This document shows, piece by piece, positions 1 through 46,722 of a DNA stretch of 46,722 nt. This stretch comes from Phycisphaeraceae bacterium. GTDB taxonomy: Bacteria; Planctomycetota; Phycisphaerae; Phycisphaerales; Phycisphaeraceae. Location: assembly GCA_020831765.1 (NCBI GenBank), contig JAFIFY010000158.1, positions 1 through 46,722 on the forward strand, written 5' to 3'. Within the stretch, counting starts at the first letter, position 1; each line of letters begins with the position of its first letter. The translations under genes and the position numbers were made by a program. The notes beneath the pieces are model-generated. The model worked only from the letters and a program-made list of their open reading frames with translations. It had not been told where the DNA came from and did not search any database.

Positions 1-270
1 CTCAAACGCCATCGGCGTTTTCACATGCACTTTATTCCTACAAGTAGTTCGTGGCTGAATCTCATCGAACGCTGGTTCGGCCGCATCACCCAGGACCGTA
101 TTCGACGCGGAGCCTTCCGCAGTGTGCCGCAACTGATCGAAACCATCAACCAATACATCGATACGAACAATGCGAATCCCAAGCCGCTGGTCTGGACCGC
201 GACAACCGAAAAGATTCTCGCCAAAGTCAGCCGCGCTCGCGATGTCCTGGATAATGGGCCAACAGCGTGA
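1..270 (+). mobile_element. 3' part of an IS630-type DDE transposase, cut by window start
   Basis: The reading frame is open from base 1, so the gene begins outside the window; about 89 C-terminal residues are visible. The stretch FIPTSSSWLNLIERWF is the usual C-terminal block of IS630/Tc1-type DDE transposases, where the last acidic catalytic residue is the Glu before RWF. It is followed by the typical tail with an INQYIDTNN-like helix. The enzyme would cut and join DNA at TA targets. The frame stops at 270. Just downstream lies CTCACTACAGTAGTA, which could be the element's right end, but the left end is not in view, so terminal repeats cannot be confirmed. Whether the element is intact is unknown. 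Confidence 0.8.
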
Positions 271-375
271 CTCACTACAGTAGTACGACCCTCGATCCAC
301 GGACGGCGATCCGCGGGCGGCGCATAGGACAGCTCTGATTCCGGGCGCACCCTCGATCCGGTGGCCGGGCGGTGC

Positions 376-615
376 TCAGCGGCGCAGCGGTCCGAGGGCG
401 ATGTGCGCTGCCAGTTCACGAATCTTGTAGAACAGCTTCTGCGACATCGCCGTCACTTCATCGTGAAGCTGATGCACCATTTCATCATCCAGCTCGATTT
501 CCGGAACCTCCTCAAGCGCCTTGATCACGGCCAGGGCCTTGTAGGAAACGTCGATGTACGGTTCGGTCCGGGAAGAATGAGCGGCAACGTCGAGGCCAGC
601 ACTACGATCAGCCAT
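376..615 (-). CDS. Small hypothetical protein (79 aa)
   Basis: I do not recognise this protein. The frame could start from TTG at 642, but the ATG at 615 is preferred because a GGA-containing purine patch lies about ten bases upstream. The product is 79 residues, acidic in the middle (LEEVPEIELDDEMVHQLHDEV) and probably mostly helical. It has no cysteine, signal peptide or membrane segment. It stands alone between the transposase remnant and the short-chain dehydrogenase. Its composition looks like a real protein rather than a shadow frame, but no function can be given. Confidence 0.5.
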   Translation of the reverse strand: MADRSAGLDVAAHSSRTEPYIDVSYKALAVIKALEEVPEIELDDEMVHQLHDEVTAMSQKLFYKIRELAAHIALGPLRR

Positions 616-940
616 TTTCGGTATTCCTGAATAAAGGGACAAAGTTCGTTGCGCCCGAAGGCGATGTCGTGGTCGGTTCTACGCATGACCCTGATCGGGT
701 GGAGGCTTACCCCGGCGGTTCACTTCATGGAGCCGGAGCGCCGGTCCATCGTGTCTTGGCCAGCGCGATGCCTGGCCGCGCCGCGGGACTTTGCCAGAGC
801 CGACCAACCAGTTATTTTTTCGGCCGGTTCCTGAAAGTCACTGCAATTTCAACGCACGCGGCGGGGGCGAACATCGGAACGACTCGAGTTCGCGCATTCG
901 CTAAACCCCCCATTTTGCCCGAATTCCAGGATTCGTCAAT
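616..940. other. Intergenic stretch without recognised feature
   Basis: About 325 bases between the small unknown gene and the dehydrogenase. Several short open frames exist here but none has a convincing start, a recognisable sequence, or the base composition of the neighbouring genes. I see no tRNA, terminator or clear promoter. Confidence 0.4.
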
Positions 941-1798
941 TCAGCACAGCCGCCTTCGGATCGCGGCGTCCCGAATCCGGTCGGGAATGATGTTCAGCAA
1001 CCGGATCATCATCCCCACACCGCGGCCGACCGGGTAGCGTGAGCGGGGCCGGCGAGCGGTCAGGGCATGAACCACCGCCCGGCTGACCTTCTCCGGCGCG
1101 TCGGCCCCGGCTGCCGATCGATCAACCTCCCGGCCGACCCGTTCCAGCATTCGACCGTAGTAAGCCAGGGCTTCCGGTGAGGCGTCCTTGAGCCATCGGT
1201 CCCGGGTACCCAGCGATTTTCGCCAGAGGGGCGTGCTGATCGGGCCCGGCTCCAACAGGCTGACGAAGATGCCCGCCTCGTGCAGCTCGACCCGGAGGCT
1301 GTCGGACAGGGCTTCGAGGGCGAACTTGCTCATCGCATAGGGGCCAAGCAGGGGCGCGGCGACCCGCCCGCTGATCGAACCGATGTTGACGATTCTCCCT
1401 TTTTCTCGACGCAAGAGCGGCAGGCAGGCCTGAGTCACGCCCAGCAGACCCACCACATTGACCTCGAACTGTTGGCGAAGCTCATCGAGGTCGATGTGTT
1501 CCAGTGGGCCGGCGACGACGATGCCGGCGTTATTCACCAGGCCTTTCAAGCCGGAGAGTCCCCGATCGGTGAGCCACGCCTTGATTTGGGTTACGGCCCG
1601 CCTTCGGGAATCATCGCTGGTGACATCCAGGTCGAACCAGCCCACTCGCTGACTCAATGGGCCACAGGCGGTGGCCGCGACTTTCGAATCCCTCGCCGTC
1701 GCCGCGATATGCCATCCCATCCCGTCCAGACACCGCACCAGGTGTTGCCCGATGCCGCTGGAGCATCCTGTTATCAACGCGGCGGGCGGTTCTGGCAC
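941..1798 (-). CDS. SDR family NAD(P)-dependent oxidoreductase
   Basis: This is a classical short-chain dehydrogenase/reductase of 285 residues. The cofactor-binding motif TGCSSGIG lies near residues 10-17, NNAG near residue 90, the catalytic Ser in the NIGSISG strand near residue 140, and the active-site YAMSK (YxxxK) near residue 155. The order and spacing are those of the classical SDR family, so oxidation or reduction of a hydroxyl/carbonyl using NAD(P)(H) is expected. The substrate cannot be read from the sequence. The long C-terminal part after the active site resembles SDRs acting on hydrophobic or retinol/steroid-like substrates, which is only a guess. It is a single gene, cytoplasmic, with no signal peptide. 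Confidence 0.9.
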   Translation of the reverse strand: MPEPPAALITGCSSGIGQHLVRCLDGMGWHIAATARDSKVAATACGPLSQRVGWFDLDVTSDDSRRRAVTQIKAWLTDRGLSGLKGLVNNAGIVVAGPLEHIDLDELRQQFEVNVVGLLGVTQACLPLLRREKGRIVNIGSISGRVAAPLLGPYAMSKFALEALSDSLRVELHEAGIFVSLLEPGPISTPLWRKSLGTRDRWLKDASPEALAYYGRMLERVGREVDRSAAGADAPEKVSRAVVHALTARRPRSRYPVGRGVGMMIRLLNIIPDRIRDAAIRRRLC

Positions 1799-1917
1799 CT
1801 TCCTGGCTCCTGATTCAAGTGGGTAAACCCGCCCAACAGGCTACCTTCGCCAAGCGGTGACGTGAACCCGCGGTCGGCATGCGCTGACCAGCAGGCCGTG
1901 AAATGTGGAAAAAGCCA

Positions 1918-2796
1918 TCAGCGCCGAGCATCATCCCCGCGATGCGCGGGAACCGAAAACCGCACCCGGTGATCCATTTCGCCGGCTCTGATCGTTGCCG
2001 CGACCTGCCCACGCTGAAGGTTGAGCGTGCCCTCAATCCGCCCGGACTCGCGATGACGGGCATCGAACAACATGCCGCTGAAGGGGATATCGCTTGCGGC
2101 GGTCATGCCCGCCGTCGCCTCCCATCGGAGTTCCTCGACACGCAGCAGGCCGCCGTACTCGCGTTCGCTCCAGTCGCGTATCTCCGCCTGCAGCCCGCTG
2201 ATGACCTGACTGTCCACCCGCCGGATCTGATCGCGGATGCTCGCGCTTTGGCCCAGCGTATTGATCGCCTGGTAGATCGCCAGTCCTCCAAAGCTGACCA
2301 GGGCCACGATCATGGCCAGACGAAAAACCGGCGGGCGGGACTGTTTCGAGGCTTTTCGTGATGAAGGCCCCATATCCCCCTGCGTGGATGATGCACGGCC
2401 AGCGCTGGTCAACGCCGCCAGGGGTCCGTGATCGTGCTCATCATCCTGACTGAGTAGTTCATGGCCGCTCGTGCTTCCCGGTTCGGTGGCCAGTTCATAG
2501 GTGCCGTGGTCGGCCGGCTCCCGCTTTGCGGCGGCATCGTCATCCTGGCCCGGAAGCTCGGTCATCAGCCGAGTCTCCACCAATTCCAGCTTCACTTCAT
2601 CATCATCCGGCGGTCGCACCAGTGAGCTGTCCCAGAGTGATGGCACACTCACCCAGTCACCGCATTTGCGGCAACGGAAAGACTTTCCGGCATGGACCTG
2701 CTTTACGCGATACTGCGACCGGCAGGTGCAGGTGACGACAAGCTGTTCGCTTGATCGGCCATTGGGATGTTTGGGCATGGTGTTGATGCTCATCAT
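1918..2796 (-). CDS. Membrane-anchored protein with N-terminal zinc-finger-like motif
   Basis: The protein has 292 residues from the ATG at 2796; another ATG at 2778 is possible, and neither has a strong ribosome-binding site. Near residues 23-47 there is a CxC...CRKC arrangement (CTC, then about 15 residues, then CRKC). It resembles the small MJ0042-type zinc fingers at the N-terminus of many planctomycete membrane proteins. An acidic, low-complexity linker follows, then one hydrophobic segment (residues about 155-178, FRLAMIVALVSFGGLAIYQAI) and a C-terminal domain of about 110 residues with no recognised family. A cytoplasmic zinc finger and an outer C-terminal domain are inferred. It is not in an obvious operon. 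Confidence 0.65.
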   Translation of the reverse strand: MMSINTMPKHPNGRSSEQLVVTCTCRSQYRVKQVHAGKSFRCRKCGDWVSVPSLWDSSLVRPPDDDEVKLELVETRLMTELPGQDDDAAAKREPADHGTYELATEPGSTSGHELLSQDDEHDHGPLAALTSAGRASSTQGDMGPSSRKASKQSRPPVFRLAMIVALVSFGGLAIYQAINTLGQSASIRDQIRRVDSQVISGLQAEIRDWSEREYGGLLRVEELRWEATAGMTAASDIPFSGMLFDARHRESGRIEGTLNLQRGQVAATIRAGEMDHRVRFSVPAHRGDDARR

Positions 2797-3001
2797 ATCG
2801 GCCCGCCGAGGTCAAATGATCATCGGCGCTCTCCGCGGGCCCGCGGCAATCCATCTCGCTTTTCACGGGGATGGAGCGAGAAGCGGGTTCATCGCCGCTT
2901 CATCGACTGCCGCTAACTGGATATTTCGGTATAACACACACTGCGGGTTGATCTTATCCTAACCAAGCATCCTCACAAAGTCCCTTGCGACCCTCCCGGC
3001 G

Positions 3002-3400
3002 ATGTCCAGTTCACGCCCTTCCAAACTGCGGTTTCCCGCCTCCATGCGCATGAGCGGTGCATTGGCCTTTGCCCGCGTCTTTAGGCGCGGCAAACGTCGG
3101 CTGGCGGGCCCATTACACTTCTTTGCCCTTCCGAATGATAAGGCGTACGTACGAATCGGGCTATCGGTTTCACGTCGCGTCGGCTCGGCCGTTGAGCGTC
3201 ATCGAATCAAGCGGCTCCTGCGCGAGGCACTGAGGCTGGACCAGCATGTTCTGCCGTCGGGCTACGATGTCATTGTCAAGGTCCGCCCGCACCAGGCTTT
3301 GAGCCTGGAGGAGTATCAGGCATTGTTCCGCCGCGCTTTGGAGCAACTTGATGCTCAGTGGCGTCGGGCCTCCGATTCTGGGCGCGGGGATCGTGCATGA
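3002..3400 (+). CDS. rnpA: Ribonuclease P protein component
   Basis: RnpA is the small basic protein subunit of RNase P, which helps the catalytic RNA remove 5' leaders from pre-tRNAs. The 132-residue product has the family hallmarks: a start of RxxxFxxVFRRGKR type, the central IGLSVSRRVGSAV strand-helix, and the conserved helix ERHRIKRLLREAL, equivalent to the RNR motif. The length is normal to slightly long, with about 12 extra residues at each end. The stop codon overlaps the start of yidD (ATGA at 3397-3400), so the two are probably translationally coupled. The usual upstream neighbour rpmH is not present in the 205 bases before it. Confidence 0.95.
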   Translation: MSSSRPSKLRFPASMRMSGALAFARVFRRGKRRLAGPLHFFALPNDKAYVRIGLSVSRRVGSAVERHRIKRLLREALRLDQHVLPSGYDVIVKVRPHQALSLEEYQALFRRALEQLDAQWRRASDSGRGDRA

Positions 3401-3753
3401 ACCCAACAAGACCCGCTCAACCCGACCATGCGGCACAACGGGCCTCGGATAAGGCACCCGAAACGGCGATCGGCCAAACCGACGGGATGGATCACGTGGG
3501 CCGTTGCGGGACGGATCCCTTACTGGTCCGGGGAGTTCGCACGTTGGGCGTGTGGACGGTGCTCGTCATCGTCTGGGGTTATCGCTTCACACTGGGGCCG
3601 TTCATCGGTGGGTACTGCCGATTTGTGCCGTCGTGCAGCCAGTACATGCTCGATGCCACCAGAAAATACGGACCTGTTCGCGGTGTGATCAAGGGGGTCG
3701 GACGAATTCTTCGCTGCCATCCATGGGGCGGGCAGGGCCATGACCCTGCTTGA
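3397..3753 (+). CDS. yidD: Membrane protein insertion efficiency factor YidD
   Basis: YidD is a small inner-membrane-associated protein that assists YidC-mediated insertion of membrane proteins. The diagnostic block is present: a short hydrophobic helix, then GYRFTLGPFIGGYCRFVPSC, then CSQYMLDATRKYG, and the end motif RILRCHPWGGQGHDP. The three cysteine positions and the HPW motif match the family. The start at 3397 is chosen because its ATG overlaps the rnpA stop; an in-frame start at 3358 lies inside rnpA. That gives 118 residues, with a polar N-terminal extension of about 45 residues before the core. The yidC gene, often next in this cluster, is absent; recQ converges from the other strand 18 bases downstream. 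Confidence 0.93.
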   Translation: MNPTRPAQPDHAAQRASDKAPETAIGQTDGMDHVGRCGTDPLLVRGVRTLGVWTVLVIVWGYRFTLGPFIGGYCRFVPSCSQYMLDATRKYGPVRGVIKGVGRILRCHPWGGQGHDPA

Positions 3754-3771
3754 TACCGCATTTCGGGTAGT

Positions 3772-5655
3772 TCAAGGCTCCTCATCCAGCAGCACATCCA
3801 GAACCTGCTCGCCGTACCGCTTGAGTTTCTGCTTGCCCACGCCATGGATACCGGCCAGTTCATCCAGCGATCGGGGTTGAGCCATGACAATCTCGGCCAG
3901 CGTCCGATCGTGGAAGATCACATAGGGCGGCACGTTCTGGGCGCGGGCGATCTTCAGGCGGGCTTCCTTAAGCCGATCGAAAAGCCGGCGCTGCGAAGCG
4001 GATTGAAGTGCCTCGATGGCGGCGGGGGGCTTTTCGGCCGACTCATGACGTGATCGGTCCCCGGCTATCCGCCTGTTCGGCGGTTTCGCGGCGATCCGCA
4101 TTTCAAAACGCCGTTCGCCTCGGAGCAACGGAATCGATTCGGCGGTGAGTTTCAACACGCCGAACTCGGGGTCCGCGCGAAGGTGACCCGACACGACAAG
4201 CTGGCGAAGGAGCATGATCCACTCACGGCGGGAGCGGTCTTTGCCGATTCCGAAAGTCGAGAGCAGGTGGTGTCGGTTGTGGAGAATTCGTTCGTTCTCA
4301 ACACCCAGCAATACATCGGCGAGGTAGCCGGCACCGAAGGTCTGGTCGGTGCGGTAGATGCATGAGAGCGCCTTACGCGCCATTTCCGTGCCATCAATCC
4401 GTTCCGGCGGTGACGAGCAGGTGTCGCACCCATTGCATCGCCCGCCGTGCGATTCGCCGAAATATTCCAGCAGCACCTTGCGGCGACAGACGGCCGATTC
4501 GCAGTAGGTCAGCATCGCCTGAAGCTTGGCGCGTTCGATGCGCTTCTGCTCCGGCGGCGCTTCGGAGCGTTCGATGAACTGCTGATGCACCACCGCATCG
4601 GCGTAGCCATAGGTCATCCAGGCGTTGGCCGGCAATCCATCGCGTCCGGCACGCCCGGTTTCCTGGTAATACGCTTCCACGCTGCGGGGCAGGTCGAGGT
4701 GGGCCACGAACCGAACGTCCGGCTTATCGATGCCCATGCCAAAGGCGATGGTGGCGACCACGATCACGGAATCCTCCTGGCGGAACCGGTCCTGGTGGGC
4801 TCTGCGCGCGGCGGCATCCATGCCCGCGTGGTAAGGCACCGCGCTCAGGCCCTGGGTGCCCAACCAGGCCGCCGTCTCATCCACCTTCCGCCGCGACAGG
4901 CAGTAAACGATGCCCGAGTCGCCGGAGTGTTCGCCTTTGAGAAAATCAAGGAGTTGCTTCCGAGGGTTGAGCTTTTCCACAACCCGGTAGTGGATATTGG
5001 GCCGGTCAAAACCGCTGATGAACTGCTTCGCTCCGGTAAGGTCAAGCCTGGTGAGGATATCTTCGCGGGTGGTCGAATCGGCCGTGGCGGTCAGCGCCAG
5101 CCTCGGAACCGTGCCAAAGTGCTCACCCAAGCGACCCAGTTGCAGATACTCAGGCCTGAAATCGTGGCCCCATCGCGAGATGCAGTGCGCTTCATCCACG
5201 GCGATCAGGGCCAGATTCACGCGGCTGAGCAATTCAAGCGTGCGGGGCTGCATCAGCCGCTCCGGGGCGATGTACAGTAAGTCCAGCTCGCCCCGACAAG
5301 CGGCGGATTCGACCTCTCGAATCCCGGACAGGGTCAGCGTCGAGTTGATAAACTCCGCTCGGACACCAAGTTGCCTCAGTGCGCTGACCTGGTCCTGCAT
5401 CAGCGCGATCAGTGGGGAAACGACAAGCCCCACGCCACGCCGGACAATCGCCGGAATCTGAAAGCACAGGCTCTTGCCCCCTCCGGTGGGCATCACCACC
5501 AGACAGTCACCCCCTTGGATGATGTGCTCGATCACATCTGCCTGCCGCCCCCGAAAACTCCGATATCCGAACACCTCACGCAGCACACGAAGTGCCGCCT
5601 CGTCACCACCCGGTCGTCCAGAACTAACATGCCGGTCCGAATCCATCGGTCCCAT
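3772..5655 (-). CDS. recQ: ATP-dependent DNA helicase RecQ
   Basis: RecQ is a 3'-5' superfamily 2 DNA helicase acting in recombination and fork repair. Seen from the ATG at 5655 (627 aa): Walker A TGGGKS near residue 57, DEAH box followed by CISRWGHDF near residue 150 (the RecQ aromatic loop), the second RecA-like domain with [10 protein letters not shown], and a zinc-binding RQC segment with four cysteines (CESAVCRR...CNGCDTC). A C-terminal HRDC domain ends in the helix-hairpin-helix-like [14 protein letters not shown]. Length is typical. The frame stays open to an ATG at 5742, adding a proline-rich stretch, and 5646 is also possible; none has a clear ribosome-binding site. It converges with yidD and diverges from the nuo operon. 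Confidence 0.95.
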
Positions 5656-5812
5656 TATGCCAATCGGTGTGCCCAACGTCGGAGGCTTGGGCAAGCGTGT
5701 CTCAACTGGCCTTGGGGGGCGCGGCGGGGGCCGCCAATCCATGCGTCGCGAAAAGCCACCTTCAGGCCACCGAACTCGTCCCGATCAGGCGGACGGTCAC
5801 GCTTCCATGCTG

Positions 5813-5841
5813 TTGAATGTAAAAGCGTTGCGGGCTATTCT
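5813..5841 (+). promoter_or_regulatory. Candidate sigma70-type promoter for nuoJKLMN
   Basis: TTGAAT at 5813-5818 and TATTCT at 5836-5841 are separated by 17 bases, the ideal spacing; each hexamer matches four of six consensus bases. It lies about 36 bases before the nuoJ start in the gap between divergent recQ and nuoJ. This is a pattern match only. Confidence 0.4.
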
Positions 5842-5876
5842 GTCACCTCGACCACGAGGCCGGTAAGGTAGATCGG

Positions 5877-6455
5877 TTGCTCCTACTGCATGTTCAAACT
5901 GTCGGGTCATCGGAAGGCTGGGTTACCCTGGTCCTGTTTTATCTCTTTGCCGCGCTGTCGGGTGTTTCGGCCTGGGCATTGGTGCTCAGCCCCAACATCA
6001 TCCGCATGGCCGTGTATCTGATGCTGACGCTGGCGGGGGTCGCGGGCATCTATTTTCTTCTTGGGGCTGAACTTCTGGCCGCCGTTCAGTTGATCGTGTA
6101 CGTCGGGGGCGTCCTGATCCTGATCATCTTCGGCGTGATGCTGACCAGCCGGAACCCTTACCTGAACGTAGCCCCGCGAGGCGGGGAAATGGCCTTGGGG
6201 CTGGTGCTGGCGACCGTGCTTGCCGTCTTGCTGGCGGTTGCCGTACTGGCCGCAGGCCTGCCCGAAGCCGCCGCCGCGGCCCCGGATGATGATCGGTATG
6301 CCGTCCGCTGGATCGGCGCGCTTCTGTTGAGCCGGCATCTGATCGCGTTTGAAGTCGCGGCGGTGATTCTGCTGATCGTGATGATCGGGGCCGGCTATCT
6401 TGTCCGGCGCCGCATCAAGGCCAACCAAGCCGGGGCCACGGAAGGACGGTCTTGA
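5877..6455 (+). CDS. nuoJ: NADH-quinone oxidoreductase subunit J
   Basis: NuoJ is a membrane subunit of respiratory complex I, lying between the quinone-binding module and the antiporter-like subunits. The 192-residue product has five hydrophobic segments and the typical family stretch MAVYLMLTLAGVAGIYFLLG followed by ELLAAVQLIVYVGGVLILIIFGVML, including the conserved VYVGG/GGV region. The start is TTG at 5877, the first possible start after an in-frame TAA at 5820, with AAGG about nine bases upstream. No ATG is available before the first membrane helix. It is the first gene of the nuoJKLMN block, and the peripheral-arm genes nuoA-I are not in the window. Confidence 0.92.
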   Translation: MLLLHVQTVGSSEGWVTLVLFYLFAALSGVSAWALVLSPNIIRMAVYLMLTLAGVAGIYFLLGAELLAAVQLIVYVGGVLILIIFGVMLTSRNPYLNVAPRGGEMALGLVLATVLAVLLAVAVLAAGLPEAAAAAPDDDRYAVRWIGALLLSRHLIAFEVAAVILLIVMIGAGYLVRRRIKANQAGATEGRS

Positions 6456-6461
6456 CCTCGG

Positions 6462-6794
6462 ATGATGATCGGTCTGGCCCATTTCGTGATCCTTTCGGCG
6501 ATTCTGGCCGCCGCGGGAATCGCCGTGATGCTGACCCGGCGAAACGCCTTGGGCATCCTGATCGGTGTTGAACTGCTGCTCAACGCCGGTGGGATCAATT
6601 TCGTGGCGTTCAATCGGCTGGCCCACGTCGGCACCGCGCCCGATGGGGCGCCGCTGATGGATGGGGTGGTCTTCACGTTTTTCATCATTGTCCTTGCCGC
6701 CGCCGAGGCGGCCGTGGCACTGGCCATATTCCTGAATTACTACAACACCTTCCGCTCGATCGATGTCGATCGAGCCAGTGAACTCAAAGGCTGA
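6462..6794 (+). CDS. nuoK: NADH-quinone oxidoreductase subunit K
   Basis: NuoK is a small membrane subunit of complex I with three transmembrane helices that forms part of the proton path. The 110-residue protein shows both signature acidic residues inside helices: Glu in LIGVELLLNAGGINF (second helix) and Glu in LAAAEAAVALAIFL (third helix). Length is the family norm. The start at 6462 is the first of two adjacent ATG codons, six bases after the nuoJ stop, so the pair is surely co-transcribed. A ten-residue charged tail follows the third helix. Confidence 0.95.
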   Translation: MMIGLAHFVILSAILAAAGIAVMLTRRNALGILIGVELLLNAGGINFVAFNRLAHVGTAPDGAPLMDGVVFTFFIIVLAAAEAAVALAIFLNYYNTFRSIDVDRASELKG

Positions 6795-6818
6795 AGCACG
6801 GGCCGAGCACGCTGATTC

Positions 6819-9104
6819 ATGGACGAAACGATTCTCACACTCCTGGTCCTCGCCATGCTGATGCCGCTGGCCGGCACCGTGCTCTTGCTCTGCGCCGGCC
6901 GGATGATCGGTGATCGGGCAGGCTGGGTGGCCACGTCGCTATTGGGGTTCTCCTTTCTGTGTTGTGTGACGATCTGGGGGATGTGGCCGGATCGAGGTCA
7001 CCGGGTACTGGCCCTTTACAACTGGTTGCCGATCACCGCCGACGGCGCCGGCTTTCTTGAAGTGGGATTGTTTCTGGACAGCCTGGGCGTCGCGATGATG
7101 GCGATGGTCAGTGGCATCGCCGCCCTGGTTCACCTTTACAGCATCGGCTACATGCGGGGTGATCCCCGTTATACGCGCTTCTTCGCCTATCTTTCCCTGT
7201 TCACCTTTTCGATGATGGGCATTGTCATCAGCCCATCCCTGATCCAACTGCTGGTCTTCTGGGAACTGGTCGGCTTGACCAGCTATCTGCTGATCGGGTT
7301 CTGGTACGAGAAGCGCGCTCCCCAGCTTGCCTGCCGCAAGGCGTTCATCATGAATCGCGTGGGTGATGCCGGTTTTCTGATCGGCTTGGGCATTCTCTTC
7401 GCCCAGCTTGGTGGGCATCTGCTGCTTCCGGCGACCGAAGGCATGCTGATGGCCGACGGGAACCATATCAAGTCCATGATCGGCGCCCTGGCCGCGACGG
7501 AGGCGGCCGGTCAGGTCGCCTCCAGCCATGCGGGGCTCAATGACTGGCTTGGACTGGGTTCGACCGGGTGGCTGTCCCTGGCGGGGCTGGGGCTTTTCTG
7601 CGGCGCGGTGGGCAAGAGCGCGCAGTTTCCACTCCATACGTGGCTGCCCGATGCCATGGAGGGACCGACACCCGTTTCATCGATCGTCCATTCGGCGACC
7701 ATGGTGGCCGCCGGTGTGTTCCTCACGGCTCGTATCTATCCGATCCTCACGCCCGAGGCGCGGCTGGTCATCGCCTCGATCGGGTTGATCACGCTGGTGA
7801 TGGCGGCGCTGATGGCGCTGGTGATGACCGACATCAAACGGGTGCTGGCGTATTCGACGCTGTCGCAACTGGGCTACATGGTCGTGGCCCTGGGCGTGGG
7901 CGCATGGGGATATGCGCTCTTTCATCTGATCACCCACGCGTTTTTCAAGTGCTGCCTGTTCCAGTGCGCCGGCTCGGTGATCCACGCCGCCCACCACGAG
8001 CAGGACATGCGGCGATATGGTGGCCTGGGCCGGAAAATGCCCTGGACCGCGGCGGCGTTTGGCATTTGCGTTCTGGCGATTTCGGGCGCGGCGATTCCGC
8101 TGACGACGCTGGGGCTGAGCGGGTTTTATTCCAAGGATGGCATCATCGCCGGCGCCTTCAACTTCGGCTTTGGAATCAGCGGTCAATGGGCCCCGGGTTG
8201 GCTCTTCTGGTTCCTGCCCCTGCTGGTCGCATACCTCACGCCGCTGTACATGGCCCGCGCCTTCGCGTTGACATTCATGGGTCGGCCACGCGTTGAATCA
8301 GTTCATCAGCACGCCCATGAAGCGCCGCCAAGCATGCTGATTCCGCAATTGGCCCTGGCGGTCATGGCGATCATCTCCGGGTGGATGCTCTGGAAGCCGA
8401 TGATCGAGGCAAGCCAGCCCGTGATGCAGGTCATGGGTATTCAGAGCTTCGCATGGCTCCATGAGCCGGGGAATCCGGGGATGAAGGCGGCTCATGCGTG
8501 GCTGCTGCAAGGTGCTGGATGGATCATTCCTCTGGCATTCGGATTGTGGTGGTATCGCGATGGATTGGGCCGCGCATCGCGCGTCGCCGAGTCGTGGGCG
8601 GTTCGTCCCATTCACCGGGCGCTGCTGAACAAGCTTTATTTCGATGTGGTTTATGACCGGTTGATCAGCGGCATGGTGGTTGCCCAGTCACGGATTTTGG
8701 ACTGGATCGACCGCCGGATCGTGGATGGGTTGGTGAACCGCACGGCGCATCTGGGTTCGGACCTTGCGACGGCGACGGGTCGGTTCGATCGCGATGTGAT
8801 TGATCGGTCGCTGGATGGCGCCGCCGAGTCGGTGTTGCAGGCCGGCGGTGTTCTGCGAACGACGCAGGCGGGTCGTGTCCGCATTTATGTGCTTGGAATC
8901 TTTGTGGCCATCCTGCTGGTCCTTATTGTGGTTCTGGCGTCGTTTCTTCCGATCTGGCGGGCGAGCGCTCCGTCCGCCGCGGCGACGGGACGTCCGGTGA
9001 TCTGGACGTTTGAATCCGACTTTGTTTCCGGCCATCGCCATGCTTCCGGCTCGCTTGGCGATTCAATCCCATTCTCAGCCAAGGAGGAGTCCATCAACCC
9101 ATGA
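6819..9104 (+). CDS. nuoL: NADH-quinone oxidoreductase subunit L
   Basis: NuoL is the distal antiporter-like subunit of complex I; its long lateral helix braces the membrane arm. The 761-residue protein has the Mrp/Nuo proton-channel core: FWELVGLTSYLLIGFWYEK near residue 150 and VGKSAQFPLHTWLPDAMEGP at about 265-285 with the conserved Lys and His. The essential broken helix around VHSATMVAAGVFL follows. The C-terminal lateral helix and an anchoring helix near residue 700 (IFVAILLVLIVVLASFLPIW) are seen. It is longer than many homologues (about 610-670) because of an extended, polar C-terminus. The stop overlaps the nuoM start (ATGA), and the nuoM ribosome-binding site AAGGAGGAG lies inside the nuoL end. 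Confidence 0.96.
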   Translation: MDETILTLLVLAMLMPLAGTVLLLCAGRMIGDRAGWVATSLLGFSFLCCVTIWGMWPDRGHRVLALYNWLPITADGAGFLEVGLFLDSLGVAMMAMVSGIAALVHLYSIGYMRGDPRYTRFFAYLSLFTFSMMGIVISPSLIQLLVFWELVGLTSYLLIGFWYEKRAPQLACRKAFIMNRVGDAGFLIGLGILFAQLGGHLLLPATEGMLMADGNHIKSMIGALAATEAAGQVASSHAGLNDWLGLGSTGWLSLAGLGLFCGAVGKSAQFPLHTWLPDAMEGPTPVSSIVHSATMVAAGVFLTARIYPILTPEARLVIASIGLITLVMAALMALVMTDIKRVLAYSTLSQLGYMVVALGVGAWGYALFHLITHAFFKCCLFQCAGSVIHAAHHEQDMRRYGGLGRKMPWTAAAFGICVLAISGAAIPLTTLGLSGFYSKDGIIAGAFNFGFGISGQWAPGWLFWFLPLLVAYLTPLYMARAFALTFMGRPRVESVHQHAHEAPPSMLIPQLALAVMAIISGWMLWKPMIEASQPVMQVMGIQSFAWLHEPGNPGMKAAHAWLLQGAGWIIPLAFGLWWYRDGLGRASRVAESWAVRPIHRALLNKLYFDVVYDRLISGMVVAQSRILDWIDRRIVDGLVNRTAHLGSDLATATGRFDRDVIDRSLDGAAESVLQAGGVLRTTQAGRVRIYVLGIFVAILLVLIVVLASFLPIWRASAPSAAATGRPVIWTFESDFVSGHRHASGSLGDSIPFSAKEESINP

Positions 9105-10969
9105 GTCTCCTGCTGAATTTCATGATCTTCCTGCCCGCGATCGGCGGCCTTCTCTGTCTTGCCGCGCCGGGAGGCCGTCAGGCCCGAAGCCTCGCGTTCT
9201 GGGTCACCGTGGTGACGCTGGCCATGAGCCTGATGCTGGTGGCGGCATTTGACTATTCAGCCGCCGGGCCGCAGTTCGAAACGGCCGTGCCTTGGATCAG
9301 CGCGATCAACGTCGAATATCGAACCGGCGTTGATGGGCTGTCGCTGTCGCTGGTGGTGCTGACGACGGGATTGGCGTTGCTGGGGCTTCTGGCTTCGTGG
9401 AACATCGAGAAATCGCCGAAGGTCTATTTTTCGCTTTACCTGTTCCTGCTGACCGGCATGCTGGGCGTCTTCCTGGCGCTGGACCTCTTTCTCTTCTACG
9501 TCTTTTTTGAGATTTCCCTGGTGCCGATGTACTTCCTGATCGGCATCTGGGGTGGGCCACGCAGGGAATACGCGGCCATCAAGTTCTTCCTGTTCACCCT
9601 GGCCGGTTCCATCTGCCTGCTGATCGTGATGCTCGGTCTGTACCTGGTCACCCCGCAGGCCGTGGGCAAGAACACATGGGTCATGGTGGCTTCGAGCACC
9701 TCCAGCGATCGCGGCTCGGAAGCGGTTCCGGCGACGCTGGTCGATGAACGGGTGCGACGCATGTTCGCCGGCCCCCGCTTTGACCTGGAACGGTGGAATG
9801 AAGCCGCTGGAGATGAATCCGGGCGAGAACTGATCGACGCCCTCCGGCTCGATGATCGCTCTGAATCCACCGAGGCGGTAAAGGCGGTGCTGGCCGAGCA
9901 GCTTCGGCTTCGGGGCGAGGCGGGCTTGGGACAATGGCTTGCGGAGTTCACGCAGGCGGTCCTGATCGAGGGTCGCAAGCCGTTGGCGCTTCCAGTGGAG
10001 GTCGGTGAAGCGAACTTGGACGATCGATACTGGTCGGTGCTGCTGGTCGATCAGGCCCGGGGCGGGCGCTATTGGGTCTTTGCGCAGTGGGCGTTCTGGC
10101 TTTCACTGATCGCGTTTCTGATCAAACTTCCTTCGGTTCCGTTCCACACGTGGCTTCCTGATGCCCATGTCGAGGCTCCGACGCCTATTTCGATGATTCT
10201 GGCGGGCGTCCTGCTGAAGATGGGTGGTTACGCGATGATGCGGATCACCTGGCCCTACTTCCCGGACGCGGCGATTGTCTTCTGGCACCTGGTGGCCGGA
10301 CTGGGTGTGCTGGCGATTCTCTACGGCGCATTCTGCGCGATGGCGCAGACCGACTGGAAGAAATTGGTCGCCTATTCATCGGTCAGTCACATGGGATATG
10401 TCACGCTGGGGATCGCGGTGATGACGGCCTCGGGCTGGAACGGCGCGTACTTTCAGATGATCGGCCACGGCGTATCCAGCGCGATGATGTTTTTCCTGGT
10501 GGGCGTGATCTACGAGCGAAGTCACCATCGCGATCTGGATCGCCTTGGAGGATTGTGGACGCGGTTCCCGGCCTTTGGCGGCTGGTCGATGGTGGGGTTC
10601 TTCGCGGCGATGGGCCTGCCGGGACTGTGCGGCTTCATCGGTGAGATTCTGGTTCTGCTGGGCACGTTCGATGCGGCTTCGCCCGGCGCGATCGGTGCCG
10701 GCTCGGTCGGACTGGTCTATGTCTACGGTGCCCTGGCCGCTTGCGGCGTGATCCTGACCGCCGGTTACATCCTCTGGATGTTTCAGCGTGTCTACATGGG
10801 ACGGCCGCGCGAGGAGTACCATGACTACGCCCCGATTTCGCGACGCGAATATCTGATCATGGGCGTGCTGGGGGTTGCGGCGATCGTGTTGGGCATCGTG
10901 CCCATGCTGGTTTTCGTGATGACCCGTGCGACGTTCGCGGGCATGCTCGCTTCCATGGGCGTCGGTTGA
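9101..10969 (+). CDS. nuoM: NADH-quinone oxidoreductase subunit M with large polar insertion
   Basis: NuoM is the middle antiporter-like subunit of complex I. The family core is clear: FEISLVPMYFLIGIWGG near residue 145, the conserved Glu in this helix, then IKLPSVPFHTWLPDAHVEAP near residue 340 with the channel Lys, and KKLVAYSSVSHMGY near residue 425. Unusually, the loop between YLVTPQ (about 184) and the next helix (WVFAQWAFW, about 325) is close to 140 residues long; in E. coli NuoM it is roughly 25-30. The extra part is charged and shows no membrane segment, and the frame is unbroken with the same codon style, so it is an in-frame insertion. Total length is 622 residues. It overlaps nuoL by four bases. 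Confidence 0.95.
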   Translation: MSLLLNFMIFLPAIGGLLCLAAPGGRQARSLAFWVTVVTLAMSLMLVAAFDYSAAGPQFETAVPWISAINVEYRTGVDGLSLSLVVLTTGLALLGLLASWNIEKSPKVYFSLYLFLLTGMLGVFLALDLFLFYVFFEISLVPMYFLIGIWGGPRREYAAIKFFLFTLAGSICLLIVMLGLYLVTPQAVGKNTWVMVASSTSSDRGSEAVPATLVDERVRRMFAGPRFDLERWNEAAGDESGRELIDALRLDDRSESTEAVKAVLAEQLRLRGEAGLGQWLAEFTQAVLIEGRKPLALPVEVGEANLDDRYWSVLLVDQARGGRYWVFAQWAFWLSLIAFLIKLPSVPFHTWLPDAHVEAPTPISMILAGVLLKMGGYAMMRITWPYFPDAAIVFWHLVAGLGVLAILYGAFCAMAQTDWKKLVAYSSVSHMGYVTLGIAVMTASGWNGAYFQMIGHGVSSAMMFFLVGVIYERSHHRDLDRLGGLWTRFPAFGGWSMVGFFAAMGLPGLCGFIGEILVLLGTFDAASPGAIGAGSVGLVYVYGALAACGVILTAGYILWMFQRVYMGRPREEYHDYAPISRREYLIMGVLGVAAIVLGIVPMLVFVMTRATFAGMLASMGVG

Positions 10970-11038
10970 GTAGGAAATTGGAATACACAATCAGTCGTCA
11001 TTTCGGCTGATTCCATCGAGAGGAAACCTCCCACAGTC

Positions 11039-12778
11039 ATGCTTGGCGCCATTCCCCCAGTTGATCTGCCCACCTGGACCGAGCTTCGGCTGGTCATGCC
11101 CGAGCTTGTGCTGACGGTGGGCATGGTCATCGTGCTGATGGGGGCGATGGCGGCCCGGGGCAGGCCCGGTGTTCCGATCGTGCTGGCGATGGTCACGGCG
11201 ATCGCCGGCATGGTGGCCGTTGGGCTGACCATGTTCGAGCCGGCCGAGGCCGGTATCGAGCGACTGATCTTCCACCAGACATTGGCCATCGACCCCTTCA
11301 GTCAGTTCTTCAAGCTGCTGTTGATGCTCACGATCCTGCTGGTTCTGATTCAGTGGATGGGGCTTCACCGAGGCCAGGATGACCTTGAACCGAGTGATTG
11401 GCCGGATTACGCATGCCTGCTGCTGGGCGCTGCGCTGGGCATGTCGCTGCTGGCCAGCGCTCGAGACCTCCTGGTGGTTCTGATCGCGATGGAGACCGCA
11501 TCGCTACCCAGTTATGTGCTGGCGGGCATCCGCAAGCGACGCCGCCTCGGAGCGGAAGCTTCGATGAAGTTCGTTTTGATCGGCGCGGTCGCCACGGGGC
11601 TGATGGTCTATGGGATGTCGCTGCTCTACGGCGCATCGGGCAGTCTGAAGCTGGATGCGATCGTGGGCGCGGCCAATGATGGCATCACGCCGATCTGGGC
11701 CGTGGGCATGATCTTCCTCTTCACCGGGTTCGCGTTCAAACTATCGGCCGTGCCGCTGCACTTCTGGTGCCCGGATGTGTTCGAGGGAGCGCCATTCGAT
11801 GTGGCGACCTTTCTTTCCGTGGCTTCGAAGGGCGCGGCGGTGGTCCTGCTTGCGCGTATGGTGGACCTCTTCGGGGCGTACTCCGGGTCGCATGGCGGTG
11901 AGGCGGGAATGGCGATGCTGCTGGGTGTGGGCATCTTCGGCGCGGTGACCGCGACCTGGGGCAACCTCGTGGCGCTTCGACAGACGCGGATTCGCCGAAT
12001 GCTGGCCTACAGCTCGATCGCCCAGGCGGGATACATGATCATGGCGGTGGCGGCGCTCTCCGTGGCGGGTTCCGGCCACAGCGCCGAAGCCATGACCGCC
12101 ATCCTCTTCTATCTGACGGTCTACCTCTTCATGAATGTTGGCGCGTTTACCCTGGCCGCGCGAATCAGCGCGGCGTCGGGCAGCGAGGAGATGTCATCCA
12201 TGGCCGGTTGGATTCACCGCCGACCTCTGGAAGTGGTCTTGTTGGGCATCTTTCTGCTGAGCCTCTTCGGCCTTCCGACGCTGGGCGGTTTCCTGGGCAA
12301 GTGGTATCTGGCGGTGGTCATGGGCCGACTGGGCGAGATCGGCATCGCGCTGGTGGTGGTGCTCCTGGTCAATACGCTGTTCAGCCTGGCCTTCTATCTC
12401 AAGCCGCTCTACCACATGGTGCTGCAACCGATGCCCCAAGGCGGCGAGGCCGTTGCTTCCGCCGGCTCGCGGTCGGATCATTCTCCAATCGGATTGGGTG
12501 TGGCGATCGTATGCGCGGCCGGGGTTTTCTGGACCGGCTTGGACCTTGGAGCCACCTCATTGATCCGTCCGTTCGGCCACACCGCCGGACGGGGGATGGT
12601 CGAGACGCGAGGCGATCCGCCCGCTGCGGTTCAACAGACGATTTTTGACAAGGACGCTGAATCGAACTTGCGCCCCTCGTCACAGCGCCCGGGGGCCTCG
12701 CTGAGTCGAACAGTTGAATTCACGGGTGACCATGCGCCATCTGGCTCGTTGAAACCAAGCTCAGTGATCAACCCATGA
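11039..12778 (+). CDS. nuoN: NADH-quinone oxidoreductase subunit N
   Basis: NuoN is the proximal antiporter-like subunit of complex I. The 579-residue protein has about 14 hydrophobic segments and the family blocks LLVVLIAMETASLPSYVLAG (helix with the conserved Glu, near residue 155), EASMKFVLIGAVATGLMVYG, and FKLSAVPLHFWCPDVFEGAP near residues 235-252 with the channel Lys. The next family block is RQTRIRRMLAYSSIAQAGYM near 320. The last about 60 residues are polar and not typical of the family. The start at 11039 follows GAGAGGAAA by about ten bases, 69 bases after nuoM. The stop overlaps the next gene (ATGA), so that unknown gene belongs to this operon. Confidence 0.95.
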   Translation: MLGAIPPVDLPTWTELRLVMPELVLTVGMVIVLMGAMAARGRPGVPIVLAMVTAIAGMVAVGLTMFEPAEAGIERLIFHQTLAIDPFSQFFKLLLMLTILLVLIQWMGLHRGQDDLEPSDWPDYACLLLGAALGMSLLASARDLLVVLIAMETASLPSYVLAGIRKRRRLGAEASMKFVLIGAVATGLMVYGMSLLYGASGSLKLDAIVGAANDGITPIWAVGMIFLFTGFAFKLSAVPLHFWCPDVFEGAPFDVATFLSVASKGAAVVLLARMVDLFGAYSGSHGGEAGMAMLLGVGIFGAVTATWGNLVALRQTRIRRMLAYSSIAQAGYMIMAVAALSVAGSGHSAEAMTAILFYLTVYLFMNVGAFTLAARISAASGSEEMSSMAGWIHRRPLEVVLLGIFLLSLFGLPTLGGFLGKWYLAVVMGRLGEIGIALVVVLLVNTLFSLAFYLKPLYHMVLQPMPQGGEAVASAGSRSDHSPIGLGVAIVCAAGVFWTGLDLGATSLIRPFGHTAGRGMVETRGDPPAAVQQTIFDKDAESNLRPSSQRPGASLSRTVEFTGDHAPSGSLKPSSVINP

Positions 12779-13281
12779 ACGAACACACCATGCCGGAGGA
12801 ACTGCTCGATCTGATGGAGAGCCTTCTGGAACAGGAGGATCGCAGCCCTTTGCGCCTGGTGGAATCTGTCAGGCCGTACCTGACGCCTCGAACGGTGCGG
12901 CTCTGGCGGGATATGAGGGATATGGCGGCGCATGCCGTGCGTAGCCGCATGGCCGTGGTCACGATGCTCGATCGTCTCGGCCGGACGCCGCCGGAGAAAG
13001 CTTACGCCAGTGAAGTGCAGTTGGCCGGTTACCTGAATCTTGAGAAGTTGGTTCCAGGAACGATCGATCAACTGGCCGAGGAAGTTCGGCTGCTCGAAGA
13101 GATCAACGCCCAATCACAAGGCCACCCCGATATCGCCAGGGTTACAGACCGGCTCTTGGATGTGCGACGCCGGAATCTTGATTGTCTTCGAGCCCACGCC
13201 CGCGGTTTGGGCCCGGATGCCCAGAGCGCTGTACTGGCCAAGCCGCTCAAGCCCGGCGATAACCCCGCACAGCACATTTGA
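12775..13281 (+). CDS. Unknown helical protein at the end of the nuo operon (168 aa)
   Basis: The ATG overlaps the nuoN stop in an ATGA arrangement, which indicates translational coupling to the complex I membrane subunits. The 168-residue product is predicted, by eye, to be almost wholly alpha-helical and highly charged, with leucine-rich amphipathic stretches (LLDLMESLLEQ, IDQLAEEVRLLEEI, RVTDRLLDVRRRNLDCLR). It has no membrane segment, no signal peptide, a single cysteine and no nucleotide-binding motif. I do not recognise the family. From position it could be an accessory or assembly factor for complex I, or simply an unrelated passenger; the sequence does not decide. Confidence 0.65.
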   Translation: MNEHTMPEELLDLMESLLEQEDRSPLRLVESVRPYLTPRTVRLWRDMRDMAAHAVRSRMAVVTMLDRLGRTPPEKAYASEVQLAGYLNLEKLVPGTIDQLAEEVRLLEEINAQSQGHPDIARVTDRLLDVRRRNLDCLRAHARGLGPDAQSAVLAKPLKPGDNPAQHI

Positions 13282-13311
13282 ATTCCGCCGTCAGGGGGCA
13301 GAGATCAGCGC

Positions 13312-13344
13312 AAAAAATAAGACGGCGAACGAAAGCCGTCTTAT
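13312..13344 (-). terminator. Strong intrinsic terminator on the minus strand
   Basis: A perfect 10-bp stem, ATAAGACGGC (13317-13326) and its complement at 13335-13344, encloses an eight-base loop. Read on the minus strand the stem is followed by six T residues (13317 to 13312). On the plus strand no T run follows, so it is not a good terminator for the nuo operon. It must end a minus-strand transcript, although no protein gene lies upstream on that strand. Confidence 0.8.
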
Positions 13345-13640
13345 CACTGCCTCCCCAGCCTGGTATCCGAAGATCCTGCCTCGAGTATCCCTCGAAGGTC
13401 TCGGATACGCCCACCTCGCTTCACCCCCTGCTTGGGTTCGGCCCGAGTCCCTTGAACGCACTGCGTTTCAGTGGGGGGAGTCCTCCAACTCCAGGCCGAC
13501 CGGCCCCCGCGGAACTCCTTCTAGCTCCTCATGCCCGGCATCGAACCTACCGCGCCCTCGGAAACCTCACGACCCGACAAAGTTTGAACGAATCACGAGC
13601 ACGCCGTGCCAATCCTCAAAATCTCTCTTCCTTGCCGAAT
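13312..13640 (-). ncRNA. Probable structured noncoding RNA of unknown family
   Basis: Just upstream of the minus-strand terminator lies a run of hairpins in a region without a convincing gene. They are a long interrupted stem at 13363-13408 (8 bp outer, 7 bp inner stem), CACTG/CAGTG at 13459-13473, GGAGT/ACTCC at 13477-13492, and a 6-bp stem at 13511-13528. G-U pairs in two stems favour the minus strand; one stem (13431-13447) pairs better on the plus strand. The RNA would be roughly 220-360 nt. The 5' end is uncertain; a TTGACT at 13688-13683 might be a -35 box but no good -10 follows. Diagnostic motifs of RNase P RNA, tmRNA and SRP RNA were not found, and 6S RNA could not be excluded. Confidence 0.5.
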
Positions 13641-13665
13641 CGCCCGATGGGACGTTTTGCTGACA

Positions 13666-14043
13666 TGCCATTACTGTACCACAGTCAACTGGTGCGGGGT
13701 AGGGGGGTGACGAGATTTTCTTCAGAATTTCCGTCGGACTTCCGGTCGCTCTCCAGTCTTTAGAGTGACTGGGCCCAATTGTCCTCAGGCCATTGGTTTT
13801 TGCTTGCGCCTGGATCGGCCAAAGCGGTGGCCTTGCCTATGCCGATATCGGATAGGAGTTTACGGGCTATTGCTCCGGGCATGGATCGGTCCCATGGTAA
13901 GCCCTGGTCCGATGGCAATTGAAGCCGCCTTCGAAGGTTTCGGGGGGAAGGTTGGTTCGGATGTGGCTTTCGATCGAAGTTATGATTCAGGTCCGGCCGA
14001 TGTAGGTCCAGCGGCCAAACTCACTTGAACCGGAAGATCAGGC
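13666..14043. other. Intergenic stretch before the glycan genes
   Basis: About 380 bases between the candidate RNA and the methyltransferase. An 87-codon plus-strand frame at 13765-14028 is open but its composition is not protein-like and I do not call it. It must hold the promoter of the methyltransferase operon, which I cannot locate with confidence. Confidence 0.35.
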
Positions 14044-14844
14044 ATGGACAAGAATTATCGGAGCCGGGATCCCCGGTTTTTTGAGGATCGGGATCAGATC
14101 ACCCGTACCGCGGCCGAGGCCGTGGTGCCCCTGATGGTCCAATGGTTCTCGCCGCGCAGTGTCATTGATCTGGGTTGCGGGGTTGGCACATGGCTCAAGG
14201 TTTTCGCCGAACATGGTATCGAGCGAATCCATGGCGTTGAGGGTACGGAGGTTGATCCGGCTGACCTGAAGATTCCCGTGGAAACTTTCGAGCGGTATGA
14301 CCTTTCCAGGGCCTACCAGAGGGATCAGCAATATGACCTGGCCATGAGCCTGGAGGTGGCTGAGCACATCCCGCCCGAGTCGGCTGATGGCTTCGTGGAT
14401 TCGCTGGTGGGCCTGGCGCCGGTGGTGCTTTTCTCGGCGGCGGTTCCCGGGCAGGGCGGCATCCATCACGTCAACGAGCAATGGCCTGATTACTGGGTCT
14501 CGAAGTTCGATACGCGCGGCTACCGCGTCATTGATGCCATTCGGCCGCGCATCTGGCGGCGGGAAGACCTCAAGGGTTGGTACCGGCAGAATATGCTGCT
14601 GTTCGTCGCCGATCAGATTCTTGAATCCAGCGAGGAACTCAAGCAGGAGCGAGCCAATACCCGCATGGAGCAGCTAAACCTGGTGCATCCGCAGATACTG
14701 GAATGGAAGATCGGTAGCCATGCCCAAGAGGTCCGGCGGCTCAAGGAAATGACGCTTGGCAAGGTTCTGCGCCTCTTGCCGGGCCTGGTGCGCCAATCGG
14801 TTGCCGTCCGCTGGCGGCGTCTGACGGGACGGGAGTCGGTGTGA
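14044..14844 (+). CDS. Class I SAM-dependent methyltransferase
   Basis: The 266-residue protein has the Rossmann-type SAM-binding motif I, SVIDLGCGVGTWL, near residues 39-51, an acidic end of strand two (VEGTEVD), and a motif-like strand LAMSLEVAEHIPP near residue 100, where EVAEH is typical of this methyltransferase group. The domain occupies about residues 10-190; the C-terminal 70 residues are helical and basic. Homologues of this type often sit in polysaccharide clusters and modify sugars or glycan intermediates. The stop overlaps the downstream glycosyltransferase start (TGATG at 14842-14846), so the genes form an operon. The substrate is not visible. Confidence 0.88.
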   Translation: MDKNYRSRDPRFFEDRDQITRTAAEAVVPLMVQWFSPRSVIDLGCGVGTWLKVFAEHGIERIHGVEGTEVDPADLKIPVETFERYDLSRAYQRDQQYDLAMSLEVAEHIPPESADGFVDSLVGLAPVVLFSAAVPGQGGIHHVNEQWPDYWVSKFDTRGYRVIDAIRPRIWRREDLKGWYRQNMLLFVADQILESSEELKQERANTRMEQLNLVHPQILEWKIGSHAQEVRRLKEMTLGKVLRLLPGLVRQSVAVRWRRLTGRESV

Positions 14845-15833
14845 TGACAGCGGATGCGGTGGACTCGGTCAGCGTTGTCATTCCCTGCTACAACGGGTTG
14901 CCCTACCTGCCCGAATCGGTGCAAAGCGCGGTTGCTCAGACGCATCGGCCGATGGAGATCATCATCGTCGACGATGGTTCGACCGACTCCAGTGCTCGGG
15001 TGATCCAGGAACTTGCCGAGGCGAATGAGGCGGTGAGCATCCGGCTTATCCAGCAGCCCAATAGCGGAGAGCCAGCCGCGCGGAACACCGGCATCCGCGC
15101 AGCGAGGGGGCAATGGGTGGCGATGCTGGATACCGATGACTGGTGGGAACCGACCAAGCTGGAGAAACAGATCCAGGCCGCCAACGTCGCGGGGCCCGAA
15201 TGCGTGATGGTCCATACCGGCTGGTTCTACCACCTGCCCGACGGTCGCGCGGTGCCCAAGAATCTTGATGGGCCTTCGCGTCGCGTCGGCTGGTGTACCG
15301 AGGCATTGCTGGAGCCGACCAGTACCGGGCATCCATCGATCATGGTCCAACGCGATGCGCTGAATCGCATTGGCGGATACGATCCGAGCTATCGCCAATC
15401 CTGCGATATCGATCTCTACTTCAGACTCAGCGCGGTCGGTACATTCGCGTTCGTGCCCGAGCACCTGCTGCACTACCGCATACATGCCAAACAGATGAGC
15501 GCCAGCCAGGTGGATCAGATTCCGTTTCACCATCGAGCTGTTCGGGAATTCTTCGAGAAGCATCCCAAGATCGAGAGTCGAATCGGTCGCGAACGGATCG
15601 AATCGGCCCTGGCCGAGCACGTGGCCTGCAAACTCGAAAGCCTCTGGTGGCGGCGGAAGTTGGAGGATTTCCGCCGTCTTCTGGAATACGCCCGCGAGCA
15701 GAACCTGGACAACCCGGTGATCCGCCAGTGGCGACGAAGGGCGAAGTGGCCGATCTGGTTGGTCCGGCTCAAGGACCGGCTGGGATCGGTCGGGCGAGCC
15801 GACTCGGCCGCGACGGCGAATCCGGAGCCGTAG
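14844..15833 (+). CDS. Glycosyltransferase family 2
   Basis: This is a GT-A fold glycosyltransferase that would transfer a sugar from a nucleotide sugar to a glycan or lipid acceptor on the cytoplasmic face. Motifs: SVVIPCYNGLPYLPES at the N-terminus, IIVDDGSTDSS near residue 43, GEPAARNTGIRAARG near 73, and the metal-binding DTDDWW near 95. The 329-residue protein has no membrane segment. The C-terminal about 90 residues carry a motif shared with the other two GT2 proteins in the window (LWWRRKLEDFRRLLEYA, then RRAKWPIWLVRLKDRL). The start at 14844 overlaps the methyltransferase stop; a GTG one codon earlier is possible. Confidence 0.92.
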   Translation: MTADAVDSVSVVIPCYNGLPYLPESVQSAVAQTHRPMEIIIVDDGSTDSSARVIQELAEANEAVSIRLIQQPNSGEPAARNTGIRAARGQWVAMLDTDDWWEPTKLEKQIQAANVAGPECVMVHTGWFYHLPDGRAVPKNLDGPSRRVGWCTEALLEPTSTGHPSIMVQRDALNRIGGYDPSYRQSCDIDLYFRLSAVGTFAFVPEHLLHYRIHAKQMSASQVDQIPFHHRAVREFFEKHPKIESRIGRERIESALAEHVACKLESLWWRRKLEDFRRLLEYAREQNLDNPVIRQWRRRAKWPIWLVRLKDRLGSVGRADSAATANPEP

Positions 15834-15921
15834 CGCGGAACTTTGATCGCACGGATAATGTTGCATGGCGCGGCGATCGGCTTGCTTTACCCGCCGCCGA
15901 CTTGTTGATGGGGAATCCCTG

Positions 15922-16941
15922 ATGAATCAGACGCCCGATGTCGCCGTGGTCATAACGACATACAACCGGCCGGATTTCCTGCCCGAGACGATCGATTCGG
16001 TCCTTGCCCAGGACTACCAGGGCCAGCTGGATATTCTGGTGGTGGATGATGGATCAACCGACAACACCGCCGAGGTGGTCAGGCCGTACACACTCAAGCA
16101 CGTCGATCCCGACGGAGCGCGGCAGGTTCGGTATCACCGCCAGTCCAACCAGGGGCTGGCCATGGCCCGGAACGCCGGGGTTGCCCACACCATAGCGCCG
16201 TTGATCTGTTTCGTGGATGACGATGATCTCTGCGAGCCGGCCAAGGTTCGGCGACAGGTGGAGCTGTTCGTGGAAGATGCGGAGGTGGGGCTGGCACATA
16301 CATCGTTCCGCTACATCGACCGGGATGGGGCCTATTGCGACGAAGGCCCGCAGCGGGCGGATAACCCTTGCGTCGGGTGGTGTGTCGATGTGCTGCTCAA
16401 CGAGTTGATGGTCATTTCATCGACGGTGATGGTCCGGCGCGATGTGCTCCTGCGCGCGGCTGCGGCGGAAGAGCACGGCCTGCCCTACGGGCCGGAATGG
16501 GTGCGTTCGCAGGACTACGACATGGCGCTGCGCATGGCCAGGCTCAGCAAGTTCGCTTACATCCCCGAACCGATGCTTCGCTATCGCCTGCATGATGGGA
16601 ACATCGCCATGAGCCAGGGCAACATCAAGCGGGCGTACGGCTTTCATTGCCGGGTACAGCTCAGTTTCGCCCGTCGATACGGAAGCGAAATCGGGGTCAA
16701 CGAGGCCGAAGCGAAAAAGCGCGTGGCCAACTTTCTCGACCAGCGGGCCGAATCGTTCTACTGGCAACGCAAACTTGATCTATGCCGACAGATGTGCGAA
16801 CTGGCCGAGGAAATGGCTGTGGCTGATGGACGGTTCGACCAATGGCGGCAACGTGCTTCGAGGCCGGCATGGCTGCTTAAAGCCAAGGACTGGCTGGACC
16901 GCTTGCGCAAGGGACGGGCCAATCAGGCAGTCGGTCCCTGA
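15922..16941 (+). CDS. Glycosyltransferase family 2
   Basis: A second GT-A glycosyltransferase, 339 residues from the ATG at 15922. The frame extends to an ATG at 15865, but the extra 19 residues look non-native, and the conserved domain starts right after 15922 (VAVVITTYNRPDFLPETI). Motifs: VVDDGSTDNTAEVV near residue 43, NQGLAMARNAG near 80, and FVDDDDLCEPAKV near 97 with the DxD metal site. The C-terminal tail repeats the pattern of the neighbouring enzyme (FYWQRKLDLCRQMCELA and RPAWLLKAKDWLDRL). It lies 88 bases after the first GT2 gene and is probably in the same operon. The sugar donor and acceptor are unknown. Confidence 0.92.
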   Translation: MNQTPDVAVVITTYNRPDFLPETIDSVLAQDYQGQLDILVVDDGSTDNTAEVVRPYTLKHVDPDGARQVRYHRQSNQGLAMARNAGVAHTIAPLICFVDDDDLCEPAKVRRQVELFVEDAEVGLAHTSFRYIDRDGAYCDEGPQRADNPCVGWCVDVLLNELMVISSTVMVRRDVLLRAAAAEEHGLPYGPEWVRSQDYDMALRMARLSKFAYIPEPMLRYRLHDGNIAMSQGNIKRAYGFHCRVQLSFARRYGSEIGVNEAEAKKRVANFLDQRAESFYWQRKLDLCRQMCELAEEMAVADGRFDQWRQRASRPAWLLKAKDWLDRLRKGRANQAVGP

Positions 16942-17122
16942 AGCTGACAATGGCCGATCACTTCAATATGGCCGATGTGCATCTTATTGGCGCAGCAGAT
17001 TTCGTCCTGAAAAGTGGTGCGCACAGTGGTGCGCGTCGTGCATGCAAGGGAGCGCACCGGGGCCGGAAATGAACGGTTTCTACGCATTGTAACGCATGGT
17101 TTCGCAGATAGTTACAGTCAAG

Positions 17123-17193
17123 CTACCCCGCATGGATTCGAACCATGACTCTCAGGACCAAAACCTGATGTGCTACCGTTACACCACGGGGTA
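17123..17193 (-). tRNA. tRNA-Gln (TTG anticodon)
   Basis: A complete cloverleaf can be folded on the minus strand. The 7-bp acceptor stem is TACCCCG/CGGGGTA, the D arm GTGTAACGGTAGCAC, the anticodon stem CAGG/CCTG with loop TTTTGGT giving anticodon TTG, and the T arm CATGGTTCGAATCCATG. The discriminator base is G and CCA is not encoded. It reads glutamine codons CAA and CAG. It stands alone between the glycan genes and the Gfo/Idh-like gene. Confidence 0.95.
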
Positions 17194-17278
17194 AGACGGC
17201 GACCGGCCGGTTCCGGTGGGTCGCTGGCGAAATGATAGCAGGTTGTCGGCAGGCCAGCCAGAGCTTTCCCTGCCCGAT

Positions 17279-18433
17279 TCAGGAACGGTTATCCAGAAAC
17301 TTGGCGGGGCTTTCCGGCTGCCGGGTGCGGATTGAAAGCAGGGTGGCGTGACAGCAACTCAGGATGCTGCGATATCGGATCGAGGCCGCCGGGCGGGTGA
17401 GGGACTGACTGGGATCGTGTACAACGCCCGGGTGCGGTTTGGTTGGTTCATCACGTTGGATGGATGAGGAGTCGGGCGGGTCTTGGGGTGTGTATCCCTG
17501 GGTTCGATTGACCTGGCGCAGTCGGTTCAGGTGATGGCGAAGCTGGCGGGTGATCAGTTCGACAAAGTCGTGGCGGCCGGTGGGCCTGCGCTGGTCCAGG
17601 AGTTCTCCCTCGGCCGTCCATAGGCGATAGTCCTGTTCGCCAACCATCACGGTGGCCTTGGTGCCGATCATGTGCAGGCGTCCCCATCCGGCGGGGTGCT
17701 GATCGCTGACTTGAATGCTGGCCATGGCCTTGCGGGGCAGTGCGCCGATGGCGCTCAGGTGCCCTGTCATGCCGCGCAGGGCCGTGGGACCGCCGGACGG
17801 CGCCATGGATTCACCGGCGGCGGGTCTCCAGACCGCCCAGATGTCGTCGGGCACATCGGCCAGATCAATGACCGTCTGCCATGCATCGAAGAGGCAGGCG
17901 AAAAGGGAAAGCTCCCCCGGCCGGCGAAACAATGCCAGTTCCATCATCTGGGGCTCATCGATGGCCTGCATGGGATCGGTCGCCTCGATCCAGCCCCGTG
18001 CCGCGAGAAACGCCGGGACCCCCAGGACCATCACCCTGTCCGCGAGGTGCCCGGAGGTCGCCGGGTTTCGCGACTGGCCGGTCCGCCGCGTCTTGAAGAT
18101 CGCATCCACATCATCGAGCCCGATCATGGGCGGTTCGATGAACCAGATGGCCGCGCCTTGCTCGAGCGCTTCGGCAAGGTCGGAAGGTTCGATACGCTCG
18201 GCGGTGGCCACCAGGCAGACGGCCGCCGGGAACTCGATCAGCATGCGGCGGAAGTCGTCGCACAACTCGGCGGACGATTCCCGCGCCAGCCCGGCGAAGT
18301 CTGCCGCGCGTGGCCCGCCCATGGCCACGATGTTGATTTGTCCGGTTAGGCGCTTGATCGCCGCCGCCCAGATTGATTGACGCGCGCTGTCCAGCCACAT
18401 GACGAGCCGGGGACCTGTTGATTCCTTGGCCAT
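17279..18433 (-). CDS. Gfo/Idh/MocA-like protein with altered active-site motif
   Basis: The 384-residue protein has the layout of the Gfo/Idh/MocA oxidoreductases: an N-terminal Rossmann-like half and a C-terminal half with WGRLHMIGTKATVMVG resembling the G-T-G strand of the family. The usual glycine-rich nucleotide motif is not obvious at the N-terminus (LVMWLDSARQSIWAAAIKRL). The signature EKP, which holds the catalytic lysine, reads EPP (IWFIEPPMIG) near residue 105. Cofactor use and catalysis are therefore doubtful. The last about 80 residues are polar, low in structure and unlike the family, which may reflect a frameshift or a real tail. The start is the ATG at 18433, with GTG one codon earlier also possible. 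Confidence 0.6.
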   Translation of the reverse strand: MAKESTGPRLVMWLDSARQSIWAAAIKRLTGQINIVAMGGPRAADFAGLARESSAELCDDFRRMLIEFPAAVCLVATAERIEPSDLAEALEQGAAIWFIEPPMIGLDDVDAIFKTRRTGQSRNPATSGHLADRVMVLGVPAFLAARGWIEATDPMQAIDEPQMMELALFRRPGELSLFACLFDAWQTVIDLADVPDDIWAVWRPAAGESMAPSGGPTALRGMTGHLSAIGALPRKAMASIQVSDQHPAGWGRLHMIGTKATVMVGEQDYRLWTAEGELLDQRRPTGRHDFVELITRQLRHHLNRLRQVNRTQGYTPQDPPDSSSIQRDEPTKPHPGVVHDPSQSLTRPAASIRYRSILSCCHATLLSIRTRQPESPAKFLDNRS

Positions 18434-18659
18434 CACATCAGGATATCGTCCGAAATGGGAGATGCGAGTCAGTTATGTAAGGCCGCACGGGTGATGGGCG
18501 ATCAGCATCGCTCCACGAGGCGGCCGAGTTCCCCGCCTGTTTGTGGCTTTTGTCGATCTCCTGTCACGCTGATCGACCTTGGACCGTACGATCTGAGCGC
18601 GGATCGGAAGGGCGATGTGAACGGCAATCCTGGTTTCGGTCATTCTCGTATTGGATAAC

Positions 18660-19589
18660 ATGGCGATGGAGACCGTCGCGATGGGCAAAAAGAGCCAGAC
18701 AGATGGAAGCCTGGTGTTTCACATGGGGCCGCTGGTGCAGGCGGTTGCTTTGTGGCCGGTTCTTGGTCGGCTACGCGCGACGGGTGAGGTGGTCCTGGTG
18801 ACGAACTGGGAGTTGGCATCGCTGGCACAAGAATTCCTGGGCGTGAACCCGGTGGATATTGAGCAGCGTGAATTCGGCCGCATGCTGTCGCGACCCGGCC
18901 CCAGTGTGCTCAGCCCAGCCGTCGCGCGGCTGTTTGAGACGGCGAGTCGCGTGATCAGCCTGGTGGGTGATGGTGAGGATGCGTGGTCGGAGAACCTCAA
19001 GCGATGGAGCCACCACGCCACCGTTATCCATGTTGATGCCGATCCGCCGATTGGCTGGCCGGGGACCATTGGACGGTGGTATAGGGAGGGGCTGAAGCGC
19101 AATGGCATTCCGGCGACCGAGCACGATGGGAACCGCGTTACTCCCCGTTTGGTTCGCACAGCCGATGAACCGGGCCCGGTGGCTCTGAGCCTCGATTCCG
19201 CGCGGCGTTCGGAGCGCGGCGATCAGCAGCGATGGGTCGAGGGAATCCGCGAGGAGTTGCTAAAGCGCGGCAGAGAGTACATTTGCCTACCCCAATCCGA
19301 GGCCGACTCAGGGGGCGATCCATCGGCAGCGGGTATGTCCGCGGCGCGATCATCGAGTCTGGCGGCCATCGCGGACACACTCATCCGCTGTTCGGCGTGC
19401 CTCGGTGATTGTGGGGAGATAACGCATCTGGCCGCGGCGCTGGGACTGCCGACACTGGTGTACGTCCCGGTCGGGACGCCAAGGACTCACACTCCGGATG
19501 GCCAGAGGGTTCGCATCGTCGAGGGAGGGCACGAAAGCGCGAAGCCCGTGCAACCGCTGCTCGATGAACTCGATGGGCTGGCTGGTTGA
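18660..19589 (+). CDS. Glycosyltransferase family 9-like protein
   Basis: The 309-residue protein resembles the ADP-heptose:LPS heptosyltransferase fold (GT-B). The N-terminal pattern HMGPLVQAVALWPVLGRLRA matches the 'iGDvl...P.l..L' beginning of GT9 enzymes. The C-terminal stretch GEITHLAAALGLPTLVYVPVGTPRTHTP matches the family block in which a threonine/serine-His loop precedes LAAALGxPT and the nucleotide-sugar site. The middle is poorly conserved. It may add a sugar to a lipid-linked or surface glycan, but the sugar is not known. The ATG at 18660 is chosen over a TTG three codons earlier. It is divergently oriented to the Gfo/Idh-like gene, 226 bases away. Confidence 0.65.
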   Translation: MAMETVAMGKKSQTDGSLVFHMGPLVQAVALWPVLGRLRATGEVVLVTNWELASLAQEFLGVNPVDIEQREFGRMLSRPGPSVLSPAVARLFETASRVISLVGDGEDAWSENLKRWSHHATVIHVDADPPIGWPGTIGRWYREGLKRNGIPATEHDGNRVTPRLVRTADEPGPVALSLDSARRSERGDQQRWVEGIREELLKRGREYICLPQSEADSGGDPSAAGMSAARSSSLAAIADTLIRCSACLGDCGEITHLAAALGLPTLVYVPVGTPRTHTPDGQRVRIVEGGHESAKPVQPLLDELDGLAG

Positions 19590-19638
19590 AACCATCTTGC
19601 CGACCGGGATCGACAGGAAGTGTGCTCAGCGCGATGAT

Positions 19639-20424
19639 TCAGGTTCGATGCAGCGATTCATCAACCTTATGCCGGGAGGCGATGGGACTGAGCGGTTCCT
19701 TGCGATTGGGCGAATTCTTGCGGTAAGGGTAAGCGTTCGCCACGGGCGCCACGTATCGCGTGGCATTGGCGATAATCCGCCGGACATTGGCATCGTAGTA
19801 GATCGGGAATGTCTCGTGGCCGGGCCGAAAATAGAAGATGCGACCAGCGCCTCTTCGAAAGACACAGCCTGATCGGAAGACATCGCCGCCTTCAAACCAA
19901 CTGATGAAGACCAGTTCATCGGGCTGGGGAATATCGAACGGCTCGCCGTACATCTCGGTGTGCTCAAGCTCGAAGTAGTCCTTCTCCAAACCCTCGGTGA
20001 TCGGATGGCCCTGGGCAATGGTCCAGATGCGCTCGCGCTCGGCCGCCTCGCGCCAATAAAGATGGCACCCGGTGCCCATCAGTTTCTTGAAGACCTTGGC
20101 GTAGTGGCCTGAGTGAAGTACGATCAAACCCATGCCTTCAAGCACGCGCGCGGCGACTTTGTCGACAACGGAATCCGCCACATCGCGATGGGCACAGTGC
20201 CCCCACCAGGTCAACACGTCCGTATTGGCCAGGACTTCATCGGTCAGGCCGTGCTCCGGCTCGTCGAGCGTGGCGGTTTGAACGGTGACCTGTTTGCCCA
20301 GCAGTTCGCGAAGGCCGGCGGCAATGACGGCGTGAATCCCATCCGGGTAGATCTTCTTGACCGCTTCACTCTTCTTCTCGTGGCGAAACTCATTCCAGAC
20401 GGTGACTCGAATCGGCTCAGTCAT
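19639..20424 (-). CDS. ThuA-like (trehalose utilisation) domain protein
   Basis: The 261-residue product carries a ThuA-like domain, a class I glutamine-amidotransferase-like fold found in sugar-utilisation loci. Supporting stretches are [12 protein letters not shown] at the N-terminus, [14 protein letters not shown] near residue 60, [21 protein letters not shown] near 90, [14 protein letters not shown] near 165 and [18 protein letters not shown] near 205. The His-rich positions are as expected for the family. The start at 20424 (MTEPIRV) is taken because the conserved domain begins there, although the frame extends to 20637. The biochemical role of ThuA proteins is poorly defined; they often neighbour Gfo/Idh oxidoreductases, as here. 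Confidence 0.85.
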
Positions 20425-20497
20425 GGCTTGGGAACTCCGGGCAGGGCAAGGGGGAATCGCGACATCGATCGCCCACGGAAGGCGAAGTGTAACGAAA

Positions 20498-21391
20498 TCA
20501 ACTTGCGGCTGATTCCGATCGCATCGTATCGATGCGATGGAGCGTTTCCGGCGGCAAAGGCGTGGCTTGTTCGGCGAGTTCCAGAAGACGTTCGAGATGG
20601 ACAGGGCTCGCCGTGCCCCCGATGGTGGTCCGCACATGGGGCAGCGAAAAAGCGTATCGCATGCACAACTCCGGCCAGTCGCGACTGCCGGATTCTTCGA
20701 TCAACGGCTGAAGCCGCCGCGCCAAGCCGATGCGGTGATCTTCGGGATGCTTGAGCATCTGCGCTTGAAGGCGGTCCGGGATGGCGAGCGCGCCGGCCAG
20801 TGTGCGTAGAGCGTAGATTGGGGTATCGCGCGATTGCAGCGTCCTCCAGAGATCGGCATCGGCATCGCGTTGCATCGGATTGAGGTAAAGGACAGCGCCA
20901 TCGAATCGATCCTGTTCAACAAGCGGGTGGAGCGCTTGCGATGTGTTGGCCGAGCATTGTGGAGCGAAACGTCCAACTTTTCCCGTCAGTTTGAGCTCCT
21001 CGCAGAGATCGGCCATCGGTCCATCATGGGTCAAGTCACGGATCAGAGGCTCGGGGCCATCTTCGGTGAAGACCAGTTGGGCCAATTCAATACGCTCGAT
21101 ACCAAGGCGACGCAGCGTGTCATTGACCTCAAATTCCAGTAGCGGGGCGGACCCGCAACGGATTTTGATGATCATCGGGGGCACTTGACTCCGTGCCTCG
21201 TCAAAGGCCATGCGCAACACCATGAACGTGAAGCCACGATGATAAGTCGGACTGGCATGGAACCATACGCCAGCCTGCATCGCCGTGCGGGCGATGCGGA
21301 TATGTTCATCCAGTTGTCGCAGGTCCGAACCCAGTGACATGCATCCGAAGGTGAAGCGTGACGGTGTGTGAGGGAGATTCGAGCGGGACAT
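20498..21391 (-). CDS. Aldo/keto reductase-like protein with incomplete catalytic tetrad
   Basis: The 297-residue protein has the (beta/alpha)8 aldo/keto reductase pattern: [11 protein letters not shown] at the N-terminus, [38 protein letters not shown], and a C-terminal [24 protein letters not shown], which is the NADPH-binding end of the barrel. The active-site tetrad Asp-Tyr-Lys-His is only partly present. The Asp position in FDTA reads His (FHAS), Tyr is kept four residues later, Lys is kept (MIIKIRCG), and the His of the 'D-x-x-x-H' strand reads Val (IELAQLV). Normal reductase activity is therefore uncertain. The start is the ATG at 21391; a longer frame to 21514 is less likely. Confidence 0.7.
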
Positions 21392-21491
21392 GATGGGCAG
21401 TCTACACCGATCGAGCTGACGGGGTAGCCGTAATGTCCCGTCAGGCCGGCGTGCTTGGGCCGACCAACCGGGCGACCGCCCAAGGAATCGA

Positions 21492-22595
21492 TCATGTGCG
21501 ACGTGAACGGCCAAGCAGAAGGGCCGCTCCGATCAGGATCATGCCGCCCGATGCCGGCTCGGGGATCGATAGACTCTGGTGTCCCCCGCCCATCAGGCCC
21601 AGGTGAGCCTGAAGTTGGGCCAGGTCAAGATCGTTGACCTTGCCGTCGCCGGTCAGGTCGCCGATCGTCCAGTGGCCATAGCTCGTCTGGCCAAAGTTCT
21701 CGACAAGCACGAATGCATCGCGAAGGCCGACGCGACCATCCAGAAGGACATCGCCAGCCGGCGCGGGTTCCCATCCGACATCGATCAACCCGGCGAAATC
21801 CAGTTCCGTGAACCGGCGGGATACCCCGGAGCCGATCGAAGGCACCATGACCGCCGTCTGACTGACGCCGGCAACGTTGCTGACCGTCCCGGCCGCCCAA
21901 TGTGCCTGAATCGAATCCAGGGGTACCGTCTGACCGTGCGCGGCGACCGACGCCTCACCAGTGAACCGGTTCTGCGGATCGATCTTCGCATCCCACGATT
22001 CAGCCGTGCCGATTCCAAGAACGTGGCCCAACTCGTGAATCGCAACCGAGTGGAAGTCGTGGGCTCCACTTGGGGGCGCGGTCGAGGCATCCAGGTGCCA
22101 CGTCCGCGCGGTCGAAAATGTCACCGAGCCACCCCACGGACCGAAATCCAGCGTCGGGTCGCTTCCCTGGCCGCGAAACTTCACGGTATCGATAAATGAC
22201 GAGCTGCCACTGACCCAGTAACCACCCGGACCACCCAGGGCAAGGGTGGAGCCGGCAAGCGGGCGGCCGCCAGCGTAAACGATCAAGGTGTCCCCGGGAA
22301 CGTGCAGATTCGCGACTTCGACCTGCTGACCGGTGGCTGGATCAAAGAATCGGGCGTTCCACTGATTACCGCCGCTTGGCGAGATCGGACTGAGCGAATC
22401 GATGAATCGCTCGAACGTCATCGCGGCGTACTCGAGGGCCTCACGTCGAAGCGGATCGGCGAAAAAGGCGTGGTCATCAAAGGAATAATCGAACTGAATC
22501 CGAACGGCCTCGGCCGGTGCGGGTGCGAGCAGGGCCAAAGCCAGGGCGACCAGCGATGACCGTCGATGATAACCGGGTAGATGACCGAAACTCAT
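21492..22595 (-). CDS. Secreted metalloprotease-like protein with dockerin and PEP-CTERM
   Basis: The 367-residue precursor begins with a signal peptide (RRSSLVALALALLAPAPAEA). The middle has a zinc-metalloprotease helix AIHELGHVLGIGTAESW near residues 185-200: the HExxH pair and the following Gly are present, but the position of the third ligand in HExxHxxGxxH is Thr, so any third ligand must lie elsewhere. Near residues 280-335 are two calcium-loop repeats (GDVLLDGRVGLRDA and GDLTGDGKVNDLDL), a type I dockerin. The end is a PEP-CTERM sorting signal: PEPASGG, a hydrophobic helix and GRSRR. Export and sorting to the cell surface by an exosortase are expected. GAGG sits ten bases before the start. 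Confidence 0.85.
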   Translation of the reverse strand: MSFGHLPGYHRRSSLVALALALLAPAPAEAVRIQFDYSFDDHAFFADPLRREALEYAAMTFERFIDSLSPISPSGGNQWNARFFDPATGQQVEVANLHVPGDTLIVYAGGRPLAGSTLALGGPGGYWVSGSSSFIDTVKFRGQGSDPTLDFGPWGGSVTFSTARTWHLDASTAPPSGAHDFHSVAIHELGHVLGIGTAESWDAKIDPQNRFTGEASVAAHGQTVPLDSIQAHWAAGTVSNVAGVSQTAVMVPSIGSGVSRRFTELDFAGLIDVGWEPAPAGDVLLDGRVGLRDAFVLVENFGQTSYGHWTIGDLTGDGKVNDLDLAQLQAHLGLMGGGHQSLSIPEPASGGMILIGAALLLGRSRRT

Positions 22596-22623
22596 ATCAC
22601 CGACGCCTCGTCAACCTCGTCCC

Positions 22624-22646
22624 AAAAAAGGCCACGTGGGCCTTTT
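22624..22646 (-). promoter_or_regulatory. Terminator-like hairpin in the leader of the PEP-CTERM gene
   Basis: A perfect 8-bp stem (AAAAGGCC with GGCCTTTT) around a five-base loop ends, on the minus strand, in six T residues about 29 bases before the ATG at 22595. It could be an attenuator in the 5' leader, or could stop antisense transcription from the smpB side. No alternative antiterminator stem was identified. Confidence 0.4.
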
Positions 22647-22835
22647 GATTAGGGATTTTTCTCGCTGCCTTGCCGCGGAAACGGAAACTCCGTAAGTAAA
22701 CAACAGATTAGCGAAATGTCCAGTCCCTTTCCACGGTCAACTTTCTAACGATCCGGGACGACGTCCGATTCGACCGACCCAACGTCGCCTCAGTGAGACG
22801 GAACCGGACTTCGGACGTATGCTACGGGGTTACCG

Positions 22836-23330
22836 ATGTCCGCAGCCAAGAAGAACAACAAGGCCGTTCAAAGCAACCCGCGTATCGTCAATCGCAAGGC
22901 CCGCCACGATTACGAAATCCTCGACAAGCTCGAGGTCGGTGTGGTTCTCCAGGGCAGTGAAGTCAAAAGCTGCCGCGCCGGCACGGTCCAGCTTGGGGAG
23001 GGGTTCGCCAGAATTCAGCAGGGCACCAACGAGCTTTTCCTTTACAACACACATATCGCCGAGTACAGCAAGGCTCACGGGGCCAACGGCCACGACCCCA
23101 TCCGTCCGCGGAAATTGCTGGCTCACAAGCGGGAAATCCGCCGATTGGCCGATCAGGTCGCCTCCAAGGGCAGATCGCTGATCCCACTTTCGCTGTATTT
23201 CCGTGAGGGGCGGGTCAAGCTCGAGATCGGGGTTTGTCAGGGCAAGAAGCAGTTCGATAAGCGACAGGACCTGAAAAAGAAGGATGCCGATCGGGAAATT
23301 CAGCGTGCCATGGCCAGAAAGGTTCGGTGA
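22836..23330 (+). CDS. smpB: SsrA-binding protein SmpB
   Basis: SmpB binds tmRNA and delivers it to stalled ribosomes for trans-translation. The protein has 164 residues, the usual length. The fold signature is clear: IVNRKARHDYEILDKLEVGVVLQGSEVKSCRAG at residues 17-50 (quoted here as its span with key residues GSEVKS), ELFLYNTHIAEYSK near 70, HDPIRPRKLLAHKREIRRL near 90-108, and the basic C-terminal tail KKQFDKRQDLKKKDADREIQR, which inserts into the ribosomal A site and mRNA channel. The start is the ATG at 22836, without a strong ribosome-binding site. The tmRNA gene itself was not found in the window. Confidence 0.97.
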   Translation: MSAAKKNNKAVQSNPRIVNRKARHDYEILDKLEVGVVLQGSEVKSCRAGTVQLGEGFARIQQGTNELFLYNTHIAEYSKAHGANGHDPIRPRKLLAHKREIRRLADQVASKGRSLIPLSLYFREGRVKLEIGVCQGKKQFDKRQDLKKKDADREIQRAMARKVR

Positions 23331-23462
23331 TTCGGGTGCGCGAGTGTTCAGGCGAAGGCGGCCGCCCGTGACCTGCCAAGCGCTGGAACCGGCATGGTCT
23401 GAAGGCTCGGCGCGATGCATGCCCCAAGCCAGGTTGGCCAGATTACCCAATCGCTTCATCCG

Positions 23463-24314
23463 TCAGGGGTCGGACCGCCGAACACCCACGATGGATATTC
23501 CTGCTTCGTCCGCGGCGCGAATGACCTCGGCCTTGTCCAGCATGATGACTCCGCCAGCCTCGATCGCCAGGCATTCGCCCCCCCAGCGTTTCATCTGAGC
23601 GATCGTCGAGACCCCGACCACGGGAACATCGAAGCGTTTATCCTGGTCCGGCCGCGCCATCTTGACCAGCACCCAGCCTCCCCGAGGGCAGAGCCGGCCG
23701 GCGCGTTCGATCATGGCATCGGTGCCCTCGATGGCTTCCACGGCGACCACGTCAGCTTCGCGGACGGCGATGGCCTGACCGATATCCAACTGCGTGAGTC
23801 GATCGATCAGTGGCAGGACGAAATCGATATCCCGCTGGTGGCCGGCGGTGGGGGTGTTCCGGGTCATCGGGCCATCATCAGCCATGTGGTCGAGCAGGTA
23901 GCGGGTCGTATCCACCAGTTCAATGCCTCCACGAGCGAATTCTTCAGCGATGGACCTTAGAACCTGCTGGGGACGCCGGTCGTGGCGGTCCAGCCGGAAG
24001 AACCACCAACCCATGGTGGCCAGATCCGGTATATGGCGAATCATGCTCAGCGGATCGTACATCCGCGTCTTCTCGACCTTGCCCACGAGAACCGCCTGTC
24101 GAACGCCCTCTCGACGAAGAATTCGAAGCTGACGCCCCAGCTTGGGAACCGACACGCAATGAAACGCGTGGCACATCGCCGGAAAATCGTGATCATGGGT
24201 GTGGCGAAGGCCGATGCCGACAACTCGAAGCCCGGCATCGCGTGCGCCGGCGGCGATCAGTCGGGGCATGATGCCCTTGCCACAGACGATGCCAAGTGAT
24301 TCGCCGACCGACAT
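23463..24314 (-). CDS. lpxI: UDP-2,3-diacylglucosamine pyrophosphatase LpxI
   Basis: LpxI hydrolyses UDP-2,3-diacylglucosamine to lipid X in lipid A biosynthesis, in place of LpxH. The 283-residue protein matches the family (DUF1009): the N-terminal LGIVCGKGIMPRLIA, VGKVEKTRMYDP near residue 80, a central helix region, then DIGQAIAVREADVVAVEAIEGTDAMI around 180-205, and the C-terminal GWVLVKMARPDQDKRFDVPVVG. The two-domain arrangement and length are normal. It suggests that the organism makes a lipid A-like molecule. No other lpx gene is in view. It lies convergent to smpB, 132 bases away. Confidence 0.93.
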   Translation of the reverse strand: MSVGESLGIVCGKGIMPRLIAAGARDAGLRVVGIGLRHTHDHDFPAMCHAFHCVSVPKLGRQLRILRREGVRQAVLVGKVEKTRMYDPLSMIRHIPDLATMGWWFFRLDRHDRRPQQVLRSIAEEFARGGIELVDTTRYLLDHMADDGPMTRNTPTAGHQRDIDFVLPLIDRLTQLDIGQAIAVREADVVAVEAIEGTDAMIERAGRLCPRGGWVLVKMARPDQDKRFDVPVVGVSTIAQMKRWGGECLAIEAGGVIMLDKAEVIRAADEAGISIVGVRRSDP

Positions 24315-24514
24315 GGCCAGAGTCTAGCAGACGGTTGCCCATCGGAAGGCGACGTTCCGGGCATCCGTGCTTGTCCGCTTGCCGCGCATGCGTTCAGGAC
24401 AGGGTGAAATCCGATCGCCCCATGGCCATCAACAACGGCTTGCCTGACAGGGCGTATCCACCGGGCCGGACGCCGAAAAAGCGGGAGCCAGACGTCCTCA
24501 ACCCCTCCACTCGA

Positions 24515-25564
24515 TCACGTGTTGTACGTCACCGCCCGAACCGCATCGATGATCTTCCTGGCGTGGGGAAGCATGGCCTGCTCGAGCTTCTTGCTGTAGG
24601 GCGCGGCCACATCATCGTTCGTGACACGAATCACCTTGTTGTCCAGATCATCCATCGCCCGCTCATAGATCTGCATGGCGATCTCCGAGGCGATCGATGC
24701 GAAGGGCCAGCTCTGGTCCACCACCACGCAGTAATTGGTCTTTCGAACACTCTTGACGATGGTGTCGATGTCCAGCGGACGGTAGGTTCTGCAGTCGATC
24801 ACCTCGACATCGATGCCGTCTTCCTCGAGGGCTTCGGCCGCCTCCAGTGCGAAGTGCAAAGGTCGGCCCGCGGTAACGATGGTGCAGTCGGCCCCGGTCT
24901 TGACCAGGTTGGCCTTGCCGAAGGGGATGAGAAAATCATCATCCTCTTCTTCGGAGGGGGGTGCCCACTTGCCGCCATGCAGATAACGGGAAAAATCCTT
25001 GTCGCCGCGCGCTCCCATGCCCAGCATGCGCTCGCTTTCGAGGAAGAACACCGGATCATTGTCACGGATGGCCGTCTTGAGCAAGCCCTTGGCTTCACGC
25101 GGGGTGGAAGGGATCGCCAATTTCAGGCCGGGCACCTGAGCGAACATCGACTCGACACACCAGGAATGGGTTGTGCCCAACTGTCCGCCGGCACCGTTGT
25201 TGCCGCGGAATACGATGGGCACGCCGAATTGGCCGCCACTCATGTAGAGCATCTTCGGGGCGTTGTTGATGATCTGGTCGGCGGCGACGAGGCAGAAGGA
25301 CCAGCTCATGAACTCGATGATCGGCCGTAGACCGTACATCGCCGCTCCCACACCGAGACCGGCAAAGCCCGTCTCTGATATCGGCGTGTCCACCACCCGC
25401 TTGGGACCGAACAGGTCGAGCATCCCCTGGCTGACCTTGTAGGCTCCGTTGTAATAGGCCACTTCCTCGCCCATGAGGAAGATTTTCTCATCGCGCTGCA
25501 TCTCTTCGACCATCGCTTCTCGAAGGGCTTCGCGAAATTGAATCTTTCGGTCATTACGGGTCAT
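24515..25564 (-). CDS. pdhB: Pyruvate dehydrogenase E1 component, beta subunit
   Basis: This is the beta subunit of the thiamine-diphosphate-dependent E1 enzyme that decarboxylates pyruvate (or a branched-chain 2-oxo acid) and acetylates E2. The 349-residue protein shows FREALREAMVEEMQRDEKIFLMGEEVAYYNGA at the start, the conserved TPISETGFAGLGVGAAMYGLRP block, and GNNGAGGQLGTTHSW near residue 120. Further on is the C-terminal transketolase domain with RTYRPLDIDTIV and the end segment with DDVAAPYSKKLE (the P-Y-x-K pattern seen in PDH beta subunits). GGAG lies about eight bases before the ATG. It follows the alpha subunit by 105 bases. E2 and E3 genes are not in the window. Confidence 0.93.
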   Translation of the reverse strand: MTRNDRKIQFREALREAMVEEMQRDEKIFLMGEEVAYYNGAYKVSQGMLDLFGPKRVVDTPISETGFAGLGVGAAMYGLRPIIEFMSWSFCLVAADQIINNAPKMLYMSGGQFGVPIVFRGNNGAGGQLGTTHSWCVESMFAQVPGLKLAIPSTPREAKGLLKTAIRDNDPVFFLESERMLGMGARGDKDFSRYLHGGKWAPPSEEEDDDFLIPFGKANLVKTGADCTIVTAGRPLHFALEAAEALEEDGIDVEVIDCRTYRPLDIDTIVKSVRKTNYCVVVDQSWPFASIASEIAMQIYERAMDDLDNKVIRVTNDDVAAPYSKKLEQAMLPHARKIIDAVRAVTYNT

Positions 25565-25669
25565 GTATCACTCCGAATCACGGGATCGACCGGCCTGGAC
25601 CGAATCGGCGGCCCGCGATCAAGGGCCAAAGTTTGGTTCGCCGCAAGAGCAGCCGGCAAACGCGCTGGG

Positions 25670-26785
25670 TCACTGGTCTTCGGCTTCCCGCATCATCAAA
25701 GGCGGTTCACCGGTCTTGTAGGGTTCGAAAGGTTCGCTGAAGACGTCGGTGTAGAGTTCATCGAGTTCCGGTTCATCGGATTCCTCGGCGTAGCGGACCG
25801 AAGCGATGGCCTGTTCCTTGGCCTGCTGATCCAACTCGTCGATCTCCTCCTGCGTGGCGTGGCCGTCATCGATCAGCCATTCGGCCATCCGGGTGATGGG
25901 ATCGTCGGCCTGCTTCTGCTGCACTTCCTCCCGGGTTCGATACTTCTGCGGATCGGACATCGAGTGCCCCTGGTAGCGGTAGGTCACGACATTGATGAAT
26001 GCCGGACCGTCGCCGGACTCCTGGTCGCCCTCGGTGGGACGGGTTCGGTCAACCTCGTGCTTGAAGCAGTTGTAAACCGCACGGAAATCCAGTCCATCGC
26101 ATTCGGCGTAGCGGATGCCGTAGGCCTTGGCCTTCACGGACAGGTCATGGGCCATCGAGGTGCCGCGCTCGATGGATGTGCCCATGGAGTACATATTGTT
26201 TTCAACGACGAAGATGATCGGCAGATTCCAGATGGCCGCCAGATTCATGGATTCGTGAAAGGCGCCCTGGTTCAATGCCCCGTCACCGAGGTAGCAGAGG
26301 CAGACTTTCGGTTCCTTGAGATAGTGAATGCCCCAGGCCAGACCGACGCCCAGCGGGCACTGGCCGCCGACGATTGCATGGCCCCCGTACATGTGGTTGG
26401 GTTTGTCAAACAGATGCATCGAGCCGCCCTTGCCCTTGGCGCATCCGGTGATCTTTCCGAACATCTCCGCCATGCAGTGTCGGGGGTCCATGTCCCGGGC
26501 CAGAGCGTGGCCATGGTCGCGATATGCCGTGATGATTGGATCATCCGGGCGGGTCGCGGCGATGGAACCGACCGCGACGGCTTCCTGACCGATATAAATG
26601 TGGCAGAAACCGCCGATCTTGCCCTGCATGTAGCTCTGCATCGTCCGCTCTTCAAAGCGCCGGATGAGCATCATTCGCCCCAGATACTGCTTGAGCCGCA
26701 CAGCGTCGAGTTGGGTCGCCGCATCAGGGTAACCGCCGTCGGTTTTGGCTTGCGTCTGGGTGTTCTGTCCGGTAGCGGTGGTCAT
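25670..26785 (-). CDS. pdhA: Pyruvate dehydrogenase E1 component, alpha subunit
   Basis: This is the alpha subunit of E1, which binds thiamine diphosphate and pairs with the downstream beta subunit. Key stretches are MMLIRRFEERTMQSYMQGKIGGFCH and IGQEAVAVGSIAA near the N-terminus, YRDHGHALARDMDP, and GCAKGKGGSMHLFD. The TPP motif begins GDGALNQGAFHESMNLAA and ends VVENNMYSMGT, near residues 180-215, and the phosphorylation-loop-like YRYQGHSMSDP lies near 275. The start is the ATG at 26785, with AAAGGAAG about ten bases upstream; the frame is open to 26935 but that part is not conserved. Length 371, with an acidic C-terminal extension. Confidence 0.93.
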   Translation of the reverse strand: MTTATGQNTQTQAKTDGGYPDAATQLDAVRLKQYLGRMMLIRRFEERTMQSYMQGKIGGFCHIYIGQEAVAVGSIAATRPDDPIITAYRDHGHALARDMDPRHCMAEMFGKITGCAKGKGGSMHLFDKPNHMYGGHAIVGGQCPLGVGLAWGIHYLKEPKVCLCYLGDGALNQGAFHESMNLAAIWNLPIIFVVENNMYSMGTSIERGTSMAHDLSVKAKAYGIRYAECDGLDFRAVYNCFKHEVDRTRPTEGDQESGDGPAFINVVTYRYQGHSMSDPQKYRTREEVQQKQADDPITRMAEWLIDDGHATQEEIDELDQQAKEQAIASVRYAEESDEPELDELYTDVFSEPFEPYKTGEPPLMMREAEDQ

Positions 26786-27350
26786 CGTCAACCGGCTTCC
26801 TTTCAAGAGAATCGGAAATACGTCGGCAAACTTCGCATGGGCACGATAAGCGAACCAACGCTGCGGAGCCGGCCAGTCCATTGAACGCCCCGGGGGCGCA
26901 TCTGAGCGGGGGTGGAGGCGCTGCGCTCGGCACACGGCGGTCCGGGCCGAAACCGGGTGTCGATCAGACGCGCGGCCGAGACCGCCTGCTTACCGCCCGG
27001 AAAACCGGTCCTTGGACCCGACTCCGACCAGGCGGGATCGACTGGCCGATTCAGCCCTCGACCGACACTGCGGATCGATGTTCCGGCTGTCGTGTTGCCG
27101 AGCCGATTTGTCACTCGAACCGAGGGTCGTGGTCGTTTTCCAGTCCGGAGCCTGAAACGCCCAAGCCACGAAAGTTTAGGTTCCAGGTGGAATCTCAGCA
27201 AGGGGCGGCGGCATGCGGTTTGTTCCCCACTCCGGGCAAGGATTTCTGGATCGGCCCGGACTGGGCTCCATAGCCGATGCGTGATCATAAGTCGATTCCA
27301 GCATTTACTTTACCGTAATCCCTAGGGAATGGACTCTCCTCAATCGCTGC
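26786..27350. other. Long leader/intergenic region upstream of pdhA
   Basis: About 565 bases separate pdhA from the upstream, same-strand YgfZ-like gene, which is long for this dense genome. Open frames here look like chance frames. ATCATA at 27284-27289 reads TATGAT on the minus strand and could be a -10 box, but no good -35 box is at the right distance. No known riboswitch or tRNA was recognised. Confidence 0.35.
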
Positions 27351-28529
27351 TCAGGAAGGTTGAAGCGCCTCCACGCGAGCCTCGACCCACGTCCCGTCCG
27401 CGTGGACAAAGACCTTCTTCCCGGGTTCGTGAAGACCCCATTTCATCATCGCCAGGCCCACGGCCGCCTGGCCGCGCAGGGGTGAAAGCGTCGAGCTGGT
27501 GACCGCGCCGACGACAGTCTGATCGTCCGGGGAGGCAAAGACTTGGCTTCCGGCAATGGGCAGCGCATCGGAGGGAAAGGTCAGTCGGACCAACTTCCGC
27601 GCCGGGTGGCCGAGATTTTCCATGCGGGCCACGATCTCCTGACCCCGGTAGCAGCCCTTGGTGAAGCTGACGGCCGAGCCGAGCAGTGCGGTTTCGTGGG
27701 GCAGGCTGTTTGGGCCGAAATCGACGTGAAAGAGTGGCGTACCCGACTCGATACGCGCAGTGTTGAAGGCGAGCCATCCGACGCCCCTGCCGACAACCGG
27801 TCGGCGCAGGGCGCTGATATCCGGCACCGGCTTCTCGATGTCCGGGGAGATATCCGGAACCAGACCACCCAGAGGCTTGGCGAGCAGGTCCACCAGCGAT
27901 GCTGCATCCGAGGTGGGGGCCAGTATGTGAAGGTTCGATGTGCCGGTCTGATCGAATCGCCAGCAGGTGAGGACCGATTGAGGCAGATAAATCGTGGTCA
28001 CCGTGTATGGAAGCGGTTCGCTGTTGCCCGCATCCCCAAGCGAATCAAGAAGGTGCCAGGCCTCAGGCCCCAGAAGGCTGATGACCAGGAATTGTTCCGT
28101 CTGGTTCTCGACGGTGACATCCTCGGTGAAGATGAATCGCTCCAGCTCTCCGGCCAGTGATGCGGCATCGCATCGGTCGAGGATCATCAGGGTGGAATCT
28201 CCCTGGTCGGCCAGCAGCAGATCGGCGCGGATTCGGCCCTTTTCACTGAGCAGGAAGGAGCGGATCAGGTTTCCGGGTTTCAAGGACCGAATATCCTGAG
28301 TGATCAGCCGTTGAAGGAAATCATTCCGGTCATTGCCTCGCAGCCGTAGCGCGGAGCGGTGGGGCGCGACCATGATGCCCACACCTTTACGTATCGCGGC
28401 ATATTCGCCTGGGTACTCCCCGAACCCGGCGGGAAGATCAACCGCATCGGGTGACCGCGGGTCGCCGAATGTGATCATTTCAGCACCGTGTTGCTGAAGA
28501 AAATTGTGGATATCCGGATTCGTGGCCAT
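27351..28529 (-). CDS. ygfZ: Folate-binding protein YgfZ / GcvT-like
   Basis: YgfZ-type proteins bind tetrahydrofolate and support iron-sulfur cluster repair or assembly. The 392-residue protein has a GcvT-like fold: [32 protein letters not shown] near residues 52-82, a middle folate-binding domain, and the diagnostic motif [18 protein letters not shown] (family form K-G-C-Y-x-G-Q-E) near residue 305. Total length is above E. coli YgfZ (326). The start is the ATG at 28529 (MATNPD); the frame is open to 28643. It is divergently oriented to pgk, with 213 bases between. Confidence 0.88.
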
Positions 28530-28742
28530 GCTGGGGGTTTCTCCGTGTTCAAGCCTCGTTATCATACGGGTTCGCATTGGGATGGCAGGGACTGCGTGGA
28601 GCGACCTGCTCGCCCAGGCATGCCGGAAAACAGGATGCCGCACACGCCGGTGGCCGACCAGAGCGGCCCGGTGCGTACGGGATCGCCGGCATTGAACCCT
28701 GCCGAATCATCAGGTTCGTTTCCGTTGAAGGATGGAGTCACC

Positions 28743-29933
28743 ATGGCCAAGAAGACGATCGCCGATGTCGATGTATCAGGCAAGACCGTACTGATGCGGG
28801 TTGATTTCAATGTTCCGCTCGATAAGGAACGGAAGATCACCGATGACCGCCGCATTGAGATGGCTCTGCCTTCAATCCGCAGTGTGACCGAGCGTTCAGG
28901 GCGGCTGATCCTGATGAGTCACCTCGGCAGGCCGTCGGGCTCGGGGCCGGAGCCCGAGTTCAGCCTTGCACCCGCCGCGGTCCGTCTGGGTGAACTGCTG
29001 GGCGAACCGGTGGAGTTCGCCAGCGACACGGTAGATGACGATGCCAAGTCCAAGGTCGGCGCACTCAAGAACGGTGATGTGCTGGTTCTGGAGAATCTCC
29101 GCTTCAGCAAGGCCGAGAACAAGGGGGATGAGGCGTTCGCCGGCAAACTGGCGGCCATGGCCGATATCTACGTCAACGATGCGTTTGGAACCTGCCACCG
29201 AACCGATGCCTCGATGGTCGCCGTGCCCAAGGCCATGAAAGCCAAGGGCAAGCCGTGTGTCTCCGGCTTCCTCGTGGAGAAGGAGATTCGTTATCTCAAG
29301 GATGCGATCGAGAACCCGCGGCGGCCGTTCGTCGCGATTCTCGGCGGCGCGAAGGTCAGCGACAAGATCATGGTGATTCAGAATCTGCTTCGCATCTGCG
29401 ATCGGATCATCATCGGTGGCGCCATGGCTTACACCTTCTTCCTGGCACAAGGCCGCAAAGTTGGCAAGAGCCTCGTCGAGACCGACAAGGTCGATGAAGC
29501 CAAGCGAATCCTCGAGCGCGGCGGTGACAAGATTCTGCTTCCGGTGGATACCCATTGCGGCGATGCCTTCAGCGCTGATTGCGAGAAACGGATCATCGAC
29601 GGGGATTTCCCCGATCCGTTCCAGGGTCTGGACATCGGCCCCCGAACCATCGAGAAGTTCAAGCAGGAGGTCGCCGGCGCGAAGCTGGTGGTCTGGAACG
29701 GACCGATGGGCGTTTTCGAAATGCCGCCGTTCGATGCGGGCACACGGGCCATCGCCGAAGCCGTCGCTACGTCCAGCGCCACCAGCATCATCGGCGGCGG
29801 GGATAGTGCCGCGGCGATCCAGCAGATGGGTTTTGCCGACAAGGTCAGCCACGTTTCAACCGGCGGCGGTGCTTCGCTGAGCATGCTCGAAGGCCAGAAA
29901 TTCGAAGCGGTCGAAATCCTCGACGAAAAGTAG
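28743..29933 (+). CDS. pgk: Phosphoglycerate kinase
   Basis: PGK converts 1,3-bisphosphoglycerate and ADP to 3-phosphoglycerate and ATP in glycolysis. The protein has 396 residues, the normal bacterial length. The substrate-binding N-terminal signature [15 protein letters not shown] is at about residues 15-29, MSHLGRPSG at 57-65, and [10 protein letters not shown] near 200. The nucleotide-binding C-terminal [12 protein letters not shown] and [14 protein letters not shown] lie near 355-380. The ATG at 28743 is chosen because GGATGGAG precedes it and the conserved domain begins there; the frame is open further upstream. It appears to be transcribed alone. Confidence 0.97.
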
Positions 29934-30065
29934 GCAAGTTCGGCTTGGGGTCCGGTCGTGGATAAGCCGTTGAGGCGAAACGCAATCTCGCCAAGGAGTT
30001 GATGCCCGGCTCCGCGCCCCGGACCGCTCGCTTCCCGGGGAAGGATGCGAGTTCGAGCCAGCGGG

Positions 30066-30818
30066 TCAGCGTGTCAGGGCCCACGCGAGAATATTGGCGT
30101 TGATCAGATCGGCATTGCGAATCTCATTGCCGCCGCAGCAGCAGCATCCATCGCCGGCATTGCTCGAATCATTCAAGCCCATGGGCGTGTACACCAGGGC
30201 AAGCCTGCCTTTGATCGTCATGCCATAAATGGCCGGAGTCTCGGTTGTTCGCCGCAGTTCGATCCGATCAACGCGGTGCAGAATGTTCAGAAGCTCATGG
30301 CCGGGGTTGATTGGCTGAAGCTCGCCCTCGGGAAATACTTTCCGCAGCATCTGCTCAAAGCTGCGAGCCCATTGCTGGTCCGAGCACGCGGCCGAAGCCA
30401 GAATGAACCCGCCTGTCTCCAGGTGACGCCGGAAGCTTCTTTCCTGTTGCTCGTTGAGCGAAAACGAACCACTTCCGGTCATGATCGCGAACGGAAACTC
30501 GGAGATATCCGGGCTGTCCAGTTGCAGATCGTGAAACTTCCTGTCAATGGCGATATCGGTCGCCCGTTCCACCACGCCAAGAAACCCGGAAGCGAAACAG
30601 ATATCGCCTCGCCGGGTTGAATACACCAATCGCGCCACCCGAACCAGGCCCTCTTCGTGATCGGCGTCGGCCGAGGATGATGCCCTGGTTGTCGCGGGCG
30701 TTCGTTCCGATGCCCGCTCGGAAGTGGCGGTCGCTACCCAGGGAAGAAGGGCGGCCAGAACCAGGCAGGCCGCCAGCGCTCCACGAAGGCCGATTCCCGT
30801 CGACATGATTTTGCTCAT
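30066..30818 (-). CDS. DUF4159 domain protein, exported, with a four-cysteine run
   Basis: The 250-residue protein starts with a signal sequence (GALAACLVLAALLPWVATA) and continues with a DUF4159-type domain: VRVARLVYSTRRGDICFA near residue 58, FAIMTGSGSFSLNEQQERSFRRHLETGGFILASAACSD (span about 108-145), and a C-terminal IKGRLALVYTPMGLN. DUF4159 is common in planctomycetes and has a class I glutaminase-like appearance; its function is unknown. Four cysteines in a row (GDGCCCCGGN) near residue 225 are notable and might bind metal. AAGGAG lies seven bases before the ATG. It follows the 682-residue gene by 71 bases and is probably co-transcribed with it. Confidence 0.75.
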   Translation of the reverse strand: MSKIMSTGIGLRGALAACLVLAALLPWVATATSERASERTPATTRASSSADADHEEGLVRVARLVYSTRRGDICFASGFLGVVERATDIAIDRKFHDLQLDSPDISEFPFAIMTGSGSFSLNEQQERSFRRHLETGGFILASAACSDQQWARSFEQMLRKVFPEGELQPINPGHELLNILHRVDRIELRRTTETPAIYGMTIKGRLALVYTPMGLNDSSNAGDGCCCCGGNEIRNADLINANILAWALTR

Positions 30819-30889
30819 TGATTGGCTCCTTCCCCCGGCCGCGATCGGTCACTCCAGAACCTGCAACCGCAGGGGGAAAACCCGAAAAT

Positions 30890-32938
30890 CTAATCGCGCT
30901 GACGGTCCAGTTCCATCATACTCCTGAGATAGTCATCGACTCTCTGGCGGTATTGCTCCGGCAGTCGGCGGTAGTACGCCTCAACCGGACCAAGCTGCTC
31001 CCGGGCCGACTCGACCGCATCCCGGAAAGAGCCCTCAGCCCTGCCGGTGGGCGTCTGGTCAGCTTCCGAAGTCGGGTCCGGCCGGCCGTTTTCAGCCCGT
31101 GTACCGTTCTCGGCATCGTCGGAGGCTTCCGTTGCCGCATCCTGGGAATCATAGGCCTCCAACGCGCGGCTCAGGTCGCCGGTCGCCTGCTGAATCCCCT
31201 CGGCATCCTGTCGCGTCGCACGGCTCATGCCCTCGATCAGTTGGCCCAGCTCACCGGTCTGGATACCTCCCGTGCCGTCCCCATCACTACCGCTGAGCAA
31301 CTCCGTGAGCATGCCCATGGCCTGACTGGAATCGAGCGATGGGTTGGAGGCCTCCTCGAGCATTCTCATCATGGCGTTCACCAGCGCCATCAGTGCTTCA
31401 CCATCGCCGCCAGCCTGGCCTGCTTCGCAAGCATCACACAACGATTCTCGAAGTAATTCGATCCGTTCCAGCCTCGCAAGCAAATCTTGCAGGCGCTCGA
31501 GCATGGCAGGGTCCAATTCGCCGGTCTCGTCAAGTTGCGAGGCAAGCCGCATCAATTCCTGAAGCAATCGCTCAAGCTCCCGTTGAAGCATGCGCGACAT
31601 CAGCTCCGCATCGCGGGCGCGTTCGACCAGTGCATCGGGATCATCCGGCGTCGCTTCAGGCTGTTCATCGGGTGCCGGCACCCGGATCGTCAGACCAATC
31701 GCGCCCGATGGAGCCGAATCGGCTGAGGGCACGTCCGGTCCGTACGGCTGGCCCAGCCACACGATCAATCGATACTCGCCTGGCATATCCGGTGCCTGAA
31801 TCGACAAGCTCTGCGGCCATTGTGGAACGCTCCGGCCGTCGGGGATGTTCAGCCGCACGGGTCCGCTTCGTCCACCCTGAACAATCCACTGACCGTCCAC
31901 CTCGATCGCCGCCGGCAGCTCGACCGGATCCGGATAAGGGCCACCACGGTTGCTGATTTCCACCACCAGCGATGTGCGAGCGTTTGGGCGGAGCACAACC
32001 GGGTCAGCCTGATCTTCCAGCCACGAGAGAGATAGTTCCGCCGGCGGCGGGGGATCGACCTTCAGCGTGTATCGCTTGGAGCGTCCTGTGTCGGTCAGGA
32101 TATGGAACGCCACATCGCTTTGTGGCCGGATGATCCGTCCTGTCCATCGCCCGGTGTGCGCATTGGGGCTCATCGGCTCCAGGCTGTGCTCACCGATTGG
32201 CCGACGACGATCATCAAGCTCGATCCAATGAGCCTCGGTCGGCATGCTGCCGCGGAAAGTAACGTTAATCGTGGCGTTCTGGCCGATTTCGATGCGCTGG
32301 GGCTTCACTTCAACTTCAAAACGCGTGAAAGAAAACGGCGGTGTGTTGCTCCAGGGCGCTGCCAAGCGCATCAGGCCTCCGCTTATCAGCGGCGGCATCA
32401 ATAGCTCAAGCGCAAGGATCACGACAAGCAGGCCGCAGCATAGCCCGGCCCATCTTCCGACCTGGGGCGGCGGGGGCGCGGATCGCACGCGCGGCTGGCC
32501 AATGATCTGAGCGCCAAGCTCCACAGCGCGGCGAATCTGGGCATGGGCCGGTCCGTCCGGCTCGTCCGCCTTGACCTGACCCAGTTGCCATGCGTTGACC
32601 AGGGGATTGTTGGTCTGTCCGCTCCAGCGCTCGGCTTCACTCGCGGCCCGATCCATTGACCGCCGCCATCGCCTCGGACGCCGGTACACCAACCAGCCGA
32701 ACCAGCCGATCAAGCCGCCGCACAGCACCGCGAATCGCAGCCACTCACCCATCGGCCAGAACGCATCCAGCCCGATGACCACGACGGCACCGGCCACTAC
32801 CGCAAACAGGCCTTGCAGCATCCACCCCAGTAGCGTCCAGAAACGCGCTCGCCCGGAAATGTCCGACAACGAACTCGCCAGTCGGTCCGTCACCGAAGCG
32901 AGTGTGAACTGGTTCTGGACGCTCTCAAAACTGCTCAA
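30890..32938 (-). CDS. Large membrane protein with coiled-coil C-terminus (682 aa)
   Basis: Unknown function. Three hydrophobic segments occur near residues 35-58, 68-85 and 165-190; then comes a beta-rich domain with bacterial immunoglobulin-like features (FEVEVKPQRIEIGQNATINVTF region, residues about 205-430). A long helical, leucine-rich region (about 440-560) looks like a coiled coil, and a polar linker leads to a C-terminal helix (PVEAYYRRLPEQYRQRVDDYL). This architecture is typical of planctomycete proteins encoded with DUF4159, MoxR-type ATPase, DUF58 and VWA genes, but those partners are absent here. The start is TTG at 32938, supported by GGAGG at ideal spacing. DUF4159 follows directly. 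Confidence 0.7.
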   Translation of the reverse strand: MSSFESVQNQFTLASVTDRLASSLSDISGRARFWTLLGWMLQGLFAVVAGAVVVIGLDAFWPMGEWLRFAVLCGGLIGWFGWLVYRRPRRWRRSMDRAASEAERWSGQTNNPLVNAWQLGQVKADEPDGPAHAQIRRAVELGAQIIGQPRVRSAPPPPQVGRWAGLCCGLLVVILALELLMPPLISGGLMRLAAPWSNTPPFSFTRFEVEVKPQRIEIGQNATINVTFRGSMPTEAHWIELDDRRRPIGEHSLEPMSPNAHTGRWTGRIIRPQSDVAFHILTDTGRSKRYTLKVDPPPPAELSLSWLEDQADPVVLRPNARTSLVVEISNRGGPYPDPVELPAAIEVDGQWIVQGGRSGPVRLNIPDGRSVPQWPQSLSIQAPDMPGEYRLIVWLGQPYGPDVPSADSAPSGAIGLTIRVPAPDEQPEATPDDPDALVERARDAELMSRMLQRELERLLQELMRLASQLDETGELDPAMLERLQDLLARLERIELLRESLCDACEAGQAGGDGEALMALVNAMMRMLEEASNPSLDSSQAMGMLTELLSGSDGDGTGGIQTGELGQLIEGMSRATRQDAEGIQQATGDLSRALEAYDSQDAATEASDDAENGTRAENGRPDPTSEADQTPTGRAEGSFRDAVESAREQLGPVEAYYRRLPEQYRQRVDDYLRSMMELDRQRD

Positions 32939-33104
32939 GGCGACCTCCAGGCAGCGGGACGAGGATCAGGTCACCGCGATGCGGTCATCATGGCCGGTAC
33001 GCTTATTCTATTACACATCTGACGCAGTTCGAAACCTGCAGACGCCAAAGCACACTCCGGCCCCGGATCGCCCGTCTGTCGGGGGGTGCTGCATCTTGGC
33101 CAGA

Positions 33105-34844
33105 TCAGTCCGTGCTGCTGGATTCAGCGGCGCTTGACCGAGCGTCGGGAAGTGCCAGCACAGCCACGCCGCGAATGGTGTTTCGCGGTGTGCCGCGACT
33201 TGCCGGAATGTTCGCCACGCTCAAGACAGCGATCCCCTCATGAATCAACGGATCTGCTTGGATCGGACCAGCGATTGGAATGCGATACTGCTCTGCGCCG
33301 TCGGCAACCCGCATCGCAAGGATACCCATCGTCGTTGATACAAAGACCAGATCGCCATGGAAGGCCAGGTGTCCATCTCGATCGGCGCCCCTTCCGAAGG
33401 ATACTTCAACACGAAACTGCCACCGCCCCAATCGTGTGTATTGCGGAAGCAGGTCGCATGCATTGGCCATCCACGCGATTTCGCCGGTATCGACTCGGTA
33501 TGCCGCAATCATGTCGGATCGCTTGACAATGATCAGCCGGCCATCCGGGCTGACTTGCGCGGCCAGCCATGGCGGCAACTCAACGTGGTGCGGGTCCATA
33601 TCAGGTTGCACCATGTCTCCCCCGGCCCGAGGCCGATTCGGCTGGGGTGGAAGGCTACGGTGCCACAGACGCCCGCCGGTCGCCGGATCAAAGGCTTCAA
33701 GGTCGTTTCCCGTCAGCAGTAGCAGGTGTCTTCCATCGGTCGCCAGCCGGTACCTGCCGCGCGCCCATCCCGGTCCGGCGTGTGTCGGTGCAGGCACACC
33801 AGGGCCTCGATCAAAGGCAATGGGTTCGATCTGCCGGCCGTGCCTGAGGTCCACGCCGGTGATGCTGACGGGGGTTGCCAGATAGATACGATCAGCGATA
33901 CGGACATAGTCTGTATGCCAGGGAAAGGAAACGCCCTCAATATCGACTGACCAGAGATGGTGACCGCTCATCGGATTTACGGCGTGCAGGCGGGCCGTTC
34001 CACGGACGTCACGGCTCTGGCAAATGATGGCCTTCTCCGCATCCGCAAAAGCAATGACGCCGCGCACGGCATCGTTTTCAGTCAGAGGCCTAATGCGGCC
34101 ATCACCAAGCATGATAACCATCGGACGGGGATTTGCCCGATCGGCGTGATCGGCAAAGAGGATACGGTCCGGAAGCAGATGGGCCTCGCTAAACGACTCC
34201 ATCGGCTCACTGACCATACGAAGATGTCGCAGGGTTACTCCGCGCAGTCGCCCCCTCGGGAATGATCGTACCTCGATGCCATGGCTGTGCATCAGGTAGA
34301 GAGTTCGTGACTGTGAATCCATGAGTACATCGGAGTAGGTCCTTCGACTGCGACTCCACAGATCATGGCTCTGCCAGAGAATCCGCCCTCCCTGCCGATC
34401 AAATCGGGCGGAGTATTCGTGATGCCGAAGGGGCAGGATCGCTTGTCGCCGTATCTGCTCCAGTATTTCGATCCGATCGCGGGCAAAGGTGCGTTGCTCG
34501 ATATCGGTCGAATTCATCACTTCTCGGAAAAACGGCTCAGCGCGGAAGCTCGCCTGGATTAGCCGCAATTGGGCGGCTTCTCGAATGGCAAAGTCAGTGG
34601 ATGCCAGGTCGTTGACAAGTTGGCGAAGTACTTCGTCATTGGATGGCAGATGCTCGTTTGTGTATGCCTGAGAGGATGCCGCAATTAGAAGCGACGCGCC
34701 GAGAAGGCCGATCCAGGTCAGTATCCACCGGGCTCGGCCGGCCAAAATCATTCGACAAAGTCGTTGCAGGACTCCAGGTCCTGCATCGTTTGACCCGAGG
34801 GCTTCATCAGGGATCAGCATTCTCATCAAACAGAAATCTAGCAT
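33105..34844 (-). CDS. PQQ-like beta-propeller protein with HEAT-like N-terminus
   Basis: The 579-residue protein has an N-terminal hydrophobic segment (RWILTWIGLLGASLLIAASSQA) acting as signal anchor or signal peptide. A short helical repeat follows (VNDLASTDFAIREAAQLRLIQ...), of the HEAT-like type frequent in planctomycete proteins. From about residue 150 there are propeller blades with typical motifs: LHAVNPMSGHHLWSV, LEAFDPATGGRLWHRS, AAYRVDTGEIAWMA and LAMRVADGAEQYRIP, i.e. D-x-x-T/S-G-x-x-x-W. The role may be scaffold or ligand binding outside the cytoplasmic membrane. The start at 34844 is a choice among several close ATG codons, with TTG at 34862 also possible. Confidence 0.7.
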   Translation of the reverse strand: MLDFCLMRMLIPDEALGSNDAGPGVLQRLCRMILAGRARWILTWIGLLGASLLIAASSQAYTNEHLPSNDEVLRQLVNDLASTDFAIREAAQLRLIQASFRAEPFFREVMNSTDIEQRTFARDRIEILEQIRRQAILPLRHHEYSARFDRQGGRILWQSHDLWSRSRRTYSDVLMDSQSRTLYLMHSHGIEVRSFPRGRLRGVTLRHLRMVSEPMESFSEAHLLPDRILFADHADRANPRPMVIMLGDGRIRPLTENDAVRGVIAFADAEKAIICQSRDVRGTARLHAVNPMSGHHLWSVDIEGVSFPWHTDYVRIADRIYLATPVSITGVDLRHGRQIEPIAFDRGPGVPAPTHAGPGWARGRYRLATDGRHLLLLTGNDLEAFDPATGGRLWHRSLPPQPNRPRAGGDMVQPDMDPHHVELPPWLAAQVSPDGRLIIVKRSDMIAAYRVDTGEIAWMANACDLLPQYTRLGRWQFRVEVSFGRGADRDGHLAFHGDLVFVSTTMGILAMRVADGAEQYRIPIAGPIQADPLIHEGIAVLSVANIPASRGTPRNTIRGVAVLALPDARSSAAESSSTD

Positions 34845-34988
34845 CGTCCTGCGCAGCTTCAAGCATCACCTTCATGTCCAGAATTGCATCGCCGGGTTGC
34901 CATCAACCGAGATGATCATCACGGATTACGGACCTTTGATCGCTTCTGCCGTCGCCGGTTGAGCGGTGTGCGCGCCTGTCAATTCCGA

Positions 34989-36068
34989 TCAGTCCCGGGC
35001 ACCATGCGGTGCGGCCGCCAAGATTGATTTGATGTTTTCGCCGCTGACCGGCTGAACGGTGCCCTGGTCGGTGATCAGGGCGTGGATCAGTGCCGCGGGG
35101 GTGACATCGAAGGCCGGATTCCAGGCCGGGGTCTGGGGCGCGGCGATCCAATGGCTGGCGGGACGGGTGACTTCCAAGGGATCGCGCTGCTCGATCGGGA
35201 TCGTCCGACCGGACTCGATTTTGCGGTCAAACGTGCTGTAGGGCGCGGCGACGAACATCGGGACCGAATGATGCTTGGCGATGACGGCCAGCCCGTAGGT
35301 GCCGATCTTGTTGGCGACATCACCGTTGGCGGCGATCCGGTCGGCGCCCACGATCACCGCATCGACGTGCCCGGCCGCCATCAGCGCTCCGACCATGTTG
35401 TCGCAGACGACCGTGGTTTGAATGCCCGCCTGATTCAGTTCCCATGCCGTCAGACGCGCGCCTTGCCAAAGCGGGCGGGTTTCCGAGGCAAAGACCTCCA
35501 CGGCAAGCCCGGATTCGGCAGCGGCATAGATCAGGGCCGTGGCCGTCCCACACCCCCCGGTGGCCAGTGCCCCGGCGTTGCAATGGGTCAGCAGTCGAAG
35601 CGGGCGTTCCGGTTCGCCGCGATCGGGAAACATCTCCCTGAGCAAGCCGAGTCCGTGCTCACCGATCTCTCGACACAGACCTGCATCTTCTTCGTGGATG
35701 GCCATCGCCTCCCGAAGCAGCCGCTCCGGATTGATGGGCTTAACCCGCCGCATGCGCTCGAGTGCCCAAGCCAGATTCACCGCCGTCGGCCGGGAAGCGT
35801 TCAGCGCTTGGGCGGCTTGGGCCAGTGCCTCAGACGGTTGGAGGCCATGCTCATGGCCGCGCGACACCCCAAGCACGCAGCCATATCCCGCCGCGATACC
35901 GATGGCAGGTGCGCCACGGACCACCAACCTCCGAATCGCCTCGACCAGCGGAGAGACCTCGGTGAATTGCAGGTAGGCCACAACCGTCGGAAGCTGCGTC
36001 TGATCCAGCAGTTCCAGGTGGCCGGCGGAGGCATTGCCGACCCAGCGGATGGTGGGAGGAACTTTCAT
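34989..36068 (-). CDS. mtnA: S-methyl-5-thioribose-1-phosphate isomerase
   Basis: MtnA isomerises methylthioribose-1-phosphate to methylthioribulose-1-phosphate in the methionine salvage pathway. The 359-residue protein has the family blocks IRRLVVRGAPAIGIAAGYG near residue 50, the catalytic-Cys stretch THCNAGALATGGCGTATALI near 165-185, and the catalytic-Asp stretch VGADRIAANGDVANKIGTYGLA near 240-262. The C-terminal IEQRDPLEV near 305 is also seen. The start is the ATG at 36068 (MKVPPTIRW), which matches the family start; the frame extends to 36110. Other salvage genes are not nearby, so the gene stands alone. The related eIF2B-like aldolase family is a less likely alternative. Confidence 0.95.
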   Translation of the reverse strand: MKVPPTIRWVGNASAGHLELLDQTQLPTVVAYLQFTEVSPLVEAIRRLVVRGAPAIGIAAGYGCVLGVSRGHEHGLQPSEALAQAAQALNASRPTAVNLAWALERMRRVKPINPERLLREAMAIHEEDAGLCREIGEHGLGLLREMFPDRGEPERPLRLLTHCNAGALATGGCGTATALIYAAAESGLAVEVFASETRPLWQGARLTAWELNQAGIQTTVVCDNMVGALMAAGHVDAVIVGADRIAANGDVANKIGTYGLAVIAKHHSVPMFVAAPYSTFDRKIESGRTIPIEQRDPLEVTRPASHWIAAPQTPAWNPAFDVTPAALIHALITDQGTVQPVSGENIKSILAAAPHGARD

Positions 36069-36166
36069 GACTGGATTGTAAACACGGCCGCATGATCTTT
36101 CATGGAACATCAGCGATTTCCCCGCCAGCTGACCCAGCTCACGAAATGGGCCAGACTATCGAGAAG

Positions 36167-36526
36167 TAACCCGGCCCGGGACGAATCAGCAAAGATGCGA
36201 GTGCCATCGTCGACACGGGAACGGACTTCATCGAAGCTGATGATTCCTCGATCGCCACCGTCACCGTTGAGCAGACGGCCTACGGCATGTCCCCGAACTT
36301 CATCAAGATGGATATCGAGGGGGCCGAACGTCAGGCTATTCTCGGGTCTCGACAAACGATCGTTGATCATGGTCCGGTCATGGCCGTATGCCTCTATCAC
36401 CGGTCGGCTGATCTCTGGGAACTGCCGCTGTTGCTCCACGAGCTGCGAAGTGACTATCGCTTTCACCTTCGCGTAAATGGCGACATGGGCATCGAGATGG
36501 TGGTTTACGCCATTCCGCGGCGATGA
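36167..36526 (+). pseudogene. Remnant of an FkbM family methyltransferase
   Basis: In the plus frame ending at 36526 the protein segment FIKMDIEGAERQAILGSRQ followed by MAVCLYHRSADLWELPLLL and MVVYAIPRR is the C-terminal half of FkbM methyltransferases; MDIEGAE is their hallmark. Upstream in this frame a TAA at about 36164 interrupts it, and the SAM-binding N-terminal half is absent. The stretch before that stop overlaps the 5' side of mtnA. A short protein starting at 36287 (79 aa) is possible but would lack the SAM site. The remnant suggests a former glycan or capsule methyltransferase gene. Confidence 0.7.
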
Positions 36527-36751
36527 CCACGGTCCGTCTGACCGTTTCCCGAACGCCTGATGATCCGGCGATGGGATCGTCAGTCGGAAACATCTTATGA
36601 TATTCGGGTGTTCGCCGCGGCAGTGCGGGGTGTCAGATTGACCGTGGCACAAGACCTTTCCGGTGCTTCGCAGTCTTGCCGGCCACATTGATCCATGTGG
36701 ATCGGTTGAGATGTTTGGATCACCGCTGGTTTGCCGGAACAGGAGCCGACG

Positions 36752-39382
36752 ATGGCGACTGGGGCGAAACATTGCGGCCATACCCGTCATCTCGCGGATC
36801 TGCGGGCGACGGACATCGCGACCGCCGGCGGCAAGGGGGCTAGCCTTGGCGCCATGCTGCGTAGCGGGCTGCCTGTGCCGGAAGGGTTCGTGGTGGTGAC
36901 TCGGGCCTATGAGATGTTCGTCCAGCACAACGGCTTGACTAAGCCAGTGCGTGCATTGGTCGAGAATGGATTCGGGTATGATCCCGATACCTTGACCGCC
37001 GCCGTGCAGGAACTGAAGCAGGCGTTTCTCGCTGGTGAAATTCCCGGCGATGTCCAGTCCGAAATCACACGGGCGTATGAGAAGTTGGGTGATGGGCTGG
37101 TGGTCGTGCGCTCTTCGGCGACCACCGAAGACCTGCCGGGTGCAAGTTTCGCCGGCCAGCATGACAGCTTTCTCAACATCGAAGGAATCGATGCGGTTTG
37201 TGATGCGGTCCGCCATTGTTGGGCGTCGCTTTGGAATCCCCGCGCGGTTTCCTACCGCAAGCATGCTGGCCTTGATACGGCGGATGTTGCCATCGCCGTC
37301 GTCGTCCAGCGAATGATCGATGCCCAGAAGGCCGGCGTTCTCTTCACCGCCAACCCGATCGATCATCGGCGTGATCGGATGCTGCTCTCGGCATCCTTTG
37401 GCCTGGGCGAGGCGGTGGTGGCGGGGGAGGTTACGCCCGATCAGTGGGTTCTGGATACCGCGGGCCGAATCGTCAGCCACCGCATTTCCGACAAGAAGAC
37501 GATCACGGTGCGGGAAGGCAAGGGCACCATCAATCGGCCGATGCCTGAAGGACAACGCCGGGCATTGACACTCGATGATCATCAAGTCAAAGCCCTGGCC
37601 GATCTGGGCCAACGCGCGCAAGCCTACTTCGACCATCCCCAGGATATTGAATGGGCCATGGATGCCCACGCCATCCACCTGGTACAGTCGCGGCCGATCA
37701 CTTCGCTGTTTCCACTGCCCAGGCCGTTGCCCGCACCCGAAGACGGCCTTCGCCTATACCTGTGTTTCAACGTGCATGCCCAGCAGATGGTCGAGCCCAT
37801 CACGCCCATGGGGATCGAGTATTGGCGGGTATTGCTGGCTGGCTTCGCCCATGCGGCGACCGGCAGGCCGGAGCGTGAATTGCCATGGCTCAAGGTCGCA
37901 GCCGGCCGCATCTTCGCCGATCTGACCGAGCTTCTTCGCAAGCCGGGGCGCTGGCCGAAGCTGGCCGAATCGGCATCGGAAAAGGATCCGATCACCGGGC
38001 AGGCTCTGCTTGCCTTCCGCGATCGTGAGGGCCATCGAATCATCGGCCAGAAGGGTGGGTTCGGCCTTTGGTGGCGTTTGGGGCTCCTCGCTGTTCGACT
38101 TGGCTGGCGTGGCTTGCTTGCCTCGCTCAGTCCCGGCCACGCTCGGGTCCAAATGCTTGCTGAGGCGGATGCCGCCGTACGCCGGATCGAGGCCGGAGCT
38201 CGACGTCTCAAGACGATGGACGAGCGAATCCGGTTTCTCCGCGATGTGCTGGGCCGGCGCGGTGCGATCATCTGGATCATTCCCGTGGCCGTGATGGCTC
38301 CGGGGTTGATGGCTGAAGAAGCGCTGCTTCGTAAGGTTCGGACATGGCTGGGCGATGAAAACCTGTTCACCCCCGTGCAGCGCGCCCTGCCATACAACAT
38401 CACCACGGAGATGGGGCTGTCCCTCTGGCGATTGGCCCGGCAATTGAAAGCCCAGGGCGTTGAGCCCAAGGCCGATCATCCTGAAATCGCCAGGTTTCTG
38501 AATCGGTTCGGCCATCGTGCGGTGTGGGAGATCGATCCGGGTGTGCCGCGCTGGTCGGAGGATCCGGACTATGTGCTGAATCTGCTCACCGGTTACGTGC
38601 AGTCATCTGACGATGTGGATCAGGAGGAGGAGTTCAATCGACGGCGGGCCGAGGCGCGGGCGGCGTCGGCCGACCTCATCGCTCGGGTGCGTGAAACCAA
38701 AGGGAGGCTACAGGCCCGCATCTTCGCCTGGCAGCTTAGTTGCTACCGAGCGCTTGCCGGCCTCCGGGAACAGCCGAAGTTCGAAGGCACGCGCATGATC
38801 GCCATTGCGCGGCAAGTGTTCATGGCCGCGGGGAAGGAGCTTGTTGAATGGGGCATCCTCGATGCCGCCGATGATGTGTTCTTCCTGAATCTTGAGGATC
38901 TCAAGGCCGCCGGGGAGGGTCGAGCCGGTGATTTACGGGCCAAGGCGGCCGAAGCTCGCGATGAACATGAGCGAGAGATGAACCGGCGCGCGGTTCCGCG
39001 CTGGATGACCTCGGACGGCGAGGCGATCTTTGGCGTTCAGGCGGAGGAGGCCCCGGGGGTGCTTGCCGGCATTGCGGTGTCGGCCGGAACCCATGAGGGC
39101 CGGGTCAGGGTGGTTCTGAATCCTTCGGCCTCGGGTCTTGAAGCGGGTGAGGTTATGGTCTGTCGTGGCACCGATCCGGCCTGGACGCCGCTGTTCCTGA
39201 AGGCGGGCGCTTTGGTGATGGAAACCGGTGGCGCGGTCTCACATGGCTCGATCGTTGCGCGGGAGTACGGTTTGCCGGCGGTCGCCGGCGTGCAGGATGC
39301 AACCGACCGGCTGAAGAACGGCCAGCGCGTGCGGGTCGATGGCCAGAGCGGTCAAGTGGTGGTGCTGGACGATGAAAGTTGA
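36752..39382 (+). CDS. PEP-synthase / rifampicin-phosphotransferase-like enzyme
   Basis: The 876-residue protein has three parts. The N-terminal ATP-grasp, pyruvate-phosphate-dikinase-like domain spans residues about 10-320: GGKGASLGAMLRSGLPVPEGF, VVVRSSATTEDLPGASFAGQHDS, and GVLFTANPIDHRRDRM. A central region without a recognised family comes next. The C-terminal swivelling phosphohistidine domain near 780-860 includes AWTPLFLKAGALVMETGGAVSHGSIVAREYGLPAVAGV with the mobile His. This order matches rifampicin phosphotransferase and related PEP-synthase-like proteins that move phosphate from ATP via His to an acceptor. It lacks a PEP-binding TIM barrel, so it is not a classical PpsA. Substrate unknown. 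AGGAG lies six bases before the ATG. Confidence 0.88.
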   Translation: MATGAKHCGHTRHLADLRATDIATAGGKGASLGAMLRSGLPVPEGFVVVTRAYEMFVQHNGLTKPVRALVENGFGYDPDTLTAAVQELKQAFLAGEIPGDVQSEITRAYEKLGDGLVVVRSSATTEDLPGASFAGQHDSFLNIEGIDAVCDAVRHCWASLWNPRAVSYRKHAGLDTADVAIAVVVQRMIDAQKAGVLFTANPIDHRRDRMLLSASFGLGEAVVAGEVTPDQWVLDTAGRIVSHRISDKKTITVREGKGTINRPMPEGQRRALTLDDHQVKALADLGQRAQAYFDHPQDIEWAMDAHAIHLVQSRPITSLFPLPRPLPAPEDGLRLYLCFNVHAQQMVEPITPMGIEYWRVLLAGFAHAATGRPERELPWLKVAAGRIFADLTELLRKPGRWPKLAESASEKDPITGQALLAFRDREGHRIIGQKGGFGLWWRLGLLAVRLGWRGLLASLSPGHARVQMLAEADAAVRRIEAGARRLKTMDERIRFLRDVLGRRGAIIWIIPVAVMAPGLMAEEALLRKVRTWLGDENLFTPVQRALPYNITTEMGLSLWRLARQLKAQGVEPKADHPEIARFLNRFGHRAVWEIDPGVPRWSEDPDYVLNLLTGYVQSSDDVDQEEEFNRRRAEARAASADLIARVRETKGRLQARIFAWQLSCYRALAGLREQPKFEGTRMIAIARQVFMAAGKELVEWGILDAADDVFFLNLEDLKAAGEGRAGDLRAKAAEARDEHEREMNRRAVPRWMTSDGEAIFGVQAEEAPGVLAGIAVSAGTHEGRVRVVLNPSASGLEAGEVMVCRGTDPAWTPLFLKAGALVMETGGAVSHGSIVAREYGLPAVAGVQDATDRLKNGQRVRVDGQSGQVVVLDDES

Positions 39383-39446
39383 CCGGTCCGACGCCTTCGA
39401 CGGTTGCCTCGTTGCGTGCTCGCTACCAGAGTTCTCCCAGTGTCAG

Positions 39447-39731
39447 TCACTTGGCGGAGATCGAGTCCGGGCCTTTGCCGACCGTTTTTTCGTAACTGCC
39501 GTCGCCGGTCTTGATGTACTTGGTAAAGCCTGTCCGCTTCAGATTGTCGTCCGATAGGACCGCGCTCGATCCGGCTTTCGCCAGGTGCGGCGCTTGAATG
39601 ATGCGTCGAACGGGCTGGCCGGTGGTGGGGTGGTGGGTCAGCGGGGGATCGCTCATTTTCTGAACCACCTCAAAAACCTGCCCCGGCTCCCCGTCATCAT
39701 CGAGAATGACTTCATAAACGTACGTCGGCAT
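39447..39731 (-). CDS. FmdB-like small protein lacking zinc-ribbon cysteines
   Basis: The 94-residue protein begins MPTYVYEV and continues FEVVQKMSDPPLTHHPTTGQPVRRIIQAP, which matches the FmdB/CxxC zinc-ribbon family over its whole core (MPxYxYxC...FEVxQxxSDPPLxxCPxCG...VRRxI). All four ribbon cysteines are replaced: D-D-D-G where CxxC is expected and HHPTTG in place of CPxCG. Zinc binding is therefore unlikely by this site. The C-terminal 35 residues (LSDDNLKRTGFTKYIKTGDGSYEKT) are an extension. The function of FmdB-type proteins is uncertain. It is a single gene. Confidence 0.7.
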   Translation of the reverse strand: MPTYVYEVILDDDGEPGQVFEVVQKMSDPPLTHHPTTGQPVRRIIQAPHLAKAGSSAVLSDDNLKRTGFTKYIKTGDGSYEKTVGKGPDSISAK

Positions 39732-39987
39732 GATGCACCTCTGTCAAGATTCTCGGCTCGATTGCGCCTGGTGGATCAACCTTGCCGCCGCGTTGGGATT
39801 CATTCTGGGCAGGCTCGATCATCGTCCTGCCTGGTATTCACACTTCAGTCTATGGCCGTCTGAAGCGATTGAACCCGCGTCGGCGGATCAACCCGTTGGG
39901 CAGCCCACCGGCCCGGCCAGTAGCGCCGACCGCAACCGCGCGGCTAAACCGCAGTGGGGCGGTTTGTTACGATTCCCTTGAGGCAAC

Positions 39988-40953
39988 ATGCACGAGCAAC
40001 GTTCCCAACCTGGGCGTCGATGGGCCGATTGGGCCGGTCGGCCGCGCTTCTGGATGGGGCTGGCGTTGTTGATCGGCGCTGGCGGTGCTGCCTGGGCGAT
40101 GGCGGGTTGGCCGGATCAGGTCAGCCCGCTTGATGGCCGGATACTTCTCGTTGCCCTGCTGGTTGCGGTGAACCTTGGCCTGACGGCGCTCCTGCTCTGG
40201 CTGATGGTGCTGAGCCTTTCGCCTCGCCCGCGCCCGGGGCTGGGGCGCATGTGGCTGGTGGTGTGTCTCAGTGAGTGGCTGGCGTGGATTCCGTTGGCCG
40301 GTTTCGCGGGCCGCGCGGGGCTGCTCAAGAAGCTTCATGGTGTGAGCATTCGTGGCTCGGTCTGGACGGGTGCGGTAACGCTTGGGCTGGGGCTGATCGT
40401 GGCGCTGATCGCGTTGGGGGTGTGGCTGGCGGTGAAGCGCGGCGGGTTGGGTGAGCTTGCCATCCTCGCCACGGCCCTGGCGCTGGTTGGGGTGCTTTCC
40501 ATCTTGACCGGGCGTGCGACCGGCCCACTGCGCCCTGGTCAGGAGCGAGCCGGGCCGCTGTTTCATCCGATGGCCTGGCTTCCACTGCGCCTTTCGGACG
40601 CGGCGGTTCACGGCCTCCGATGGTGGCTTGTGCTGGGCATGGTGGGCGCTTCGATCAGCATCCCGGCGGCGATGATGATCGCTTCCACCGGCCTGCTGGT
40701 GCGGATGTTGAAGCTCACACCGGGCGGGCTTGGCATCCGTGAATGGACACTGGGCGCGCTGACCGTCGCCGCCGGTTCGATCGATCCCGGCCTGGCGCTG
40801 ACCGCCGCCGTGATCGACCGGATCATCGAACTGCCCGTGACATTGGCCGCTGGCTATCTGGGCATGCGCAGGCTGGGGCGCGGCTCGGATGCGGCGCAAG
40901 CCGAACCTGCCGGTGGTGATGACGACCAGGCGGAGGAGGTTCCCGGCGTTTGA
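39988..40953 (+). CDS. LPG synthase transmembrane-region / flippase-like protein
   Basis: The 321-residue integral membrane protein has about eight hydrophobic segments. It resembles the N-terminal flippase-like domain of lysylphosphatidylglycerol synthase (UPF0104), particularly the C-terminal block MLKLTPGGLGIREWTLGALTVAAG and DRIIELPVTLAAGYL, where P-G-G-L-G-x-R-E is the family motif. No catalytic LPG synthase domain is attached, so flipping a lipid or lipid-linked glycan is a reasonable but unproven role. GAGG lies five bases before the ATG. It converges with glgB; only 13 bases separate the stops. A charged, acidic tail follows the last helix. Confidence 0.7.
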   Translation: MHEQRSQPGRRWADWAGRPRFWMGLALLIGAGGAAWAMAGWPDQVSPLDGRILLVALLVAVNLGLTALLLWLMVLSLSPRPRPGLGRMWLVVCLSEWLAWIPLAGFAGRAGLLKKLHGVSIRGSVWTGAVTLGLGLIVALIALGVWLAVKRGGLGELAILATALALVGVLSILTGRATGPLRPGQERAGPLFHPMAWLPLRLSDAAVHGLRWWLVLGMVGASISIPAAMMIASTGLLVRMLKLTPGGLGIREWTLGALTVAAGSIDPGLALTAAVIDRIIELPVTLAAGYLGMRRLGRGSDAAQAEPAGGDDDQAEEVPGV

Positions 40954-40966
40954 GCGTCGCGGGCGA

Positions 40967-43042
40967 TCAATCCTTGATCCGACTATTTGGGGCGAGAACC
41001 TGGGCGCTGCGCGAGGGCAGGTAAATCTGGATCGACTGGCCACAGCCGTACATCGGCGTCTTCTGGAGCGGATACCGCGTGCCCGCATCCACGCGATCAA
41101 ACCCCTCGAAGGCCTTGGCATCCGTGGAAAGGATCACGGTGTAGTCTTCGGCATCCGGCACGGGGATGCGCAGATCGGTGTAGGACTCGGTCGCGTGGAA
41201 GTTGAACGCCATGACCAGCGGGCCGCGCCGGAAAACCATCTGCCGCGTGTCATCGTGGATCGCCAGGCTCTGGATGAAGGGGTCTTCGAGCAGGTGGTAG
41301 TTGATGTCCAGTTGGTGCATCGCTCGGTCGAAGTTCAGCAATCCCTTGTATCGCAGATCGTCGCGCTTGGCCAGGCTCCATTGCCGTCGTGCGTAGTGGT
41401 ATGAGTAATCATTGCCCACGCGGGGAAAATCCACCCACTCGGGATGGCCGAACTCGTTGCCCATGAAATTGAGCCATCCTTCACCGCCGAGGCAGTAGGT
41501 GATCAGCCGGATCATCTTGTGCAGTGCGATGCCGCGATCGACGATGAGGCTGGGCGTGAGGACGCTCATGCTGGTGTACTGCTCGGCATCCATCAGCCAG
41601 AAGGCGATGGTCTTATCGCCGACCAGCGCCTGGTCGTGGCTTTCGGCGTAACCGATGTGCCGCTCGCCGTACCGGCGGTTCATCAGCGTGTGGTACATCT
41701 CGTGAAGGTTCCAGCCCTCATCCGGTTTTTCCTTCAGCAGCTTGATCCAGTAATCCGGCACGCCCATGGCCAGACGGTAGTCAAAACCCAGCCCGCCTTC
41801 CTCCACCGGCCGCGCAAGCCCCACCATGCCGCTGACATCCTCGGCGACGGTGATGGCGTTGGGCCGGACGGTGTGGATCAACTCGTTGGCGACCGTCAGG
41901 TAAGCCACCGCATCCATATCCACATTGCCGCCGAAGTAGTCATCGTAGGACGAGAACTGTTTGCCCAGCCCGTGATCCAGGTACATCATGCTGGTCACGC
42001 CATCGAACCGGAACCCATCAAATCGGTATTCCTCCAGCCAGTAGCGGCAGTTGCTCAGGAGGAAGCGGAGCACTTCATATCGGGTGTAATCGAAGCAGAG
42101 CGAATCCCAGGCATCGTGGCGGCCGCGTGCGCCGCCGTGGAAATAGTGATAATCGGTGCCGTCGAACTGGTTGAGCCCTTCATAGAGGTTCTTCACCGCG
42201 TGGCTGTGGATCAGGTCCATGATCACGCGAAGCCCCAGGCCGTGGGCGGTATCGATCAGCCGCTTGAGGTCTTCGGGCGTTCCGAAGCGGCTGGAGGCGG
42301 CGAAGAAATTGCTCACGTGATAACCGAAGCTGCCGTAGTAGGGATGCTCCATGATCGCCATGAGCTGAATGGCGTTGTACCCCAGGTCCGCGGCCCACGG
42401 CAGCACCTGCTCGGTGAAATCGTTGTAGGTGCCCACGCGCCCATCCTCGACGGCCATGCCCACGTGGGCTTCATAGATGCGCATGCCCTCGGTTCCAGGG
42501 CCGCGCGGCTCGGCGCCGGGCGATGGATGCTTCCATGCGTAGGGCTCGGGCGGGTCCCAGTGGACGCCCACATACGTGCCTTGCTCATCAACCTGAACCG
42601 CCCGCCGAATGTAGGCCGGTATGCGGTCCATCGGGCCTATGTCCGATTCCACGTGTACCTTGATATGCCCGCCATGTTCGATCGCCGGCCGGCCATCATT
42701 GCCATCGGGGAGGAACAGATGCCATGTGCCCCATTCATTGCGCTGCATGCGATGGGCCTGGCGATCCCACTGATTGAAGTCGCCGATCAAGGCGAGGCTG
42801 TGCGCCGATGGTGCCCACTCGCGATACCAGATGCCCTTTCGCCCCTCATGCTCGCCACGATTCAGCCCGAACCGCCGATGCCCCCGGCTGATTGGTCCAA
42901 GCAATCCCCCGTGATCGTCGAACCGGGCCAGCAGGGCACGGTAATGGCGATACCGGGCCTTAAGCGCCTCGCGATGAGGCTCCAGCCACGGATCATGCTC
43001 GATCAGGCCCGTGCCGTCTTTGATTCCAGATTCGCTGGTCAT
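40967..43042 (-). CDS. glgB: 1,4-alpha-glucan branching enzyme, eukaryotic type
   Basis: A GH13 enzyme that introduces alpha-1,6 branches into glycogen. The 691-residue protein has an N-terminal helix region, a CBM48-type domain (WYREWAPSAHSLALIGDFNQWD, residues about 70-95) and the catalytic barrel. The catalytic sequence blocks are DLIHSHAVKN, GFRFDGVTSMMYLDHG with the nucleophile Asp (about residue 347), AEDVSG with the acid/base Glu (about 400), and ESHDQALVGD with the third Asp (about 470). These blocks, GFRFDGVTSM and YAESHDQALVGDK in particular, are those of eukaryotic branching enzymes rather than bacterial GlgB, and the length (about 700) fits. No other glycogen genes are adjacent. 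Confidence 0.93.
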   Translation of the reverse strand: MTSESGIKDGTGLIEHDPWLEPHREALKARYRHYRALLARFDDHGGLLGPISRGHRRFGLNRGEHEGRKGIWYREWAPSAHSLALIGDFNQWDRQAHRMQRNEWGTWHLFLPDGNDGRPAIEHGGHIKVHVESDIGPMDRIPAYIRRAVQVDEQGTYVGVHWDPPEPYAWKHPSPGAEPRGPGTEGMRIYEAHVGMAVEDGRVGTYNDFTEQVLPWAADLGYNAIQLMAIMEHPYYGSFGYHVSNFFAASSRFGTPEDLKRLIDTAHGLGLRVIMDLIHSHAVKNLYEGLNQFDGTDYHYFHGGARGRHDAWDSLCFDYTRYEVLRFLLSNCRYWLEEYRFDGFRFDGVTSMMYLDHGLGKQFSSYDDYFGGNVDMDAVAYLTVANELIHTVRPNAITVAEDVSGMVGLARPVEEGGLGFDYRLAMGVPDYWIKLLKEKPDEGWNLHEMYHTLMNRRYGERHIGYAESHDQALVGDKTIAFWLMDAEQYTSMSVLTPSLIVDRGIALHKMIRLITYCLGGEGWLNFMGNEFGHPEWVDFPRVGNDYSYHYARRQWSLAKRDDLRYKGLLNFDRAMHQLDINYHLLEDPFIQSLAIHDDTRQMVFRRGPLVMAFNFHATESYTDLRIPVPDAEDYTVILSTDAKAFEGFDRVDAGTRYPLQKTPMYGCGQSIQIYLPSRSAQVLAPNSRIKD

Positions 43043-43414
43043 GGTGTGCGATCCATTCGCGAAAAGGTGAGAGATTCTTCGTTACCCCGCCAAGGCATTA
43101 CAACGCCCACAACCCCTTCTGGCAAACCGTGACCTGCTCTCGATCAGCGCCAGTCGTCCGGGCGGATCGGCCAACGTACGAACATCTCACCTGCGACGCC
43201 CGATCGTGGCAGTCAAGCATCCGATGCGTGGAATCCGCTTGCGATAAGCGCCAGTCCGCACATGGCGGGGTGTTTTGGAGGAGGTTGGGGTGACCGGTCC
43301 CGGCGATGGACTCATGCGGCTCGGGTGTTCGGGCCGATGAACCCAACGGGGCGGAGTGTATGCTCTTGCCGGTATCGACGGAGGCGGGTCCCATCGAACG
43401 CGGGCCCGAGTTTC
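43043..43414. other. Divergent intergenic region between glgB and GT2
   Basis: About 370 bases between two divergently oriented genes. It must hold promoters for both, but no clear -35/-10 pair was recognised. The plus-strand frame is open to 43262 ahead of the GT2, but the peptide there is not conserved. Confidence 0.35.
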
Positions 43415-44341
43415 ATGGCGCAGGTCAGTGTGATCATTCCCAGCCATAATGTGCGGGACTACGTCGGTGCCTGTCTTGAGTCCATCCTTGCCCAGACGCA
43501 CCCGGTCGAGCAGATCATCGTCATCGACGACTCGACCGACGACACCGCCGCGCGGGTCGAGCCGTATGTCACCCGAAGCGACGGCCGGGTCGAACTGCAC
43601 CGCGTGCCGCCGTGCAACGTCTCACAGGCGAGAAACCAGGGACTGGCCAAGGCGCGGGGCGACCTGGTCGCCTATCTGGACGCCGATGACCTCTGGATGC
43701 CCGATAAGATCGAGCAGCAGGTCCGGCTGCTGGAGGAGCATCCCGATGCGTGTGGAAGCCACACACGGCTGTTCCTTTTTCGCGAGCAAACCGGTGATGA
43801 GGGCGGGCGTGAGTGGGACCGTGTCGAGGATGATCCCAGTCTCGAGCGCATCCTCATGTGGCAGGCCGTGCCCGCATCGACCGTGCTCGTGCGCCGTCGG
43901 CTGCTGGAGGATATCGAGTTCGATCCGTCCAGCGGGCATGGAGAAGACACCGTGTGGGCCGCTGACCTGCGGCTGAAAGGACCGTGGCGATGCGTCGATG
44001 CCCCGGTTACCGGCCGAAGGCTCCATGCCACACAGGTGACGCGCTCAGCCTGGCACACGATTCACAACACCAACACCCGTGTCCGGTGGGTGCGGTCCCG
44101 CGCGGCCAAGATCGGCACTGATGAAGCCGCCCGATTGGAAGAGCAACTCTGGGTCAACCTTGTCAGCTTTCTCGAAAGACGATACTGGCGCAGACAGTTC
44201 GAGGACTTTCATGCCATGCGCGATGAAATCCGTAAACTCTGTCCCGATCACCTTCAAGCCAGCTTCATCAACGATAAACGCGTCCTGCCTCGATGGATGT
44301 ACGCCATCGCCGATCGGATCAAGCCCCGACAGCAGCCGTAA
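43415..44341 (+). CDS. Glycosyltransferase family 2
   Basis: A GT-A glycosyltransferase of 308 residues. The start is the ATG at 43415 (MAQVSVIIPSHN), directly at the conserved first strand; an upstream in-frame extension to 43262 is not conserved. Motifs: IIVIDDSTDDTAARV near residue 32, NVSQARNQGLAKARGD near 70, and AYLDADDLWMPDKIEQQ near 86 with the DxD metal site. The C-terminal tail (RYWRRQFEDFHAMRDEI, later PRWMYAIADRI) follows the same pattern as the GT2 proteins at 14.8 and 15.9 kb, though it is 26 kb away. Substrate unknown; an envelope glycan is likely. Confidence 0.92.
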   Translation: MAQVSVIIPSHNVRDYVGACLESILAQTHPVEQIIVIDDSTDDTAARVEPYVTRSDGRVELHRVPPCNVSQARNQGLAKARGDLVAYLDADDLWMPDKIEQQVRLLEEHPDACGSHTRLFLFREQTGDEGGREWDRVEDDPSLERILMWQAVPASTVLVRRRLLEDIEFDPSSGHGEDTVWAADLRLKGPWRCVDAPVTGRRLHATQVTRSAWHTIHNTNTRVRWVRSRAAKIGTDEAARLEEQLWVNLVSFLERRYWRRQFEDFHAMRDEIRKLCPDHLQASFINDKRVLPRWMYAIADRIKPRQQP

Positions 44342-44465
44342 ACCCGGATGCCGGGCTGGCGCTGGAGAGAGTTGAGGGAAGGGAGTAGAGAGTTGAGGGC
44401 TGGGTTGAGTTTCCCCCACCTTTCTCCTTTCCATGCTCCGACGCCAGGGGGCGTCGCACCGGTTT

Positions 44466-45116
44466 CTAAAGCGGCGCGGGTTTCTGCGCAGGGTCGAGAT
44501 TCTTCATGCCTTCGCGGTCCAGACCGACCAGGCCCATCAGGTGAACCAGTGAGACGATGCTGTCGGCCCCGGTCTTGGCCAGGATATGGCTTCGGTGCGC
44601 GGAGACGGTCTTTTCGCTCAGTTTGAGTTGAAAAGCAATCTGCTTGTTGCTGAAGCCGGCCACCAGCAGTTCCAGGACGCTTCGTTCGCGGCAAGAGAGG
44701 AGGTTGAACTTTTCCTCGATCTGCCGTCGCTCATCGGCTTTGTGTACCAGCGTTGCCGAAAGCTCGTGGCCTCTGCGGATTTTCTCGATGAGGTCATCGG
44801 GCTGGAACGGCTTCTGAATGAAATCGAAGGCCCCAAGATTCATCGCCCGTACGGCTGTTGGGACATCCCCATAGGCGGTCACCACCAGCACCGCCACCTG
44901 GTGGGACGAAGCGTTGAGTCGCTCAAGTACCTCAAGACCGCTCATATCCGGAAGATTCAGGTCCAGAACCACGCATCCCCGCGTTTCCTGCTTGAACGAG
45001 GCGATGAACCGCCCGGCCGATTCGTGCATTTCAACCTCGAATCCCTCGCTCTCCAGCAGCGAAGCCAGGCTGGTTCTCATGCCCACATCATCATCGACGA
45101 CGATTACCGGGTCCAT
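44466..45116 (-). CDS. Response regulator, FixJ/NarL-like, with LuxR-type HTH
   Basis: The 216-residue protein has an N-terminal receiver domain: IVVDDDVGMRTSL with the acidic pair, phosphoacceptor Asp in GCVVLDLNLPDMSGLEVL (about residue 52), VVTAYGDVPTAVRAM, and the conserved Lys in FIQKPF (about 102). The linker leads to a C-terminal LuxR-type helix-turn-helix: LSCRERSVLELLVAGFSNKQIAFQLKLSEKTVSAHRSHI. The order and the VPTAV motif are those of FixJ-type regulators. It would bind DNA when phosphorylated by a sensor kinase, which is not in the window. AAGG and GGA precede the ATG at 45116. Confidence 0.93.
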   Translation of the reverse strand: MDPVIVVDDDVGMRTSLASLLESEGFEVEMHESAGRFIASFKQETRGCVVLDLNLPDMSGLEVLERLNASSHQVAVLVVTAYGDVPTAVRAMNLGAFDFIQKPFQPDDLIEKIRRGHELSATLVHKADERRQIEEKFNLLSCRERSVLELLVAGFSNKQIAFQLKLSEKTVSAHRSHILAKTGADSIVSLVHLMGLVGLDREGMKNLDPAQKPAPL

Positions 45117-45324
45117 AGGATGTCCTTACCTTCCAGGCTCATGGGCCACAAACGTTTCATGACCATATTCGCAAACCGGCGCGCGCCTCGTCATGAATAC
45201 GCCGCACGAGAACTCGAACGGCGATCGAAGGCCAGAGCAGCCTGCCCGAAACGTTTCCCCAGACCAACGGACAATGTTAGCGAATTTTCCGAGCCGTTCG
45301 GTTGCGGCCGCGCTTCCAAGAGAA

Positions 45325-45714
45325 TTATGTCGGGTCCGGGCCGTGATTTCCATTGCGGATCAGCCGATCGGCTAGATGCACCATCGTGGATGGGGCGAAC
45401 GGCTTGGGCAGAATCCAGCACCTGTCCAGACGCCGCTGCTCGATGCGCAGCCGAGCTTCGGAAACGCCGGAAACCAGAATGACCGGCCCGCGGAAACCCA
45501 CATCCCGCAGTTCCAGGGCCCGATCGATCCCGGTCTTTCTACCGTTCAGAAGCCAATCAATCACCAGTAGTTGCGCCCGAGTCTCATCGTAAAGCCGGGG
45601 AAGATGGTCCACCGGCTCGGCCACGCGGCAATCAAAGCCCCTGCGGCACAGCACACGGCTGATCAGACGCGCAAATGGCTTTTCATCGTCGGCGACGAGA
45701 ATGCATCCGGGCAT
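45325..45714 (-). CDS. Single-domain response regulator
   Basis: The 129-residue protein is a lone receiver domain: LVADDEKPFARLI at the N-terminus (acidic pair), the phosphoacceptor Asp in LLVIDWLLNGRKTG (about residue 54), the Ser in VILVSGVSEAR, and the Lys in WILPKPF (about 104). No output domain is attached, so it probably passes phosphate to another protein or works by protein contact, like CheY/Spo0F-type regulators. It is encoded upstream of the FixJ-like regulator on the same strand, with 208 bases between, so a shared pathway is possible but not shown. Confidence 0.88.
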   Translation of the reverse strand: MPGCILVADDEKPFARLISRVLCRRGFDCRVAEPVDHLPRLYDETRAQLLVIDWLLNGRKTGIDRALELRDVGFRGPVILVSGVSEARLRIEQRRLDRCWILPKPFAPSTMVHLADRLIRNGNHGPDPT

Positions 45715-45925
45715 CGAGAAATCTCACTGCGCCCCGTCGGGTTGAATCCCGACAGAGCCACCAACCGAGAGTTGCGGAGTCGCGGCCGAGGCCGCATCTA
45801 CGAAGGAACGACATAAATGACGACAAGTAATCCAGTTACACCTGTGTCTCGAAGGACAGCCGTCTCGTCCAACATTCGGCCCGCCAATGGCCACCATGAC
45901 CCGCAAGTCTCCCTCGGTATGCGGG

Positions 45926-46722
45926 TTATCGACCCTCAAGGATCAAAACCTTGGAATTTCCGACCGAAAGGTAATCGAACAGGTACTCGACATGGTCGTT
46001 GCGGAGGCGCACACAGCCCCGTGATTCCTGCCTTCCGATGCTGGATGGGTCAATCGTGCCGTGGATGCCGATGCTGGGCGTGTTCTCGTTGGAAAAATCA
46101 AGCCCGCGAAGTCCGATCCAGCGGCTGCCGATCGGGTTCTCCGGCCCCGGGGGGTAGTACCTGTAGTTGTCCTGCGAATCGCGCCAATCTGGGTCGACCT
46201 GCTTTACGCTGACCACCCATCGACCCGGCGGGGTGCTGTCCTCCCGGCCCAGCCCGACCGCGAAGCTGGCCACATAAAGCGGCTCGCCAGTCTCCGGGTC
46301 ATCGATGAGCAGGTCCGTGCGGAACCTGGGCTTGATCACCTCGAGGTTGAATGGTCCGTGAATGACTTTCAGGTTCTGCCCCGCCCGGATGCGATTGGGA
46401 TCAGGCAATTCGTTGATCCGGGCAAGCAGTTCAGGCGTGATCTTGTAGCGGCGTGCGATGGACTGGAGATTGTCACCCGGAGCGATGCGATAGTGTTCCA
46501 CCAGCGGATCATCCGGTGCGACCGTTCTCGACCAGAGAAGCTGGGCATTGACCTCTCGCAGGGCGTTGCGGATGGCCCGAGCATCCTCATCGGCCAGTCC
46601 CCGGCCCTCGCGGCGAAGCACACCGCTCAGGATTCGGCGGGCCTTGACCAGATCGCCGGCTTCCAGCGCCTGGCTGCCTTCGCGGATCAGCGAACGAACC
46701 TGCGCGCTGGTCTGGCCGGATC
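45926..46722 (-). CDS. L,D-transpeptidase with LysM domain, N-terminus outside window
   Basis: The frame is open to the window edge, so the N-terminus (with the probable signal peptide) is missing. Visible parts are a short helical repeat (SQALEAGDLVKARRILSGVL), a LysM peptidoglycan-binding motif (EHYRIAPGDNLQSIARRYKITPELLARIN), and the YkuD-type L,D-transpeptidase domain (LYVASFAVGLGREDSTPPGRW, then GIHGT...SRGCVRLRN with the catalytic His and Cys). The enzyme would form 3-3 cross-links in peptidoglycan or attach proteins to it. The gene appears to be transcribed alone. A later internal GTG start at 46621 is possible but loses the helical repeat. Confidence 0.9.
   Translation of the reverse strand, partial: SGQTSAQVRSLIREGSQALEAGDLVKARRILSGVLRREGRGLADEDARAIRNALREVNAQLLWSRTVAPDDPLVEHYRIAPGDNLQSIARRYKITPELLARINELPDPNRIRAGQNLKVIHGPFNLEVIKPRFRTDLLIDDPETGEPLYVASFAVGLGREDSTPPGRWVVSVKQVDPDWRDSQDNYRYYPPGPENPIGSRWIGLRGLDFSNENTPSIGIHGTIDPSSIGRQESRGCVRLRNDHVEYLFDYLSVGNSKVLILEGR

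Follow-up and report, generated by a model that had tools for sequence, protein, structure and literature searches.

A minus-strand terminator without a co-oriented gene at the edge of a nuo operon: a modest candidate for a small RNA or for a guard against antisense transcription

Results

The window analysed here is a stretch of 46,722 nucleotides from a 4.7 Mb draft genome of a Phycisphaeraceae bacterium in 193 contigs. It contains a nuo operon run on the plus strand. The last gene of this run (12775–13281, 168 aa) belongs to no Pfam family and overlaps the end of nuoN by 4 bases; relatives of it (22–34% identity) were found in 11 of the 50 other family genomes searched. A gap of 762 bases (13282–14043) separates it from a group of glycan genes, the first of which is a methyltransferase-like gene on the plus strand (14044–14844). 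The plus-strand TATGAT at 13981–13986, 57 nt before the methyltransferase gene, is a possible promoter of the glycan genes. The plus strand of the gap also has a weak terminator-like site (13775–13796), a 9-bp stem with one mismatch followed by TTTTT, that could end nuo read-through transcripts. Its score is 9, a value that several other sites in the window reach, and when the surrounding 45 bases are folded, the predicted terminator hairpin does not form.

On the minus strand of the gap lies an intrinsic terminator (13312–13344), whose stem starts 36 nt past the last base of the 168-aa gene. It reads ATAAGACGGC-TTTCGTTC-GCCGTCTTAT, then TTTTT, with the stem at 13317–13326/13335–13344, the loop at 13327–13334 and the U tract at 13312–13316. 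A previous reading of the sequence alone had described a perfect 10-bp stem followed by six T residues. The stem is as described, but the six T residues count base 13317 twice, the first T in the run of six being the last paired base. The A-run on the plus strand spans 13312–13317; hence the hairpin has either a 10-bp stem with 5 U or a 9-bp stem with 6 U. The stem-loop has an energy of −14.5 kcal/mol on the minus strand, and its stem is the sole inverted repeat of at least 10 nt (arms at most 150 bases apart) listed in 13200–14060. A consensus terminator scan omitted the site, probably because a closing G-T pair was added, leaving too few T residues counted.

The meaning of such a hairpin was calibrated on the same genome. 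Sites with a stem of at least 9 perfect base pairs plus a T tail were counted in two samples, one of 20 stretches and the window (354,684 bp) and one of 20 more stretches (311,108 bp), 665,792 bp in total; genes were called by a simple codon model, which made at least one probably wrong call, on the opposite strand over a tRNA terminator (locus L130). There were nine strong sites in the first sample and seven in the second, 16 in total. The nine compare with a mean of 0.2 in five sets simulated with a first-order Markov model. Apart from the site under study, 12 of the 15 follow a same-strand gene; as three hairpins were counted on both strands, the 12 represent nine different ones, and two of the 12 sites lie 346 and 447 nt past the gene. 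One further site follows a 5S rRNA (L135) and another lies 16 nt past the tRNA at L130. Strong sites of this kind mark transcript ends in this genome, so a minus-strand RNA probably ends at 13312.

The last of the 15 sites is a second orphan (locus L158, contig G000:C29 of the same genome). It occupies 18111–18142 on the minus strand, with a perfect 11-bp stem and 8 T. The site stands 89 nt beyond the 3′ end of a plus-strand gene, and in the minus-strand direction the gap upstream of it is 852 nt long. A 9-bp hairpin stands upstream of this terminator, the TATAGT at 18592 is a possible −10 element, and no Rfam family matches above a cut-off. The unit at L158 and the one in the window have only a 21-base match in common (E 0.013). 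Each orphan stands at the edge of a gene into which antisense transcription would run if nothing stopped it.

The absence of a protein gene before the terminator on the minus strand, claimed previously, is borne out. Open stretches of at least 30 codons that reach into 13282–14043 number 16, of which 14 have a negative codon score on the genome's own usage; the other two, both on the minus strand, are near zero (+1.7 and +0.6). A small ORF at 13567–13671 (34 aa) scores −3.6, its ATG lies upstream of the predicted transcript start, and no ribosome site was seen for it by eye. Upstream on the minus-strand side, 699 nt separate the terminator from the nearest gene, which is encoded on the opposite strand. 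A terminator without a co-oriented gene (13312–13344) and a gap that looks non-coding are features shared with intergenic sRNA genes.

No known RNA family was found at the element, in agreement with the sequence-only reading, and nothing reaches an Rfam cut-off. At gathering cut-offs, Rfam gave only a tRNA in the whole window. At E up to 10, it gave on the gap only STnc250, on the other strand and with 13.7 bits against a cut-off of 42, which is a chance match. RNase P RNA (RF00010), tmRNA (RF00023) and the small SRP RNA (RF00169) occur elsewhere in the genome, on contigs G000:C31, C146 and C128, and had no match at the studied locus. The suggestion that the element might be a 6S RNA did not hold up. 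RF00013 has no match at the locus even at E up to 10, and the genome's own 6S RNA lies at G000:C99:18602–18786 (47.3 bits, barely above the cut-off of 46.4). The likeness to 6S RNA is confined to the broad idea of a non-coding RNA some hundreds of bases long, and the element is very unlikely to be a 6S RNA.

The region upstream of the terminator had been read as a structured RNA with four hairpins. All four hairpins are in place, but on the minus strand three have stems of 5–6 bp (−4.1 to −6.8 kcal/mol). With Watson-Crick pairs only, 3 hairpins with arms of at least 5 were found, a number that 31 of 200 simulations attain (expectation 1.5), and none with arms of at least 6. With G-U pairs allowed, the counts are 11 against 7.2 expected for arms of at least 5 (4 of 200 simulations) and 5 against 4.0 for arms of at least 6 (74 of 200). 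The only other strong local structure is a compound hairpin (13363–13408, minus strand, −21.5 kcal/mol), 18 nt upstream of the terminator. Its z-score is −4.3 at its exact ends, which were chosen post hoc, −3.0 with 4-nt flanks and −2.3 over 67 nt. The last value is not rare, since 19 of 300 intergenic 67-nt tiles (drawn from 667) have z ≤ −2. On the plus strand this hairpin folds nearly as well (−20.0 kcal/mol) and so does not fix the strand. The preference of G-U pairs for the minus strand, another claim of the earlier reading, holds for two small hairpins. The minus strand is, however, rich in G in this region, and both strong stems fold almost equally on either strand.

Taken without the terminator, the region (13346–13665) has minus-strand and plus-strand z-scores of −0.43 and +0.07. 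The background, made of 40 other gaps of at least 330 bases folded on both strands (n = 80; the studied gap and the rRNA gap left out), has a mean of −0.58 and a standard deviation of 1.09, with half of the values at or below −0.43. RNase P RNA, tmRNA, 6S RNA and SRP RNA of the same genome, used as positive controls, gave −4.7, −7.4, −3.4 and −2.8. The region without the terminator folds no better than its shuffles, and the structured-RNA part of the earlier reading mostly fails. When the terminator is included, z is −2.1 for 13312–13690 and −1.25 for 13312–13665. The last 100 nt (13312–13412), with the strong hairpin and the terminator, have z −3.7 on the minus strand, with none of 500 shuffles as stable; the value on the plus strand is −5.5, and the strand can therefore not be read from the fold. 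The remainder (13413–13665, z +0.36) has no excess folding.

Conservation in relatives, the absence of which the sequence-only reading had listed among the grounds for refuting its proposal, was not found. A DNA search at E 0.001 recovered the element in none of 60 relatives, a set with no genome of the same genus. The identical search recovered 6S RNA in 43 of the 60 and tmRNA in 53, some of the latter being short pieces of the tRNA-like end that may represent tRNAs instead. The last 101 nt, turned into a one-sequence structure model, gave chance-level matches only, in 4 of the 60 relatives (best E 0.02 per genome), and the best E of the model in 25 loci was 1.7 outside the window. There are thus no homologs to align for covariation, and among these relatives of other genera the element appears to be lineage-specific and may be young. 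When 400 genomes of the order were searched (own genome included, E up to 1), 346 had matches; among the matches listed, these were pieces of about 50 bases or less, with a best E of 0.00135 apart from the window itself. Such short matches are expected over so many genomes, and we regard them as chance. One piece (query about 164–192) recurs. In all six loci that were followed it falls inside a long reading frame that carries a conserved SGAAVSMPGMMDT-like motif, presumably that of pyruvate phosphate dikinase, and it was rejected as an RNA homolog and put down to coincidence. ARAGORN found no tRNA in nine loci from the 400-genome search, and Rfam found nothing in three.

The surroundings of nuoN were also compared. 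The NuoN relatives retained come mostly from Phycisphaeraceae, Phycisphaerales and other planctomycetes and have at most 50% identity; very near records were possibly left out of this search. The set comprises 37 loci (L003–L039), several of which are the same place twice and the first 11 of which (L003–L013) have short flanks. In some, nuoN is followed by a relative of the 168-aa gene. Six loci (L007, L010, L013, L014, L022 and L030), for which open stretches were listed, have terminator-like sites on the minus strand. In 91 of 93 loci (the other two, L001 and L002, are the window itself and were left out), nhmmer gave no hits and blastn gave chance matches only (best E 0.85).

The predicted non-coding transcript spans 13312–13666 on the minus strand. 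Its end is well supported and its start derives from a weak −10 motif at 13678; the resulting 355 nt make the previously proposed length of 220–360 nt plausible. The motif is a candidate extended −10 element (13673–13681, minus strand), TGGTACAGT, which is the gap's sole TGNTANNNT, stands at a TANNNTA and overlaps the plus-strand TACTGT at 13672–13677. In 762 bases at intergenic rates, 0.40 occurrences of TGNTANNNT (both strands) and 0.46 of TANNNTA are expected. A promoter scan found no sigma-70-like promoter, and we consider a start at exactly 13666 doubtful. TANNAT counts upstream of genes, from which the −10 consensus was judged, were 75 in the forward and 30 in the reverse direction. One hexamer of this form occurs on the minus strand of the gap (TACCAT, 13899), and a longer transcript, of about 575 nt, is therefore conceivable. 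The site TACTGTA at 13672–13678 is −10-like and symmetric and might serve transcription in both directions; the predicted starts would be 13666 and 13684, 18 bp apart.

The strongest minus-strand G-over-C segment of the gap (13689–13336) lies close to the predicted unit, and none of 2000 mononucleotide shuffles reaches its score. The G skew of the minus strand is 0.25 for 13346–13666 against −0.13 beyond, and of 91 intergenic tiles, 2 (including one from the rRNA gap) match it in either direction. After scaling by length, however, the segment ranks only 8th among 29 gaps of at least 400 bases. The genome's own RNase P RNA, tmRNA and 6S RNA have little skew. The promoter motif and the skew are only hints to the start and the strand.

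Discussion

Computation supports the terminator, the non-coding nature of the gap and the lack of conservation. The site is a modest candidate for an sRNA or for a guard against antisense transcription, and not a new kind of structured RNA. We tentatively favor, as the best explanation overall, a short non-coding minus-strand RNA that is stopped at the edge of the nuo operon. We infer that such an RNA is transcribed; it would start at the weak, possibly bidirectional promoter near 13678, or elsewhere further into the gap, and the intrinsic terminator at 13312 would halt it close behind the 3′ edge of the nuo operon. Most of the effect would lie in the stop itself, antisense transcription being ended before it enters the nuo genes, and an RNA of about 355 nt, complementary to any 3′ read-through of nuo, would be left over.

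That shielding of the operon is the main role is our leading reading, held with less than even confidence. The calibration argues for it, the strong sites other than the two orphans following same-strand genes or RNA genes, as does the second orphan, which has the same layout at the edge of an opposite-strand gene. The gap appears non-coding, and the G-over-C segment lies near the predicted unit. According to PMC10268837, bacteria have bidirectional promoters that share a symmetric −10 and whose starts lie 18 bp from each other. The divergent non-coding transcripts described there resemble the present case in the symmetric −10, the spacing of the (here predicted) starts and the non-coding nature of one product; the motif at our locus, in contrast, is weak and predicted only, and the RNA is ended by an intrinsic terminator. 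Several points weigh against shielding. About 0.4 motifs of this kind are expected in such a gap, the promoter scan is negative, the skewed segment ranks only 8th among the gaps when scaled by length, and the genome's own RNAs have little skew. Two orphans are a small number for a positional argument, and the genes used in the calibration come from the simple codon model with its probable error. The stem also folds on the plus strand, and its position is where a nuo 3′ end would usually lie. If both orphans are shields, they would be examples of terminators that guard the 3′ edges of genes against antisense transcription.

The main rival to shielding is a lineage-specific minus-strand gene for a regulatory sRNA that acts either in trans or, as a cis-antisense RNA, against nuo read-through mRNA, and we rate it as possible but somewhat unlikely. 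A strong hairpin, a linker and a terminator are the usual shape of the 3′ end of a bacterial sRNA, and the last 100 nt have this shape and fold better than all of their shuffles. The orphan at L158 likewise has a hairpin upstream of its terminator. Orphan Rho-independent terminators were scored as evidence in predicting intergenic sRNA genes in Sinorhizobium meliloti, according to PMC2573895, and those genes share with our element the non-coding gap and the terminator without a co-oriented gene. The present element differs in being unconserved in the relatives searched, in its weak promoter and in being predicted from sequence alone. Its absence from all 60 relatives, the chance-level matches of the structure model and the lack of excess folding outside the last 100 nt speak against an sRNA gene. 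Among the papers listed in literature searches on small RNAs in these bacteria, none had a title or opening abstract lines about sRNAs of Phycisphaerae. Orphan terminators calibrated on their own genome offer a cheap route to nominate sRNAs.

Next comes a reading with no minus-strand RNA at all, in which the hairpin belongs to the 3′ end of the plus-strand nuo mRNA, as a stability element or weak terminator, and the A-run is accidental. The short distance of the stem from the last stop codon fits this, as does its equal stability on the plus strand (−15.4 kcal/mol), and perfect intergenic hairpins with a weak T tract or none on either side do occur (5 of 12 in the sample; L131, L132 and L146). 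We nevertheless consider it unlikely: the plus-strand side of the stem continues as CACTGCCT, with no T tract, whereas on the opposite side an unbroken A-run directly adjoins the stem, as it does in the calibrated terminators.

Less probable still is that an RNA of about 355 nt, young and lineage-specific, would regulate complex I (nuo) expression from the 3′ side, by pairing with read-through or by polymerase collision, with the terminator protecting the operon and L158 as a second such unit. A remnant of a mobile element or a decayed gene would fit the lack of like sequence in any other genome searched, but is highly improbable given that the element is single-copy in its own genome apart from a 22-base piece, that phages and plasmids have no match at E up to 1, that the gap has no long repeat, that its two long plus-strand frames, the ones searched, have no Pfam match and that the codon scores of its open stretches are negative or near zero. 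The least credible reading makes the element a divergent 6S, RNase P, tmRNA or SRP RNA or a divergent form of another known RNA. The length of about 355 nt and the missing gene would suit this, but all four of these RNAs occur elsewhere in the genome above their cut-offs and the permissive Rfam search of the gap gave only the chance match to STnc250.

A minor observation concerns locus L132 (contig G000:C5 of the same genome), where two near-identical long perfect hairpins with weak T tracts lie at 6943–6978 and 10490–10519. They are in different gaps of one contig and have the stem core CAACGCCGACGC in common, and may be a repeated element.
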